DNA from: Sulfurospirillum oryzae
GTDB lineage: Bacteria; Campylobacterota; Campylobacteria; Campylobacterales; Sulfurospirillaceae
Reading direction: 5' to 3'
Length of the DNA: 64,000 bases
Assembly: GCF_025770725.1 (NCBI RefSeq)
Contig: NZ_JANZKZ010000002.1
Coordinates: forward strand, 496,001-560,000
Program-made: the position numbers and the translations under genes
Notes under the pieces: model-generated
What the model was told of the DNA's origin: nothing
Database searches by the model: none
Seen by the model: the letters and a program-made list of their open reading frames with translations, nothing else
Part shown: piece by piece, positions 1 to 64,000 of the stretch
Numbering within the stretch: the stretch's first letter is position 1
Layout: each line of letters opens with the position of its first letter

Positions 1-2
1 CT

Positions 3-437
3 GACGGAAAAGTGGACATCTTCGTTGCTGCAGTAGGAACAGGTGGAACGATCACAGGAACAGGAAAAAGACTTAAAGAGCTCAATCCAAATATTCAAAT
101 TATTGCGGTTGAACCAGAAACATCCCCTGTTCTTTCAGGAGGAGCTCCAGGACCTCATAAAATTCAAGGCATTGGTGCAGGATTTATTCCAGCTGTTTTG
201 GATACAAAAGTGTATGATGAGGTCATCAAGGTAAGCTATGAAAATGCTATTGAAACTTCTCGTAATTTGGCGAAACAAGAAGGACTACTTGTTGGCATTT
301 CCGCTGGTGCAAATGTCTTCGTTGCCTCAGAAATTGCACAAAAAGCAGAAAACAAAGGTAAAACTATTGTTACTATTTTATGCGATACAGGTGAGCGCTA
401 TTTAAGTGCAGGTTTATATGAGTATAAAGAGTCGTAA
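3..437 (+). CDS. cysK: Cysteine synthase (O-acetylserine sulfhydrylase), C-terminal part
   Basis: The gene is cut by the window edge; only the last ~144 residues are present and the frame is open to base 3. The product is the PLP enzyme that joins O-acetylserine and sulfide to make cysteine in the cytoplasm. Visible family signatures are the glycine-rich VGTGGTITGTG phosphate-binding loop, the GIGAGFIP segment, GISAGAN and the C-terminal CDTGERYLS block that lies near the cofactor in CysK/CysM enzymes. CysM is the main alternative; the GAGFIP and GERYLS wording favours CysK. The lysine that binds PLP lies upstream, outside the window. The stop codon is inside a terminator hairpin. Confidence 0.93.
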   Translation, partial: DGKVDIFVAAVGTGGTITGTGKRLKELNPNIQIIAVEPETSPVLSGGAPGPHKIQGIGAGFIPAVLDTKVYDEVIKVSYENAIETSRNLAKQEGLLVGISAGANVFVASEIAQKAENKGKTIVTILCDTGERYLSAGLYEYKES

Positions 438-449
438 AAACGACTCTTT
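426..449 (+). terminator. Rho-independent terminator of cysK
   Basis: A 10-bp perfect stem (426-435 with 440-449) with an AAAA loop overlaps the cysK stop codon and is followed by a T-rich tract (ctcttttttat). Confidence 0.85.
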
Positions 450-530
450 CTCTTTTTTATCTCTATTTCCTTTGCCTTTAATTGATTTTATGGTACTATT
501 TTCCCAACACAAAAGGGGCATGTGTATACC

Positions 531-1331
531 ATGAAAAGAATACCTAGCATTATTCTCAAAAAGCCTATATTACTCGGCTCAATCACTTTTGTTGTTAATC
601 TTTTTATTAGTACAATACCTGTTTTAATCCTCCATGAAAAACATTTAGAGCAATTCAAAAATACATTTGACCTTACAGATTTTCTCAACTCAAACTTACT
701 CCTTGAACAACAAGGAATTGTCCATGGTGCACTTTTTTACTCTTTTTTATTTTCCATTATTCTCTCAACACTTGTAACATTTCTTGCGTTTTTTTTAAAA
801 AAATCTTACCTTGAAGTTGAAAATCTCTCACACTTTGATGGACTCACAGGATTGTATAACCGTTTAATGTTTATGACGATTTTTGAAAAAGAGATTCATA
901 AAGTTAAACGTAACCGTAGCAACCATCTCTTTTTAGTTATTCTTGATATTGATGATTTTAAACCTATTAACGATACTTTTGGACATCTTGTTGGTGATGA
1001 AGCCATAAAAACAACAGCACATACACTCCAATACCTCCTTCGTACTTCTGACACAATTGCGCGTTTTGGCGGTGATGAGTTTATTATCTGTATTGTTGAC
1101 CATGACAAAGACGCAGCTTCGGTTATCGTCAATCGTATTTTAAATGAATTTAACAACAAAACGATTCCAGTGACACGCAATGGCGATAAACATGACCTTC
1201 AAATAAACCTAAGCATCGGTTACACTGCCTATAAAAATGAAGATGACTTTAAAACAATGCTTCATCGTGCCGACCAAGCCCTCTATATTTCCAAGGAAGC
1301 TGGCAAAAACACCGCTACCTTCTTAGCTTAA
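531..1331 (+). CDS. Membrane-anchored diguanylate cyclase (GGDEF)
   Basis: Predicted to make cyclic-di-GMP from two GTP. Two hydrophobic segments near residues 15-36 and 66-91 bracket a short ~30-residue periplasmic loop, so this is an inner-membrane protein with a small sensor portion. The GGDEF domain fills the C-terminal half: DxLTGLYNR at the start, the metal site LDIDDFKPIND, an intact RFGGDEF active site (GGDEF about residues 180-184) and an RTSD inhibitory I-site five residues before it, so product inhibition is expected. An in-frame GTG at 522 would add three residues, but it sits only 3 nt after the AAGGGG ribosome site; the ATG at 531 was chosen. It stands alone between cysK and valS. 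Its signal is unknown. Confidence 0.88.
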   Translation: MKRIPSIILKKPILLGSITFVVNLFISTIPVLILHEKHLEQFKNTFDLTDFLNSNLLLEQQGIVHGALFYSFLFSIILSTLVTFLAFFLKKSYLEVENLSHFDGLTGLYNRLMFMTIFEKEIHKVKRNRSNHLFLVILDIDDFKPINDTFGHLVGDEAIKTTAHTLQYLLRTSDTIARFGGDEFIICIVDHDKDAASVIVNRILNEFNNKTIPVTRNGDKHDLQINLSIGYTAYKNEDDFKTMLHRADQALYISKEAGKNTATFLA

Positions 1332-1533
1332 AAACATTTCTAAAGTTCTTACAGAACTCTTAACACGTTTTCAAAGCAAAGCTTCTCAAACTACGTTAAC
1401 ACTTGGTTTTGCTCAGCGCAATGCTCGCGCACATACGTGCTTTGACTTCTTCCAGATTGAAAAGTCTATTAATCAAGCTTTTACCCCCATTTTTGTATAA
1501 TCTCTTAAAAACTTACATAAGGCACACAGACTC
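1332..1533. other. 202-bp gap before valS with promoter and possible degenerate repeat
   Basis: No gene is seen here. It holds a weak 6-bp hairpin (1344-1358), a GC-richer patch (about 1375-1455, starting near GCAAAGC and containing CTACG and GCGCACATACGTGC) that vaguely resembles the intergenic repeats at 9042-9169, and a TATAAT -10 box at 1496-1501 that probably drives valS. Confidence 0.5.
1496..1501 (+). promoter_or_regulatory. -10 box of the valS promoter
   Basis: TTTTTGTATAATCTC: an extended, T-rich -10 element typical of sigma-70 promoters in this phylum, which often lack a clear -35. It lies about 33 nt before the valS ATG. Confidence 0.55.
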
Positions 1534-4164
1534 ATGAGTGAAAAAAGCACCGTTTACAACCCAAAAGAGATCGAAGAGAGTTACTACAAAATTTGGGAAG
1601 ATAGAGGCTATTTTGAAATTGATGGCAATAAAACAATTCAAGAAGAAGGTAAAAACTTCTGTATTATGATGCCTCCTCCAAATGTCACAGGAAGCCTCCA
1701 TATCGGTCATGCCCTCACTTTCACACTTCAAGATATTATCACCCGTTTTAAACGAATGGACGGTTTTAAAACCCTTTGGCAGCCGGGAACCGATCATGCA
1801 GGTATTGCTACACAAAATGTGGTTGAAAAACAACTCTTAGCACAAGGCATTACAAAAGAAGAGCTAGGACGCGAAGCATTTTTAGAAAAAGTTTGGGAAT
1901 GGAAAGCTTACAGTGGCGGGCAAATTGTTCATCAGATGCGAAAGCTTGGCGTTTCTCCTGCTTGGAGTAGAGAACGCTTTACGATGGATGATGGACTTAA
2001 AAACTCTGTTAAAAAAGCCTTTGTAAAATACTACAATGAAGGCTTAATCGTTCGTGGTAACTACATGGTCAACTGGTGTACCCATGATGGCGCACTTAGT
2101 GACATTGAAGTTGAATTTGAAGCCAATAAAGGCAAGCTTTACCACCTCAAATATTTTCTGAAAGACTCTAGTGAGTTCCTCATCGTAGCAACAACACGTC
2201 CAGAAACCTACTTTGGCGATACTGCGGTTATGGTTCACCCTGACGATGAGCGTTACAAGCAACTCATAGGCAAAAAAGTGGTTTTACCACTCATTGATCG
2301 TGAGATTGAGATCATTGCGGATGAGCATGTCGATATGAGCTTTGGAACAGGGTGTGTTAAAGTCACTCCTGCGCATGACATCAACGACTACGAAGTGGGT
2401 AAACGCCACAATTTAGAATTTATCACTATTTTTGATCCAAGCGGTATTTTAAATGAGCAGTGTGGCGAATTTAAAGGTCGTGAGCGCCTTGAAGTCAGAA
2501 ATGATGTTGTTTCAAAACTCGAAGCTCTTGGCTTTGTCGATAAAATCGAAGATTATGAGAACCAAGTAGGACACTGCTACCGTTGTAAAAATGTGGTTGA
2601 GCCTTATATTTCAAAACAGTGGTTTGTTAAAAAAGAGATCGCAGATGGTGCGATTGCAAAAGTCAATGAACACTTAGCCGAATTTTACCCAAGCCACTGG
2701 ATCAACTCCTATAATGCGTGGATGAAAGAGCTTCGTGATTGGTGTATTTCTCGCCAACTTTGGTGGGGACATCAAATCCCAGTCTTTTACTGTGGTGCTT
2801 GTGGTCACGAATGGGCAAGCGAAAAAGAGAATGAGCACGAATGTCCTAAGTGTTACAGCGACATCGTTACTCAAGACCCAGACGTTCTTGATACGTGGTT
2901 TAGCTCAGGCTTATGGCCTTTTTCAACGCTGGGTTGGGAAAATGGTGATGTGTTTAAAGGCGAGAAATGGAATGAGAGCGACTTAAAAGACTTTTACCCA
3001 AACACCCTACTCATCACAGGTTTTGACATCCTCTTCTTCTGGGTTGCGCGTATGATGTTCTCAGGCGAACACACGCTTGGCGAGCTTCCTTTTAAAGACA
3101 TTTACCTCCATGCTCTGGTCAAAGATGAGCACGGTCAAAAAATGAGTAAAAGTAAAGGCAATGTCATCGACCCACTCGATACCATAGCCGAATACAGTGC
3201 TGATACCTTACGCTTTACACTCGCTATTTTAGCTGTTCAAGGTCGTGACATTAAGCTAAGTGGTGAAAAACTGGAGCAAATTCGTAACTTTACTAACAAA
3301 CTCTACAACGCTTCACGCTTTTTACTCATGAATGCAAACTCCTTTGAAGATTTAGAAAACATCGAAATCAAAACAGCCCTTGGCGCTTACATGAAAAGCC
3401 GTTTGGCAGTGGCTATGGAAGAGGTTCGTGGGCATTTTAGCGATTACCGCTTTAATGATGCAGCAACGACGCTTTACCGCTTCTTGTGGGGTGAGTTCTG
3501 TGACTGGGGAATTGAGCTTAGTAAAGCTGACAAAAGTAGTATGGCAGAGCTTGGCGCTATCTTTAAAGAGGCGATGAAGCTGATCCACCCTTTTATGCCA
3601 TTTATCTCCGAATTTTTGTACCAAGAACTCTCCGACACAACATTGGAATCATGCGAGTCCATCATGGTCAAACGCTACCCTCATGCGCTAGAGCGTGATG
3701 AAAAGATTGAAAAAATGTTTGAATTGGTTATCGAAGCGATTGTTGGCATTCGCCGTGCTAAAGCCAATATCGACCTTGGAAACAAAAAAATCGAACATGC
3801 CTATATCAAAGTTCCAAATGCTGAAAATCTTAAAGATGCTATTAAATACATCTGTTTATTGGCAAAAGTTGAAAATATCGACTTTACAGAGACTAAAATT
3901 CCAAACTCAGCCACTGACGTAGGCGATAACATTGAAGTCTTTATTCCACTTGAAGGTGTCGATTTAAGCCCTATTATCGAGCGTTTGAACAATCAAAAAA
4001 TCAAACTTGACAAAGAGATTATGAAACTCTCAGGCATGCTTTCCAATGAGCGTTTTGTTGCTAATGCCCCAAAAGAGGTTATTGCAGAAAATCAAAAAGG
4101 TTTAGATGACGCCAAGTCAAAAATGGCAAAAATCGAAGCAGAACTTAGCTCACTCGGTGTTTAA
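1534..4164 (+). CDS. valS: Valyl-tRNA synthetase
   Basis: Charges tRNA-Val with valine in the cytoplasm; a class I synthetase of 876 residues, the usual ValRS size. The PPPNVTGSLHIGHAL block carries the HIGH signature at residues 56-59 and the KMSKS signature is at residues 536-540. Between them is the editing (CP1) domain with the TTRPET motif, and zinc-ribbon cysteine pairs (CYRCKN and CGACGHE...CPKC). The C-terminus is a charged coiled coil (LNNQKIKLDKEIMKLSGML), the tRNA-binding arm of ValRS. The start ATG follows a promoter with a -10 box about 33 nt upstream. It is monocistronic and ends at a bidirectional terminator facing the mog gene. Confidence 0.97.
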   Translation: MSEKSTVYNPKEIEESYYKIWEDRGYFEIDGNKTIQEEGKNFCIMMPPPNVTGSLHIGHALTFTLQDIITRFKRMDGFKTLWQPGTDHAGIATQNVVEKQLLAQGITKEELGREAFLEKVWEWKAYSGGQIVHQMRKLGVSPAWSRERFTMDDGLKNSVKKAFVKYYNEGLIVRGNYMVNWCTHDGALSDIEVEFEANKGKLYHLKYFLKDSSEFLIVATTRPETYFGDTAVMVHPDDERYKQLIGKKVVLPLIDREIEIIADEHVDMSFGTGCVKVTPAHDINDYEVGKRHNLEFITIFDPSGILNEQCGEFKGRERLEVRNDVVSKLEALGFVDKIEDYENQVGHCYRCKNVVEPYISKQWFVKKEIADGAIAKVNEHLAEFYPSHWINSYNAWMKELRDWCISRQLWWGHQIPVFYCGACGHEWASEKENEHECPKCYSDIVTQDPDVLDTWFSSGLWPFSTLGWENGDVFKGEKWNESDLKDFYPNTLLITGFDILFFWVARMMFSGEHTLGELPFKDIYLHALVKDEHGQKMSKSKGNVIDPLDTIAEYSADTLRFTLAILAVQGRDIKLSGEKLEQIRNFTNKLYNASRFLLMNANSFEDLENIEIKTALGAYMKSRLAVAMEEVRGHFSDYRFNDAATTLYRFLWGEFCDWGIELSKADKSSMAELGAIFKEAMKLIHPFMPFISEFLYQELSDTTLESCESIMVKRYPHALERDEKIEKMFELVIEAIVGIRRAKANIDLGNKKIEHAYIKVPNAENLKDAIKYICLLAKVENIDFTETKIPNSATDVGDNIEVFIPLEGVDLSPIIERLNNQKIKLDKEIMKLSGMLSNERFVANAPKEVIAENQKGLDDAKSKMAKIEAELSSLGV

Positions 4165-4166
4165 TC

Positions 4167-4178
4167 TTTACATGTAAA
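4167..4178. repeat. TTTACATGTAAA palindrome, copy 1
   Basis: Exact 12-bp palindrome, in the gap between the valS stop and its terminator. Member of the iterated family described in the findings. Confidence 0.9.
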
Positions 4179-4180
4179 TC

Positions 4181-4206
4181 CCGTTGGAGTTTTAAAACTC
4201 CAACGG
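4181..4206. terminator. Bidirectional terminator between valS and mog
   Basis: A 12-bp perfect stem (4181-4192 with 4195-4206) with a very short loop separates the convergent genes; the plus side is followed by a T/C-rich run (cctcttttctt). Confidence 0.85.
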
Positions 4207-4220
4207 AACTTCCTCTTTTC

Positions 4221-4751
4221 TTATGACTTTGGACGAAAAGGTTTAATAACCTCTTCATGACATGTAAGAAAAGGTCCTTCTAAAAGATCGATACAATACG
4301 GTACCGCAGGAAAGACTGCGTCCAAACACTCACGAATAGACTTTGGTTTTCCCGGAAGATTGATAATAAGACTCTTCCCTCGAATACCTGCTGTCTGGCG
4401 CGATAAAATCGCCGTTGGAACATACTTTAGGCTTACTTGTCGCATAAGCTCTCCAAAACCTGGCATCATCTTCTCGCACACGGCTTCAGTCGCTTCAGGT
4501 GTGACATCACGAAGAGCAGGACCTGTGCCTCCTGTGGTAACAATAAGAGAACATCCATCATGATCTGCCATGTGTTCAAGGGCTGCTTCGATCAATGGTT
4601 GCTCATCAGGAATGACTTTATATACCTTTTCCCATTCACAGCTTAAATACTCATTTAATGTTTCAATAATCGCTTTTCCTGAAAGATCTTCATAAATTCC
4701 CGCACTTGCACGGTCTGAAATCGTTAGAATACCAATTTTAATCTGACTCAT
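4221..4751 (-). CDS. mog: Molybdopterin adenylyltransferase
   Basis: Adenylylates molybdopterin before molybdenum insertion during molybdenum-cofactor synthesis. The ~176-residue single-domain protein shows the family pattern: IGILTISDRAS at the N-terminus, TTGGTGPALRDVTPEAT for MPT/ATP binding, and RGKSLIINLPGKPKSIRECL near the end. MoaB-like proteins are the alternative, but the PALRDVTPEAT wording is that of Mog. The ATG at 4751 has a GGAG site 8 nt away; an in-frame ATG at 4757 is only 2 nt from that site and would overlap the panE stop. It is the last gene of the hisD-panE-mog run, an association not obviously metabolic. Molybdoenzymes are common in respiring members of this phylum. Confidence 0.9.
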   Translation of the reverse strand: MSQIKIGILTISDRASAGIYEDLSGKAIIETLNEYLSCEWEKVYKVIPDEQPLIEAALEHMADHDGCSLIVTTGGTGPALRDVTPEATEAVCEKMMPGFGELMRQVSLKYVPTAILSRQTAGIRGKSLIINLPGKPKSIRECLDAVFPAVPYCIDLLEGPFLTCHEEVIKPFRPKS

Positions 4752-4753
4752 TG

Positions 4754-5689
4754 TCATTGCTCCATGTTAAATTCTAGTAATGCTTTAATCGTTTTTGTAT
4801 AAGGTGCATCAACGCCCACTTGATGAAGGGCGCGAATCACAACACCGCAAATCTCTTCTATTTCGAGAGCTCTGCCCTGCTCCAAATCAACCAACATCGA
4901 AGGTTTGATTGAGTCAAAATGTTTGATTAAATCAAACATGGCATCAACATCTTCTTGTGAAATCTTTACATGTAAACTTCGAGCAGCAGCAGCTGTCTCT
5001 TGCATCAGCCCATAAACTACATCGGCAAGAGAACTTTTTTCAAATAAAATACCTGTTTTAACACGAAGCAATGCACAAAGAGCATTCACACCGTTATTGA
5101 TCACAAGCTTTTTCCAAAGCTCTTGCTTAATGTCATGTGACGTTTGTGTCGGAATATCCGCGTGTTTAAACGCAAGGGCTAACTCTTCTAAAAAACGCTC
5201 ATTTTCCATCGTCGAGTGCATCATACCTAAAATGGTCTCAGCCGTGCCAACAGCTTCGATATGAGCAGGAGCAACCACATGAGCACCAATTTTACGCGTC
5301 AGCCCACCCATAATATACTCTTCCGCAAAATAGTCACATAAAATCGCCTCATTTTCCACACCATTTTGTAAGGAGAGAATATAAGGTGGTTTCATTTGTG
5401 TTCGAAGCCATTGCGCTAGAGACATCGAAATTTCACGCGTTGCAGTTGATTTAGTAGTAAGAATAATAAGATCAAACGAAGCCGCATCCAATTCAACCAA
5501 ACTTTGCAGATCAAAAGCTTTAACTTTTTGAACAAACTCAAAATCTGGATGCTTTACATGTAAACCCTCACTTTGAAGGGCATCAAGATGAGCGCCTCTG
5601 GCAACAAACGCGACATCATGACCATCTTGAAGCAAACGCGCCCCAAAATAGCCACCAACACCACCCGCTCCAAGAATAAGAATATTCAT
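4754..5689 (-). CDS. panE: 2-dehydropantoate 2-reductase
   Basis: NADPH-dependent reduction of ketopantoate to pantoate in pantothenate/CoA synthesis. The 311-residue protein begins with a Rossmann loop, ILGAGGVGGYFGARL, and has the family's KLVINNGVNALCALLRV block with the catalytic lysine, and an EIEEICG-type C-terminal helix. It lies 5 nt after hisD and 2 nt before mog, so co-transcription is likely. Two exact copies of the TTTACATGTAAA palindrome lie inside the gene, each encoding Leu-His-Val-Lys (residues near 43 and 239). Close family members reduce other 2-oxo acids, so the substrate is assigned by family. Confidence 0.88.
   Translation of the reverse strand: MNILILGAGGVGGYFGARLLQDGHDVAFVARGAHLDALQSEGLHVKHPDFEFVQKVKAFDLQSLVELDAASFDLIILTTKSTATREISMSLAQWLRTQMKPPYILSLQNGVENEAILCDYFAEEYIMGGLTRKIGAHVVAPAHIEAVGTAETILGMMHSTMENERFLEELALAFKHADIPTQTSHDIKQELWKKLVINNGVNALCALLRVKTGILFEKSSLADVVYGLMQETAAAARSLHVKISQEDVDAMFDLIKHFDSIKPSMLVDLEQGRALEIEEICGVVIRALHQVGVDAPYTKTIKALLEFNMEQ
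4965..4976. repeat. TTTACATGTAAA palindrome, copy 2
   Basis: Exact copy within panE, read as LHVK. Confidence 0.9.
5553..5564. repeat. TTTACATGTAAA palindrome, copy 3
   Basis: Exact copy within panE, read as LHVK (GLHVKHP). Confidence 0.9.
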
Positions 5690-5694
5690 CGTGA

Positions 5695-6987
5695 CTATTT
5701 TGAAAGGCGAACGCGCACACTCGCTTCGTGCGCTCCAAGACCTTCAGTGTGCGCAAGAAGTGCACATGCTTCGCCAATCTCATCAATACCCTGTTTGCTC
5801 ATACTAATAATGGAAGAGCGCTTCAAAAAGTTCTCAACACCCAGAGGTGAGTAAAACTTAGCCGTACCTCCTGTTGGAAGCGTATGATTTGGTCCCGCGA
5901 TATAATCCCCAATAGGTTCAGGCGTGTAAGAGCCCATAAAAATAGCCCCTGCATGGCGAATTTTTGGAAGTAAATCAAACGGATGTGAGGTAACGACTTC
6001 TAAGTGCTCTGGTGCAATTTGATTCATCAAATCCACCGCTTCGTCCATATCAGAAGTCACAATAATTGCACCACGCTCTTTAATGGAGACTTCCGCAATC
6101 GCTTTACGATCAAGCTTTTCAAGCCAAGCATAAACTTCTGTACGTGTTTTTTCGGCGATTTCAAGTGAAGGCGTAATCAAAATAGAACTTGCCATCTCAT
6201 CGTGTTCCGCTTGAGAAAGAAGATCAATGGCTAAAAGATGCGGATCAGCACTGGTGTCAGCTAAAACGCCTATTTCGCTCGGTCCTGCGATCATATCGAT
6301 ATTCACTTCACCAAAAACGAGTTTTTTAGCCGTTGCCACAAAGATATTGCCAGGTCCAGTGATAACATCAACTTTAGGGATGCTCTGTGTACCATATGCC
6401 ATCGCTGCAATGGCACTAGCACCGCCAACTTTATAGGCTTTCTTAATGCCACAAAGATGCATCGCTGCAAGTAACAGAGGATTAAGTTCATTATTGGGGG
6501 CTGGTGTACAGACGACGATCTCTTTTACCCCAGCAACCAGAGCAGGAATGGCATTCATCAAAAGGCTGCTCGGATACGCCGCTTTTCCACCAGGAATGTA
6601 AAGACCTGCACGATCGACTGGCGTTACTTTTTGTCCTAAAACCGTGCCATTGTCTTCAAAATCAAGCCATGATTTTGGCATGAGTTTTTCATGGTAGGTA
6701 TAAATGCGTTTATAGGCAAGCTCCAACGCCTCTTTGAGTTTGGAGTCGAGTGCGTCATACGCTTTTTTCATATCAGCAGTTTTCACTTCAAGTGCTTCAT
6801 CGTTTGGTACATGCCATTTATCGAATTTTTCAATATGATTTTTTAAAGCGCCATTACCCTCAGCTTTGATTTCTGCAATAATCGTTGAAACAATTTTTGA
6901 GACATTTTCCATGTCCATGTGCCCACGACGTAAGAGTTCATCAAATTGGGCTTTAAAATTTGGCTCATTGGTTTTTAAAAGTAACAT
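5695..6987 (-). CDS. hisD: Histidinol dehydrogenase
   Basis: Catalyses the last two steps of histidine synthesis, oxidising histidinol to histidine with two NAD+. About 430 residues, the normal family size. Recognisable blocks are the VDRAGLYIPGGKAAYPSSLLMNA region, VITGPGNIFVATAKK, MIAGPSEI, the QAEHDEMA zinc/catalytic segment and PEHLEV. The ATG at 6987 was taken because an AGAGG site lies 7 nt before it; the ATG at 6993 almost touches that site. It is the first gene of hisD-panE-mog and is not in a his operon here, which is common in Campylobacterota. Confidence 0.95.
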   Translation of the reverse strand: MLLLKTNEPNFKAQFDELLRRGHMDMENVSKIVSTIIAEIKAEGNGALKNHIEKFDKWHVPNDEALEVKTADMKKAYDALDSKLKEALELAYKRIYTYHEKLMPKSWLDFEDNGTVLGQKVTPVDRAGLYIPGGKAAYPSSLLMNAIPALVAGVKEIVVCTPAPNNELNPLLLAAMHLCGIKKAYKVGGASAIAAMAYGTQSIPKVDVITGPGNIFVATAKKLVFGEVNIDMIAGPSEIGVLADTSADPHLLAIDLLSQAEHDEMASSILITPSLEIAEKTRTEVYAWLEKLDRKAIAEVSIKERGAIIVTSDMDEAVDLMNQIAPEHLEVVTSHPFDLLPKIRHAGAIFMGSYTPEPIGDYIAGPNHTLPTGGTAKFYSPLGVENFLKRSSIISMSKQGIDEIGEACALLAHTEGLGAHEASVRVRLSK

Positions 6988-7013
6988 TCGCATTCCTCTT
7001 TAAAAGTTCTTTA

Positions 7014-7886
7014 TTATATCATATTTGCTTTACGCGCATACCGAGCCAACATGGAAACATTGCCCAAAAGCCCTCCTTGATGCACATAAATAGGTGTTCC
7101 TTTTAAACGAGGAAGATGCTCAAGTAAAGCCGTCCAGCCTACAGGATCATACACAAGATCAAACTCGACACCCATTTCCAATTTAAGACGTTGCCACAAT
7201 ACATAAAATTCTACATATAATTTTCCATAATGGTACTTTTTATTTGTCTCTAAAATGGTGGGGTAAAAGTTCAAATTTGGTTCAACCATCTTCCACTGCT
7301 TTTGCAAATAAGCACTATCCCCAACGGTGTTACATGTAAAGATAGGGAAAGGTAAATGCTTTTGCAAAAAAAGTGCGGTAGTACCCGTTCCAGAGGGTAG
7401 AAAAAGATAAGGATCACTCAGTCCATGTGTCTTCACATCATCCACAAGCTCTTTGGCTAAACGTTTAACGCCCTCTTCTGCTTCACATTGCCTACCACCC
7501 TCTTCTACATGTAAACTTCTTTCATCGAGCCATCTTTGTACCTCTTCCTCACGCATGGAAGACTCTACAATCTTCATGCCATTTTCCAAAGCTGCTTTAT
7601 AGTTACCGATGGAATTTTCTTTGAGAAAGCTTGGAATATGATCGCAGACATAAACAAACTCCCAGCCTTTAAGACGCGCTAGAACAGAGAGTGAATACAT
7701 GGCGTTGGATTGATTGGAGCCAGAACTAACCACACGCGTGATATGAGGGAAATCATGGGTTAAAAAATAATGAAATTTACGAGCTTTATTGCCTGAAAAA
7801 TCTTTATCTAAAAGATCATCACGTTTGAGGCAAAAAGTCTGCTGGTTGAAAGTGCGTTTTTCAAAAGGAGATGGAGGAAAAAACAT
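7014..7886 (-). CDS. PLP-dependent D-cysteine desulfhydrase / ACC-deaminase family protein
   Basis: Fold type II PLP enzyme related to D-cysteine desulfhydrase and 1-aminocyclopropane-1-carboxylate deaminase. The PLP lysine is expected in SGNKARK (Lys34), followed by the SSGSNQSNAMYSLSVLA substrate loop and the PSGTGTTALF phosphate-binding loop. At 290 residues it is shorter than typical members of the family (I recall ~330 residues), so the substrate is uncertain. The start is odd: no ribosome site precedes the ATG, which abuts a TTTACATGTAAA palindrome (7886-7897), and the fba terminator stands 18 nt upstream, leaving no room for an ordinary promoter. Expression may depend on read-through from fba. 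Confidence 0.72.
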   Translation of the reverse strand: MFFPPSPFEKRTFNQQTFCLKRDDLLDKDFSGNKARKFHYFLTHDFPHITRVVSSGSNQSNAMYSLSVLARLKGWEFVYVCDHIPSFLKENSIGNYKAALENGMKIVESSMREEEVQRWLDERSLHVEEGGRQCEAEEGVKRLAKELVDDVKTHGLSDPYLFLPSGTGTTALFLQKHLPFPIFTCNTVGDSAYLQKQWKMVEPNLNFYPTILETNKKYHYGKLYVEFYVLWQRLKLEMGVEFDLVYDPVGWTALLEHLPRLKGTPIYVHQGGLLGNVSMLARYARKANMI

Positions 7887-7897
7887 TTACATGTAAA
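7886..7897. repeat. TTTACATGTAAA palindrome, copy 4
   Basis: Exact copy that shares one base with the start codon of the PLP-enzyme gene and lies between it and the fba terminator. Confidence 0.9.
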
Positions 7898-7903
7898 GAA
7901 AAA

Positions 7904-7924
7904 GAAGCCTCAAAATGAGGCTTC
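7904..7924 (-). terminator. Rho-independent terminator of fba
   Basis: An 8-bp stem (7904-7911 with 7917-7924), 5-nt loop; read on the minus strand it is followed by TTTTTCTTT. It lies just before the downstream PLP-enzyme gene. Confidence 0.85.
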
Positions 7925-7930
7925 TCATAA

Positions 7931-9007
7931 TTAGCAACGGTTTAAACAATTAAGATCTTCAAAGGCTTTTAAGAGACGGGCTTTAATAGCCTCTTCACCA
8001 GGGCGAAGCCATTTGCGTGGATCATAATATTTTTTATTAGGCTTATCTTCACCCTCTGGGTTACCGATTTGTCCTTGAAGATATGGTGCGTATTTTTCAA
8101 TATACCCTTTGACACCTTCCCAAAATGCCCATTGTGTATCTGTATCGATGTTCATTTTAATGACACCGTATCCTACGGCTTCACGAATGTCGGAGAGTTC
8201 ACTTCCGCTTCCACCGTGAAAGACAAAATTCACAGGTTTAGCATCGGTTTTAAATTTATCTTGGATGTATTTTTGAGAATTATCTAAGATTTTTGGTGTC
8301 AAGTTAACATTACCTGGTTTGTAGACGCCATGAACATTACCAAAAGATGCCGCAATCGTAAAATTAGGGCTAATTTTCAAAAGCTCCTCATAAGCATACG
8401 CTACATCTTGTGGCTGTGTGTAAAGGGCTGCATTATCCATGTGCGTATTATCTACGCCATCTTCTTCACCACCTGTACAACCAAGCTCAATCTCTAACGT
8501 CATACCCATTTTACTCATACGTTTAAGGTATGAAGCACATGTGTGTACATTTTGCTCTAATGGCTCTTCTGAGAGATCCAACATGTGTGAGCTAAAAAGT
8601 GGTTTGTTTGTTTTGGTAAAATGCATCTCACTTGCACTGAGTAACTCATCAATCCAAGGAAGAAGCTTACGCGCTGCGTGATCCGTATGTAAGATAACAG
8701 CAACACCATACGCCTCAGCCAATGTATGCACGTGCAATGCGCCACTGATAGCACCAAGTACACCCGCTTTAAGTCCATTGACACCTTTACCGGCATAAAA
8801 TTCAGCTCCACCATTGGAGAATTGAACAATGATCGGAGAATTGGCGGCTTTTGCTGCCTCTAAAACAGCATTAATAGAATTCGTTCCCACGACATTGACA
8901 GCGGGGATTGCAAAATGGTTTGCTTTTGCAATCGCAAAAACCTTCTGCACATCATCGCCAGTAACAACACCCGGTTTTACAAAATCAAAAATTTTCGCAT
9001 TCAACAT
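7931..9007 (-). CDS. fba: Fructose-bisphosphate aldolase, class II
   Basis: Zinc-dependent aldol cleavage/condensation of fructose-1,6-bisphosphate in glycolysis and gluconeogenesis. The 358-residue product matches the size of class II-A enzymes. Visible are HTDHAARKLLPWIDELL with metal ligands, the ELGCTGGEEDGVDN segment, FGNVHGVYKPGNV, and FHGGSGS plus KMNIDTDTQWAFW, the phosphate and substrate sites. The ATG at 9007 was chosen because it aligns with the family N-terminus and has an AAAGGCG site; an upstream in-frame start would only add repeat-encoded residues. peb4 follows upstream on the same strand, the same order as in Campylobacter jejuni. Confidence 0.96.
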   Translation of the reverse strand: MLNAKIFDFVKPGVVTGDDVQKVFAIAKANHFAIPAVNVVGTNSINAVLEAAKAANSPIIVQFSNGGAEFYAGKGVNGLKAGVLGAISGALHVHTLAEAYGVAVILHTDHAARKLLPWIDELLSASEMHFTKTNKPLFSSHMLDLSEEPLEQNVHTCASYLKRMSKMGMTLEIELGCTGGEEDGVDNTHMDNAALYTQPQDVAYAYEELLKISPNFTIAASFGNVHGVYKPGNVNLTPKILDNSQKYIQDKFKTDAKPVNFVFHGGSGSELSDIREAVGYGVIKMNIDTDTQWAFWEGVKGYIEKYAPYLQGQIGNPEGEDKPNKKYYDPRKWLRPGEEAIKARLLKAFEDLNCLNRC

Positions 9008-9041
9008 GAAAACGCCTTTTATTTCAATTTTTACACGCCTT

Positions 9042-9169
9042 AGGGACAAAGCCCTTCAGGCTACGCTGCGCTATGCACTAAAGCTTGCCTCTTTCGAGGT
9101 AGAATTAAATTTTTTTAACACACTTTGAGGGCAAAGCCCAAAAAGCTACTCTGTGCTATTACGCACAAA
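9042..9169. repeat. Pair of imperfect direct repeats between peb4 and fba
   Basis: Two related ~40-bp units, at about 9042-9080 and 9128-9169 (86-bp period), share AGGG(A)CAAAGCCC, then (A/G)GCTAC(G/T)CTG(C/T)GCTAT and GCAC. They lie in the 209-bp gap 9008-9216, which otherwise shows no gene. A GC-richer tail (9170-9203) contains CCTTTGCC/GGCAAG inverted segments. Their function is unknown. Confidence 0.6.
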
Positions 9170-9216
9170 AGGAGAAGCCTTTGCCTCGCAAAAGGCAAGA
9201 CTTCTTAATTTTTGAG

Positions 9217-10029
9217 TTATTTGATTGTTACTTTTGCATTTTTTCTAAGAGTTTGCGCTTTATCAGCTACTTGAATACGGAATTTTTCCATTTTCAAGCC
9301 ATTTTCGATTTGAGCTTTGACCACTTCAAATGTTGCTTTTTCAGCTGGTTTTGTGTCCTCAACTAAGATAACATGGAAACCAAATTGTGTTTGAACAGGC
9401 GTTTTAGTAATTTCACCTTTTTTAAGTGCAAATGCTGCATCTGAGAAAGGTTTTACCATTTGATTTGCAGCGAACCAACCAAGTTCACCACCACCTTGAC
9501 CGCTTGGTCCTGTTGATTTAGTGGTTGCTAATTCAACAAATTTATCATTGAGTTTTTGTCCACTAAGTCCATCAAGTTCTTTGATAACATCTTTAGCTTC
9601 TTGCTCAGTTTTAACAAGTACGTGTCTTGCTTTAACCGTTGCTGGTTGCATAAATTTGTCAGCATTTTTGTCATAGTAATCTTTAACGTCTTTTGCATCG
9701 ACTTTAACAGCGTCATAGATTTTTTTCATCCATACTTCAAGGGCAAGATCTGCTTTGATGCGTTTAAGTGCTTCTGCATAATCTTTATCTTTTTCAACAC
9801 CACTTTTAGTTGCTTCTGTTGTTAAAAGTTTTCGCTCAACCGCTTGCTCAACGATCTTTTGCTTTGCATCTGCAGGAAGTTCTTCAAACTTTGCACCTTG
9901 CATTGCGCGCATAAGCACTGCAATGTCTTGATCATTGACATCTTCACCGTTTACAGTTGCATAAACTGTCGCATTCAAACTTACACCTAGTACTGCAGCT
10001 GCAATACCACTTAGAATAACTTTTTTCAC
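9217..10029 (-). CDS. peb4: Periplasmic peptidyl-prolyl cis-trans isomerase (PEB4/Cbf2 type parvulin)
   Basis: Secreted SurA/PpiC-like chaperone that helps outer-membrane proteins fold. An N-terminal signal peptide (KKVILSGIAAAVLGVSLNATVYA) is followed by a chaperone helix region, then a parvulin domain around residues 130-230 with ARHVLVKTE, GGGELGWFAANQMVKPFSDAAF and TQFGFHVILVED. The 270-residue length is close to C. jejuni PEB4. It sits upstream of fba and divergent from nth, as Cj0595c-Cj0597 do, which supports the name. A TACAAT -10 box lies at 10058-10063 on the minus strand. Confidence 0.93.
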   Translation of the reverse strand: MKKVILSGIAAAVLGVSLNATVYATVNGEDVNDQDIAVLMRAMQGAKFEELPADAKQKIVEQAVERKLLTTEATKSGVEKDKDYAEALKRIKADLALEVWMKKIYDAVKVDAKDVKDYYDKNADKFMQPATVKARHVLVKTEQEAKDVIKELDGLSGQKLNDKFVELATTKSTGPSGQGGGELGWFAANQMVKPFSDAAFALKKGEITKTPVQTQFGFHVILVEDTKPAEKATFEVVKAQIENGLKMEKFRIQVADKAQTLRKNAKVTIK

Positions 10030-10057
10030 TAAAATCCTTTATTGAAGTAATTCGCGT

Positions 10058-10063
10058 ATTGTA
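10058..10063 (-). promoter_or_regulatory. -10 box of the peb4 promoter
   Basis: GGGTACAATACG on the minus strand, 29 nt before the peb4 start codon. Confidence 0.5.
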
Positions 10064-10117
10064 CCCCAAATCTTATTACTATTTCTTAAATGAAATGTTA
10101 ATTTCAAAGATTGTCGG

Positions 10118-10123
10118 TATAAT
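10118..10123 (+). promoter_or_regulatory. -10 box of the nth promoter
   Basis: CGGTATAATTTTTC, about 25 nt before the nth ATG and divergent from the peb4 promoter. Confidence 0.5.
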
Positions 10124-10147
10124 TTTTCAAAAACAGATGAGAATGAA

Positions 10148-10789
10148 ATGAAAAAAGCCACTCAAAAAGAGATTGCAGGGATAAAAGCTCTTTTTTTGGA
10201 ACATTATCCAACCGCCGTTACCGAACTTCACTATAACTCTTTATACGAGCTTTTAGTCTGCGTCATGCTCTCAGCTCAATGCACTGACAAACGTGTTAAC
10301 CTCATCACACCCGCACTATTTGAGCGTTATCCTAGCGTTGAAGCACTTTCAAAAGCAAACCTTGATGAAGTCAAATCGTTTATCAATACATGCTCTTTTT
10401 TCAATAACAAAGCGCTCAACCTTCTCAAAATGGCTCAAAAAGTGGTTGAACTCTACAACGGCGAAATTCCTTTGGATGAGCATAAACTTATAGGACTTGC
10501 AGGTGTTGGGCAAAAAACGGCACATGTTGTGATGATTGAATACGCCAATGCTAATTTAATGGCAGTGGACACCCATGTTTTTCGAGTTGCTCACCGATTG
10601 GGACTTTCAAGTGCAAAAACGGCGATTAAAACCGAAGAAGATTTAACGAAGATTTTTAAAAGTGAATTGCACACGCTTCACCAAGCAATGGTACTTTTTG
10701 GCAGATATACCTGCAAAGCAGTCCATCCCTTGTGTGAAGCGTGTTTTTTAACAGAATACTGTAAAACCACCCAAACGTTTAAGGTGTGA
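10148..10789 (+). CDS. nth: Endonuclease III (DNA glycosylase/AP lyase)
   Basis: Base-excision repair enzyme that removes oxidised pyrimidines and nicks abasic sites. The 213-residue protein carries the helix-hairpin-helix LAGVGQKTAHVV with the catalytic lysine (GVGQKTA), the catalytic aspartate in AVDTHVFRVAHRLG, and the C-terminal 4Fe-4S ligands in the spacing Cys-x6-Cys-x2-Cys-x5-Cys. All key residues are present. It runs divergently from peb4 and its stop is 1 nt from the convergent thioredoxin-fold gene. Confidence 0.96.
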   Translation: MKKATQKEIAGIKALFLEHYPTAVTELHYNSLYELLVCVMLSAQCTDKRVNLITPALFERYPSVEALSKANLDEVKSFINTCSFFNNKALNLLKMAQKVVELYNGEIPLDEHKLIGLAGVGQKTAHVVMIEYANANLMAVDTHVFRVAHRLGLSSAKTAIKTEEDLTKIFKSELHTLHQAMVLFGRYTCKAVHPLCEACFLTEYCKTTQTFKV

Positions 10790-10790
10790 C

Positions 10791-11354
10791 TTAACCGGTA
10801 ACGGTATCGATCCATTTAATAGAACAGCCTTGTGAAGGATGTTGAATTTTGGGTGCTTCTTGTTTGCTAAAGAGTAACATCACCGCTTCTCTAAGGTCTT
10901 CCTCTTTCACACTGCGAGCATCTTGCCAATTATCATCCAATCTTCCATGATAATAGAGCTTCTCTTCACCATCAAACAAGAAGATATCTGGCGTACAAAC
11001 GGCACCCAAACTTTTCGCAACACTTTGATTTTCATCAATAAGATAAGGAAACTCGATGTTCATCTCTCTGATTTTATCAAGCATGTGTGCTGGCGAATCT
11101 TCTGGGTAATTGGGATGAATGTTAGGATTGATCGCTACTGTGGTTATGTCTAATTTTTTTGCAAACTCAGCAACGGTATTAAATCTCTTCCAAATAGCAT
11201 TAGAGTATGGGCAATGGTTGCACATCACAGCGATCATAAAACCGCCTTTTCCAAAAAGCTCTCTGCTTTTGAAAATTTTTCCATTTGGATCTTCAAGCTC
11301 AAAATGCTCCAGTTTTTTTCCAAGTTCAACAAGGGATGAATGTATCAATGCCAT
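10791..11354 (-). CDS. Thioredoxin-fold (AhpC/TSA-Redoxin family) protein
   Basis: Probable cytoplasmic thiol oxidoreductase; no signal peptide is seen. The 187-residue protein has a peroxiredoxin-like N-terminus (GKKLEHFELEDPNGK) and a CNHCPY motif giving a Cys45-x-x-Cys48 active site after the beta-strand GGFMIAVM, then the IDENQSVAKSLGAVCTPDIFLFDGEEKLYYHGRLDD segment with the cis-proline (CTPD). This arrangement matches the redoxin-like family, distinct from classical peroxiredoxins because of the CxxC. Substrate unknown. It lies 3 nt after pepD and is probably co-transcribed with it. Confidence 0.8.
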   Translation of the reverse strand: MALIHSSLVELGKKLEHFELEDPNGKIFKSRELFGKGGFMIAVMCNHCPYSNAIWKRFNTVAEFAKKLDITTVAINPNIHPNYPEDSPAHMLDKIREMNIEFPYLIDENQSVAKSLGAVCTPDIFLFDGEEKLYYHGRLDDNWQDARSVKEEDLREAVMLLFSKQEAPKIQHPSQGCSIKWIDTVTG

Positions 11355-11357
11355 GGC

Positions 11358-12647
11358 TTAATCCTTATAGGTATTAATGATATTTTGAACAATAAATGCT
11401 GTATTTTTTACAGAATTCATATCACACTCTTCTCTTTGAGAATGGGGATAACGAATTGTAGGCCCGATAGAAACAGCTTCTATCTTTTTAGCTTGACGCA
11501 TGATCAGCTCGCCACACTCTAACCCTGCATGAATCGCTTTAAATGCAGCATGAGGGTAAAACTCTTTCATGACACGTTGTACACTTTGCGCAAACAGAGT
11601 CATTTCAGGTCTCCACGCTCCATGCCATCCTTCTTGCACAGCGTCAAAACCAATCCCTCTAAAAAAAGCAATGGTTTCATGTGCTAGTATAGCCAAATTT
11701 TCATCATCCATCGCACGCGCTGCACAGTCAAGCCTCAACACACCTTCAAAATCTGAGATAATTCCAAGATTGATACTCATGGAAGGAATATCAAGTGCTC
11801 TATCCCACTCACGAATTCCCTGTGCAAAGCCACCTAAAGCCTTTATAATCGAACCTGATTGTGCAATATAACTTGTATATGCACCTTGTTCTAAAGTCTT
11901 TACACGTAAACGTTTATCTTCTACATGTAAAGGTGTTTTTGAAGCCACAATGGCTGTTGCATATTTTGGAATAGCGTTGCGCCTTTCTCCGCCATGCAGT
12001 GACACTAACAACGCATCATGTTTTAAAAGCTCATAGCCTAAAGCTTTAATTGCGGAAGGGATTTTTTTATCTATATCTACACCGGAATGTCCCCCTGCAA
12101 AATCAAACGCACTGACTTCATAAAGTTTTGCTTCCTCATCTAGAGCTACATAATGCAAATCCAAAGAAGCGATAACATCAACACCACCTGCACAACCTAT
12201 ATAAATCTCACCCTCTTCTTCAGCATCTAAATTGAGCAAATATGAAGCTTTTAGAGGCAAACGAAACTGCATAGCACCAATAAGACCAACCTCTTCATCC
12301 GCAGTAAAGAGACACTCTAAATGATCGTTGTGCTCCATGGCCCAAAACATAATCGCCATTCCCATGCCGTTGTCTGCGCCCAAAGTAGAATTTTTAGCTT
12401 TGATAAGCGTACCTTCAACCATAACTTCTATTTTTTGGGTATCGCCAATGCAGACCATATCATAATGGGCTTGCAAGCATATTTTTGGGGCACCTTTTTG
12501 ACACAAAATATTGCCTGCATGATCTTCCTGCACTAAAAAACCAAGTGTTTTTGCAAAGGTTATAATGTACTCTTTCATCTTTGTTGTGTGATAGCTACAA
12601 CGAGGAATGGCTGTAATTGCTTTAAAATGCTCTAAGATTCGCTCCAT
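11358..12647 (-). CDS. pepD: Aminoacyl-histidine dipeptidase (peptidase D, M20 family)
   Basis: Cytosolic metallopeptidase that cleaves Xaa-His dipeptides such as carnosine. Metal-site segments are visible in order: LQAHYDMVCIG, STLGADNGMGMAIM, TADEEVGLIGA and LNLDAEEEGEIYIGCAGG, with HSGVDI in the lid domain and a C-terminal IHAGLECGEL/SIGPTIRYPHS region completing the site. The 429-residue length is a little shorter than E. coli PepD. The ATG at 12647 has an AAGGG site; an upstream in-frame start (12689) lacks one. pepD is divergent from the lipoprotein-cmoB genes, as in the Cj0976-Cj0980 region. Confidence 0.92.
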   Translation of the reverse strand: MERILEHFKAITAIPRCSYHTTKMKEYIITFAKTLGFLVQEDHAGNILCQKGAPKICLQAHYDMVCIGDTQKIEVMVEGTLIKAKNSTLGADNGMGMAIMFWAMEHNDHLECLFTADEEVGLIGAMQFRLPLKASYLLNLDAEEEGEIYIGCAGGVDVIASLDLHYVALDEEAKLYEVSAFDFAGGHSGVDIDKKIPSAIKALGYELLKHDALLVSLHGGERRNAIPKYATAIVASKTPLHVEDKRLRVKTLEQGAYTSYIAQSGSIIKALGGFAQGIREWDRALDIPSMSINLGIISDFEGVLRLDCAARAMDDENLAILAHETIAFFRGIGFDAVQEGWHGAWRPEMTLFAQSVQRVMKEFYPHAAFKAIHAGLECGELIMRQAKKIEAVSIGPTIRYPHSQREECDMNSVKNTAFIVQNIINTYKD

Positions 12648-12692
12648 AAAAGCCCTTGAAAATTTAATAAACGAAATGCTATTATACAACCC

Positions 12693-12944
12693 ATGAAAAC
12701 AATATTAATTTTACTCACCGCCATACTTTTACAAGGTTGTCTCTATTTTAATGACCGAGGCGTATCTAACCGTTACTACAACGATTGCACAGAATACTAC
12801 GATGGTATGGGTATCTACCATAAAGACTGTGATCCAAATCTTGTCGAATATAAAACGGTAACAGATGGCGTTAAAAGAGGCGTTAAAAAAGGCGTTGAAG
12901 TAACAAAAGATGCTGCACAATCCACTAAAAATATGTTTGAATAA
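12693..12944 (+). CDS. Small outer/inner-membrane lipoprotein, unknown function
   Basis: An 83-residue precursor with a type II signal peptide ending in LLQGC (lipid-anchored Cys16). The mature part is short and hydrophilic, with Tyr/Asp/Cys-rich N-terminal sequence and a C-terminal amphipathic helix containing a GVKRGVKKGVEVTKDAA repeat-like stretch. No known domain is recognised. A small lipoprotein at the same place in Campylobacter jejuni (Cj0978c, from memory) suggests a conserved gene. It is followed 6 nt later by cmoB. Confidence 0.75.
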   Translation: MKTILILLTAILLQGCLYFNDRGVSNRYYNDCTEYYDGMGIYHKDCDPNLVEYKTVTDGVKRGVKKGVEVTKDAAQSTKNMFE

Positions 12945-12950
12945 TCGCTA

Positions 12951-13850
12951 ATGAATTTAGATGCAATCCGCCAAGAGCGTCTTTCTTGGCTAGAATGGAA
13001 AGATATTAAGCCGATGCGAGAAGCATTGACTTCTCTTCCTATCATTGAAAATACCACCTTTTCGTTGAACAACACCATTTCAATCGATTCTTTACATGTA
13101 AAGGCGGCTGATCAAGAAACCATCAAACAATGCGCTCTTGCTCTCAAGCCATGGCGCAAAGGTCCTTTTGCAGTTTTTGGCACCTTTATCGACACCGAAT
13201 GGCAAAGCTTTATCAAATACAACCTTTTAGAGCCCTATTTCAACTTAGAAGGCAAAGTTGTTGGAGATATTGGCTGTAATAACGGCTACTACCTTTTTCG
13301 CATGCTCGCACACAAACCAAAAAAACTCGTTGGTTTTGACCCCTCAGCACTCTACAAAACACAATTTGATTTTATCAACCATTTCATTAAAAGCGATATT
13401 GTTTATGAAATGCTCGGTGTTGAACACTTGCCAGAGTATGAGCACAAATTTGATACACTTTTTTGCTTAGGCGTTCTTTACCACAGAAGTGATCCTATTC
13501 AAACACTCAAAGCCCTCTACCAAGGTCTTAATCCTGATGGTGAGCTTATTTTAGATACCTTTATGATTGATGGAGACACGCCTGTGGCACTCTGTCCCTC
13601 AAAAACCTACTCTAAAATTCCCAATGTCTATTTTGTACCAACAATCCCAGCCCTATATAACTGGTTAGAGCGTGCAAAATTCAGAGATATTGAACTCTTA
13701 GAAGTTAAAAAAACCAATGCCAATGAACAACGTAAAACTGAGTGGATTTACGGTGAAAGTTTAGAGCATTTTTTAGACCCAAACAACCCTGAACTCACCA
13801 TTGAAGGGTTTCCAGCACCTAAAAGAGTTTACATTAAAGCAAAACGATAA
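12951..13850 (+). CDS. cmoB: tRNA U34 carboxymethyltransferase
   Basis: Transfers the carboxymethyl group of carboxy-S-adenosylmethionine to 5-hydroxyuridine-34 of wobble tRNAs, giving cmo5U. The 299-residue protein has the CmoB hallmarks WRKGPF...[13 protein letters not shown], the SAM-binding [13 protein letters not shown] loop, [13 protein letters not shown] and [15 protein letters not shown]. The enzyme that makes its cofactor, CmoA, is at 35021-35746. No clear ribosome site precedes the ATG, so coupling to the lipoprotein gene is possible. An exact TTTACATGTAAA palindrome lies inside (LHVK, about residues 47-50). A candidate sigma-28 promoter overlaps the 3' end. Confidence 0.94.
13091..13102. 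repeat. TTTACATGTAAA palindrome, copy 5
   Basis: Exact copy within cmoB, read as LHVK. Confidence 0.9.
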
Positions 13851-13862
13851 AATAACCGATTT
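13835..13862 (+). promoter_or_regulatory. Candidate sigma-28 (FliA) promoter for the Cj0977-like gene
   Basis: TAAA (13835-13838) and ACCGATTT (13855-13862) separated by 16 nt, against the E. coli FliA consensus TAAA-N15-GCCGATAA. It overlaps the cmoB stop and lies about 100 nt before the ATG at 13961. The C. jejuni homologue Cj0977 is known to be sigma-28 dependent, which raises the plausibility. Confidence 0.4.
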
Positions 13863-13960
13863 GCTCATATAAAATTTCAAGAAAACCCAATGTTAACACC
13901 CTTATAAAAGTTTTTTTAAAGGCGTGGCAAGAATTAAAATAGAAATAGCAAGGATGCTAA

Positions 13961-14506
13961 ATGTTAAAGAGTAAAGCGGGATTAGTCAAAGAGATGATAG
14001 ACAGTACGAGTGCTTTTGAGGATGACTTAGACATCGCTGATGACATCTCTTTAGAATCAACCAATTTTTTAAATGACGATCTCAAAACCCATATAAAAAT
14101 AAAAAGTACGCTTGTTGGAAACCTTACAGAACTCAGTAAAAACAGTGCTAAAGTTGTTCTCCAAACAACCCATGAAATGTGTGTCGATGAATTTGGCTTA
14201 ATTCACAGTGGCTTTCTCTTTGGATCAGCAGAATATGCGGCTGTCGCGGCTGTTAATGAATCCAATGTCGTGGTTATCGGATGCCGATCTAAATTCTTTG
14301 CGCCTGCAAAAGTGGGCGATTTGGTCAATTTTGAAGCCAAAGGTCGCTTTGAAGATGCAAGGAAGCGAGAAATCAAAGTCATTGGAATGATCAACGAAAT
14401 CAAAGTGTTTGAAGGCATATTCCAAGCTGTTATTCTTGAACGCCATATCCTTCAAACAAAAATTGATGAACTCCAAGCAAGCTTTAATCCTAAAGAGTTC
14501 TCATAA
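13961..14506 (+). CDS. Hot-dog fold protein, Cj0977 homologue
   Basis: The 181-residue protein has a hot-dog (thioesterase-like) C-terminal domain: the central helix HSGFLFGSAEYAAVAAVNE and the strands VVIGCRSKFFAPAKVGDLVNFEAKG are typical. Campylobacter jejuni Cj0977 has the same fold and position next to cmoB, is expressed through sigma-28 and affects virulence and motility-related traits; its ligand is not established. The N-terminal ~45 residues are acidic and likely flexible. Start ATG with AAGGA 7 nt before it. The stop codon lies inside the 3' end of the convergent hydrolase gene (6-nt overlap). Confidence 0.8.
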   Translation: MLKSKAGLVKEMIDSTSAFEDDLDIADDISLESTNFLNDDLKTHIKIKSTLVGNLTELSKNSAKVVLQTTHEMCVDEFGLIHSGFLFGSAEYAAVAAVNESNVVVIGCRSKFFAPAKVGDLVNFEAKGRFEDARKREIKVIGMINEIKVFEGIFQAVILERHILQTKIDELQASFNPKEFS

Positions 14507-15094
14507 AAAATTAAACCAGTACGGCACATTTCGTTGTTCCACTTTAAGTGTCGTACTTCCACCATGTCCTGGGAAAATTTCCCAATCTGCATCAATTTTT
14601 TGGAATTTTTCTAAGCTTTGACGCATTTGGTCGCTACTGCTATAAGGAAAATCATACCTTCCAATCGAATTTTTAAAGATAAAATCTCCACTAAAAAGCG
14701 CATTTTCAATTAAAATTGTGCTACATCCAGGCGTATGCCCAGGGAAGTGGAAAAACTGCACGTTTATACCCTCTATGACAAAACTCTGGTCGCCCTCGAC
14801 TCTCACATCAGCATGACTAGACGGAGTACCTTGCCCAAAAGGATCATTTTCTAGCATAAAACAATCATCAACGGGTGCATAGATTGGAATGTTTAACTGA
14901 GATGCAAGTTCAGCATTGCTCCAGACATGATCGAAATGCCCATGTGTATTTAAAATAGCAACAGGATGATGCACATTACGTAAAACCCAACTCGTCGCTT
15001 CCATTCCTGGATCAATAATAATTTCTTTACCATCAATGGTGATGATGTAACAATTAGTTCCGTAAGCACCACATGCTTTACTTTTTATCTGCAT
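14501..15094 (-). CDS. Metallo-beta-lactamase-fold hydrolase (glyoxalase II-like)
   Basis: Cytoplasmic hydrolase of 197 residues with the binuclear metal signature THGHFDH (His51, His53, Asp55, His56), then the later ligands FHFPGHTPGC, LFSGDFIF and the C-terminal FPGHG. This short form, without the C-terminal helical domain of true glyoxalase II, is common in bacteria; substrates range from S-lactoylglutathione-like thioesters to persulfides, so the exact reaction is open. Convergent with the Cj0977-like gene and divergent from nadE. Confidence 0.85.
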   Translation of the reverse strand: MQIKSKACGAYGTNCYIITIDGKEIIIDPGMEATSWVLRNVHHPVAILNTHGHFDHVWSNAELASQLNIPIYAPVDDCFMLENDPFGQGTPSSHADVRVEGDQSFVIEGINVQFFHFPGHTPGCSTILIENALFSGDFIFKNSIGRYDFPYSSSDQMRQSLEKFQKIDADWEIFPGHGGSTTLKVEQRNVPYWFNFL

Positions 15095-15187
15095 TTATCA
15101 CTTCTTTTATGTTATTTCTAAAATTTTAACACAACTCTTCTGATTTTGCTTTTGAAGCTTAAAAGATTGCATTAATTTTAAGTTTAG

Positions 15188-15193
15188 TATAAT
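15188..15193 (+). promoter_or_regulatory. -10 box of the nadE promoter
   Basis: GTTTAGTATAATTGAG, 36 nt before the nadE start, likely serving the nadE-degT-lpxK run. Confidence 0.5.
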
Positions 15194-15229
15194 TGAGTCG
15201 TTGCTCAAATTGCTTATGAGGTTACTGTC

Positions 15230-15997
15230 GTGAACAAATACCAATCCATCGAAAATTTTTTAATTAAGTTTCTTCAAGATGAGGTGCGAAAAGCTGGTTT
15301 TTCAAAAGTAGTTTTAGGGATTAGTGGAGGCATAGATTCAGCTGTTGTTGCCATTCTTGCCCATAAAGCTTTCAAAGATAATTTACTTGGAATTATGCTC
15401 CCAGCTTCTACTTCAAGCCATGCAAGTCTAGAGCATGCAAATGAACTTTGCCAAAAATTTGGCATTAGAACTGAGAAAATTCCTGTCGGTCCGCTTGTTG
15501 ATACTTACTTCCATGATAAAAAAGATGCTTCAAAACTTCGCATTGGTAATTTTAGTGCACGGATGCGTATGTCTGTTTTATATGACATTTCAGCGCGTGA
15601 AAACGCACTTGTATTAGGAACAGGAAACAAGAGCGAAATTCTTCTTGGATACGGCACTATTTTTGGAGACCTGGCATGCGCCATCAACCCCATTGGTGAG
15701 CTTTATAAAACAGAGATTTTTGAATTTGCAGCACACCTTGGTGTTCCAAATTCGATTCTTACCAAGGCACCATCGGCTGATCTTTGGGAAGATCAAAGCG
15801 ATGAAGGAGAGTTTGGATTTAGTTATGCACACATTGACCAAGTCCTCTATGCTCACATGGAAGAAGGTAAAAATAAAGAAGCACTTCTTGCATCAGGTTA
15901 TGACCGTGAACTTGTAGAAATGGCGTTAGAACGTATTGCAAGCAATAGATTTAAAGGTAAACTCCCAACCATAGCTGATTTGACAGCGGTAAAATAA
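15230..15997 (+). CDS. nadE: NH3-dependent NAD+ synthetase
   Basis: Amidates deamido-NAD to NAD using ATP and ammonia. The 255-residue length lacks a glutaminase domain, so the ammonia-dependent form is indicated. The ATP pyrophosphatase P-loop SGGIDSA is at residues 32-38; GTGNKSE and the PSADLWEDQSDEGEFGFSY substrate loop follow. The start is GTG at 15230 with a GAGG site. It opens a same-strand run with degT and lpxK, an arrangement close to Cj0810-Cj0813. Confidence 0.96.
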   Translation: MNKYQSIENFLIKFLQDEVRKAGFSKVVLGISGGIDSAVVAILAHKAFKDNLLGIMLPASTSSHASLEHANELCQKFGIRTEKIPVGPLVDTYFHDKKDASKLRIGNFSARMRMSVLYDISARENALVLGTGNKSEILLGYGTIFGDLACAINPIGELYKTEIFEFAAHLGVPNSILTKAPSADLWEDQSDEGEFGFSYAHIDQVLYAHMEEGKNKEALLASGYDRELVEMALERIASNRFKGKLPTIADLTAVK

Positions 15998-16006
15998 AGG
16001 ATAAAC

Positions 16007-17140
16007 ATGAAAGAAATACCATTTTATAAACCATTTATCGACCAAAGAGAAAAAACGCTTATCAATGAAGTTTTGGATTTGGAAAAGGCAAACAAAGTTG
16101 AAATGCTTGAAAAAGAGTTTGTAAAATACACAGGTTGTGGCGATGCAATCTCAACAGTAAATGGTACAGCGGCAATGCACCTTGCGATGTGCGCGTTAGA
16201 TCTTAAACGCGGTGATAAAATCATCTGCTCCGTTAATGCTTTCCCTTCTGTTGCTGAAGTTGTACGTCATTTTGACGCTGAACCTATTTTTGTTGATATT
16301 GATAAAGATGATTTTAATATCGACGTCGATCAGTTAGAGAGTGTTCTTAAAAACAATACTGCTAAAAAACTCAAAGGCGCATTCATCAGTCATATTGCAG
16401 GTCAGCCTGCCGATATGGCTCGTATCTATGAGTTGGCAAAACAGTATGACATTAAAATCGTTGAAGATGCTACTGCCGCTCTTGGTGCAACCTACAATGG
16501 TAAAAAAATTGGCTCACTTGAAGCAGATATTACTGTTTTTCGTTTTAATCCACAGTCCAATAACTCTGTATCAAGTGCTGGTATGATGACTACCAAAGAC
16601 CCTGAGCTTTCAGCACGTGCTCGCTTACTTCGAAACCATGCGCTCGTTGGGGAGGGTTGGGATAAATTTGGTAACCTTGGTTATGTTTATGATGTTGTTG
16701 ATATTGGTCTTAAATACGATCTTAATGAACTTAACGCAGCTTTTGCCATTGGTCAGTTAGAAAAAAATGAAAGTTTTATTGAGCGAAGACAAGAAATTGC
16801 GGATATTTATAACCGTGAACTTGCCTCTTGCCCACACGTTTCGACACCAATCAAAAAACGTGACCACACTTATGCACAGTACATCATCAAAATTGATAAA
16901 AACAGAGATAATTTTGCCAAAGAGCTTAAAGAGCGTGGTATCTATACAGGTCTTCACTATATTCCTTTACACCTTTTAAGCTATTACAAGCACAAGTATA
17001 ACTTGCGCGTCAATGATTTTCCAAAAGCACTCAGTAATTACCAACAGATTTTATCTCTACCGATCTATTCAAGCCTTAGTGATAAAGATGTTCTACATAT
17101 TTGTGACCAAATTAAAGAGATCGCTAAAAATCGTGTTTAA
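16007..17140 (+). CDS. DegT/DnrJ/EryC1/StrS-family protein lacking the PLP lysine
   Basis: Full-length (377 aa) member of the sugar aminotransferase family (fold type I PLP enzymes that build amino sugars for surface glycans). The fold signatures are present: STVNGTAAMHLAM, FVDIDKDDFNID, IVEDATAALGATYNGKKIGS and the C-terminal GLHYIPLH. The active-site block reads VFRFNPQSNNSVSSAGMMTT; against ArnB ([20 protein letters not shown], from memory) it aligns without gaps and Ser184 replaces the Schiff-base lysine, with the following Glu also changed. So ordinary transamination is unlikely; a PLP-dependent dehydratase-like, a binding or a regulatory role is possible. It sits 9 nt after nadE and overlaps lpxK. 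Confidence 0.82.
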   Translation: MKEIPFYKPFIDQREKTLINEVLDLEKANKVEMLEKEFVKYTGCGDAISTVNGTAAMHLAMCALDLKRGDKIICSVNAFPSVAEVVRHFDAEPIFVDIDKDDFNIDVDQLESVLKNNTAKKLKGAFISHIAGQPADMARIYELAKQYDIKIVEDATAALGATYNGKKIGSLEADITVFRFNPQSNNSVSSAGMMTTKDPELSARARLLRNHALVGEGWDKFGNLGYVYDVVDIGLKYDLNELNAAFAIGQLEKNESFIERRQEIADIYNRELASCPHVSTPIKKRDHTYAQYIIKIDKNRDNFAKELKERGIYTGLHYIPLHLLSYYKHKYNLRVNDFPKALSNYQQILSLPIYSSLSDKDVLHICDQIKEIAKNRV

Positions 17141-18071
17141 TCGTTCACGTTTTGTTTTATGGGTAGAAGCGTATCTCTTCTACCCTACTTCCATCTTCCA
17201 ACGACTCTTGTCGTATTGCTTACTTCCTTTAAGTGCCATTTACTGCACCATCGTTTTGTGGAAACGATTTCAAGGAAAACGAAAAAAACTCTTTTTTACG
17301 ATTCCTATTGTGAGTATTGGAAATTTGACCGTTGGCGGAAATGGGAAAACACCTTTTTGTATTGCTTTAGCCAAAGAGTATACAGATGTTGCTATTGTTC
17401 TTAGAGGCTATGGGCGTAAATCGCATGGGCTTATTTTGGTCTCCGATAATGGGCAAATCATGTGTGATGCAATGGCAAGTGGTGATGAAGCCATGCTTTA
17501 TGCCAAGTCACTGCCTGAATCTACGGTAATCGTCAGTGAAGATCGAGTTGAAGCCATACGTTTTGCTAAACGTAAAGGGGCAAAAATCATCTTTTTAGAT
17601 GATGGCTTTTCAAAAAGTTTCATCCAGAAAGTCGACATTTTGGTCAAGCCAAATCCTGAACCCAAAAATAGCTTTTGTCTTCCAAGCGGACCTTACAGAG
17701 AACCTCGATTTTTATATCAAAATGCTGATCTTGTCATTTCAGAAGAGAATAATTTTAGACGTCATGTTGAAGTCATTAATCCCAGCGAAAAAATGCTTTT
17801 AGTGACAGCTATCTCGAAACCAAGCAGGCTAGATGCCTATTTACCTGAAAATGTCATCGCTAAAATAAACTTCGAAGATCATTACATGTACAATGAAAAA
17901 GAGCTCGAAGCATTACTGCATGAACATCAAGCGACGTCTATTCTAACAACACAAAAAGATGCCGTTAAAATGGCAACATTTGATCTTCCTCTTTCTATCC
18001 TCAAACTTGAAGTCGAAATCTTCCCTGAAACACTTACAAAAATAAACACACTTTTAGCTCCTAAACGCTAA
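17133..18071 (+). CDS. lpxK: Tetraacyldisaccharide 4'-kinase
   Basis: Phosphorylates the lipid A disaccharide precursor at the inner membrane to give lipid IVA. The P-loop is in IPIVSIGNLTVGGNGKTPFC, after a hydrophobic membrane-associated N-terminus (LLSYCLLPLSAIYCTIVLW); FLDDGFSK carries the catalytic Asp/DGF segment and LLTTQKDAVK-type sequence (ILTTQKDAVKM) is near the end. The frame is open farther upstream, but the GTG at 17133, which overlaps the degT stop by 8 nt and follows an AAAGAGA site, gives the usual ~312 residues. thrC and kdsB follow after argB. Confidence 0.92.
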   Translation: MFNRSRFVLWVEAYLFYPTSIFQRLLSYCLLPLSAIYCTIVLWKRFQGKRKKLFFTIPIVSIGNLTVGGNGKTPFCIALAKEYTDVAIVLRGYGRKSHGLILVSDNGQIMCDAMASGDEAMLYAKSLPESTVIVSEDRVEAIRFAKRKGAKIIFLDDGFSKSFIQKVDILVKPNPEPKNSFCLPSGPYREPRFLYQNADLVISEENNFRRHVEVINPSEKMLLVTAISKPSRLDAYLPENVIAKINFEDHYMYNEKELEALLHEHQATSILTTQKDAVKMATFDLPLSILKLEVEIFPETLTKINTLLAPKR

Positions 18072-18104
18072 AATAAGGCTTTAACCTTTACAGAAGGATT
18101 TGCT

Positions 18105-18956
18105 GTGCAACATAAAATACAACAAGCACAAATCTTGATGGACGCACTGCCGTACATTAAACAATTTAGCAAAAAAACCATTGTTATCAAATACGGCGGA
18201 GCCGCACAAATCAATCCTGAGCTTAAAGAACAATTTGCAAAAGATATTGTTTTACTCTACCTTGTGGGCATTAAACCTGTTATCGTACATGGTGGTGGTA
18301 AAAAAATCAACGCTCTTCTTGATAAATTAGAAGTGAAAAGCAACTTCGTTGATGGGCTTCGTGTGACAGACGAACAGGTCATGGAAGTGGTTGAAATGGT
18401 ACTCAGCGGTAGCATTAACAAAGAGATAACAACCCTTTTAAATCATCATGGGGCTAAAGCTATTGGCATTACAGGCAAAGATGCTAATTTTATGCGTGCA
18501 AAGCCTATGGATGATGGCAAATACGGCTTAGTCGGTGATATTACGAAGATTGATAAGAAAGTACTCAAGCATCTTATTCGTGAAAAATTTATCCCTGTCA
18601 TTGCGCCTATTGCAGCAGGTGACACGGTTGATCATCCAGGCTATAACATCAATGCTGATTTAGCAGCCAGCAAAATTGCTGTAGCGTTGAAAGCCAAAAA
18701 AATCATCTTCCTCACGGACACTCCCGGTGTACTTGATAAAGAAGGCAATCTCATCTCTAGCCTTGACAAAGCAAAAATCAAAGCCCTTAAAAAAGATGGC
18801 ACGATCACTGGTGGAATGATCCCAAAACTTGATGCCTGCTTAGAAACCATCAGAGGTGGTGTTGAATGCGCCCACATTATTGATGGCAGGGTTGAGCATT
18901 CCATATTACTAGAGCTCTTTACCAAAGATGGTATTGGCACAATTATTAAAGAATAA
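18105..18956 (+). CDS. argB: N-acetylglutamate kinase
   Basis: Second step of arginine synthesis: ATP-dependent phosphorylation of N-acetylglutamate. The 283-residue protein has the amino-acid-kinase signatures VIKYGGAAQINPELKEQFAKD, VIVHGGGKKIN, the FVDGLRVTD substrate loop, INADLAASKIA and the C-terminal TGGMIPKLDACL. It begins at GTG 18105 with an AAGGA site 6-7 nt upstream. It is set between lpxK and thrC and is not with other arg genes. Confidence 0.96.
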   Translation: MQHKIQQAQILMDALPYIKQFSKKTIVIKYGGAAQINPELKEQFAKDIVLLYLVGIKPVIVHGGGKKINALLDKLEVKSNFVDGLRVTDEQVMEVVEMVLSGSINKEITTLLNHHGAKAIGITGKDANFMRAKPMDDGKYGLVGDITKIDKKVLKHLIREKFIPVIAPIAAGDTVDHPGYNINADLAASKIAVALKAKKIIFLTDTPGVLDKEGNLISSLDKAKIKALKKDGTITGGMIPKLDACLETIRGGVECAHIIDGRVEHSILLELFTKDGIGTIIKE

Positions 18957-18964
18957 GGACGATT

Positions 18965-20461
18965 ATGTTTATCGAAACTCGTGGAAATGATGGTATTAAA
19001 CCAAACAAAGTTCCCTTTTCATTTGCTATTTTAAACCCAAGCGCAAGCTTTGGCGGACTTTATGTGCCAGAGAACCTCCCTAAAATTGACACAGCCTTTT
19101 TAGAGAAGGCTTCAAAAAAAAGCTATAAAGAGATCACGCTTGATATTTTAAAACTCTTTAACATTGACATTGAAGAAGAAGTCATGCAAAAAGCGGTTGC
19201 TTTGTATGACAAATTTGATGATGCAAGCGAGCCTACACCACTGGTTCAAATCGAAGATGATTTGTTTGTCAATGAACTCTATCATGGACCAACACGTGCT
19301 TTTAAAGATATGGCATTGCAACCTTTTGGCTACATTCTCTCGCACCTTGCGCAAAAGTTAAACGAGCAATATCTCATTCTTGCAGCAACCAGCGGCGACA
19401 CAGGACCAGCAACGCTTGATACGTTTGCTAACAAACCAAATATCAAAGTCGTGTGTCTATATCCTGATGGTGGAACAAGTGATGTACAACGCCTACAGAT
19501 GACCACGCAAAAGAGTCCAAATCTTAAAATCATTGGTATTCATGGCAATTTTGATGATGCTCAAAATGCGCTCAAAAACCTTCTAGCCTCTCCAAGTTTT
19601 AAAGAAGCACTAAGTGCCAAAGATATTAAACTAAGTGCCGCAAATTCGGTGAATTTTGGACGTATTATCTTCCAAATCATCTACCATATTTATGCGTATG
19701 TGGCACTGTTAAAACACGGCAAAGTTGAGCTTGGAAAGCCTTTTTACACCATCATTCCTAGTGGTAACTTTGGAAATGCTTTGGGCGCGTATTACGCGAA
19801 AAAAATGGGTCTTCCAGTTGAAAAAATCCTTATTGCATCCAATATCAATAATATTCTTACAGACCTTATCACTACCGGTGTTTATGATCTAAGAAATCGA
19901 AGTCTCCTTCAAACAACATCCCCTGCAATGGATATTTTGATCTCATCCAACGTTGAGCGTGTTTTGTTCGATAAATTTGGTTCAAAGCGCACCAAAGAGC
20001 TTATGGAAGCACTTAAAGAGAATAAACTTTATACGTTGACCAAAGAAGAATTAGCCAGTTTACAAGCAGATTTTGAAGCGGTTTACTGTGATGATGCGTT
20101 TGGTAAAGAGCAGATCAGTCATTATGCGTCCAAGGGCTACATTATGGACCCGCACACCGCGACATGTCTGAAAGCCTATAAAGAGCTTAAAGCAAAGCCT
20201 CTTCCATCTGTTCTTTGCTCAACAGCTGAATGGACAAAATTTGCCCCAACGATGTTCAATGCGATTAATCAAAACAGCATAAAATACAGCGATAAAGAGG
20301 CACTTGAAGGCATCAGCAACGCTTTACATGTAAAGATTCCAAACTGCATCAGCACCCTCTTTAACGAGACTGTTATTCACGATAAAGTCGTTGCAAAAGA
20401 GAACATTGAAGCAGAAATTTTTGACTTTTTAAATCTTACATGTAAAAAGGAGTGTAAGTGA
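18965..20461 (+). CDS. thrC: Threonine synthase
   Basis: PLP enzyme that converts O-phosphohomoserine to threonine. The 498-residue size is that of the long form (ThrC type, as in E. coli and yeast). The PLP lysine is in HGPTRAFKDMALQP; AATSGDTGPATLDTF binds phosphate; FGNALGAYYAKKMG follows. An exact TTTACATGTAAA palindrome (LHVK) lies at 20333-20344 and a one-mismatch copy gives the LTCK near the C-terminus. Its TGA stop overlaps the kdsB start in a GTGA junction, so the two are translationally coupled. Confidence 0.96.
   Translation: MFIETRGNDGIKPNKVPFSFAILNPSASFGGLYVPENLPKIDTAFLEKASKKSYKEITLDILKLFNIDIEEEVMQKAVALYDKFDDASEPTPLVQIEDDLFVNELYHGPTRAFKDMALQPFGYILSHLAQKLNEQYLILAATSGDTGPATLDTFANKPNIKVVCLYPDGGTSDVQRLQMTTQKSPNLKIIGIHGNFDDAQNALKNLLASPSFKEALSAKDIKLSAANSVNFGRIIFQIIYHIYAYVALLKHGKVELGKPFYTIIPSGNFGNALGAYYAKKMGLPVEKILIASNINNILTDLITTGVYDLRNRSLLQTTSPAMDILISSNVERVLFDKFGSKRTKELMEALKENKLYTLTKEELASLQADFEAVYCDDAFGKEQISHYASKGYIMDPHTATCLKAYKELKAKPLPSVLCSTAEWTKFAPTMFNAINQNSIKYSDKEALEGISNALHVKIPNCISTLFNETVIHDKVVAKENIEAEIFDFLNLTCKKECK
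20333..20344. repeat. TTTACATGTAAA palindrome, copy 6
   Basis: Exact copy within thrC, read as LHVK. Confidence 0.9.
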
Positions 20462-21162
20462 TTATTATCCCTGCACGCCTTGCTTCAACACGCTTTCCCA
20501 ATAAAATTTTAGCCAACATCAATGGTCTCCCTATGGTCATAGCCACTGCCAAACGTGTTGAAAACCTAGACGATGTTGCCATTGCTGCCGATACTGAAGA
20601 AGTTGTTGCACTGGCACATGACTATGGATTTAAAGCTATTCTTACCTCAAAAGAGCACCAAAGTGGGACAGACCGCATTAATGAAGCGGCGCAAAAACTC
20701 AACCTTAAAGACAATGAAATCGTTATTAATGTGCAAGCTGATGAGCCATTTATTGAAGAGCGTGTGGTTCAAAGTGTGATTGAGCGCTCACAGCAGACGG
20801 ATGCTATGATCACCAGTGCGTGTAAAAAGATTGACCTTTTACATGTAAAAGACCCCAACCTTGTCAAAGTTATTTTAGACGCACATGGCAACGCTATTTA
20901 CTTTTCCAGAAGCCCTATTCCTTATGATCGTGAAGGTGGATTTGAAGGTTACTTTGGGCATTTAGGCATTTATGCGTTTCGCAAAAAGGCACTTGAAACG
21001 TTTTGTACCCTTCCTTATGCGGCTATCGAGCACATCGAAAAGCTTGAGCAACTTAGAGCCATATACCATGGTTATAAAATTGCCATGGTGGAAGTGGAAA
21101 GCCAAAGTTTTGGAATCGATACCAAAGAAGATTTAGAGAGAGCACTCGCTTTTTTTAAATAA
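20458..21162 (+). CDS. kdsB: 3-deoxy-manno-octulosonate cytidylyltransferase
   Basis: Activates Kdo with CTP for lipopolysaccharide inner-core assembly. The 234-residue enzyme begins IIIPARLASTRFPNKIL, the nucleotide-binding segment, and shows the HQSGTDRINEA, VQADEPFI and YFSRSPIPYDR blocks. Start is GTG in a GTGA overlap with thrC, with AAGGAG just upstream. An exact palindrome copy encodes LHVK in the middle of the protein. Together with lpxK in the same run it points to LPS precursor synthesis. Confidence 0.96.
   Translation: MIIIPARLASTRFPNKILANINGLPMVIATAKRVENLDDVAIAADTEEVVALAHDYGFKAILTSKEHQSGTDRINEAAQKLNLKDNEIVINVQADEPFIEERVVQSVIERSQQTDAMITSACKKIDLLHVKDPNLVKVILDAHGNAIYFSRSPIPYDREGGFEGYFGHLGIYAFRKKALETFCTLPYAAIEHIEKLEQLRAIYHGYKIAMVEVESQSFGIDTKEDLERALAFFK
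20838..20849. repeat. TTTACATGTAAA palindrome, copy 7
   Basis: Exact copy within kdsB, read as LHVK; the palindrome extends one more base on each side (TTTTACATGTAAAA). Confidence 0.9.
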
Positions 21163-21168
21163 CAGACG

Positions 21169-21192
21169 TCAAGAGAGCGATTGCTCTCTTGA
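21169..21192. terminator. Hairpin between kdsB and the convergent 96-aa gene
   Basis: A 10-bp perfect stem (21169-21178 with 21183-21192) and 4-nt loop; neither side has a good T-run, so termination efficiency is uncertain. Confidence 0.6.
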
Positions 21193-21195
21193 GAT

Positions 21196-21486
21196 TTAAA
21201 CCGCTACTGACTCAAACGTATCGTTTTCTTGGCTGAAAAGATACGCTTCCATAGGATTTTCACCCACTTGAAAAATAATCTTACACGACTCAAATCCAGA
21301 TTTTTTAAGCCCTTTTTCAAGCACTTCTAACATAAAAGCACGGGTACTAAACAGATGCGTTGTGGTATCACCCTCATAGGCGAACACTTCCCCTTCAATG
21401 GGCGTAATCCCCTCTTTTTTGAGGTGTTTTTCAAAGACAACTTGGTCTTTTAAGCCTTCAACTTCAACAATCAATATAACTTTCAT
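21196..21486 (-). CDS. Conserved-looking small protein, unknown
   Basis: The 96-residue protein starts exactly where dsbD ends (no gap), so it is expected to be co-expressed with it. It has no signal peptide or membrane segment; alternating beta/alpha pattern (KVILIVEVEG, helix, AFMLEVLEKGLKKSG helix, CKIIFQV strand) suggests a small ferredoxin-like alpha/beta fold. A single cysteine is present. I do not recognise a family. Confidence 0.7.
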   Translation of the reverse strand: MKVILIVEVEGLKDQVVFEKHLKKEGITPIEGEVFAYEGDTTTHLFSTRAFMLEVLEKGLKKSGFESCKIIFQVGENPMEAYLFSQENDTFESVAV

Positions 21487-23238
21487 TTAGAGTCCTAATT
21501 TTTCAAGATGCGCTAGAAGTTCATCGGCATTTTTAAAGCCAACCAAACGAAACTCACTCAGCTCTTTGCCCTCTTTAAAAAACAAAATCGCAGGTGGTCC
21601 ATAAATATTAAAGTTTTTTTGAAGCGCTTGATTTTCTGGAGTATTTTGTGTCACATCTGCTTTGAGCAACGTCAATTGGTCAAGCTTTGCTTTTATCCTC
21701 GCATCACTAAAGGTAAACTGCTCAAATTCAACACAGTTGACACACCAATCGGCATAAAAATCTAACATCACTGGTTTAGAGCTGTTTTTGAGGGCAAGAT
21801 TTAACGCATCAATACTTGTAATCTTTGTAAATGATGATGAAGTCGTAGCGGTTGACACACTCTCTTTGGGCGTAAATTTTTCAAATGGCGCTAAAGGATT
21901 GCTTGCACCGCTTAATAAACCTACCAAAAGCGCAACACCATACACCAACACCATAAATAAAAAACTTTTCAATACTTTATGCCAGCCCTTAGCGTGCTCA
22001 CCCAAAGGTTCAATGGCTCCAAAATAGATCGAAGCGCTGATACTGAGTCCTGCCCAAAGCGCCATGTTGACAGAGCTTGGAACAATGCGAGAAAGCATCC
22101 AGATGGCAACACCTAGAAGCATCACACCAAAAAAAGTGCTGATATTTTGCATCCATACACCAGGACGTGGCATATATTTGCCAGCCGTTGTACCAATGAG
22201 AAGGAGTGGAGCTCCCATACCAAGACTCATGACAAACAACGCACTACCACCCAACAACGCATCGCCACTTTGACCAATATAAATAAGTGCGCCAGCAAGC
22301 GGAGCGGCTACGCAAGGTCCTACGATCAGTGCCGATAAAAAGCCCATAACAGCGATGCCAAAAACACCTTGTGTTTGAACTTCACCCGTTTTCTTACTGA
22401 CTTTAGTTTGAATAAACGAAGGCATCTTAATCTCATAAAACCCAAACATTGAGAACGCTAACAAAACAAAAATCGCACTAAAAACAGCAATCACCCAAGG
22501 ATTTTGCATAGAAGATTGAAGGTTAGAGCCAAAAAGTGCCGCAAGGATCCCTGCTAAAGTATACGCAAGCGACATTGCGAGTACATAGACTAAAGAGAGC
22601 CAAAACCCTTTTTTAGCGCTCATTGCATGACTGGGTTGCGAAACAATAATGGAAGAGAGAATAGGAATCATCGGGAACACGCACGGCGTGAGAGAAAGTA
22701 AAAGACCAAAGCCAAAAAAACTCAGTAAAATAAAAGCGATATTTCCACTTATAAAACTTTGGGCAATCCTATCTTGCTCGGAGAGAGAACTCTCAGTTTG
22801 AACAAGTGTCGAGCCTTTGAGATTAAACGTAAAATCTTTGGTTAATGGCTGATAACAAATACCTCGCTCTGAACAGCCCTGATAGGAGAGTCTAAGCGTA
22901 AAATTGCCTTTTTTGACCTGATCTTCAAGCAAGCTTTGCGGAACAAAAAGCTCAAAAGGCTTTCGCTGGGTCATATTATCATGAAAATTCTCAGCTTTTG
23001 GTCGCTCAACCCAACCTGTTATATCAACAACTTTAGGCTGTGTGAGCTCTAATTTAATTTTATCATCGTACAGGTAAATTCCCTCACCTAACACAACACT
23101 AATAATCGTTCCTTGCAAATTGTGTGTCGCTGTTATTTTAAAAGCTTCTTCTGGTGTTAAAACCTTTGGCTTTTCAATGCCAAAAAGAGAGACCATTAAC
23201 AAAAAGAACAAGGTAGAATATCGTAGAATATGTTGCAC
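21487..23238 (-). CDS. dsbD: Thiol:disulfide interchange protein DsbD
   Basis: Inner-membrane protein that carries electrons from cytoplasmic thioredoxin to periplasmic thiols. In order: signal peptide, an N-terminal alpha domain with the cysteine pair CSERGIC, eight or so membrane segments with the two transport cysteines (LTPCVFPMIP and VGPCVAAPLAG), and a C-terminal thioredoxin domain with FYADWCVNCVEFEQ. All redox cysteines are present; 583 residues is the family size. GTG start with AAAGGTGA site. Divergent from ppk2. Confidence 0.95.
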   Translation of the reverse strand: MQHILRYSTLFFLLMVSLFGIEKPKVLTPEEAFKITATHNLQGTIISVVLGEGIYLYDDKIKLELTQPKVVDITGWVERPKAENFHDNMTQRKPFELFVPQSLLEDQVKKGNFTLRLSYQGCSERGICYQPLTKDFTFNLKGSTLVQTESSLSEQDRIAQSFISGNIAFILLSFFGFGLLLSLTPCVFPMIPILSSIIVSQPSHAMSAKKGFWLSLVYVLAMSLAYTLAGILAALFGSNLQSSMQNPWVIAVFSAIFVLLAFSMFGFYEIKMPSFIQTKVSKKTGEVQTQGVFGIAVMGFLSALIVGPCVAAPLAGALIYIGQSGDALLGGSALFVMSLGMGAPLLLIGTTAGKYMPRPGVWMQNISTFFGVMLLGVAIWMLSRIVPSSVNMALWAGLSISASIYFGAIEPLGEHAKGWHKVLKSFLFMVLVYGVALLVGLLSGASNPLAPFEKFTPKESVSTATTSSSFTKITSIDALNLALKNSSKPVMLDFYADWCVNCVEFEQFTFSDARIKAKLDQLTLLKADVTQNTPENQALQKNFNIYGPPAILFFKEGKELSEFRLVGFKNADELLAHLEKLGL

Positions 23239-23353
23239 AAAATCACCTTTTATGAAATAATTTTCTATTGTAGCGAAGAAGTCTAAATGTTTTTTAAATT
23301 ACAACGATTTTAAGAGTATTATAGAGTGTTACATGTCAATACAGGAGCAGATT

Positions 23354-24247
23354 ATGGGCAAGAAGAAAAAAGAAAAAATCGTACTACAAAACGAAGAATT
23401 AGTCGTAGCAAAAGAGTCGACAAAAGAAAAAGATGACAAAGTCCAAATCTGGGTGAAGAAAAGCGAAATCAAGTACGAAAAAGATCTCAAAAGACTTCAA
23501 ATAGAGCTGCTTAAATTTCAAAATCATGTGAAAGATAAAGGGCTTAAAGTGCTCATTATCATCGAAGGTCGCGATGCTGCGGGAAAAGGCGGAACCATCA
23601 AGCGCATAACTGAGCACCTAAATCCAAGAGGAGCTAGAATTGTTGCTCTTTCTAAACCTTCCGATACCGAACGCTCTCAATGGTATTTTCAACGCTACAC
23701 CGAACACTTGCCTTCAGCAGGAGAAATCGTACTGTTTGATCGATCATGGTATAACCGTGCGGGTGTAGAGCCTGTTATGGGGTTTTGTACCCAAGAAGAA
23801 CATAAAGAGTTTTTACGGGAAGTTTCTAAATTTGAAACAATGATCGCTAATGCTGGAATTCTCTTTTTCAAATTCTATTTTTCAGTCAGTAAAGAAGAGC
23901 AAGCAAAACGTTTCAAAGAGCGTAAAACAGACCCACTTAAACAGTTCAAGCTCTCACCAGTGGATGAAAAATCACAAGAACTATGGGATCAATATACGGT
24001 TGCAAAATACTCTATGCTTTTAGCTTCAAACAATCCCAAATGCCCTTGGACTATTATTCTCTCAGACGATAAGAAAAAAGCAAGGATTAATACCATCCGA
24101 TACATTTTGCGAAACGTAGACTACCCTGATAAAATTAAAAAAAGACACCTTAAAACAGATGAGACTATTGTGCGTTCAGGCAAACAAGAGATAGAGATTA
24201 TGGAGAAAAGCTTACCGAGTGAAAATCTTTCCCATTTAAACGGTTAA
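23354..24247 (+). CDS. ppk2: Polyphosphate kinase 2 (PPK2 family)
   Basis: Transfers phosphate between polyphosphate and nucleotides. The single-domain 297-residue protein has the Walker A IIEGRDAAGKGGTIKRI, the Walker B LFDRSWYNRAGVEPVMGF and the lid ERKTDPLKQFKLSPVDEKS, the pattern of class I PPK2 enzymes; whether ADP or GDP is preferred cannot be told. The ATG at 23354 is preferred over 23333 because AGGAG lies 6 nt before it. The stop codon is in a 24-bp perfect palindrome containing a TTTACATGTAAA copy. Confidence 0.93.
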   Translation: MGKKKKEKIVLQNEELVVAKESTKEKDDKVQIWVKKSEIKYEKDLKRLQIELLKFQNHVKDKGLKVLIIIEGRDAAGKGGTIKRITEHLNPRGARIVALSKPSDTERSQWYFQRYTEHLPSAGEIVLFDRSWYNRAGVEPVMGFCTQEEHKEFLREVSKFETMIANAGILFFKFYFSVSKEEQAKRFKERKTDPLKQFKLSPVDEKSQELWDQYTVAKYSMLLASNNPKCPWTIILSDDKKKARINTIRYILRNVDYPDKIKKRHLKTDETIVRSGKQEIEIMEKSLPSENLSHLNG

Positions 24248-24268
24248 CGCTTTACATGTAAAGCGTTA
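24245..24268. repeat. 24-bp perfect palindrome around TTTACATGTAAA copy 8
   Basis: The core 24251-24262 is extended by TAACGC on the left and its complement on the right, giving a 12-bp perfect half-arm. It starts at the ppk2 stop codon and separates ppk2 from the convergent HD-GYP gene; it may act as a terminator in either direction although no T-run follows. Confidence 0.8.
24251..24262. repeat. TTTACATGTAAA palindrome, copy 8
   Basis: Exact copy between ppk2 and the HD-GYP gene, core of the 24-bp palindrome. Confidence 0.9.
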
Positions 24269-24272
24269 TACT

Positions 24273-25304
24273 TTATCTGAGATGCTTAATTAAAAGTTTA
24301 ATATAATTGGCATCTAATCTGCTATTAGACTCTTCACGAATAAGCGATAAAGCATTATAAGTGCTATAGGCACCTCTATACGGCTTTATCGTAATCAAGG
24401 CATCAAACATATCGCAAATCGCAATAATCTTAGCAAATGGGCTGATTTTTGTGCTATCAATGCCACGAGGATAACCACTTCCATCTAATCGCTCATGATG
24501 CTCTTTGATCGCATTTAAAACAATCCTGTCTTTGATACCGCTACGTTTGACTAAATGAACACTAGCCTCTGAATGTGTTTGAATTTTTTTGACTTCATCT
24601 TCATTCAAAAAGTCAGGCTTTTTTAACAATGTTTCATCTAATTCACACTTACCCACATCATGTAAAATTGCGCTTAAAACTAATTTTTTCTGATCTGTCA
24701 TATCAATACCTATTTGGCTTCCAATAATTGAAGCAAAAAAAGCGACTTTAACAAAATGTGCTGCTAGAGAATCTTGCTCATCTAAAAAATCATTAATCTT
24801 AGAAAGGATAATGCGTTCTTTATTGACAACAGAAACTAATTCTTCTACGATAATATCAATAGCTTCAATGGGAATATATTTATCCTCTTTATGCCTAATC
24901 CATGCATCAAAAAGATATTTAGCATTGATATAAATAGCTTTTAATTTTCCATTAATCGTATTCGAACGTGATACAATTTGATAAATATCAATACAATTTT
25001 TAACAGCCTCTTCAAAGCTGATCAAATCGTCCTCTTCTGATAAGTTATAAATCTTAGAAAGGCTTTCCTCACGATACTGTTTATACATGCTATAACTTTT
25101 ATTTGCCACATATATTTGTAAATCACGATTAATGAGTTTGCTGTAGATTTCATCATCTAAAATCGTACCGCTTTCAAGCAAGATCGCAAAACCGTTAAAC
25201 CGTTGAATGTAACAGTCAAAATCCAAACACGTACCACGCCTAAAAACACTCTTGTCGACTGGCGTAAACCCTTGATTTAAAAATATTTTTACCACTTTTC
25301 CCAT
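24273..25304 (-). CDS. HD-GYP domain cyclic-di-GMP phosphodiesterase
   Basis: Probably hydrolyses cyclic-di-GMP. The C-terminal HD-GYP domain has the leading His183, HD at 215-216 (AILHDVGK), the mid-domain TH and the HHERLDGSGYPRG signature at 269-281, then CDMFDALITIKPYR. The N-terminal ~150 residues, with no membrane segment, form the DUF3391-like/unknown sensing part. The gene stands alone between the ppk2 palindrome and the dnaK terminator. One of four predicted c-di-GMP turnover genes in the window. Confidence 0.88.
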   Translation of the reverse strand: MGKVVKIFLNQGFTPVDKSVFRRGTCLDFDCYIQRFNGFAILLESGTILDDEIYSKLINRDLQIYVANKSYSMYKQYREESLSKIYNLSEEDDLISFEEAVKNCIDIYQIVSRSNTINGKLKAIYINAKYLFDAWIRHKEDKYIPIEAIDIIVEELVSVVNKERIILSKINDFLDEQDSLAAHFVKVAFFASIIGSQIGIDMTDQKKLVLSAILHDVGKCELDETLLKKPDFLNEDEVKKIQTHSEASVHLVKRSGIKDRIVLNAIKEHHERLDGSGYPRGIDSTKISPFAKIIAICDMFDALITIKPYRGAYSTYNALSLIREESNSRLDANYIKLLIKHLR

Positions 25305-25431
25305 AATACAATACCTTAACTATACATGCATAGCATACTAAAAAATTTTTGATTATGCATATTGTATCACGTCAATGTGAAATAAATAGGATTATTTGTT
25401 TTTAGAAATAAATTGTAAGAAAAAAGTTAAT

Positions 25432-25467
25432 CTTCGTTGTATTCTCAGTCAAGCGAATACAACGAAG
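25432..25467 (-). terminator. Rho-independent terminator of the hrcA-grpE-dnaK operon
   Basis: A 13-bp perfect stem (25432-25444 with 25455-25467), 10-nt loop; on the minus strand it is followed by AAGATTAACTTTTTTCTT. Confidence 0.85.
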
Positions 25468-25485
25468 GTAGAAAAAGAGAGGTTA

Positions 25486-27375
25486 TTATTCTACTTCAGC
25501 GTCGATGACATCGTCATCTTTTTTAGCTTTTGGTTTTTCACCACCAGCTGCACCGCCTGCTTCACCTTGGTCTTTTTTGTACATTGCTTCAGCAAGTTTA
25601 TGGCTCGCTTCGCTCAAAGATTTTACTTTTGCATCGATTTGCTCTTTTGTCGCACTCTCGTTTGCAAGAACTTCTTTAAGGGCTTTAAGCTCTGCTTCGA
25701 TTTTTGCTTTCTCTTCAGCGCTAATGGCATCGCCCATTTCACCTAAAGATTTTTCTGTTTGGTGCGCAAGTGCATCGGCTTGATTTCTAGCATCAACCGC
25801 TTCTTTACGTTTTTTGTCTTCTTCTTTATGAAGTTCAGCATCTTTAACCATTTTCTCGATTTCAGCATCGTCAAGTCCTGAACTACCAGAGATTTTGATC
25901 TCTTGCGCTTTTCCTGTTGCTTTGTCTTTAGCAGAAACGGTTAAGATACCGTTCGCATCGATGTCAAATGCAACTTCGATTTGTGGTACACCACGAGGTG
26001 CTGGTGGGATGCTCTCAAGGTTAAACTGACCGAGTGATTTGTTATCTCTTGCAAACTCACGCTCGCCTTGTAGGGCATGAATGGTAACCGCTGGTTGGTT
26101 ATCTTCCGCTGTTGAGAACACTTGAGATTTTTTAACAGGAATCGTTGTACCTTTCTCAATCAATTTAGTCATAACACCACCCAAAGTCTCAATACCAAGG
26201 CTTAGAGGAGTTACGTCTAAAAGAAGAATATCTTTGACATCACCCTTAATAACGGCACCTTGAATCGCAGCACCAATCGCTACAACTTCATCAGGGTTCA
26301 CAGATTTGTTAAGTTCTTTCTCAAAAAACTCTTTTACTTTTTGTTGAACTAAAGGAACACGGGTTGATCCACCAACCATAACGATCTCTTTAATTTCAGC
26401 TTTTTTCAAATCAGAGTCATTAACAACTTCTTTGATTTTTTTAATCGTAAGTGCAACCAAATCTTCAATCATAGATTCAAATTTAGCACGAGTCAATTTT
26501 TTAACAAGGTGTTTTGGACCTGTTGCATCTGCAGTGATAAATGGCAAGTTAACCTCTGTCTCATTCGAAGAAGAAAGCTCTTTTTTCGCATTTTCAGCTG
26601 CTTCTTTAAGACGTTGAAGTGCCATTACATCTGCTTTAAGATCAATGCCATTGTCATTTTTAAACTCAGCTACTAACCAGTCAATTAAACGGTTATCGAA
26701 GTCATCACCACCTAAGAATGCATCGCCACCGGTTGAGAGAACTTCAACAACATTGTCGCCAGTTTCAAGTACCGTAACGTCAAATGTACCACCACCCAAG
26801 TCATAAACAACGATTTTTTCAGCCTCTTTTTTATCCAAACCATAAGAGAGTGCCGCAGCTGTTGGCTCGTTGATAATACGAAGAACGTTCAAGCCTGCAA
26901 TCGTACCAGCCTCTTTCGTCGCTTTTCTTTGAGAATCGTTAAAGTATGCAGGAACGGTGATAACCGCATCTGTTACTTCTTCACCAAGATACGCTTCTGC
27001 ATCTTCTTTGAGTTTCATCAAAACTTTTGCACTGATCTCTTGTGGCGTATAGACTTTACCATCAATTTCAATCGCACATGCGCCATTTCTATCGACAACC
27101 GCATACGGAAGACGTTTTTTAGCTTCGTTTGCTTTGTCTTCGTTGCTCATAAGACCCATAATTCTCTTAATAGAGTAGATGGTTCTCTTAGGATTGGTAA
27201 CCGCTTGACGTTTAGCTGTATCTCCTACAAGTACTTCTTCTTTATCGGTAAATGCAACAACAGATGGAGTAGTGTTTTTACCCTCTTTATTCGGGATAAC
27301 TTTACTTTCACCGCGCTCATAAACACAAACACATGAATTTGTTGTTCCTAAATCGATACCAATTACTTTTCCCAT
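25486..27375 (-). CDS. dnaK: Molecular chaperone DnaK (Hsp70)
   Basis: ATP-dependent chaperone that binds unfolded proteins. The 629-residue protein has [11 protein letters not shown], the phosphate loop [30 protein letters not shown], the substrate-binding domain ([14 protein letters not shown]) and the alpha-helical lid ending in a Gly/Ala-rich tail with [10 protein letters not shown], close to the family's EEVKD-like end. Excellent AAGGA site 7-8 nt before the ATG. Last gene of hrcA-grpE-dnaK; dnaJ is not adjacent here. No copy of the iterated palindrome occurs in this gene. Confidence 0.98.
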
Positions 27376-27401
27376 TTTTTATCCTTTTATTTTAATTTTT
27401 A

Positions 27402-27968
27402 CTATTTTACGATACTAACCATTGCTGGTCTTAAAATGCGCTCTTTAATCTTGTAACCTTTTTGGAAAACCTGCAAAATCTCACCACTACTTTTCTCTTC
27501 ACTCTCTAATTGCATGACCGCTTCATGAAAATTTGGATCAAATGTGCCTTCAATATCTACAAGTTCGATACCATGTTTCTCAAATGCTTTTCTAAACTGA
27601 TCAATCGTGAGTCCTAAGCCCTCTTTCACCTTACTAAGAAGCTCTCCACTTTCAATTTCGGTGTTACTTCCCGCAAGAATTGCCATTTCTAAAGAGTCAA
27701 TAACAGGCAAAAGATCACGCGCAAAAACTTCGTGCGCATAGGAAATTGCTTGCATTTTCTCTTTTTCCAAACGTCGTTTCATATTGTCAAAGTCTGCATT
27801 TGCTCTTAAATATCTATCTTCAAGTTCAGCAACTTTCGCTTTTAACAGTTCAACTTCGTTCTCTTGCTCACACGCACACTCTTCGCCTTTTTCTTCCTCA
27901 CAACACTCAGGGACTATCTCAGAAGAAACATCAGAGACAACCTGTTCCTCTTTTACTTTTTCATCCAC
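27402..27968 (-). CDS. grpE: Nucleotide exchange factor GrpE
   Basis: Releases ADP from DnaK. The 188 residues comprise an acidic, cysteine-rich N-terminus (CCEEEKGEECACEQE), a long coiled coil (VELLKAKVAELEDRYLRANADFDNMKRRLEKE) and the C-terminal beta domain (FDPNFHEAVMQ...VFQKGYKIKERILRPAMVSIVK). The GTG start at 27968 has an AAGGAG site. It lies 3 nt after hrcA and 26 nt before dnaK. The five cysteines in the N-terminal tail are unusual for GrpE. Confidence 0.96.
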   Translation of the reverse strand: MDEKVKEEQVVSDVSSEIVPECCEEEKGEECACEQENEVELLKAKVAELEDRYLRANADFDNMKRRLEKEKMQAISYAHEVFARDLLPVIDSLEMAILAGSNTEIESGELLSKVKEGLGLTIDQFRKAFEKHGIELVDIEGTFDPNFHEAVMQLESEEKSSGEILQVFQKGYKIKERILRPAMVSIVK

Positions 27969-27971
27969 ATG

Positions 27972-28775
27972 TTACTCCTTAACTTGATTAAAAAAATCTT
28001 CAAAATTACTCTCAATGCGTCCGAAACAGAAGAGATCGACTGTTGCATCTTCATCTTTGAGCTGTGCCTTTTGCTTGATTGCCATGCATCCTTGTGGAAC
28101 AAAACCATCAAAATAGAGTCCATTGTTGATAGATTCTACAAAATGAAGCGTCTGAAACCTCTCTATAAACGCATCATTTTGGAGCTCTTTAGCAATGGAA
28201 TACATCTCGCGCTCACCCTCTCTTAAAATAGGCGCTTGCGAGAAAATAGTGGAGAGTTTTTCATGCAACTCATAAAGCCCCACTTGTGCGGAAATGTCTT
28301 TAAGTTCGCGCATTTGACACCCAACAAGGCGTTGTAAAAACTGCTCAACTTTCGCATTAAACTTCAGAACAACCTCATGTCCATCAAACACCAAAATCAA
28401 AAAGCGGTTTTGAACCGTTACCAACTCTTTAAAAGGAGCATTTGCACTCTTTTCCACAATGCAAAAAAGATTATGCTCATTGGTAGAGCGTTTAATTTTA
28501 TCGATGCTTTTGATTTCTAAAGGATGCGTCGGGTCTAGCTTGTCTTGCCAATAATCGACCAAAGCACTGTGTGTTGGAACACGTCCACTGCTTACATGTA
28601 ACTGTACTAATGAGCCTTCATCGGAGAGTTTCTTAAAATAAATGCGTATGGTTGATGGAGAAATACCAAGTGTCATCTTCATCTGTAGCTCAGAAGAGCC
28701 AATAGGCATTTTTGACTTTAGATAAGTTTGAATAATCGCATCTAAAATCAACTCTTGCTTCGAAGGTTTTTTCAT
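27972..28775 (-). CDS. hrcA: Heat-inducible transcription repressor HrcA
   Basis: Represses the hrcA-grpE-dnaK operon by binding CIRCE; released on heat shock. The 267-residue protein starts with a winged-helix DNA-binding domain (MPIGSSELQMKMTLGISPSTIRIYFKKLSDEGSLVQLHVSSGRVPTHSALVDYW) followed by the GAF-like HrcA domain. ATG at 28775 with a GAAGAG site is taken; a GTG at 28784 lies inside the CIRCE. It is shorter than Gram-positive HrcA (~340) but in the range seen in Campylobacterota. Synthesis is expected to be autorepressed. Confidence 0.94.
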   Translation of the reverse strand: MKKPSKQELILDAIIQTYLKSKMPIGSSELQMKMTLGISPSTIRIYFKKLSDEGSLVQLHVSSGRVPTHSALVDYWQDKLDPTHPLEIKSIDKIKRSTNEHNLFCIVEKSANAPFKELVTVQNRFLILVFDGHEVVLKFNAKVEQFLQRLVGCQMRELKDISAQVGLYELHEKLSTIFSQAPILREGEREMYSIAKELQNDAFIERFQTLHFVESINNGLYFDGFVPQGCMAIKQKAQLKDEDATVDLFCFGRIESNFEDFFNQVKE

Positions 28776-28777
28776 TT

Positions 28778-28804
28778 TTAGCACTCTTCATGTTTAATTG
28801 CTGA
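28778..28804 (-). promoter_or_regulatory. CIRCE operator of hrcA-grpE-dnaK
   Basis: The left arm TTAGCACTC (28778-28786) is a perfect CIRCE half, followed by the canonical 9-nt spacer and a decayed right arm AATTGCTGA (28796-28804; 6 of 9 match GAGTGCTAA). It lies between the promoter -10 and the hrcA start, covering the expected transcription start and ribosome site. Confidence 0.85.
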
Positions 28805-28808
28805 TGAA

Positions 28809-28838
28809 ATTATACAACATTGAGTGTATTATTGTCAA
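28809..28838 (-). promoter_or_regulatory. Promoter of hrcA-grpE-dnaK
   Basis: On the minus strand a consensus -35 TTGACA (28833-28838), 18-nt spacer and TATAAT (28809-28814). The expected start point falls at the edge of or inside the CIRCE element. Confidence 0.8.
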
Positions 28839-28889
28839 GTAATCACAATATTAATCCAGACTAAAGAAAATAACACAATCGTTCACTCT

Positions 28890-29699
28890 TTACTGTAGTA
28901 TGCGCCACGGCTTGTCTGTGAGTGGATTTACCTCTACGTGATTTTCGCTGTCAATCCAAGAATCTTGAAAGATTTTCCATCCATTTTTATAAGGTACAAA
29001 AACAAACAAATTATCACTCAATTTATCGTTAAACGCAAGGGCATTACCATACTTTGGTGTAAAGACTATATCTAACTCTAAATAAACTTTATGAACCTTA
29101 CTATCAATTGTTATTTCTTCTTTTCCAAAACACCATTTTTCTCCTATATCACTGGTATAACATTTATGTTGAAAAATCTTCTCAAAATATGCACTATCAT
29201 CACCATCTTTTCCAATTCGTATGAAAGGGCCATCCATTGGGATATCTTTGTTAAACAAAGATGCAAAATCTTTAAGATCATAGCTACCAGCACTCATAAA
29301 TAGCTGCTTTTGGTGATCAATTTGAAGTTTCCTACACCAATGATCATTACATGACCATAGCACATTGTCTTTCTCAAACGTACATTCAAAACCTTGTCCT
29401 TCATGATAATTAAAACTAATGCCGAGACCATATTCATTAATAGAAATAATAAGAAAATCACTTTCTTGATTTGCAGATAATGCATAATTTTTCGTTTTTT
29501 CAAGTTCAAGCCAGAAACCTTTTTTAACGTAAGTCCCCTCATAACGTAACAACAGTTGTTGCTGATTACACTGAATGGTTGGAAATACTTTTTTTACCAT
29601 CTCCAACGTAGGGTCAAGCCTTGTATTGTTATCTGCACATAATACTGAGTTGAGAAAAAGTAGAAATAGAAGAAAAGCGGAATTTAATTTGGTTTGCAT
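28890..29699 (-). CDS. Secreted cysteine-containing protein, unknown
   Basis: The 269-residue product from the ATG at 29699 (GGAG site) starts with a signal peptide (LNSAFLLFLLFLNSVLC-ADN), so it is periplasmic or secreted. The mature part is rich in aromatic and charged residues, contains about six cysteines (CNQQ, CTFEK, CNDHWC, HKCYTSD, EKWCFGK) that could form disulfides, and ends in WRILQ. The pattern of beta-strands suggests a beta-rich fold. No known family is recognised. It lies in an AT-rich patch between hrcA and rpsO, neighbour to a small coupled gene and an HTH regulator, which suggests accessory content. Confidence 0.72.
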   Translation of the reverse strand: MQTKLNSAFLLFLLFLNSVLCADNNTRLDPTLEMVKKVFPTIQCNQQQLLLRYEGTYVKKGFWLELEKTKNYALSANQESDFLIISINEYGLGISFNYHEGQGFECTFEKDNVLWSCNDHWCRKLQIDHQKQLFMSAGSYDLKDFASLFNKDIPMDGPFIRIGKDGDDSAYFEKIFQHKCYTSDIGEKWCFGKEEITIDSKVHKVYLELDIVFTPKYGNALAFNDKLSDNLFVFVPYKNGWKIFQDSWIDSENHVEVNPLTDKPWRILQ

Positions 29700-29788
29700 A
29701 AGAGTCTCCAAAATTTTAACTGTAAACATAAAATCTTGAAAATTATAAGGTTGAATTCCTTAAAGAAGCAGTGAAGGGATGAAGCGTA

Positions 29789-29959
29789 TTAACGAATGGG
29801 ATGTTTTAGGCGTTTTCTATTGCGCATTACAAGGAGTTTAAAAAAGTGTTTGATCTCGCCCTTGCTCTCTTTGAGTTTTGAGAAAAAAGTCTCTTTTTCA
29901 GTGATGGCTGTGAAGATGTCGTTTAACGCTTGTCTTTCATTTTGAGATAACGTACTCAT
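29789..29959 (-). CDS. Small 56-aa protein coupled to the HTH gene
   Basis: A 57-codon frame begins with ATG in an ATGA overlap with the stop of the upstream HTH gene, a sign of real translational coupling. The product is basic and helical (begins MSTLSQNERQALNDIFTAIT, ends RNRKRLKHPIR), with no signal or membrane segment; the C-terminal Arg/Lys cluster could bind nucleic acid. Pattern is that of a two-gene regulator/partner cassette. Unrecognised family; easily missed for its size. Confidence 0.6.
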   Translation of the reverse strand: MSTLSQNERQALNDIFTAITEKETFFSKLKESKGEIKHFFKLLVMRNRKRLKHPIR

Positions 29960-30204
29960 TTTTCATCCTTTAGTTCATGCGCTATGCGTTGAATTAATCG
30001 CAAGGCATCGCCCTCTTCCAGTTCACCAAGCATTTTAAAAATGGCTGCTGCGGCTTGAGGTTGTGAATTACCAAGTTTCCAGTCTTGGTAGGTTCGCATC
30101 GATACACCCAATTTATCTGCCATCTCACGCTGAGAGATTTTTTTGCCAAAGAATTTTGACTCAACAGCATTATGAAGGAGATTAAAAATATCGTTTGTTT
30201 TCAT
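29956..30204 (-). CDS. Cro/CI-type helix-turn-helix regulator
   Basis: The 82-residue protein contains one HTH (KISQREMADKLGVSMRTYQDWKLGNSQP, residues 22-49) and little else, so it is probably a small DNA-binding repressor, perhaps autoregulating. It precedes, and overlaps by 4 nt, the 56-aa gene. Upstream is a long AT-rich gap with repeated AACGTT-centred sites (see findings). A phage-like or antitoxin-like role is possible, but no integrase or toxin gene is recognised nearby. Confidence 0.8.
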   Translation of the reverse strand: MKTNDIFNLLHNAVESKFFGKKISQREMADKLGVSMRTYQDWKLGNSQPQAAAAIFKMLGELEEGDALRLIQRIAHELKDEK

Positions 30205-30275
30205 GTATACGATTTTAGCTAAGGCTTAATTAATTATACATAAATACGATGTTTTTATAAGTTATTATATCTAAA

Positions 30276-30328
30276 AAATAACGTTTTACTACATTTTTAA
30301 TACAATAATTTGATATAAATAACGTTTT
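30276..30328. repeat. Direct repeats with AACGTT core (candidate operator)
   Basis: AAATAACGTTTT at 30276-30287 and again at 30317-30328. The nine bases ATAACGTTT recur a third time at 30998-31006, in front of the rrf2 gene. Confidence 0.55.
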
Positions 30329-30501
30329 TTACATTATTTTACTCATATAATTACTATATTTATACGTAAAACTGTATAAATATAAAAATGACCATGAAAA
30401 GAAAAGAGAATAGTAGTAAATTGATGTGCTAAGAATGAGGTGTTAAAATCGATTACATGTAAAAAAGAAAAGGGATGAAAAAGGAGAAAAGGAAGAAGAG
30501 T

Positions 30502-30528
30502 ATGTAGGATGGAAATTCCACCCTACAT
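30502..30528 (-). terminator. Rho-independent terminator of rpsO
   Basis: A 13-bp stem (30502-30514 with 30516-30528) with one A-C mismatch and a minimal loop, followed on the minus strand by a pyrimidine-rich stretch (ACTCTTCTTCCTTTTC). Confidence 0.7.
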
Positions 30529-30540
30529 GTAAAGCACTGA

Positions 30541-30819
30541 CTATTTTTTATTATCTCTAATAGAAAGCTCTTTAATGACTTTGCTGTAAGTAACAAAATC
30601 TTTACGTTTAAGATATTGCATCAATCGTTTGCGTTGACCAACGAGTTTAAGAAGTCCTAATCTTGAAGAGTGATCTTTTTTATTACTCTGAAGATGTTCT
30701 GTTAAATCAACAATTCTTTTAGAAAGAAGCGCGATTTGTACCTCTGGAGAACCTGTGTCTCCCTCTTTTCTGCCAAACTGACTAACAATTACTTGTTTTT
30801 CCGCCGAACCTAAAGCCAT
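30541..30819 (-). CDS. rpsO: 30S ribosomal protein S15
   Basis: Primary 16S rRNA-binding protein of the small subunit platform. The 92 residues show the S15 signature GDTGSPEVQIALLSKRIVDLTEHL, KKDHSSRLGLLKLVGQRKRLMQYLKRKD. Nearly perfect AGGAGGT site upstream. Divergent from rrf2-flhA, as in C. jejuni (rpsO Cj0884 region). Confidence 0.98.
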   Translation of the reverse strand: MALGSAEKQVIVSQFGRKEGDTGSPEVQIALLSKRIVDLTEHLQSNKKDHSSRLGLLKLVGQRKRLMQYLKRKDFVTYSKVIKELSIRDNKK

Positions 30820-30992
30820 AATGACCTCCTGATTGGTATTTGAATTTACTTTTAAATAAAAAGCTTGGAATTGTAGCTAAAAAAAAGAAAATTGTCTATG
30901 AGCTCATTTGTGTTGCTGTATTACCTTTGAAAAAGCCTCTTAAATAAAATCAACCCTACCCAACTTTTATGAGTTATCTTCGTAATTAAAGC

Positions 30993-31018
30993 TAAATATA
31001 ACGTTTATTTAGTACAAT
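30993..31018 (+). promoter_or_regulatory. rrf2 promoter with overlapping imperfect palindrome
   Basis: An imperfect palindrome TAAATATAACGTTTATTTA (30993-31011) ends directly at a TACAAT -10 box (31013-31018), a repressor-like layout. Its core matches the AACGTT repeats upstream of the HTH gene. Confidence 0.45.
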
Positions 31019-31057
31019 ATTTCTCTTATTTAACCTGAAATCTTGAGGAAAGACATT

Positions 31058-31462
31058 ATGTTATTAACCAAAGCCAGTGAATATGCACTGCTATCATTGA
31101 TTATTATTTCCCAAAAAAACACTCCACAAGATGTCGATACACTCTCCAATCAGCTCGGTATTTCAAAAAGTTTTTTGGCTAAAATCCTCCAAGCATTGGC
31201 AAAAGAGAATATCCTAAGCTCTTTTAAAGGCGCACATGGCGGTTTTATGCTCGCACAAAAGCCTGAAGAAGTCACCTTAAAAGCCATTGTTGAATGCGCT
31301 GAAAAAAAGCAAACGATGGTTTTTGAATGCTCACCTTCGACACAAAAATGCCCTGGAGGAAAAGGTGATTTTTGCCGCGTTTGGCCTATCTTAAATAAGC
31401 TTCAAACGAAAATTGATCTATTTTTGGATAATATGACACTTAAAGATATTATTGAAATTTAA
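31058..31462 (+). CDS. Rrf2-family transcription regulator
   Basis: The ~134-residue protein has the Rrf2 winged helix (LLTKASEYALLSLIIIS...LSNQLGISKSFLAKILQALAKENILSSFKGAHGGFMLAQKPEEVTL) and, in the C-terminal half, three cysteines in the spacing Cys-x7-Cys-x7-Cys (ECSPSTQKCPGGKGDFC), as expected for an IscR/NsrR-like iron-sulfur ligand set. It may therefore sense iron-sulfur status, NO or oxygen. Start ATG at 31058 with GAGGAAAG site. It precedes flhA by 9 nt, the same pairing as Cj0883c-Cj0882c, so it may be co-transcribed with the flagellar gene. Confidence 0.87.
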   Translation: MLLTKASEYALLSLIIISQKNTPQDVDTLSNQLGISKSFLAKILQALAKENILSSFKGAHGGFMLAQKPEEVTLKAIVECAEKKQTMVFECSPSTQKCPGGKGDFCRVWPILNKLQTKIDLFLDNMTLKDIIEI

Positions 31463-31471
31463 GGGTGTTTA

Positions 31472-33664
31472 TTGGCTAAAAATCAAAATGCGCTCCTCGC
31501 TAGGGTTATCCCCTACCTAGAGCCTCTTGTCAAAGCAAAAGATCTTACTGTTGTTGTTTTTATCGTCTCCATTTTGGCGATTATTATCGTTCCTCTGCCT
31601 AGCCCTGTGCTCGATTTTTTCTTGGTCATCTCGCTCTCTGTTTCTGTACTGATTATCTTGATTTCGCTTTACATACCTAAACCAACTGATCTTTCAACGT
31701 TTCCTACACTTATCTTAATTATTACCCTCTTTAGGTTGGCGCTGAATATCTCAACAACGAGAATGATTCTTACCAATGGTCATCTAGGCCCTGACGCTGT
31801 TAGTGAAATCATCTCTAGCTTTGGTCAATTTGTCGTTGGCGGTAACTATGTCATCGGTGTTGTTGTCTTTACGATTCTCGTTTTGATTAACTTTATGGTT
31901 ATTACCAAAGGTTCAACAAGGGTTGCAGAGGTTGCAGCGCGTTTTACCCTCGATGCAATGCCTGGTAAACAAATGGCAATTGATGCTGACCTTAATGCTG
32001 GTTTGATTGACGAAAAAACAGCTCGTAAACGCCGTGAAGACATTATTCAAGAAGCCAACTTTTATGGAGCAATGGACGGTTCGAGTAAATTTGTTAAGGG
32101 TGACGCGGTTGCTGGTATTATCATCACCATTATTAACATCATTGGTGGTTTTCTTATCGGCTCATTCCAACACGGGCTCGACCTTGGAACCAGTGCCCAA
32201 ACCTATACGATTCTGACCATTGGTGATGGTCTAGTCTCGCAACTCCCTGCATTGATTACTTCAACGGCAACGGGTATTTTGATTACTCGTGCGAACAAGG
32301 CTGACGATGTTAGCTTCTCTGATGGTGCAGTACAACAACTTTTTGGCGAGCACAAAACACTCCTTATTGTAGGTTCTATCCTCGTCTTATTTTCACTCGT
32401 ACCAGGTCTTCCAACACTCTCGCTCATGTTTGTAGGACTCATTTTCTTAGGGCTTGGGTACCTTGTTAAACAAACCAATGAAGGTAACTTCTCCTTTCAA
32501 AAGTTCTTTGCTTCTACGCCTGTGGCTGTTCAAAAAGCCAAACAAGAAGCAGAGAGTAAAGCGCAAGCAAATGCTGCTCCTAAGAAGAGCCCAGAAGAGT
32601 TGCGTAAAGAAGAAGAAACAACCCTTAATGACATTCTTAAACTGGAAATCTTGGAACTCGACTTGGGCTATCAACTCATCAAATTGGCAGATCCTGCACA
32701 AGGTGGTGACCTACTTGAGAGAGTTAAAAGTATGCGCCGTAAAATTGCATCTGATTTTGGTTATCTTATTCCACAAGTGCGTATTCGTGACAACTTACAC
32801 TTAAGTCCAAACCACTACCAACTCTTGCTTAAAGGCATTGAAATTGGAAGTGGTGAAATCTACCCTGATAAATTTATGGCAATGGACAGTGGCTTGACGA
32901 TTGATAAAGTTCAAGGCATACCTACCAAAGAGCCTGCTTTTGGGCTAGATGCCATTTGGATTGAAGCGAGTGCTAAAGAAGATGCCATCATTAAAGGTTA
33001 CACCACTGTTGATCCAGCAACCGTTATTTCAACGCATCTAAGCGAACTGATCAAAAAATACGCGGAAGAACTTCTTACGCGTCAAGAAGTACAAAGCCTT
33101 ATTGATAAACTGCAAAAAGATTATCCTGTGGTTGTCACCGATTGTCTCAAAGTTGCCAATGTAGGGCTCATTCAAAAAGTGCTTAAAGCGCTTCTTCATG
33201 AGAAGATTCCTATTAAAGATCTACTTACCATTGTTGAAACGATCAGTGATGTCGCTGAAGTCACTAAAAATGTCTCTATTATTGTAGAGCAAGTACGTGC
33301 AAAACTCGCGCGTGTTATCACGAAACAGTATAAAGATGACAATGGCGTCTTAAAGCTACTTACATTCAACGCAGGGACTGAACAAAAGCTTTTAGATGCT
33401 CTTAGAGAGCGTGATGGTGTGCGTGATCTTGTTCTGAACATTGGGCAGATCAATACCCTTGTGAAAGCATGCAGTGACGAAGCGGCGGTACTGCTTCACA
33501 AAGGTGTTGCACCCGTGGTTATCATCGTTGATCCGATGCTACGCAAATCATTATCTGATATTTTTGAGAAATTTGGACTCGATATCGTGGTACTTTCACA
33601 TGCTGAAATCGATTCAAGCTCTAAATTTGAAGTTATGGGCTCTATCGAAATTGAGAAGCTCTAA
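31472..33664 (+). CDS. flhA: Flagellar biosynthesis protein FlhA
   Basis: Inner-membrane subunit of the flagellar type III export gate. The 730-residue protein has an N-terminal multi-pass region (about residues 20-330) containing the conserved FHIPEP-like block (MPGKQMAIDADLNAGLIDE), then a large cytoplasmic domain that binds chaperones and substrates. The start is TTG at 31472 with an AAGGGTG site. In Helicobacter and Campylobacter FlhA is also needed for sigma-54/FlgRS flagellar gene control. Follows the Rrf2 gene. Confidence 0.96.
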   Translation: MAKNQNALLARVIPYLEPLVKAKDLTVVVFIVSILAIIIVPLPSPVLDFFLVISLSVSVLIILISLYIPKPTDLSTFPTLILIITLFRLALNISTTRMILTNGHLGPDAVSEIISSFGQFVVGGNYVIGVVVFTILVLINFMVITKGSTRVAEVAARFTLDAMPGKQMAIDADLNAGLIDEKTARKRREDIIQEANFYGAMDGSSKFVKGDAVAGIIITIINIIGGFLIGSFQHGLDLGTSAQTYTILTIGDGLVSQLPALITSTATGILITRANKADDVSFSDGAVQQLFGEHKTLLIVGSILVLFSLVPGLPTLSLMFVGLIFLGLGYLVKQTNEGNFSFQKFFASTPVAVQKAKQEAESKAQANAAPKKSPEELRKEEETTLNDILKLEILELDLGYQLIKLADPAQGGDLLERVKSMRRKIASDFGYLIPQVRIRDNLHLSPNHYQLLLKGIEIGSGEIYPDKFMAMDSGLTIDKVQGIPTKEPAFGLDAIWIEASAKEDAIIKGYTTVDPATVISTHLSELIKKYAEELLTRQEVQSLIDKLQKDYPVVVTDCLKVANVGLIQKVLKALLHEKIPIKDLLTIVETISDVAEVTKNVSIIVEQVRAKLARVITKQYKDDNGVLKLLTFNAGTEQKLLDALRERDGVRDLVLNIGQINTLVKACSDEAAVLLHKGVAPVVIIVDPMLRKSLSDIFEKFGLDIVVLSHAEIDSSSKFEVMGSIEIEKL

Positions 33665-33708
33665 AACCAATACACTTTTTATTTTATCACTAAGCATTAA
33701 GGACTTTT

Positions 33709-34734
33709 ATGAACTATACGTTACACCACCTCTCACACACAGATTTAGATGGCTATGGCTGTCAGATGGTGAGTGCTCATTATTTTGATTCGATTCATTT
33801 TTACAACTCCAATTATGGTAAAGAAATCAACGAATGTTTTAATCAGATTTTAGCGGCAATACAAACCTCGACTTTAGAAAAACATGTTATTTTGATCACC
33901 GATCTTAACCTTACGATGGATCAAGCCAAAGAGTTTGAATCCAAAGTCAGTATTTGCGACAAAGAAATCATGATGTTTGTTTTAGATCATCATAAAACTG
34001 GTCAGGAATGTTCTGATGCGTTTGAATGGTATTTCTTAGATTCTAGCCGTTGTGCAACTAAAATTACGTATGATTTTTTCAGTGCACTTTATGGCAAAGA
34101 TGAACAACTAGGCAAGTTCGTTGACGTGGTCAATTCCGTGGATATTTGGCTTGAAAATGAGCCTGAGTTTGAGCTTGGGAAAGTGTGTATGGGACTGGTT
34201 AGCGGAGCAAAAGAGGTCAATAAAATCATGTTCCCAGAAGAGAATAACAAGTACATCTTTGCCTTGCTTTCTAAAGCGCAAGAGTACTTTACATGTAATG
34301 AAGCACATATCGCTTTAGATGATGCGATTCATGGCATTAAAAAATCGTTTTTTGTCACAACAACAAACAATACACTCAGTAACCTCGTATCCGCTTATAA
34401 TGTCATTTTACTGACTCAGAATAGAGATAAAATGCAAATTAGCTACAAAGATTACAAAGGAATTCTTACCTATAACATTGGTAATGTCTCCGTCATTGGA
34501 AACGATTTTCTAACCGCCAATCCAGACATGGACTTTTTTATGGATATTACCTCTAAAAAGACCATTAGCCTACGATCAAACGGTAAAGTGGATGTCAGTA
34601 AGATTGCAGCGCAAATCGCAAATGGTGGTGGACACCATAATGCCAGTGGTGGACTTCTCAGCAATTTCAAAGATGCTTTTATCTATGATAACATCAAATC
34701 ACAAGTGATGAGCATCATCGCCAATAAAGGATAA
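33709..34734 (+). CDS. DHH/DHHA1-family phosphoesterase
   Basis: Cytoplasmic metal-dependent phosphoesterase, 341 residues. The N-terminal DHH domain has HTDLDGYGCQM (residues 10-20), a DLNLT metal segment, and DHH at 93-95 (VLDHHKTGQE); the C-terminal DHHA1 domain has the substrate motif ANGGGHHNASGG near residue 310. Such proteins cleave short RNAs (NrnA/NrnB), pAp or cyclic dinucleotides; this one could degrade pGpG-type products, which would fit the c-di-GMP genes nearby, but the sequence alone does not decide. It is 2 nt from the following small gene. Confidence 0.85.
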   Translation: MNYTLHHLSHTDLDGYGCQMVSAHYFDSIHFYNSNYGKEINECFNQILAAIQTSTLEKHVILITDLNLTMDQAKEFESKVSICDKEIMMFVLDHHKTGQECSDAFEWYFLDSSRCATKITYDFFSALYGKDEQLGKFVDVVNSVDIWLENEPEFELGKVCMGLVSGAKEVNKIMFPEENNKYIFALLSKAQEYFTCNEAHIALDDAIHGIKKSFFVTTTNNTLSNLVSAYNVILLTQNRDKMQISYKDYKGILTYNIGNVSVIGNDFLTANPDMDFFMDITSKKTISLRSNGKVDVSKIAAQIANGGGHHNASGGLLSNFKDAFIYDNIKSQVMSIIANKG

Positions 34735-34736
34735 GC

Positions 34737-35003
34737 ATGGAAGCCAAAGAACTCCAAAAAGAGCTTGAAAAAGCAGAAATTGAAATCGAAGAGATGGCAA
34801 TGCAACTGGCGGACATGCTAGGTGCGGCACTCTACTTTGCAGGCGTTAAAAAAGAAGATATACCCAAAGCAATTGATCTTTACCTCAAAGGGTTAGATGA
34901 AGTTTTTGAAGATGAAGATGAAGACAGTGAGATGGGCTTTGAAGAGGTTATCGAAGTCATTGAGTACATCAAAAACAAAAATCCAAAACTATTTCACAAA
35001 TAA
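34737..35003 (+). CDS. Small acidic protein, unknown
   Basis: The 88-residue product is strongly acidic (EDEDEDSE stretch) and mostly helical, starting with a coiled-coil-like KELQKELEKAEIEIEEMAMQLADML. No signal peptide. It follows the DHH gene by 2 nt and ends at a good terminator, so it forms the second gene of that operon and may partner with the phosphoesterase. No family recognised. Confidence 0.7.
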   Translation: MEAKELQKELEKAEIEIEEMAMQLADMLGAALYFAGVKKEDIPKAIDLYLKGLDEVFEDEDEDSEMGFEEVIEVIEYIKNKNPKLFHK

Positions 35004-35026
35004 GTGTAGAGAAACGCTCTCTACAC
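35004..35026 (+). terminator. Terminator after the DHH operon
   Basis: A 9-bp perfect stem (35004-35012 with 35018-35026), 5-nt loop, followed by CCTCTTTTTT. It overlaps the cmoA stop on the other strand. Confidence 0.85.
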
Positions 35027-35746
35027 CCTCTTTTTTGCAATAAATGTTGCGAAATTTCCCCATTTAAAAATTGTTTCTATCGTGTCAAATCCAGCATTTC
35101 TAAGCATTTCTTTATTTTCGTCTTCGGTATAAGGAATCAAAACATTCTCTAAAGCTTCTCTTTTTTGTGCAATTTCAAAGTCACTGTAACCTTGCTGACG
35201 CTTGAAATCATAGTAAAGGTCTATCATCTGTTTGTTGAGTTCTTTATCTTCAAATACAATTTTTTCGCTAAAAACAAAAAAACCATTGGGTGCTAATGCT
35301 TCATAAATTTTTGACACAAACTCTGCACGTTGCAGTGGGCGGATAAACTGAAGCATATAATTGGCAATGATCGCATCTTGCAGGCTTAAATCCACTTGGG
35401 TAATATCAGCAGATATAAGCTCTATCTTCGCACCATACGCATGTACCTTCTGGCGGGCAAGATGCAGCATCGCTTCAGCATTATCGATCCCTAAAAGATG
35501 ATAGCTTTTATTACTCATTTTGTGCAATGCTAAAAGAGTATTGGCGGTTGAGCAGCCAAGATCAACAATACGTGCGCCCTCTTTTACATGTAGACAAATT
35601 GTTTTACATGTAAGATCAATGACCTCTTTATAAAAAGGAATTGAACGCTCCAACATGTCATCAAAAACAACAGCAACATCCTCATCAAATTCAAATTGCT
35701 TGGTAATAGGTTTGGTAAATACTTTATCCATTACAATATGTTCCAT
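35021..35746 (-). CDS. cmoA: Carboxy-S-adenosyl-L-methionine synthase
   Basis: Makes carboxy-SAM from SAM and prephenate for CmoB (12951-13850), the pair that produces cmo5U34 in tRNA. The ~241-residue Rossmann methyltransferase-like protein has the CmoA features FEFDEDVAVVFDDMLERSIPFY, IVDLGCSTANTLLALH, and IIANYMLQFIRPLQRAEFV. An in-frame ATG at 35731 with a nearer GGAA could be the real start. Two near-copies of the iterated palindrome fall close together at residues ~46-57 (LTCK and LHVK), an unusual clustering. Divergent from the next GGDEF gene. Confidence 0.93.
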   Translation of the reverse strand: MEHIVMDKVFTKPITKQFEFDEDVAVVFDDMLERSIPFYKEVIDLTCKTICLHVKEGARIVDLGCSTANTLLALHKMSNKSYHLLGIDNAEAMLHLARQKVHAYGAKIELISADITQVDLSLQDAIIANYMLQFIRPLQRAEFVSKIYEALAPNGFFVFSEKIVFEDKELNKQMIDLYYDFKRQQGYSDFEIAQKREALENVLIPYTEDENKEMLRNAGFDTIETIFKWGNFATFIAKKRV

Positions 35747-35837
35747 TACTAAAAATATTCGCGATTATAACAAAATATTATTTACTATTAAGCATTCTGT
35801 GCCTATACTGTTAACAATTCTCATACAGGTCACTTCT

Positions 35838-36620
35838 ATGAACAAACAACTGCAAGAGCTTACCGATCTGACCATTAAAGAAATACGAAATCTTGAGATC
35901 GTTTTACCCGAAATCTATCAAGATGTATTTTATAGCAAAGCAAAAGAGCTTGAAATCAATCTAGACGATATTGACAAAGAAGCGGCAATGCTTTACGCCC
36001 TTCAGAAAATTCAACTCATCCAAAATGAAACGGAACGTTCAGCCTCAGCACTCAAAGAGAATGTTGTCAATGCACGGATTGCGATTACCAATAAAGACAA
36101 TATGGCACTTCAATTTATTGAAAACAATATGATTGAGCTTGAATCAAAAATTGCTTCTTTGCAAGAAGAACTTTACATCGATGAGCTGACACGTCTGTAT
36201 AATCGAAGGTGGCTTTTTGAAAAGATTCTTAGGGATGATCACTTCCAAAACAATGGTCTTTTGGCATTTATTGACATCAATAAATTTAAAAACATCAATG
36301 ATACTTTTGGACATATTATAGGAGATAAAGTCTTGCATGTGATCGGAAAAGTCTTGAAAAAAGTCAAAGATACCACAGCTGTACGCTTTGCAGGTGATGA
36401 GTTTTTAATGATTAGTGATCAACATGATGAAGATGAAATACATAAAATTTTACATACTGTTAATTATAACCTCAAAAAAACTCCTTTTAAACACAATCAA
36501 GAAATTTTTTATATTGATTTTTCATTTGGTGTTGCTTCGTTTAAAGCCAAAGACAATTTTAAAAGTGTCCTTGAAAATGCAGATATTAAGATGTACGACT
36601 ATAAAAAATCACTGAGATAA
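35838..36620 (+). CDS. Soluble diguanylate cyclase (GGDEF)
   Basis: Predicted cytoplasmic cyclic-di-GMP synthase, 260 residues from the ATG at 35838 (AGGT site). The N-terminal ~110 residues are helical without membrane segments; the C-terminal GGDEF domain starts DELTRLYNRRW, has the metal site FIDINKFKNINDTFGH and an active AGDEF form (RFAGDEF, 185-189). No RxxD inhibitory site is present at the expected position, so less feedback inhibition is expected than for the DGC at 531. The 3' end overlaps the ribF end by 22 nt (convergent). Confidence 0.86.
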   Translation: MNKQLQELTDLTIKEIRNLEIVLPEIYQDVFYSKAKELEINLDDIDKEAAMLYALQKIQLIQNETERSASALKENVVNARIAITNKDNMALQFIENNMIELESKIASLQEELYIDELTRLYNRRWLFEKILRDDHFQNNGLLAFIDINKFKNINDTFGHIIGDKVLHVIGKVLKKVKDTTAVRFAGDEFLMISDQHDEDEIHKILHTVNYNLKKTPFKHNQEIFYIDFSFGVASFKAKDNFKSVLENADIKMYDYKKSLR

Positions 36621-36622
36621 AC

Positions 36623-36634
36623 TTTACATGTAAA
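36623..36634. repeat. TTTACATGTAAA palindrome, copy 9
   Basis: Exact copy at the 3' end of ribF, just after the convergent GGDEF stop, read as FTCK. Confidence 0.9.
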
Positions 36635-37421
36635 GAGATGTTTTCTTGCCTCTTTGATATCTTGTTCTATCTGTATTTTAAGATCCAAAAGTGTGTTAAA
36701 CTTTTGATTGTCGCGTAAAAACTCTACAAAAAAGAGCTCAATGGCTCCTTGAATTTCGCTAATGGTTTCATCCAATATATGTGTTTCAACTGAAAATTGC
36801 CCATCGGTTGTATGACGTGTACCAATAAACGATACCGAGTTATAAATATGCTGTGCTATTTTTGTACGTGTAGCATAAACACCCTCACGAGGAATGAGAT
36901 ACTCTAAGACTTTGAGATTTAGTGTTGGAACAAGTTCTTTATTGCCAAGTCCCTGACCTGTAATGACATCGCCTGTAATGGCATATTCACGCCCTAAGAA
37001 ACGATTTGCCTCGCTCAAGCGCCCTTCTTGTAAATAACTACGAATAACACTTGAATGAATTGAAACACCTTTATAGCTATACTCTTCAACAATGATCACT
37101 TCGCCATCAAAAAACTTTTGAAGATCATACGCATTGCAAGAACGATGCGCGCCAAAGAAGAAGTCATATCCGACAACGATTTTTTTGAGGTTGATAAACT
37201 CTTTTTTTAAGAGTTCAACAAATTCTGCACCACTGAGATGTTTGATTTTTAAAAAATGAAAAAACATACACGGATATCCGGCATATTCACTACGTTTAAT
37301 CCCAGGGGTTAGGTTGGCTTGGTCTTTGTCAATAACAAAAAGCGCACCATTCTCACCTAAATGATTAATAAGTTGTCGATGTCCTACATGAATGCCATCA
37401 AAACTACCGATGGCTAATGCG

Positions 37422-40828
<3,407 letters not shown>

Positions 40829-40839
<11 letters not shown>

Positions 40840-41584
40840 CTTTTTTGATCTCCTTCTCTTCACGAATCACCGCTTCTATCTCTTCTGCGCTACGATCTTC
40901 TTGAGAGAGTTTTGGCTCTTCTTTGGTTGAGGTTGGAAGATCAGTTGGGACTAACTCTGTATCTTTTACATGTAAAGTATCTTCGCATTCTTCAGTAGCA
41001 CTTTGAGATATTTCTTCCACACTTTCCTCAAGCGCCGTTTCTATACTCTCTGCTTTTTCTTCTAAAGTGGCTAGGGCTTCTGCATTGTTTTCAGCTTTAG
41101 CTTCTTCAAGTTTCACATAAATATCGAGTGCTTCTTTGGTGGCGGAAGCAACCTCATTGTACGTTCCCTCACGAATATGCCTCCAAATTTCACGTCTTAC
41201 TAAGCTTAAAACATAGCGTCTATCGCCTCCAACAACGCGACCCAGTTCGTTACCTCCGCATGCGGGGCAGACAAAATAGGTAATTTTATGTTGCAAAGTC
41301 TCCTCAGAACGACAATTTTCATCATCGACCATTAGCATGCTTTGGCACTTAGGACAATAGCACCAAAGGCCTATAACATCGCCTTTTTTATACTTCCAGC
41401 GCCACAACACTTTAAACAAAATGAGTTCACGAAATTTGTAGTATTTTGGGCGCATCAGATAACGAGCTACAAAAGGAAATGCAATTAAAATAATACAAAT
41501 TGCAATGGCACCGCTGTTGACAGCCCATTGTGGGATGGCATAAAGCTCGCTGATACGCGTTAAGAGGCTAAATATTTTTTCCAA
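40829..41584 (-). CDS. Membrane-anchored zinc-ribbon protein, unknown
   Basis: 251 residues: an N-terminal membrane segment (about 22-43, SGAIAICIILIAFPFVARYL), then a zinc ribbon (Cys77-x2-Cys80 and Cys106-x2-Cys109) in a domain rich in Trp/Arg (GLWCYCPKCQ, VCPACGGNELG), and a long low-complexity Glu-rich tail with a short coiled coil. It resembles a cytoplasmic or periplasmic metal-binding adaptor, not an enzyme. Position between folP and the TSUP transporter in a conserved run. A palindrome copy encodes LHVK in the tail. Family unknown to me. Confidence 0.75.
40965..40976. repeat. TTTACATGTAAA palindrome, copy 11
   Basis: Exact copy within the zinc-ribbon gene's low-complexity tail, read as LHVK. 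Confidence 0.9.
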
Positions 41585-41593
41585 AAAAGAGTC

Positions 41594-42739
41594 CTAAAGA
41601 GTTGTTTGATTAAGAGCGCAAAGGACACTAAGAGCTTGTACATGCGCTTTGACGTCATGAACACGCAAAATGGTTGCACCATGTTCATACGCCTTAAGAT
41701 GAAGAGCGAGTGATCCAGGTAAACGCTCAACGATAGGTGTCGGAATGATTTTATCGATCATCGACTTTCGACTAGCACCCACAAGCAATGGATAACCAAA
41801 ATGTAAAAAATGTTCATGGTGTTTCAGAAGTTGTAAGTTATGCGACAGAGACTTTCCAAATCCAATGCCAACATCAAGAATAATTTTATGAATTCCAAAT
41901 TGACGCGCTTTTAAGATGCGTTCCTCAAAAAAAGCATCAACTTCCAAAATAACATTTTCATACTCTGGTTCATGTTGCATATTTGAAGGCTCGCCTTGCA
42001 TGTGCATTAAAACAACCGTTGCATCATACTTTGCAGCCACACGTGCGACATCATCATTCGCAAGTGCTGTTATATCATTGACAATGCTAAAACCATGCGT
42101 GAGCGCATACTCTAAACACAAAGGCGAATAGCTATCGAGTGAAAAACGTGCTTTTTCAAAAAGTTTATGTTGGAAAATCAAATCAATGATAGGCTTCACG
42201 CGTTCTAACTCTTCAGCTTCACTCACGCCAAGACTTCCAGGGCGACTTGAAACGCCACCAAGGTCGATGATGCTAGCACCCTCTTCTATCATCGTTTCAA
42301 TGTGCTTTAACGCATTCTCACCACTAAAGCGACTGCCTTGAAAAAAGCTGTCTTCGTTGGTGTTGATAATGCCCATTACAGCAAACTCATCTTTACATGT
42401 AAAGACAAATTCACCTAGCTTTTCTGCCAAAGATTTAAGTCCAAACGGTTGGGCTTTCTCTTTGCGTGCAAGCTCTTTAAGCTGTTTGTCACTTGCAATG
42501 AGCATCGCATCGACAAAAGGCATTTTACAGGTAATTGTCTCTTTCGGAACCGCCAGATCAGCCCCAATGGAAAGAGCATCTTGTTTCAAAATATTGGCAG
42601 CGGGTGTTTTAAGATCTTTAATATAAATAAAATTCAAATGCGCTTTTTGCTCTAAAATAGCACTACCTTCTTTGGTGACATGCAAAGATTCAAAAAGTGC
42701 TTTGACATCACTTGTTGAGGAGAGCTTATAGCATTTCAT
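41594..42739 (-). CDS. folP: Dihydropteroate synthase
   Basis: Condenses p-aminobenzoate with the pterin diphosphate in folate synthesis; the sulfonamide target. The TIM-barrel part starts VMGIINTNEDSFFQGSRF and includes EEGASIIDLGGVSSRPGS, DVGIGFGKSLSHN and VGASRKSMI. At 381 residues it is ~100 longer than E. coli FolP because of an N-terminal extension, as in other Campylobacterota. ATGA overlap with holB. A palindrome copy encodes FTCK at the end of the extension. Confidence 0.94.
   Translation of the reverse strand: MKCYKLSSTSDVKALFESLHVTKEGSAILEQKAHLNFIYIKDLKTPAANILKQDALSIGADLAVPKETITCKMPFVDAMLIASDKQLKELARKEKAQPFGLKSLAEKLGEFVFTCKDEFAVMGIINTNEDSFFQGSRFSGENALKHIETMIEEGASIIDLGGVSSRPGSLGVSEAEELERVKPIIDLIFQHKLFEKARFSLDSYSPLCLEYALTHGFSIVNDITALANDDVARVAAKYDATVVLMHMQGEPSNMQHEPEYENVILEVDAFFEERILKARQFGIHKIILDVGIGFGKSLSHNLQLLKHHEHFLHFGYPLLVGASRKSMIDKIIPTPIVERLPGSLALHLKAYEHGATILRVHDVKAHVQALSVLCALNQTTL
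42392..42403. repeat. TTTACATGTAAA palindrome, copy 12
   Basis: Exact copy within folP, read as FTCK. Confidence 0.9.
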
Positions 42740-43362
42740 CGGTATTTCCTCATCATAATGGAAAGCAAAAGTGAGGTTAAGATATTTTGTGCTCTGGAAT
42801 TGAGTTCGACCAAATGCAAGAGTTTCGCAAAATGCTCCAGCTCTTTTTCACTAAAGCGCAAATGATGCTCATTAACCGCCTCAAAAACAATCGCTTGCAC
42901 TAACTCTTTCAAAAAGCCTTTTTCAGCACTTTGGTGTTTTTGGATAAAAGGGTAAATATCCCCAAGATCAAGCTTGGCAAGGTTGAGTCCACTGTGAAGT
43001 ACTTCATGTTCAACAATCAACTCTTTTTGAAGTAAACGTGAACGAATGGTCGGCAGAAAAGCGGTTTTAGAAGGGGCAACCACAATAAAAACAATATGAC
43101 GAGGTGGCTCTTCAAGAATTTTCAAAAGAGCATTTTGCGCCTCAACGCGATACCCTTTTGCTACTAAAATCAAGTATTTATTAGACGCTTCAGCAATATA
43201 CGCCTCTTTGATAACCTCTTTGGCATCATCGATCAAAAATTCATCTTTAACATACATAAGATGACGCTCTTTGGCGTATTGCTCTTGCAGACTCTCTTTA
43301 GCTTTCTCCACATTTTTACAAATTAAAATATGGCTAAAAACCCCTTCATCACTCGTTTTCAA
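42736..43362 (-). CDS. holB: DNA polymerase III delta' subunit
   Basis: Clamp-loader subunit. The ~208-residue protein, short for the family, keeps the conserved SRC-like helix region (GYRVEAQNALLKILEEPPRHIVFIVVAPSKTAFLPTIRSRL) but lacks an ATP-binding P-loop, consistent with small epsilon-proteobacterial HolB. Start is uncertain: the frame is open to 43404; TTG at 43362 with GAGG 6 nt upstream, 14 nt inside hobA, is most credible, since no ATG or GTG with a good site lies nearby. Same order hobA-holB-folP as C. jejuni. Confidence 0.82.
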   Translation of the reverse strand: MKTSDEGVFSHILICKNVEKAKESLQEQYAKERHLMYVKDEFLIDDAKEVIKEAYIAEASNKYLILVAKGYRVEAQNALLKILEEPPRHIVFIVVAPSKTAFLPTIRSRLLQKELIVEHEVLHSGLNLAKLDLGDIYPFIQKHQSAEKGFLKELVQAIVFEAVNEHHLRFSEKELEHFAKLLHLVELNSRAQNILTSLLLSIMMRKYR

Positions 43363-43900
43363 AGGTAACCTCAGCAAAAAGCACGGCATCGATACTTTTA
43401 TCAAGAAGTCTAAAAAGCTGAATTAATTTAATATCTAAACTATCGTCATCACTTAAGAGATAAAAGCTGTTTTGGACATGTTCGTCCATAATCCATAAAA
43501 AACTATCGTCTTTACGCTTTGCTATTTGCATTTTAATATCGCTGTTTTTACCTACATAAAAGAACGTATAGCCACTTGGGAATGCTTGAGAAAGCATGTT
43601 TTCCAGGAGTTCTATATCTTCTTTTGTTTTCACTTGGTATAAGTTTGGATAGAGCGTTTGCAACGCAATAAAAGGCAAAAGCGGTCTATTTTTATGATGA
43701 TTATTGATGGCTCTAAGCATATAATGACAAAACCATGCCCTATCATCATCGGTAATCACAATAAACGTATGTCCATCAAGAAGATTTTTGAGCATGGAAG
43801 CAGCAAGAGGAACCCACTCGAACCTCTTCTCTTCCATCCAACTCATCATAGAACCGTCTTTGCGGATCTCTTCAAGTGTCCATTTTAGAAATTGTTGCAT
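43349..43900 (-). CDS. hobA: DnaA initiator-associating protein HobA
   Basis: Binds DnaA and promotes assembly of the initiation complex at oriC in Campylobacterota; a phylum-specific DiaA analogue. The 183-residue length and N-terminus (LKWTLEEIRKDGSMMSWMEEKRFEWVPLAASML) with the tail DDSLDIKLIQLFRLLDKSI fit HobA, and it stands at the same place as Cj0583, between lysC and holB. It follows lysC by 3 nt. Confidence 0.87.
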   Translation of the reverse strand: MQQFLKWTLEEIRKDGSMMSWMEEKRFEWVPLAASMLKNLLDGHTFIVITDDDRAWFCHYMLRAINNHHKNRPLLPFIALQTLYPNLYQVKTKEDIELLENMLSQAFPSGYTFFYVGKNSDIKMQIAKRKDDSFLWIMDEHVQNSFYLLSDDDSLDIKLIQLFRLLDKSIDAVLFAEVTFENE

Positions 43901-43903
43901 CTA

Positions 43904-45106
43904 TTATTTATCCAATTGGTATGCGCTGTGCAATGCTCTAACAGCAAGCTCGCCATATTTTGCTTGAATAACCATCGAGATTTTGATCTCACTTGTGCTG
44001 ATCATCTCAATGTTAATACCCTCTTTTGCCATTGTATCAAACGCTTTACACGCTACACCACTGTGTGATTTCATACCCACACCCACAACAGAAACTTTCA
44101 CGATGTCACTATCGTACTCCATAACGTCACTTGCTCTTAGCTCACTCATCGCAGCTTTGGTCATTTCAAGCTCATTTTGAGGTACGGTAAAACCAAGATT
44201 TGTTGTGCCATCGTGTCCAACATTTTGAATAATCATATCAACGTTAACGTTACAATCAGCAAGCTTTTTGAAAATCTCAGCCGCAATGCCAGGTTTATCT
44301 GTAACACCACGAAGAGTGACTCTTGCTTGATTTTTATCGAGTGCAATACCGCTAACTAATGGTTGTTCCATAATATTATCTTCCTTTGTAATAAGTGTTC
44401 CTTCGTTGTTGTTAAAACTGCTACGCGTGACAAGGTTAACATTGAGTTTCTTCGCCATCTCAACAGAGCGGCTTTGAAGTACTTTTGCACCAAGGCTTGC
44501 AAGTTCTAACATCTCATCATAGCTGATTTTCTCAAGTTTTTTAGCTTTTGGCTCAATGCGAGGGTCGGTGGTATAAACACCATCAACATCGGTGTAAATT
44601 TCACATAGATCTGCTTGTAATGCGCCAGCAATGGCTACCGCAGATAAATCACTACCGCCACGTCCAAGCGTTGAGACTTCGCCATTCTCCGTTACACCTT
44701 GAAAACCTGCGACAACAATAATTTTGCCCGCTTTGAGCTCTTCTTTCATATCGGTTGTATCAATATGCTCAATGCGAGCTTTCGTATGAACATTATCGGT
44801 GACAATACCCGCACGACGTCCACTCATAGAAACAGCAGCATACCCCTGCGCTTCAAGCGCAATGGCTAAAAGCGCACTGGTCACACGCTCGCCTGAACTT
44901 AACAACATATCCACTTCGCGGTTATTGGGCGTTTTGCTAAAATGGGCTGCAAAATCTAAAAGTTTATTGGTCTCTCCACTCATCGCTGAAACAACGACAA
45001 CAAGATCGTGTCCCTCTTTTTTGCTCTCAATGACTCTCTTGGCAACGGCTTCAATGCGCTCAACATTGCCAACACTCGTTCCTCCGTATTTTTGAACGAT
45101 CAACAT
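43904..45106 (-). CDS. lysC: Aspartate kinase
   Basis: First step of the aspartate family (Lys, Met, Thr). The 400-residue protein starts LIVQKYGGTSVGNVERI, has GFQGVTENGEVSTLGRGGSD with catalytic residues, YTDVDGVYTTDPR, and two C-terminal ACT domains (ALDKNQARVTLRGVTDKPG, KVSVVGVGMKSHSGVA). It is the LysC type with feedback regulation by lysine and/or threonine expected from the ACT pair. 1 nt after rppH. Confidence 0.97.
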   Translation of the reverse strand: MLIVQKYGGTSVGNVERIEAVAKRVIESKKEGHDLVVVVSAMSGETNKLLDFAAHFSKTPNNREVDMLLSSGERVTSALLAIALEAQGYAAVSMSGRRAGIVTDNVHTKARIEHIDTTDMKEELKAGKIIVVAGFQGVTENGEVSTLGRGGSDLSAVAIAGALQADLCEIYTDVDGVYTTDPRIEPKAKKLEKISYDEMLELASLGAKVLQSRSVEMAKKLNVNLVTRSSFNNNEGTLITKEDNIMEQPLVSGIALDKNQARVTLRGVTDKPGIAAEIFKKLADCNVNVDMIIQNVGHDGTTNLGFTVPQNELEMTKAAMSELRASDVMEYDSDIVKVSVVGVGMKSHSGVACKAFDTMAKEGINIEMISTSEIKISMVIQAKYGELAVRALHSAYQLDK

Positions 45107-45107
45107 C

Positions 45108-45578
45108 TTAAAGGTACCCTTCTTTTTTGAAATATTCTAACACCTGCTTATACACTGGGCGCTTGAAATAGGTAATAAACTCAAACACCTCTTCTAAACT
45201 GACAAATTTAAAATCGCAAAACTCTGGTTCTTTCGTTGCAAGATTGATCTTCGCATCTTTTTTAAGTCTTACTAAAAAATATTTTTGGCTCTGTCCATCA
45301 AAAGGGTACATCTTCTGAGCGATTTTTTGAGGAAAGTCATATTGCAACCATTCAGGATACTCTGCTATAATCTCAACATCACCCGTACCAATCTCTTCTT
45401 CAAGTTCACGGTAAAGCGCCTCTCTTGGAGTTTCACCTTCATCAATTCCGCCTTGAGGAAATTGCCATACATCCACAATATCAGAACGACTGGCAATAAA
45501 AAGTTGGCATTGAAAAGGGTACTTAGCAGAGACAATCACGGCAGCAACATTGGGTCTGTATCGTTTTGGTGATTCCAT
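45108..45578 (-). CDS. rppH: RNA pyrophosphohydrolase (Nudix)
   Basis: Removes pyrophosphate from the 5' end of transcripts to begin decay. The 156-residue protein carries a perfect Nudix box (GGIDEGETPREALYRELEEEIG, GX5EX7REUXEEXGU) and the RppH features PNVAAVIVS, WQFPQGG, and QKYFLVRL. First gene of the ten-gene minus-strand run; divergent from hemW. Confidence 0.92.
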   Translation of the reverse strand: MESPKRYRPNVAAVIVSAKYPFQCQLFIASRSDIVDVWQFPQGGIDEGETPREALYRELEEEIGTGDVEIIAEYPEWLQYDFPQKIAQKMYPFDGQSQKYFLVRLKKDAKINLATKEPEFCDFKFVSLEEVFEFITYFKRPVYKQVLEYFKKEGYL

Positions 45579-45654
45579 AATTGCGCATTACCTCTATATT
45601 TTTGTTAAAATAGTATCTAAAAAGTCATTAAACTTGCTTGATACAAGGAAATAA

Positions 45655-46710
45655 GTGTTAGCCTACCTTCATATCCCCTTTTGCGATAGCAAATGCCACT
45701 ACTGCGCCTTTAACTCCTATGAGAACAAGGGAACACTCAAGCAAAACTATATGCACCACATTACCACACAACTTCGTTTTGAGCTTGAAAAGTTTAATGC
45801 CCAAAAAGAGAGTATTACCTCGCTTTTTATCGGTGGAGGCACGCCTTCAACCATTTCTGCTTCGTGGTATGAGCCATTTTTTGAGATGATAGTGCCTTAT
45901 TTAAGTCCTGATGCAGAAGTCACTTCAGAAGCCAATCCTCACTCTGCGACCAAAGAGTGGTTACAAACGATGAAAGCACTAGGTGTCAATCGTCTGAGCT
46001 TTGGAGTGCAAAGTTTTAACGCAGAAAAACTCACATTTTTGGGGCGTAACCATACACCCAAAATTGCACTTCATGCCATCGAAAATGCAGCCAATAGTGG
46101 CATTCAAAACATCTCACTTGATCTTATCTATGGTACAACACTTGATACGCCATCTCTTTTAGCAGAAGATCTCAAAATCGCGCAATCATTGCCGCTTAAT
46201 CATCTCAGCGCTTATGCGCTTACGCTTGAAGAGGATACCCCTTTTTACAAAAGAAACGATGTCGCTAATGGCTCTGAGGAGCTTGCAAAACATTTTGTAC
46301 AAGAGATCATTCAAGCAGGTTTCCCCCAATATGAAATTTCTAATTTTGGAACATACCAAAGTGCTCACAATAAAGGGTATTGGCAACATCAAGACTATCT
46401 AGGCGTTGGGGCTGGGGCTGTTGGATTTTTAAAAAACAGACGTTTTTATCCGAGCAAAGACATTGAAACATACATCAAAAATCCTCTTTTACAAGAGGTT
46501 GAAGCATTAAGCCTGGATGATTTACATGTAGAAAAACTTTTCTTAGGACTTCGAAGCATTATTGGTGTTTCGTTAGACGAATTTAGTCCAAAAGAGATGA
46601 AGAGAATTAATCTTTTAGTGGAAGAAAACAAGCTTACATGTAAAGATAATCGCGTCTTTAACAATGACTATTTTTTAAGTGATGAAATAGCCCTCTTTAT
46701 CACTCACTAA
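45655..46710 (+). CDS. hemW: HemW-like radical SAM protein
   Basis: Radical SAM protein, historically called oxygen-independent coproporphyrinogen III oxidase; HemW proteins bind haem and act in haem trafficking. Residues: the 4Fe-4S motif HIPFCDSKCHYCAF near residue 6, FIGGGTPS, NRLSFGVQSFNAEKL and DLIYG. The true HemN differs at the N-terminus. GTG start with an AAGGA site. Its end overlaps the 3' end of the antiporter gene by 11 nt. Confidence 0.9.
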   Translation: MLAYLHIPFCDSKCHYCAFNSYENKGTLKQNYMHHITTQLRFELEKFNAQKESITSLFIGGGTPSTISASWYEPFFEMIVPYLSPDAEVTSEANPHSATKEWLQTMKALGVNRLSFGVQSFNAEKLTFLGRNHTPKIALHAIENAANSGIQNISLDLIYGTTLDTPSLLAEDLKIAQSLPLNHLSAYALTLEEDTPFYKRNDVANGSEELAKHFVQEIIQAGFPQYEISNFGTYQSAHNKGYWQHQDYLGVGAGAVGFLKNRRFYPSKDIETYIKNPLLQEVEALSLDDLHVEKLFLGLRSIIGVSLDEFSPKEMKRINLLVEENKLTCKDNRVFNNDYFLSDEIALFITH

Positions 46711-48310
46711 GGTTCTCTTCCAACGCCACTTGCAGAAGTGCTTTTGCCGCTTCACGTCCTTCATTGACAATATGTTTGACTTGAAGTGCTTTAAGCAATT
46801 TTTTCTCATCATAATCACTTGCCTTTGCAACGATTTTGATCGGTGCATCAAACGATTTTAATACTTCACATAGAAGGATTAATTTTTTTTCGTTATTGAT
46901 AGCAATAATAACCGCTTTGGCATCTTCTACAAAAGCATTTTGAAGAATACTTTTCTCAGCGGCATTTCCAAAATAAACAGGTTCACCCCTACTTTGTCCT
47001 AACTTCACAAGCGTTATATCATGCTCTAAAACCAAGTAATTGACATTCATTTTTTTAAGACGATAAACAATCTCTTGCCCCAATTTTCCATAACCACATA
47101 CGATAATATGATCTTTAATCCCTGAAGAATGAATCATAAAGTCACCATTATTTGGCTCTTTGGTAATGGAGTTGACGATTTTTTTCATATTTTTCAAAAT
47201 AAAAGGCGTCATGATCATTGATAAAACAACCGTTACAATGAGAATTTGAGATGTTTTGGTGCTTATGAGATGCGATGAACTTGTAAGCGCTAAGATCGCT
47301 AGCGAAAATTCACCACCTTGGCAGAGAGCCAATCCTGTCTTAAGCGCAATTCTTCCACCCACAGAAAAGAATAAAATCGCAAAAACAACCAACGTTTTAA
47401 ATGCCATCATGACACCCAAAAAGAGTAAAATTGTGCCATAATTTTGTGCGATTAAAGTAAGATCGATCTGCATACCAACCGTAATAAAAAAAAGACCCAA
47501 TAAAAGGTCGCGAAAAGGTACAAGGTCGGCTTCAATCTGGTGCTTATACTGCGTTTCAGACATCATCATTCCCGCCAAAAATGCACCCAATGAGTACGAA
47601 AATCCTAAAGAATGTGCTAAAAATGAGGCACCCACAACCAGTAATAAAACCGAAGCAATAAAAATTTCTTGGGTATCTGCCCAAACAACCAGCGATAAAA
47701 AACGATTGAGCAAATACTTTCCGACTAAAAACATCAACCCTAAAATGATAACAACACTGTAAAACGTTTCTAAAAGAAGGGCTGAAAGCGAACTGGTTTG
47801 ATTGGAAAATATGTTGATCATCAAAAGAATAGGAATTACCGCAATATCCTGAAAAAGAAGAATGCCCAGAGCCTTACGTCCATAAACGGTGTGAATCGTT
47901 CCGCTATCGTTTAGAATTTTTAAAACAATCGCTGTCGAAGAGAGCGCAAGGGCATAACCAATGATGATGGCACTTTTCTTTTCAATTCCAAAGAAATACT
48001 CAGCACCTAAGGCAATGACACCTCCAACCAAAGAGACTTGCAACAAACCATAAAAGAAAACATCTTTTTTCATGCCCAAAAGATGTTTTATTGAAAATTC
48101 AAGTCCAATCGTAAACATTAAAAAAACAATACCAAACTCGGCAATATGCGTTAAAGATTCATTATTACGACCCAAATTGTACATGTAAGCAATGGCAAAT
48201 CCTGTGATGATATACCCAATAATCGTTGGTATATTAAAACGCTTCAACAAAATGTTAAAGAGAGTTGCTATGGCAGTTGCACTCAAAATGATCGCTAATA
48301 AATTATCCAC
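46700..48310 (-). CDS. KefB-like CPA2 cation:proton antiporter with TrkA-N domain
   Basis: Inner-membrane monovalent cation/H+ antiporter: about 12-13 hydrophobic segments (residues 1-380) and a cytoplasmic NAD-binding TrkA-N domain beginning IIVCGYGKLGQEIVYRL. Resembles the Campylobacter KefB-like protein (Cj1231) in the same place beside hspR-cbpA. Full-length at 536 residues but without a C-terminal TrkA-C domain. GTG start with a GGGGAG site. Potassium efflux is the family's usual role; the ion is not certain. Confidence 0.9.
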   Translation of the reverse strand: MDNLLAIILSATAIATLFNILLKRFNIPTIIGYIITGFAIAYMYNLGRNNESLTHIAEFGIVFLMFTIGLEFSIKHLLGMKKDVFFYGLLQVSLVGGVIALGAEYFFGIEKKSAIIIGYALALSSTAIVLKILNDSGTIHTVYGRKALGILLFQDIAVIPILLMINIFSNQTSSLSALLLETFYSVVIILGLMFLVGKYLLNRFLSLVVWADTQEIFIASVLLLVVGASFLAHSLGFSYSLGAFLAGMMMSETQYKHQIEADLVPFRDLLLGLFFITVGMQIDLTLIAQNYGTILLFLGVMMAFKTLVVFAILFFSVGGRIALKTGLALCQGGEFSLAILALTSSSHLISTKTSQILIVTVVLSMIMTPFILKNMKKIVNSITKEPNNGDFMIHSSGIKDHIIVCGYGKLGQEIVYRLKKMNVNYLVLEHDITLVKLGQSRGEPVYFGNAAEKSILQNAFVEDAKAVIIAINNEKKLILLCEVLKSFDAPIKIVAKASDYDEKKLLKALQVKHIVNEGREAAKALLQVALEENLSE

Positions 48311-48312
48311 AC

Positions 48313-48687
48313 TTACTCCCCAAATAAAATGATTTCGTAACTATTTTTATGTTTAACCAAAGGATTTTTGGTTTGTGTACTTTTTTTAGAAAGACCACTT
48401 AATTCTGAACGTAAACTCTCGACCAATACTTCAAAATCATCGATTTTCTCTTTGAGTTGCATAATAATATCAACACCAGCAAGATTGACACCAAGATCGC
48501 GCGTGAGTCGTTGAATCATTTTAATCTTATCAATATCACGTTGCGAATAAAGCCTCATTTTGCCATCAGTACGTGATGGTAACACCAACCCTTCTCTCTC
48601 ATATTGACGAAGCGTTTGAGGATGGATGGTTAACACTTTGGCAACAACACTAATCAAATAAACTGGTTCTTCATACCCATGATGCAT
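48313..48687 (-). CDS. hspR: Heat-shock repressor HspR (MerR family)
   Basis: Represses chaperone genes at normal temperature. The 124-residue protein has the MerR-type HTH near residues 10-50 (LISVVAKVLTIHPQTLRQYEREGLVLPSRTDGKMRLYSQRDI) and a C-terminal coiled coil. Located directly after cbpA and before the antiporter gene, exactly like C. jejuni cbpA-hspR-kefB. GAGGAG site upstream. With HrcA it is the second heat-shock repressor in the window. Confidence 0.93.
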   Translation of the reverse strand: MHHGYEEPVYLISVVAKVLTIHPQTLRQYEREGLVLPSRTDGKMRLYSQRDIDKIKMIQRLTRDLGVNLAGVDIIMQLKEKIDDFEVLVESLRSELSGLSKKSTQTKNPLVKHKNSYEIILFGE

Positions 48688-48705
48688 GGCATACTCCTCG
48701 TAAGC

Positions 48706-49605
48706 TTAATTTGGTAAATTTGCTTCCATCATTGTCTTCAAAGCGCTATCCAATGAAGCAATGGGTGGAAGAACGATGTTGGCCACTAAGTACAAATCAC
48801 CCTTATTTTGGTTTTTTCGATTCAGCGCACCATACTCTTTAACTCTAAATTTTTGTCCATTTTTTGTATCTTCTTTGACTTTGAGCGTGATCTCTTTATA
48901 GAGTGTATCCACTGCGATTTTGCCACCAAACAGCGCCGTTTTAAGAGGAATGTCTATGGTTTTAATCAAATCATCGCCTTCTCTGGTATACTCAGGACTT
49001 GATGCCACTTCAACACTTAAGATCAGATCGCCTTTTTGACCTTGAAATGACTTTCCTTTATCTTTAACACGCATCTTTTCGCCATTTTTAATGCCCGCTG
49101 GAATCTTTACATCAAAGCTTTCGTTATTGTAGGAGAGAGAGTGTTTTCCTCCTAAAATAGCCACATTAAAAGGAATAATAATTTTAGCACTTACATCTAA
49201 GTCAGGCTCACTAAAGCCTCCAAATCCACCACCGCCAAAACCGCCTCCGCTGAAGCCTCCAAATCCACCGCTTCGTCCACCGCCGCTAAAGCCGCCGAAA
49301 CCGCCTCCGCCACCAAAGATGCTACGCAAGATGTCATCTAAATTAGCACCCCCTTGAGCATTTGCAAAATCATGGAAATTTTGTCCACCGAACATGTTGT
49401 CACCGTATTGATCATACTGACGACGTTTCTGTTCATCACTTAAAATCTCATAAGCGGCGTTAATCTCTTTAAATTTTTCCTCAGCACCGGCATCTTTGTT
49501 AATGTCAGGATGATATTTGCGAGCTAAACGTCGATAAGCTTTCTTAATCTCTTCTGCACTCGCGTCTTGAGAGACGTCTAATGTCTCATATAAACTCTTA
49601 CTCAT
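48706..49605 (-). CDS. cbpA: Curved-DNA-binding DnaJ-class co-chaperone
   Basis: J-domain at the N-terminus with the HPD motif ([27 protein letters not shown]), a Gly/Phe-rich linker ([14 protein letters not shown]...), and two C-terminal beta-sandwich substrate domains ([34 protein letters not shown]); the cysteine zinc finger of true DnaJ is missing, hence CbpA. It activates DnaK. The promoter has a good -35/-10 pair with an HspR-site-like palindrome over the -35. Confidence 0.94.
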
Positions 49606-49636
49606 GACTTCTAACCTTGTATAAATATTTATAGTG

Positions 49637-49666
49637 ATTATAACACAAAAGTTTAGTCTAGGTCAA
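49637..49666 (-). promoter_or_regulatory. Promoter of cbpA-hspR-kefB
   Basis: On the minus strand -35 TTGACC (49661-49666), 18-nt spacer, -10 TATAAT (49637-49642), about 32 nt from the cbpA start. Confidence 0.7.
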
Positions 49667-49677
49667 TCAACTTGACT
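49655..49677. promoter_or_regulatory. Inverted repeat over the cbpA -35 (candidate HspR operator)
   Basis: AGTCTAGG (49655-49662) and ACTTGACT (49670-49677), 6 of 8 pairs, spaced 7 nt, the spacing of HspR HAIR elements (CTTGAGT-N7-ACTCAAG), but the arm sequence differs from the consensus. Confidence 0.4.
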
Positions 49678-49757
49678 GCCTATTTTCTTAATATTTACTT
49701 TATATTTACCTCTCTCCCTTATAATTTCATCTAAGGAAACTATTAAGGAGTTTAACC

Positions 49758-51179
49758 ATGAAAAAAATCGTTTTTTTATCACTCATTGCATCCCTCGCTC
49801 TTTTTGGAGCAACCATAGAAATTGCTCAAATGCCCAAAGATTCACAGCACGTTGACGCCACCTCCCCCAATGTTGTCCTCTCTTACAATAACGCTATTAA
49901 AGAGATAAAAAAGAGTGTTGTAAACATTGCAACCACTAAAAAAAGTAAACAAAATGATCAACTCAATGAGCTTATGCAAAATCCGTTCTTTAAAGAGTTT
50001 TTTGGAAACAAAATACCTGAATTAAAGCAGCAAGAACGTAAATCTCACTCACTAGGTTCTGGTGTTATCATCTCAGCTAATGGCTACATCGTAACCAATT
50101 ACCATGTGGTTGAAGGTGCTGATGAAATTGTCATTACACTTCCTAATGATGAGAAAGAGTATAAAGCTAAAGTGATTGGCGAGGATTCTAAAACGGATCT
50201 TGCTGTTGTCAAAATTGAAGCAAAAGATTTGCAAGTGGCTAAATTTGGCGACTCATCAAATCTGCTTGAAGGTGATGTTGTTTTTGCTATCGGTAACCCT
50301 TTTGGCGTAGGCGAGACGATAACACACGGTATTATCTCTGCGCTTAATAAAAATAATGTCGGACTCAATCAATACGAAAATTTCATTCAAACCGATGCCT
50401 CTATCAACCCTGGAAATTCAGGAGGTGCGCTTGTTGATAGTAGAGGCGCACTCATTGGTATTAACAGTGCTATTCTCTCCAAAGGCGGTGGCAACAATGG
50501 AATTGGCTTTGCAATTCCTTCCAATATGGTTCAAAAAATTGCTACCTCGCTCATTGAAACCGGTAAAATTGAGAGAGGATTTATGGGTGTGTCCATTTCT
50601 GACCTTACCAATGACCTTAAAGAGCTTTATGAGAATAAACAAGGTGCGCTTATCTTGATGATTGAGAAAAATTCTCCCGCTGAAAAAGGTGGATTGCAGG
50701 TATCTGATCTTATTCTCGAAGTTGATGGTGTCAAGATTAAAAACTCAAATGAGCTTAAAAATACAGTAGCTGCTATTGCGCCAGATAAAACGATTACCAT
50801 TACTTACGAACGTGATAAAAAAGTGAAAAGTACTAAAATTAAACTTGCAAAAATGGACGCTGAAAAAGCGACAAGTGATATCGAGGGAAAAACCAGTACA
50901 AGCCCTATTGAAGGGTTGAGTCTTTTAGAAATTAATGATAAAACAAGAGCTCAGTACCAAATTCCAAAAGAGATTGAGGGTATACTTATTTTAGATGTCA
51001 AAGAAGATTCAAAAGCTGAAAAAATGGGCTTTAGAGAGGGTGATATTATTATTCAAGTGGAACAAGTGCGCATTACTTCATTGAAAGATTTGAATAATGC
51101 ACTCAAAGAGTATAAAAGTAGTAAAAAGCGTGTCATCATTAATCGCCAAAACTATCGTGCTATCCTTGTCATGCCCTAA
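49758..51179 (+). CDS. htrA: Periplasmic serine protease/chaperone HtrA (DegP/DegQ type)
   Basis: Degrades or refolds damaged periplasmic proteins. Signal peptide (KKIVFLSLIASLALFGA), then a trypsin-like domain with the catalytic triad His116 (TNYHVVEGAD), Asp147 (KTDLAVVKI) and Ser221 (NPGNSGGALVD), and two PDZ domains (about residues 280-370 and 390-470). 473 residues, the usual length. Divergent from cbpA, with the stress two-component genes 3' to it, as Cj1226c-Cj1231. The 3' end has a strong hairpin before the cprR start. Confidence 0.95.
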   Translation: MKKIVFLSLIASLALFGATIEIAQMPKDSQHVDATSPNVVLSYNNAIKEIKKSVVNIATTKKSKQNDQLNELMQNPFFKEFFGNKIPELKQQERKSHSLGSGVIISANGYIVTNYHVVEGADEIVITLPNDEKEYKAKVIGEDSKTDLAVVKIEAKDLQVAKFGDSSNLLEGDVVFAIGNPFGVGETITHGIISALNKNNVGLNQYENFIQTDASINPGNSGGALVDSRGALIGINSAILSKGGGNNGIGFAIPSNMVQKIATSLIETGKIERGFMGVSISDLTNDLKELYENKQGALILMIEKNSPAEKGGLQVSDLILEVDGVKIKNSNELKNTVAAIAPDKTITITYERDKKVKSTKIKLAKMDAEKATSDIEGKTSTSPIEGLSLLEINDKTRAQYQIPKEIEGILILDVKEDSKAEKMGFREGDIIIQVEQVRITSLKDLNNALKEYKSSKKRVIINRQNYRAILVMP

Positions 51180-51180
51180 T

Positions 51181-51206
51181 ATTTAGGAGGCAAACGCCTC
51201 CTAAAT
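51181..51206 (+). terminator. Hairpin after htrA
   Basis: An 11-bp perfect stem (51181-51191 with 51196-51206) with an AAAC loop, no strong T-run; likely a terminator/attenuator ahead of the cprR promoter. Confidence 0.65.
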
Positions 51207-51210
51207 AAGT

Positions 51211-51216
51211 TATAAT
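51211..51216 (+). promoter_or_regulatory. -10 box of the cprRS promoter
   Basis: GTTATAATACCC 5 nt after the htrA hairpin; the expected start point overlaps a near-copy (TTTACATGTAAG, 51221-51232) of the iterated palindrome. Confidence 0.55.
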
Positions 51217-51242
51217 ACCCTTTACATGTAAGGAGTTAGTGT

Positions 51243-51923
51243 ATGACAAACGTTTTGATGATCGAAGATGATTTGGAGCTTGCTGAGATTTTGATGGAAT
51301 ACTTAGAACAGTTTGATATTGCTATTACCATCGCAGAAGATCCTTATCTTGGACTCTCAACGCTTGATACACAAAAATTTGATTTAGTGATATTAGACCT
51401 TACACTTCCTGGTCTTGATGGTCTTGAGGTTTGCAAAGAGATTCGAAAGCGTCATACCGTACCCATTATTATATCCTCAGCACGCACAGACATTACCGAC
51501 AAAGTAACTGCTTTGGAAAATGGTGCAGATGATTATTTGCCAAAGCCTTACAATCCTAGAGAACTGCAAGCACGTATTATGAGTTTACTGCGTAGGCAAA
51601 AAGGCGTTGTTGCAACAGAACAAAATGTTCAAAAGCCGAAAGATTTGGTCTTAAATGAAGAGCAAATGAGTATTTTATTGCGAGGAAAAGAGCTCCATTT
51701 GACTGCCGCAGAATACGGAATACTTGGCTATCTCATGAAAAAAGAAGGTGGTGTTGTCTCACGTGAAGAACTGATCTATAATATCGAAGCTATTAGTGAA
51801 GAGACCACCAATAAAAGCATTGATGTCATTATTGGACGAATTCGACAAAAATTGGGTGAGAACCCAAAAGAACCCACTTACATTCACGCCATTCGAGGCG
51901 TAGGATACAAGTTTTTACAATGA
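51243..51923 (+). CDS. cprR: OmpR-family response regulator, CprR homologue
   Basis: Two-component regulator of 226 residues: receiver domain with acidic pocket (IEDD), phospho-acceptor Asp52 (LVILDLTLPGLDG), and K in PKPYNP, then a winged-helix output domain (LHLTAAEYGILGYLMKKEGGVVSREEL...IRGVGYKF). Position after htrA and before the sensor kinase matches C. jejuni Cj1227c (CprR, essential, controls envelope and biofilm traits). AAGGAG site before the ATG. Overlaps cprS by 4 nt. Confidence 0.85.
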   Translation: MTNVLMIEDDLELAEILMEYLEQFDIAITIAEDPYLGLSTLDTQKFDLVILDLTLPGLDGLEVCKEIRKRHTVPIIISSARTDITDKVTALENGADDYLPKPYNPRELQARIMSLLRRQKGVVATEQNVQKPKDLVLNEEQMSILLRGKELHLTAAEYGILGYLMKKEGGVVSREELIYNIEAISEETTNKSIDVIIGRIRQKLGENPKEPTYIHAIRGVGYKFLQ

Positions 51924-53152
51924 CAAAATCTTCTATCTTTTACAGTATCACCTTTATTTTTGCCATCAGCATCGTCAGTATCTTTCTAGCGCTCCTTTTT
52001 TTATTGGAGTACGACAAACAAACCTACACTGAAAAACTCAATACAAAATACTCTATTATTGCACGTGCAACACTTTTTCATCTCAATAATTTTATCACGA
52101 ATGATGAGCTCAAAAAGCAGGTACAAGGCTACCGTATGCGCGAGATCACCGAAAAAGAGACTCAAGAGCAAATCATTAAAAGTGCCCAAGTTATTCAAAA
52201 AATTTCTGATCGCATTGGAACCAGCGCAATTTTGCGTTATGACAATGACCACTACCTCTATATTGAGACAAAATACTCTTCACTCCTTCTTAAAGATGAA
52301 GATTTTCAGCCTTACCGCTATGATTTGATTAAAATTATCTTTGGCGTTGTCTTTGCCATTATTATCGTTGCTTATATCCTAACGATTCGAAAGTTAAAGC
52401 CTCTGCGCAAGCTTAAACGCCAAATGGATCGTTTTGCCAAAGGCGATCTTGATATTAACTGCAAAACCGATGGTGAAGATGAAATCTCCCAAGTCGCAAA
52501 CTCTTTTCACAATGCCGTCGAACAGATCAATAAACTTAACCACTCAAGGCAGCTTTTTTTACGCAACATTATGCACGAGCTCAAAACACCTATTACCAAA
52601 GGACGTATTAGTGCAGAGATGCTTGAAAATGGAAAACAACGCGATCGCCTCATTAGTACATTTGAGAAACTCGAGCTTCTCATTAATGAATTTGCTTCCA
52701 TTGAGCAAATCACTTCTGGTGAAGGACTTAAAAATGTCAAACCATACCGTTTGGTCGATATGCTGGATGAAGCGATAGATCTTGCCATGATTTCGCCATC
52801 ACAAATTGACATTGAATTGGATGATGAAATTATTTTACATGTAGACTTTAGGCTCTTTACAACTGCTATGAAAAATGTCATTGACAATGGCATAAAATAC
52901 TCTATCGACCAAAAGATAAAGATTGTAGCCACCAAAGAAAAGATCTCTTTTGTCAGCCAAGGCAAACCTCTTAGTTATGATCTGGAACACTATTTAGAGC
53001 CTTTTGTTCAGGAAAAGAACTCACATCAAAGTTTTGGATTGGGACTCTATATTGTGTATCACATCATCAAAGCACATCATATAAGCTTTACCTATGAACA
53101 CAAAGAGGGATATAATTATTTTAATTTCGAAAAAATTGAAACGTTAGCGTAA
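51920..53152 (+). CDS. cprS: Histidine kinase, CprS homologue
   Basis: Partner sensor of CprR. 410 residues: TM1 about 9-29, a ~105-residue periplasmic sensor part, TM2 about 137-155, a HAMP-like linker, the dimerisation helix with His219 (RNIMHELKTPITKGRISAEML), and a short, diverged ATPase domain (MKNVIDNGIKYSI, FGLGLYIVYHIIKAHHISF). A near-copy of the iterated palindrome lies at 52834. ATGA junction with cprR. Confidence 0.87.
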   Translation: MTKSSIFYSITFIFAISIVSIFLALLFLLEYDKQTYTEKLNTKYSIIARATLFHLNNFITNDELKKQVQGYRMREITEKETQEQIIKSAQVIQKISDRIGTSAILRYDNDHYLYIETKYSSLLLKDEDFQPYRYDLIKIIFGVVFAIIIVAYILTIRKLKPLRKLKRQMDRFAKGDLDINCKTDGEDEISQVANSFHNAVEQINKLNHSRQLFLRNIMHELKTPITKGRISAEMLENGKQRDRLISTFEKLELLINEFASIEQITSGEGLKNVKPYRLVDMLDEAIDLAMISPSQIDIELDDEIILHVDFRLFTTAMKNVIDNGIKYSIDQKIKIVATKEKISFVSQGKPLSYDLEHYLEPFVQEKNSHQSFGLGLYIVYHIIKAHHISFTYEHKEGYNYFNFEKIETLA

Positions 53153-53199
53153 ATTTTAGAGTACAATAAAATAATATAGGTATATACAAAGGAGTTATT

Positions 53200-53601
53200 A
53201 TGTCTGGGATCGCTTTTTCAAAGATCAATCTTGCTCATCTAATAGACCACCATATCGCCTTACTAGAACGCTTTGGCATTAAAGATGAAGCCCCTTTTGC
53301 GTTAATTTTCTTTTCATTAGAAGATCGTAAAGAAGTCGATAGTTTAGAGATGTTCCAACGCATTCTTCGCCGTACAGATGCCATTTTTAATCATAGCAAT
53401 CATTACGTGGTCATGCTAACAGGAACAGATTGGAATGGTGCAACAGAAGTACTTTCAGGAATTCAAGGGTTTTTAGATCAAGAACCTCATGATAATGTTG
53501 TCACTTATCCAGAAGATGGACTTGATGCTAAAACACTTCTCCATAAACTTCACGATATTGTTGAAGAAAACTCCAATATTACAACTGATTTATTGAAGTA
53601 G
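53200..53601 (+). CDS. GGDEF-derived small protein with retained I-site motif
   Basis: 133 residues, no signal or membrane segment. It aligns without gaps to the C-terminal two-thirds of a GGDEF domain: strand ALIFFSLED, RRTD (57-60, matching the RxxD inhibitory site), AIFNH, then SNHYV (66-70) where GGDEF would be, then TDWNGATEVLSGI and VTYPEDGLDAKTLLHKL, the end of a typical GGDEF domain. The active site is lost and the domain is shortened, so it cannot be a cyclase; a cyclic-di-GMP receptor role (as PelD) is the leading guess. It follows cprS and ends at a strong terminator. Confidence 0.68.
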   Translation: MSGIAFSKINLAHLIDHHIALLERFGIKDEAPFALIFFSLEDRKEVDSLEMFQRILRRTDAIFNHSNHYVVMLTGTDWNGATEVLSGIQGFLDQEPHDNVVTYPEDGLDAKTLLHKLHDIVEENSNITTDLLK

Positions 53602-53620
53602 GCTTTTAAAAAGCCTACTT
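53596..53620. terminator. Bidirectional terminator between the GGDEF-like gene and lolC/E
   Basis: A 10-bp perfect stem (53596-53605 with 53611-53620), 5-nt loop, T-rich on the plus side (TTTTTCT). Confidence 0.85.
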
Positions 53621-53623
53621 TTT

Positions 53624-54826
53624 CTACTCGTTTCTAAGTGTGTCTAAAACATTGATTTGTGTTGCTTTATAGGCAGGATAGTACGAAGAGAGAGCCACAA
53701 TAACACTTGTGCCTACTACGATCAATATAAAATCGAGCATTGAAAGATCAAGTGGCAATTTAGCTGTTCCATACACATCGGCAGGAAGCGATACAATATC
53801 AAATGAACCTAACAGAAGCAGCGTTACGGAGCCTAAAAGAATACCAAATAGCATCCCTCCTCCTCCAATCACAAGCCCTAAATAGAAAAAAGTATTTTTA
53901 ATCTCTTTTTTATAGGCACCGAGTGACAATAAAAGAGCAATCTCTTTTCTTCTATTCATAACCGTCATTAAAAGTGAGCTGATAATATTTAAAGAAGCAA
54001 TCAAAATAATCAACATTAAAACGATAAAAAGAGCTCTTTTTTCAAGGGCCAGTGCTGCAAAAAAGTTACCGTTCATCTGCCACCAACCAACAATGCCCAA
54101 ATCATCAGGGAGAACTTTACGGATTTTTTCAATATCGGCAAATGGATCATCTGAGTAGATATGAATTCCATCAAAATGCCCTTCATCATACTGCATGACT
54201 TGTGCTAGTGAATCAAGTGTCGTGTACATGTAACTTTTATCATACGCCATTAAACCCGAACGAAAAGAGCCTTGATAATTAAAGCGTTTCATTTTCGGTA
54301 TTAAACTCATACCGCCAGGATCATTTTTTGTAAAAATAAGCGTTGCTTTTTCATCTGGAGCAAAAAGATGCGTTTTAGCAATCTCACTTCCTGTAATAAG
54401 ATCGTACTTATCTAAAGTCTTGCCTTTAGTCGCCTCAGCAATGATCGAATTGATCTTTGCTTCTTGCTCAAAATCAACACCAAAAAGCATGCCGCCTTCT
54501 AAGCGATTACCTTTTTTGATAATCACTTGTGTCGAAATATAAGGGCTAAACTTGAGTTTTGGAAACTGCTCTTTAAGCGCATTTAAATGTGCCTGATCAA
54601 CCGGCGAAAAACTGCGTGAATAGATGGAAAGTGGATAATTCATTGTAAAGAGTTTTTTCTCAAACTCTTTATCAAATCCATTCATAATCGCCATAGCAAC
54701 CATAAGAACCGTCAAACCAATGGCAACACCAAAAAACGCTAAAAGTGATATAACGGTTATAAAGGGTTGAGACTTGTCAAATCGTAAATACTTTTTGACA
54801 AGATAGAGACTAAGATTCTTTTGCAC
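53624..54826 (-). CDS. Lipoprotein-releasing ABC transporter permease (LolC/LolE type)
   Basis: Permease of the Lol pathway that extracts lipoproteins from the inner membrane for LolA (57545-58060). 400 residues, four membrane segments: TM1 near 25-48 (ISLLAFFGVAIGLTVLMVAMAIMNGF), a large periplasmic loop, then three near the C-terminus (LFIVLMLIILIASLNIISSLL, LGLVIGGGGMLFGILLGSVTLLLLG, DFILIVVGTSVIVALSSYYPA). Only one permease gene is present here. GTG start; 9 nt after secA. Confidence 0.9.
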   Translation of the reverse strand: MQKNLSLYLVKKYLRFDKSQPFITVISLLAFFGVAIGLTVLMVAMAIMNGFDKEFEKKLFTMNYPLSIYSRSFSPVDQAHLNALKEQFPKLKFSPYISTQVIIKKGNRLEGGMLFGVDFEQEAKINSIIAEATKGKTLDKYDLITGSEIAKTHLFAPDEKATLIFTKNDPGGMSLIPKMKRFNYQGSFRSGLMAYDKSYMYTTLDSLAQVMQYDEGHFDGIHIYSDDPFADIEKIRKVLPDDLGIVGWWQMNGNFFAALALEKRALFIVLMLIILIASLNIISSLLMTVMNRRKEIALLLSLGAYKKEIKNTFFYLGLVIGGGGMLFGILLGSVTLLLLGSFDIVSLPADVYGTAKLPLDLSMLDFILIVVGTSVIVALSSYYPAYKATQINVLDTLRNE

Positions 54827-54835
54827 CCTATACCC

Positions 54836-57418
54836 TTACGCTAAAAGCCCTTTTTTAGGACCACTCTTGCCACAACATTGCTTATACTTTTTACCACTTC
54901 CACAAGGACATGGCTCATTGCGTGCCGTTTTTTTATCTTTATCATCATCTTCTGCTTCTTCAAATGGACTTTGATGTTGAAGTATCGCGTTAGCGTTGGA
55001 TTCTTCCATTCTTCGGATCATCTCTTCCATAGCACGTCTCTCTTCTTCTTCTTTGTTATCGCGAAGTTGGACGATATGAAGCGTTCTAAAACTTTCAAAT
55101 TTGATCTGTTCAACCAGTTCAATAAAGAGATTGTAGCTCTCTTTTTTATACTCAGTCAAAGGATCTTTTTGATTATAGCCACGAAGACTAATGCCCGTTT
55201 TCAAAATATCCATTTGATATAAATGCGATCTCCACGCATTATCAAGCACTTGAAGGTATAAAATACGCTCAATTTCCTTGCGTTGTGTCTCATCGACTAC
55301 AGACATCTTCGCATTAAAACTTTGCTCAAGCTGTTCTGTAATCATCTCTTTGAGCGCCACAAAATCTAGACCTTGTAAAGCTTTCATATCAAAAGATTCA
55401 CCTAATTCATCTTTCAAAATAGAAACTAAACGCTCAATATTATAATCTGCTTGTGTGATACCTTCATAAATTTCTGCTTTATAAAGTAAGCCTGTCACAA
55501 AGTCAACGCGAATCTCTTTAATTCTCGTTTCAATATCAAAATTAGGATTTAAAAGGTCATTTCTAAAATTATAAATGGCTTTACGTTGTTTATTGGCAAC
55601 ATCATCGTATTCCAAAAGATGTTTACGAGACTCAAAGTGAAGCGCTTCAACTTTTTTCTGTGCGTTTTCAACGGCACGTGTCACCATTTTAGACTCGATG
55701 TGCTCGCCTTCTTCAATACCTAAACGCTCCATAATCGCTTTAATTCTATCACTTCCAAAAATTCTTAAAAGGTTATCTTCAAGGCTTAGATAAAAGCGAC
55801 TTTTTCCATTATCGCCCTGACGACCTGAACGTCCACGAAGCTGGTTATCGATACGACGGCTTTCATGGCGCTCTGTACCAATGATATAAAGACCTCCAAG
55901 GGCTTTAATTTCATCGTTAAGCTTAATATCAACGCCACGACCTGCCATGTTAGTTGCAATCGTTACAGCGCCTTTTGCACCTGCATCTTTAATAATCTGT
56001 GCTTCTTTTTCATGGTTTTTAGCATTTAAAACAGAGTGTGGCACTTTCTCTTTTTTCAAAAGCGCATGGAGTAATTCACTTTTTTCAATCGAAGCTGTAC
56101 CCACAAGAACGGGTTGCCCTTTTTCATGGCATGCCTTAATGTCTTTAATAACTGCTTCAAACTTCTCACGTTCTGTTTTGTAGATAAGATCGTTCATATC
56201 TTCTCTGCGCATAGGAACGTTTGTAGGAATGGAGATAACGTCTAAATTATAAATTTGTGCAAACTCAGTCGCTTCGGTTTGAGCTGTTCCTGTCATACCT
56301 GCTAATTTTTTGTAAAGTCTAAAATAATTTTGGAATGTAATATCAGCAAGTGTTTGTGACTCTTCTTTGATCATCACACCCTCTTTTGCCTCTAGAGCTT
56401 GGTGTAATCCTTCACTAAAGCGCCTTCCTTCACTTAAACGGCCTGTAAACTCATCGACAATAATAATTTCACCCTCGCGAACCACATAATCCACATCTGC
56501 CGTAAAAAGGTAATGTGCTTTAAGCGCTTGATCAAGATGATGCGATAAAACTGCATTTTCAAGACTGTAAAGGTTATCGACGTCAAAAAGTTTTTCAGCG
56601 TTACTAATGCCATCTTCGGTCATCAAAATAGTACGATTTTTTTCATCTACGGTAAAATCAGCCTCTTTGGTCAACTTTCTTGCAACACCATCAGCGATTT
56701 TATAGCCATCAAGTGTGCGATTAGCAGGTCCTGAGATGATAAGTGGTGTTCTTGCTTCATCGATTAAAATTGAATCCACTTCATCCACAATAACAAAATT
56801 ATGAGCGTGTTGAACTTTTTCATCCAACGAGTAACGCATATTATCTCTTAAATAGTCAAACCCAAATTCATTATTCGTTCCATAGGTAATATCCGCGTCA
56901 TACTGTGCTTTACGCTTGGCATCATTCTCTAAATCATTGGTTACAATACCAACACTTAAACCTAAAAAATTATAGATGCGAGACATATCAGTAGCATCTC
57001 TTTTGGCAAGATAGTCATTGACGGTTACAACATGAACACCCTCACCTGTCATGGCATTAAGAACAACAGGAAGTGTCGCAACCAAGGTTTTACCTTCACC
57101 CGTTTTCATTTCAGCAATGTCACCACCATGGAGTACTAAACCACCAACCATCTGCACATCAAAATGACGCATACCCGTGGTTCGCTTACTCGCTTCTCTT
57201 GTTATGGCAAAAACATCATTTAAAACATCGTCAATTTTACTTGTACCCGCTCTTACCTCTTGTTTCAAGGATTCAAAGGCTTCTTTTAAGGCTTCATCAC
57301 TTAATTTTTCATACGTTGGCTCTAAGGCATTGATCTTTTTAACGCGCCCCTGAAGGTCTTTGACAACGCGATCATTTTTAGTGCCAAAAATTTTACGAAC
57401 AATATTACTCAACATCAT
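54836..57418 (-). CDS. secA: Protein translocase ATPase SecA
   Basis: Motor of Sec protein export. 860 residues with Walker A ([21 protein letters not shown]), [19 protein letters not shown], the preprotein cross-linking region, [40 protein letters not shown], and the C-terminal zinc motif [18 protein letters not shown] that binds SecB or phospholipids. Normal length. Order lolC/E-secA divergent from lolA is the same as Cj0941c-Cj0943. Confidence 0.98.
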
Positions 57419-57544
57419 GTGATTTCACCTCTATTTTTCTTTACTTTCATAGCATTAGTTTCTCTTAAAGCTTGGGATTTTATCATACTTTTACTATCTA
57501 TTTGATAAAACTCCATATCTTATTGTCTTCTCAAGGAGTTTTTT

Positions 57545-58060
57545 ATGCGATTTTTTTGGATATTTTTCTGTTTTACAACACTCCTTTTTGCCAAAATCAA
57601 TCATTTCAAAACCATTCAAAGCGATTTTATTCAAAAAGTTACTAACGATCAAAACAAAACGATTGTCTATGAAGGCATTTTTTATGCAACTAATGACAAA
57701 AAAGCATTATGGATCTATGAAAAACCTGTGTCAAAAAAGATCTATTTTAATAACACACGTGTTTTAATTATTGAGCCTGAATTAGAGCAAGTGATTATTA
57801 CAACACTTGAAAACACACCTAATATTGCACAGCTGCTTCAAGATGCAAAAGAAGTTGCACCCAATAAATATACAACAACCTATATGGGTACAACCTACAC
57901 CATTATGGCAAGCAAAGAGAGTATTGATAAAGTCATTTATCGCGATAAACTTGATAACGCAGTCGAAATTGTTTTTTCAAATCAATCGAAAAATCTCTTT
58001 TTAGATGATGAACTTTTTCGTGCAGAAATTCCTAGAGGATATGATATTGTTCGAGAATGA
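57545..58060 (+). CDS. lolA: Outer-membrane lipoprotein carrier protein LolA
   Basis: Periplasmic shuttle for lipoproteins. The 171-residue precursor begins with a signal peptide (RFFWIFFCFTTLLFA), then a LolA beta-barrel (FKTIQSDFIQKVTN, YEGIFYATNDKKALWIYEKPVSKKIYFN). AAGGAG site 7 nt before the ATG. Divergent from secA and lolC/E, so the export pathway is grouped. The last base is 54 nt from the GGDEF-EAL gene end. Confidence 0.9.
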   Translation: MRFFWIFFCFTTLLFAKINHFKTIQSDFIQKVTNDQNKTIVYEGIFYATNDKKALWIYEKPVSKKIYFNNTRVLIIEPELEQVIITTLENTPNIAQLLQDAKEVAPNKYTTTYMGTTYTIMASKESIDKVIYRDKLDNAVEIVFSNQSKNLFLDDELFRAEIPRGYDIVRE

Positions 58061-58095
58061 TAGACTACTTCTTGCATGCGTTACTAAAAAAATCT

Positions 58096-58123
58096 AACCT
58101 TTACATGTAACAATTTAAAGGTT
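58096..58123 (-). terminator. Terminator of the GGDEF-EAL gene, built on a near-copy of the palindrome
   Basis: A 7-bp stem (58096-58102 with 58117-58123); on the minus strand it is followed by AGATTTTTTTAG. The left arm and loop carry TTTACATGTAAC (58100-58111). Confidence 0.6.
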
Positions 58124-60688
58124 TTCTGGCGGTGTCGGTTTTCCAAAGAAATAGCCTTGGAAATTCTGACATCCCATCTCTTTAAGCCTTTCAAATTGCT
58201 CCTGCGTTTCGACACCCTCAGCAATGACTTCCATATTAAAATTTTCGCCAATAGAAATAATCGTTTCAACAATCAAAGCATCACTACGATCAATGATAAA
58301 ATCACGAATAAAGGATTGATCAATTTTAAGTTCATCAACATTCAAGCGTTTTAAATATTGTAAACTTGAATAACCCGTTCCAAAATCATCAATCGACAAT
58401 GACAGACCTAAAGCTTTGAGCTCATGAATTTTTGCTAGTGCTTTGGTACTATCACCAATTAGAAGACTCTCAGTAAGCTCCAAACGAATCAATGATGGAT
58501 CAATCTTAGCTGCCTCTAAAGCTAGGTGAACAACACTCACAAAATCTTCACGTTCAAATTGCTTAGTGCTTACATTTATTGACACACGCCATGTTGATTT
58601 TTCTGCATCATTTTCCCATATTTTGACTTGTGCCATAGCTTTTGAAAGCACCCATTGCCCTAAAGAAATAATCAAGCCAGATTCCTCACATAAAGGAATA
58701 AACCGTATAGGAGAAATAAGCTCTTGCTGTTCATTTTTAAGCCTTATCAACGCTTCAACACCTATAATCTTAGAGTCTGAATCAACCTGTGGCTGATAAA
58801 AGAGAATAAATTGTTCTGAGTCAATTGCATCTCTAAGTTGCTGTAACATGGAAGATTTCTCTTCTATGATTTTTTGAATATGCGGATCAAAAAAGCGAAT
58901 TGTATTACGGCCATCTGTTTTAGCAGTGTACATGGCACTATCGGCATGGCTGAGTAATGTTTCAGCGTTTTCATTACCATCAAATAGACCAATGCCAATA
59001 CTTACTGTCATATAAAACGGATGAGCATCAATCATAAAAGGCTCTTTTGTTGCAAGAAGAATTTCCATCGCACGATCTTCTGCCATTTTAGCAACATCTT
59101 CTATATTATTGCCCATATTTGGTAATAAAAATGCAAACTCATCGCCACCAAATCGTGCGATAATGTCATGCTCTTTTGCGAAACTCTCCAATCGGCGTGC
59201 CATCATCACCAAGAGTTTATCGCCTGCGGCATGTCCTTTTAGATCATTAATGGATTTAAAATTATCTAAATCCATAAAAAGCAATGCACCATAAGCATTT
59301 GTACGTTTATTGGAATGAATACAAAGCCTTATTTGTTCGGTTAGCATCGCTTTATTCGCAAGGTTTGTCAAAGAATCATAATAGGAGAGCTTCATAATGC
59401 TCTCTTTTTGCATAAATGAGTTAATGGCAAAACCAATATCGCCCGCCAATTCCTCTATCATAGCACGTTCTTCAACACTAAATCCCTCAGCCATCGTTGT
59501 ACAAATACTCATAACACCTAATGATTTTGATGTAAATTTATCGCTCTTGAGTACAGTAATATAAGCTTCACTCACATCGTAACGAGACATGGTTATAAGG
59601 CAGTTAGCTGATATATTTGCACTTTTGGGTGTTAAAATACGAAATCCACCATGTTCAAAAACAGCTTCTTCTACTTCATTGATATCATGTTCTTCTTCAA
59701 AACCAAAAGATTCTTTTACATGTAAAGTTCCATTTTCATTTAAAGCAATTTTTACATGTGCAAAAGAGTCATTGGCAAAAAGGCAGAGCGCTGTTTCATG
59801 GAGCAACTCTTCGAGTGTTTGAGTCGTAATCAAAATTTGATTGCTATCTGCAACCGTGCGAAGAACCGCATAAAGATGTTTTTGCTGTGCATAAGACTTT
59901 TCAAGCTCTAAACTCTTTTGAGCAAGCGTCTTAGTTCGTGCTAACACTAGCGCCTCTAACTCTTTTTTCTGCTCGACATCACGCTTTGTAAGCTCCTTGA
60001 TTGCCAAATACATTAAAAGTAACAAACAAAGCATAACCATCGAGCTAAAGACAGCCTCTTTCCAAAAAAGATCTACTACTTCATCAAACAAAGTATTTTT
60101 AGGAATTTTAATGCTCGTTAATCCTCTTACGTCACCCAACTTGTAGCCATAAGCACTATCATAACGTTTTGCAATATAAGGTAAAACTTCATTTTTTTCA
60201 CCATGGCACACTAAGCAATACGCTTGAATACGTAATGGGGCAGCGAAAAAGAAAAACTCTTTTTCATCTTTTTTGATAAGTTCTATGCTCTCATTTTTAT
60301 CAGGATTTTGATTGAAATAGGCAATTGCTTTTGTTTCCAGTGCATCTGCTTGGTTGACAGGATTACGAGGTCGGTCTGAAACATTATGAATGCTAATACC
60401 TTGTTTGGAGCGTTTAAGAAACTCTTCACTAATGTGTGCAGAAGCATGGGCAGGGAGGAATCCAACGGTTGAGTCATTAAGATCAATACCGCTTTCTAAA
60501 AACTGTTTATGATAGACAAAACGCATAGACATAAAATAATCTTGCAGAGTTTTCGCTTTAGAATAGGCTCTGATTTTTGCCAAATTCTCCGCTTGCTCAT
60601 ATAAATAACTAATAACAAAGGCATTAGCACATAAGACAAAAAGAGCCACAATCCAAAAAAGACGCTTGGTCAGGTTAAGTTGTCTCAC
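58115..60688 (-). CDS. Membrane GGDEF-EAL protein with DUF3365-like CxxCH sensor
   Basis: Bifunctional or switchable cyclic-di-GMP enzyme, 857 residues. Order: TM1 (about 9-29), a periplasmic domain of ~180 residues with a haem-type motif Cys158-x-x-Cys161-His162 (AYCLVCHGE), as in Tll0287/DUF3365 sensors, TM2 (about 213-231), a coiled coil (KSLELEKSYAQQK), a GAF-like region (about 275-430), GGDEF with RFGGDEF intact, and EAL with GVEALIRL, NVSTKQF, LTESLL, IDDFGTGYSSL, LKIDQSF and VIAEGVET. The domains look catalytically complete. A redox or haem signal is inferred. Palindrome copy (LHVK) near residue 325. Confidence 0.88.
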   Translation of the reverse strand: MRQLNLTKRLFWIVALFVLCANAFVISYLYEQAENLAKIRAYSKAKTLQDYFMSMRFVYHKQFLESGIDLNDSTVGFLPAHASAHISEEFLKRSKQGISIHNVSDRPRNPVNQADALETKAIAYFNQNPDKNESIELIKKDEKEFFFFAAPLRIQAYCLVCHGEKNEVLPYIAKRYDSAYGYKLGDVRGLTSIKIPKNTLFDEVVDLFWKEAVFSSMVMLCLLLLMYLAIKELTKRDVEQKKELEALVLARTKTLAQKSLELEKSYAQQKHLYAVLRTVADSNQILITTQTLEELLHETALCLFANDSFAHVKIALNENGTLHVKESFGFEEEHDINEVEEAVFEHGGFRILTPKSANISANCLITMSRYDVSEAYITVLKSDKFTSKSLGVMSICTTMAEGFSVEERAMIEELAGDIGFAINSFMQKESIMKLSYYDSLTNLANKAMLTEQIRLCIHSNKRTNAYGALLFMDLDNFKSINDLKGHAAGDKLLVMMARRLESFAKEHDIIARFGGDEFAFLLPNMGNNIEDVAKMAEDRAMEILLATKEPFMIDAHPFYMTVSIGIGLFDGNENAETLLSHADSAMYTAKTDGRNTIRFFDPHIQKIIEEKSSMLQQLRDAIDSEQFILFYQPQVDSDSKIIGVEALIRLKNEQQELISPIRFIPLCEESGLIISLGQWVLSKAMAQVKIWENDAEKSTWRVSINVSTKQFEREDFVSVVHLALEAAKIDPSLIRLELTESLLIGDSTKALAKIHELKALGLSLSIDDFGTGYSSLQYLKRLNVDELKIDQSFIRDFIIDRSDALIVETIISIGENFNMEVIAEGVETQEQFERLKEMGCQNFQGYFFGKPTPPENL
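59715..59726. repeat. TTTACATGTAAA palindrome, copy 13
   Basis: Exact copy within the GGDEF-EAL gene, read as LHVK. A poorer copy (TTTACATGTGCA) lies 36 nt downstream. Confidence 0.9.
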
Positions 60689-60757
60689 GAAGATAATTCC
60701 TTTGACTAGACTATAAAGACTCTCTTAGATTGTAATATCTCTAAACTTAGAGTTGTG

Positions 60758-61930
60758 TTATAAAATTTTAGGAATACTTTTCAAATAAATATATCCAATA
60801 ATACCCGATAAAAAAGACCCTAATAAAATGGCTAATTTATCAGCGTAATGAAATAATTCCGTATCATTGTAGGCTAAGGTATTGACAAAAAGACTCATCG
60901 TAAAACCAATTCCGGTAAGAATCGCAACGCCATAGAGCTGTTTAAAACTACTCCCTGTTGGCAAAGATGCCATGCCCAATTTAATGGCTATGAGACTAAA
61001 TCCAAAAACGCCCAGCTGTTTTCCTAAAAAAAGACCTAGCATAATCCCTAATGAGACATCTGAAAAAAGAGCAGAGGGGGACACCCCTTTAAGATCAACG
61101 CCCGCATTTACAAAAGCAAAAAGTGGCAAAATAAAAAATGCAACCCAATAGTGAAGATCATGCTCCATCTCTTTGAGCATAGAGAAGCGTTCACCTTTTG
61201 TTGTATGAGAATAAAGCGGAATACAAAACGCAAGAACAACACCTGCAATAGTAGCGTGGACGCCTGATTTTAAGACACTCACCCACAAAATAAGACCTAA
61301 CAAAATATAAGCTGCTTTTTTAATGACTTTCATCTGATTCATTATGGCTAAAATAACAATGGCACCTAAAGCAATGATAATTGATACAAGGGACAATTGA
61401 CTGGTATAAAACAGTGCAATAATGACAATAGCACCAAGATCATCAATAATAGCCAATGCCATTAAAAAAATCTTTAATGAAGTTGGAACACGAGAGCCTA
61501 ATAAAGAGAGAATACCCAAAGCAAAAGCTATATCTGTAGCGGTAGGAATTGCCCAACCATTCATTGAAAAAGAATCGGCATGGTTAAAAAATGTAAAAAT
61601 AAGTGCTGGTGTTACCATTCCACCAAGTGCTGCTATGGCAGGAAGTGCAATTTGACTTTTAGAAGAGAGTTCTCCTTCTAACACTTCTCGTTTAATTTCT
61701 AACCCTACGAGAAAAAAGAAAATCGCCATTAAACCATCATTGACCCATAGCAATAATGGCTTGGCAATACCAAAAGAACCGACGCTTATTTGTAGGGGAG
61801 TATGAAGAAAATGTGTATAGAAGTCCGTTAAAAAGCTATTTTGAAAAAAGAGAGCTAGTAGCGTTACGATAATTAAAATAACTCCCGAAGAAGACTCTTT
61901 TTTAATGAACTCTTCTATCGATGTAAACAT
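60758..61930 (-). CDS. nhaA: Na+/H+ antiporter NhaA
   Basis: Inner-membrane sodium/proton exchanger for pH and salt homeostasis. 390 residues with 12 membrane segments expected. Family marks: LLLWVNDGLMAIFFFLVGLEIKREVLEGELSS, PTATDIAFALGILSLLGSRVP, the two membrane aspartates in LAIIDDLGAIVIIALFY, and LGKQLGVFGF and TGIGFTMSLFV. It is monocistronic between mnmE and the GGDEF-EAL gene. Good match in length and sequence layout. Confidence 0.96.
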   Translation of the reverse strand: MFTSIEEFIKKESSSGVILIIVTLLALFFQNSFLTDFYTHFLHTPLQISVGSFGIAKPLLLWVNDGLMAIFFFLVGLEIKREVLEGELSSKSQIALPAIAALGGMVTPALIFTFFNHADSFSMNGWAIPTATDIAFALGILSLLGSRVPTSLKIFLMALAIIDDLGAIVIIALFYTSQLSLVSIIIALGAIVILAIMNQMKVIKKAAYILLGLILWVSVLKSGVHATIAGVVLAFCIPLYSHTTKGERFSMLKEMEHDLHYWVAFFILPLFAFVNAGVDLKGVSPSALFSDVSLGIMLGLFLGKQLGVFGFSLIAIKLGMASLPTGSSFKQLYGVAILTGIGFTMSLFVNTLAYNDTELFHYADKLAILLGSFLSGIIGYIYLKSIPKIL

Positions 61931-61994
61931 AATAACCCCTTTGAGTTTGTACTTTTATACTAACATACTGAGGTAAATAGTTTATAAATAACGC

Positions 61995-63332
61995 TTACTT
62001 TCCAAGGCAAAAGCTACTAAACATCTTTTCTAAAATCTCATCGCGTTCAAAGGCAGTGGTAATGGAAGAGATACTTGTAATAGCTTCATTGATGTGAAAG
62101 GCAAAGAGTTCTAACTCACCCTCACCTAACCTCGCATAAGAGCTTTGAACATTCTCATACGCTTTTTTCACCGCTTCAATCTGCCTTGTAGAAGTCAGCA
62201 TAATGCTATCTTCAACAGCAGTTTGATCTAAAATCCTTTGCAGTTTTTGCGTTAGTTCATAGCTATCATTTTGGCATGAAAGTGCGATAAAATCTGTCCC
62301 TAAATGCTTTGTATCAAACTGATTGGGTAAGTCAATCTTATTGAGCACCATTAAGATTTGTTTAGAATCTGCATAATTTTGAAGTAATGCCAACATCTCT
62401 TCATCTTCGTGGTCACACTCTTTGCTATTGTCAAACAGTGCAATGACGATTTCAGACTCTTCAATGGCAGCAATTGAACGCTCAATGCCAATTTTTTCAA
62501 TCACATCATGTGCTTGCCTAATGCCTGCCGTATCGACAATACGCGCTAAATGCGTACCGATACGAAGCTCTTCTTCAATCGTATCACGCGTTGTTCCTGC
62601 AATGTCGCTAATGATAGCTCGATCATAACTTAAAAGCGTATTGAGAAGTGAGCTTTTACCCACATTTGGCTTACCCACAATCGCTATTTTAAACCCCTGC
62701 ATAAGCCCTTGTCGTCTTTGGCTACTTTCATACGTTTTGAAAAGCTCTTGTGCAAGAAGGTCAAGCTTGTTTTTGATCTTTTCGATCATATCAAGCGGTA
62801 AGTCTTCCTCAGCATAATCAATATTTACTTCAACAAACGCCAAAATTTCGATCAATTGTTCTCTTACATGTAAAACAAAATTACGTAGTTCACCTTTGAG
62901 CTGGCGTGTGAGCATTTTTGCGGCATCAGCACTTTTTGTTTCAATGAGGGCAGCAATGGCTTCAGCTTCACTCAGATCAATACGACCATTCAAAAAAGCT
63001 CGCTTGGAAAACTCACCTGGATTGGCGAGCCTTGCACCATGATGAATGAGTGTTTCTAAAACAAGTCCTGCAACAACACTACCACCATGACATTGAAACT
63101 CCACAACATCTTCTGCCGTGAAGCTGTATGGTGCTTTAAAGTAGATAACAAGGGCTTGGTCGATTGCTTCATTTAAGTGATCATGTAAAAAACAGAGTGT
63201 TGCAACACGAGGAGTAAACGTCTCTTTGTGAGAGAGTTTATGAGCCAATGCAAGGGCGTTAGGTCCACTGACACGAATAATCGCGATGGAGCCAACGCCC
63301 GCACTGGTGGCTATTGCAGCAATAGTATCTAT
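61995..63332 (-). CDS. mnmE: tRNA modification GTPase MnmE with apparent AUA start
   Basis: With MnmG adds cmnm5/cmnm5s2 groups to wobble U34 of tRNAs. 445 residues: N-terminal formyl-THF-binding domain (DTIAAIATSAGVGSIAIIRVSG), helical domain, and an inserted G domain (IVGKPNVGKSSLLNTLL, IAGTTRDTIEE, VDTAGIR, NKID), and the C-terminal CFCLGK-like end (SSFCLGK). The conserved N-terminus can be reached only from an ATA codon at 63330-63332 (ATAG overlap with the jag stop, AGGA 7 nt upstream), since an in-frame TAG lies 4 codons before ATA and the first ATG/GTG/TTG start is TTG at 63248. The true initiation codon is the uncertain part. Confidence 0.9.
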   Translation of the reverse strand: MDTIAAIATSAGVGSIAIIRVSGPNALALAHKLSHKETFTPRVATLCFLHDHLNEAIDQALVIYFKAPYSFTAEDVVEFQCHGGSVVAGLVLETLIHHGARLANPGEFSKRAFLNGRIDLSEAEAIAALIETKSADAAKMLTRQLKGELRNFVLHVREQLIEILAFVEVNIDYAEEDLPLDMIEKIKNKLDLLAQELFKTYESSQRRQGLMQGFKIAIVGKPNVGKSSLLNTLLSYDRAIISDIAGTTRDTIEEELRIGTHLARIVDTAGIRQAHDVIEKIGIERSIAAIEESEIVIALFDNSKECDHEDEEMLALLQNYADSKQILMVLNKIDLPNQFDTKHLGTDFIALSCQNDSYELTQKLQRILDQTAVEDSIMLTSTRQIEAVKKAYENVQSSYARLGEGELELFAFHINEAITSISSITTAFERDEILEKMFSSFCLGK

Positions 63333-64000
63333 GCGTTTTTCCTATTGAAATCATTGACAACGATAAATTTACCGCCATCTTTTCCTGATTTAATACCTAC
63401 ATATTTTTCAGGAAATTGTGCGCGAAGTGCTTCAAGAGCAATTTTAATCAACACGCCATCTAAAATTTTCGTTTGACCTTTTCCGCTGTTGCGAATACGT
63501 TCAATCACAGGACAAAGATATTTTTCAATCATCTCTTCTTGATTTTTCAAAAATTCGGCAATTTCAAGACGAATATTAAGACCATATTTTAAATTAATCC
63601 AGTTGTAAAGTAGATAAGAGAGTGCTTTATAACGATACCCCTCTTTTCCAATCAACAATGCTGCGTCTTCACCGCTAAATTCGATTAAAATCGTGTCATC
63701 ATTGTATTTAGAAACCGTTGGGCTTTCAAGCGAAAAACAGCTGTATTTAAAGAGGTTTTTAATTTGTACACGCACTTCATCAATGACATCGTTTAATTCA
63801 CGTTTCTCATGATGAAAATTTTGATCAATTGAAGTTGAAGCAACGCTATGTCTTACTTCTCTCATTGGAGCAGCTTTTGGCGTCTCTGGCTTGAGAGGCT
63901 CAACACGTGGAGCCGCCATTGGAGTAGAAGTCTCTTTTGGAGGGTTGAGTGTTTCAGCACGTTTATTGGCATCTGTTAATTCACTCTTTGGAAATTCTCT
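63329..64000 (-). CDS. jag: Jag/KhpB-type RNA-binding protein (5' end beyond the window)
   Basis: The frame is open to the window edge, so the N-terminus (Jag-N domain) is missing. The visible part has a Pro/Thr/Glu-rich linker (LNPPKETSTPMAAPRVEPLKPETPKAAP), then a KH domain with GXXG-like SGEDAALLIGKEGYRYKALSYLLYNWI, and a C-terminal R3H-like region (ALEALRAQFPEKYVGIKS). Jag proteins bind RNA and, with yidC/mnmE neighbours, affect cell-envelope growth. TAG stop overlaps the mnmE start by 4 nt. In Campylobacter the order is yidC-jag-mnmE. Confidence 0.82.
   Translation of the reverse strand, partial: REFPKSELTDANKRAETLNPPKETSTPMAAPRVEPLKPETPKAAPMREVRHSVASTSIDQNFHHEKRELNDVIDEVRVQIKNLFKYSCFSLESPTVSKYNDDTILIEFSGEDAALLIGKEGYRYKALSYLLYNWINLKYGLNIRLEIAEFLKNQEEMIEKYLCPVIERIRNSGKGQTKILDGVLIKIALEALRAQFPEKYVGIKSGKDGGKFIVVNDFNRKNA

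Follow-up and report, generated by a model that had tools for sequence, protein, structure and literature searches.

Where does translation of mnmE begin in Sulfurospirillum oryzae? The gene lies on the minus strand, downstream of jag, in a stretch of 64,000 nucleotides that was analysed as a whole and is called the window here. Its frame contains no ATG, GTG or TTG between an in-frame stop codon and the conserved N-terminus of the product, neither in the window nor in the relatives that share its arrangement, and a sequence-only reading had proposed initiation at AUA. To our knowledge, initiation at AUA, AUC or AUU (collectively AUH) has been described for few bacterial genes. The start codons of infC, AUU in E. 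coli and AUA in S. aureus, are under IF3 autocontrol. In S. aureus, Ribo-Ret detected AUA starts with extended Shine-Dalgarno sequences (SDs) at infC and ccpN; AUA and AUU starts that have strong SDs yielded about 10% of the output of AUG there, and ccpN reached up to 30% in rich medium (PMC13009471). E. coli pcnB is mentioned in the same paper as starting at AUU (Binns and Masters 2002, as cited in PMC13009471). In the openly licensed literature, the work on S. aureus was the only precedent found for AUA starts or for non-canonical starts in mnmE, ftsK, Campylobacter or Sulfurospirillum.

Results

The jag-mnmE junction

The 445-residue product of mnmE (trmE; 61995 to 63332, minus strand), a tRNA modification GTPase, has the domains of MnmE in the expected order and all above the Pfam cut-off: TrmE_N (PF10396, 6.8e-41), MnmE_helical (PF12631, 1.9e-41) and MMR_HSR1 (PF01926, 7.9e-27). 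It matches the solved TrmE of T. maritima (1xzp_A, E-value 7.8e-90), and the C-terminal FC[IVL]GK motif is present (...FSSFCLGK), aligned with FCVGK or FCIGK of solved MnmE proteins. The upstream gene, of which the list of open reading frames places the 3' part at 63329 to 64000 (minus strand) and which runs past the window edge, is presumably jag, a name suggested by the jag-mnmE gene order and by a C-terminus, ...VVNDFNRKNA, that is common to the relatives.

On the minus strand, jag ends with ...GAT TTC AAT AGG AAA AAC GCA TAG, and the mnmE frame reads TAG (63344 to 63342) GAA AAA CGC ATA (63332 to 63330) GAT ACT ATT GCT GCA. The in-frame TAG is four codons 5' of the ATA, GAA, AAA and CGC are implausible starts, and ATA is the sole near-cognate codon between this stop and the conserved DTIAAIAT. 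The layout described by the sequence-only reading was confirmed to the base: ATA shares its TA with the jag stop codon TAG (63329 to 63331, minus strand) in a 4-nucleotide ATAG overlap (63332 to 63329), AGGA (63343 to 63340) lies 7 nucleotides 5' of the ATA inside an AGG arginine codon near the end of jag, and reading the mnmE frame gave no ATG, GTG or TTG between the stop and the MnmE domain. The relatives likewise share bases between start and stop as a 4-nucleotide ATAG or ATAA overlap, with the SD inside the upstream jag.

The first canonical start codon downstream of the ATA is a TTG (63246 to 63248, minus strand) and is the one that automatic annotation is likely to choose. Initiation there would remove 28 codons, in agreement with the earlier estimate of about 28 conserved residues, and would cost the first 29 positions of Pfam TrmE_N: the shortened protein matches this model only from position 30 onwards. 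These codons are under purifying selection: pN/pS is 0.12 for codons 2 to 13, and the ratio is 0.24 for the 27 codons that follow the ATA versus 0.31 for the next 53, which argues that the region 5' of the TTG is translated. No SD-like sequence stands 5' of the TTG (ggacctaacgccctt), and the place of this codon is not conserved, the distance to the first canonical codon ranging from 18 to 99 codons across relatives. Translation of a truncated MnmE from the TTG is extremely improbable, and we do not regard it as the real start. Met1 of Thermotoga TrmE (1xzp, MDTIVAVAT) aligns with the mnmE ATA codon.

Conservation of the ATA codon

Inspection of the same position in other strains showed ATA in all of 24 genomes: a sister genome (G024) and every genome of the genus for which mnmE was read. 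The named close relatives belong to Sulfurospirillum and include S. diekertiae and S. cavolei. A sequencing or assembly error had been considered as a refutation of the AUA start; nothing was found in its favour, and identical bases in dozens of independent assemblies, complete genomes included, reduce its probability to practically nil. The ATA is kept in the wider clade, in other genera and most of the family, and it is found in termite-gut 'Campylobacteraceae' MAGs, in UBA1877 and in families f7 (L105, L205, L207) and f22 (L206), here with ATAG or ATAA overlaps. Among 108 nonredundant mnmE rows, a canonical start is available in 57, only ATA in 49 and other codons in 2, and parsimony requires 9 changes on the MnmE tree. 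One row of family f8 (L210) was not taken as a case of convergence, because the frame upstream does not read as jag. The two rows with neither ATG, GTG or TTG nor ATA both belong to family f7; the candidate start is CTG in L208, in a CTGA overlap with jag, and CTA or ATC in L209. In one sister genus (L031, L102, L219, L220), an ATA is still present and is followed at a distance of one or two codons by ATG or GTG, which looks like an escape from an ATA ancestor and indicates that AUA is not indispensable for mnmE.

Among rows of the main clade, which are phylogenetically related so that we claim no p-value, the last jag codon varies (GCA, AAA, ACA, TCA, CAA, CCA) and nevertheless ends in A in 44 of 44; in the rest of jag, A occupies 31% of the third positions of fourfold sites. 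The jag stop in these relatives is TAG or TAA, never TGA. The SD lies in an arginine codon that reads AGG in 43 of the same 44 related rows and CGG in the remaining one, even though jag uses AGA and CGT more often for arginine; the codon is no longer AGG in 3 of the 4 sister-genus rows with ATG or GTG. The spacing of the SD does not vary in the main clade, and in 23 of 23 genomes of the genus, the GG of the SD stands exactly 10 nucleotides 5' of the ATA.

These observations also bear on a programmed −1 frameshift, which would produce a Jag-MnmE fusion with ATA as an internal isoleucine codon. The mnmE frame is indeed −1 relative to jag, and AAA AAC stands directly before the stop in the window. 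However, the heptamer G AAA AAC is a poor slip site, the possible slip window is only three codons wide, and neither the A-run nor any slippery heptamer is conserved, as the relatives have AGG AAA GCT CCA, AGG AAA ACA ACA or AGG AAG ACA AAA. A frameshift, which had been named earlier as a possible refutation, would moreover leave unexplained why a degenerate position of jag always carries A and why the SD is fixed, and we consider it very improbable. The AUA at 63332 to 63330 is, with high confidence, the start codon of mnmE, a reading supported by its conservation, the fixed SD, the constraint on the jag codons and the alignment with Met1 of 1xzp.

Other genes with AUH starts

A scan for coding potential 5' of the first ATG, GTG or TTG of genes covered 2.06 Mb (about 78%) of the 2.63-Mb genome (G000, with the window in C2) in 20-kb pieces; short N-terminal losses would go undetected by it. 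mnmE ranked top of 758 likely genes when 1.26 Mb were scanned and, with a score of 7.0, top of about 1,520 in the 2.06-Mb scan, in which ftsK (4.9) and tsaB (4.0) came next; queA was taken from a list of SD-plus-AUH sites. Pfam identified queA and ftsK. The tsaB candidate has weak similarity to TsaD, below the Pfam cut-off, and is probably tsaB. The start of queA is ATA (L255:11787, G000:C2:631787, plus strand), preceded by a GAGGA SD and downstream of a gene read as tatC. The probable tsaB starts with ATA in an ATAA overlap (L297:19159, G000:C1:619159, minus strand), ATA or ATC being conserved in families f1, f7, f10 and f11. The start of ftsK is ATC (L245:16750, G000:C2:376750, plus strand), preceded by the conserved leader TTACATGTAAAGGAT.

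At ftsK, several relatives have the palindrome TTTACATGTAAA, which could serve as the binding site of a regulator or form a stem in the 5' region; ACATGTAAAGGAT is also present 5' of an ATG gene near G000:C2:22618. Three further scan candidates with an SD plus ATH (C1:401451, C2:852834 and C2:22618) were set aside because in each a canonical start accompanied by an SD-like sequence follows downstream.

In 25 genomes, all 95 starts read for the four genes were AUH: mnmE ATA in 24; tsaB ATA in 23; queA ATA in 14, ATC in 9 and ATT in 1; ftsK ATC in 20, ATT in 3 and ATA in 1. The third base changed four times each in queA and ftsK on the tree (at least eight changes in all), never to G. AUA, AUC and AUU all encode isoleucine, and an internal isoleucine codon would show an equal drift among A, C and T in its third base. 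An internal codon is excluded in most queA rows by an in-frame stop one codon upstream and in several ftsK rows by near upstream stops; in a single queA row, a canonical codon lies no more than 15 codons 5' of the start.

The trait recurs beyond the family. In family f11, probably Campylobacteraceae, all 27 ftsK starts shown are AUH (ATT 21, ATA 4, ATC 2) after an SD of the AAGG or AGGA type, one of them (L446) with TTG as second codon, and so are 27 of 27 tsaB starts (ATA 25, ATC 2). Single genomes of f2, f4, f7, f12, f13 and f16 have ATT in ftsK; f3 has ATG and f17 TTG. In most other families tsaB starts with ATG, GTG or TTG.

These genes help to weigh the possibility that AUA, while the true start of mnmE, is not favoured by selection for its weakness: the mutation creating the jag stop would also have turned ATG into ATA, and reversion would be blocked because it extends jag. 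Codon 2 begins with G in most rows (ATA GAT or ATA GAC), so that ATG would abolish the jag stop, and the overlap thus partly explains the conservation of the third base in mnmE. However, the rows with ATAA (L016, L017, L030, L032, L107, L150, L207) keep ATA although ATGA would preserve the stop. In tsaB, a change from ATAAAA to ATGAAA would be free of cost, the upstream stop being kept as TGA, yet it was seen in none of the genomes read from f1, f7, f10 and f11, and the two f11 tsaB rows that have lost the overlap (L473, L482) carry ATC; the overlap alone hence does not account for the absence of AUG. The starts of queA and ftsK are AUH without any overlap with an upstream stop in the genus. 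A lock-in of this kind, in place of selection for weakness, is unlikely.

Among the tRNAs in 2.06 Mb, no special initiator was found; there is one initiator-like tRNA with a normal CAU anticodon, and the simplest assumption is therefore that fMet-tRNA reads AUA, with a mismatch at the third base. When infC was tested as an AUH gene, it was found to start at TTG (L225, G000:C1:784214 region), so that this genome shows no sign of the classic IF3 autocontrol through an AUH start.

Discussion

How might mnmE be translated from its AUA? The AGGA within jag, at its fixed spacing of 7 nucleotides, would position a ribosome on the AUA, where the initiator fMet-tRNA (anticodon CAU) would pair with A and U and leave the third base mismatched. 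The ATAG overlap may make the start reachable by ribosomes finishing jag, and the AUA of tsaB may likewise be helped by ribosomes ending the upstream gene. The predicted N-terminus of MnmE is fMet-Asp-Thr-Ile, (f)M-DTIAAIATSAGVGSIAIIR. By analogy with infC and pcnB, the weak start probably keeps MnmE at a low level that depends on the translation of jag and perhaps on IF3. Together with tsaB, queA and ftsK, mnmE belongs to a small set of genes of the genome that keep AUH starts. The best reading of the AUH starts is that they are deliberately weak and driven by their SDs, as in infC and pcnB, with low output and IF3 control as proposed features. We favour, with some reserve, a low MnmE output that is under selection; sensitivity of the mnmE start to IF3 is a more tentative proposal.

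The sequence-only reading had likened the mnmE start to the AUU of infC, and the likeness holds in that both are AUH starts with a strong SD, conserved and without AUG, GUG or UUG. In contrast to infC, mnmE does not encode IF3, which argues against a direct autoregulatory loop, and its start overlaps an upstream stop. As far as pcnB is described in the citing paper, it resembles mnmE in that its product modifies RNA and is held down in amount by an AUH start, a limitation that would apply to mnmE by analogy; it differs in having AUU where mnmE has AUA, and the trait described here spans a family and more, and several genes. Conserved AUH starts with an SD, extended in Staphylococcus, are also those of ccpN (AUA) and cvfC1 (AUU), but these are other genes in another phylum and context, and the output of about 10 to 30% of that of AUG is a figure for Staphylococcus (PMC13009471). 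With ATGA or GTGA coupled overlaps mnmE shares the 4-nucleotide overlap and the SD in the upstream gene, and it differs from them in its ATAG or ATAA with a non-canonical start codon. It has the sequence features of the AUH class: no canonical start, an AUH codon in register, a conserved SD spacing and a start that is not AUG across species.

Three of the four AUH-start genes (mnmE, queA and the probable tsaB) are tRNA-modification genes, an observation made post hoc.

Standard gene finders do not consider AUA, AUC or AUU as starts. Programs limited to ATG, GTG and TTG would truncate the products of mnmE, tsaB, queA and ftsK, a systematic annotation error. The AUH class could be directly tested with ribosome-profiling or N-terminomics data from Campylobacterota.

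In summary, the AUH trait extends throughout the clade, reappears in other families and is common to tsaB, queA and ftsK, and so goes beyond the original observation on mnmE. With an AUA in mnmE across a family and three partner genes, of which two keep AUH starts in a second family as well, what was an oddity would become a class of weak starts that can be tested. We tentatively suggest that Campylobacterota may have an old and functional set of AUH-start genes, comprising at least ftsK and tsaB and in some lineages mnmE and queA, which would be selected against AUG and could form a shared control class that reads the IF3 level or the fidelity of initiation, with tRNA modification enzymes over-represented in it.
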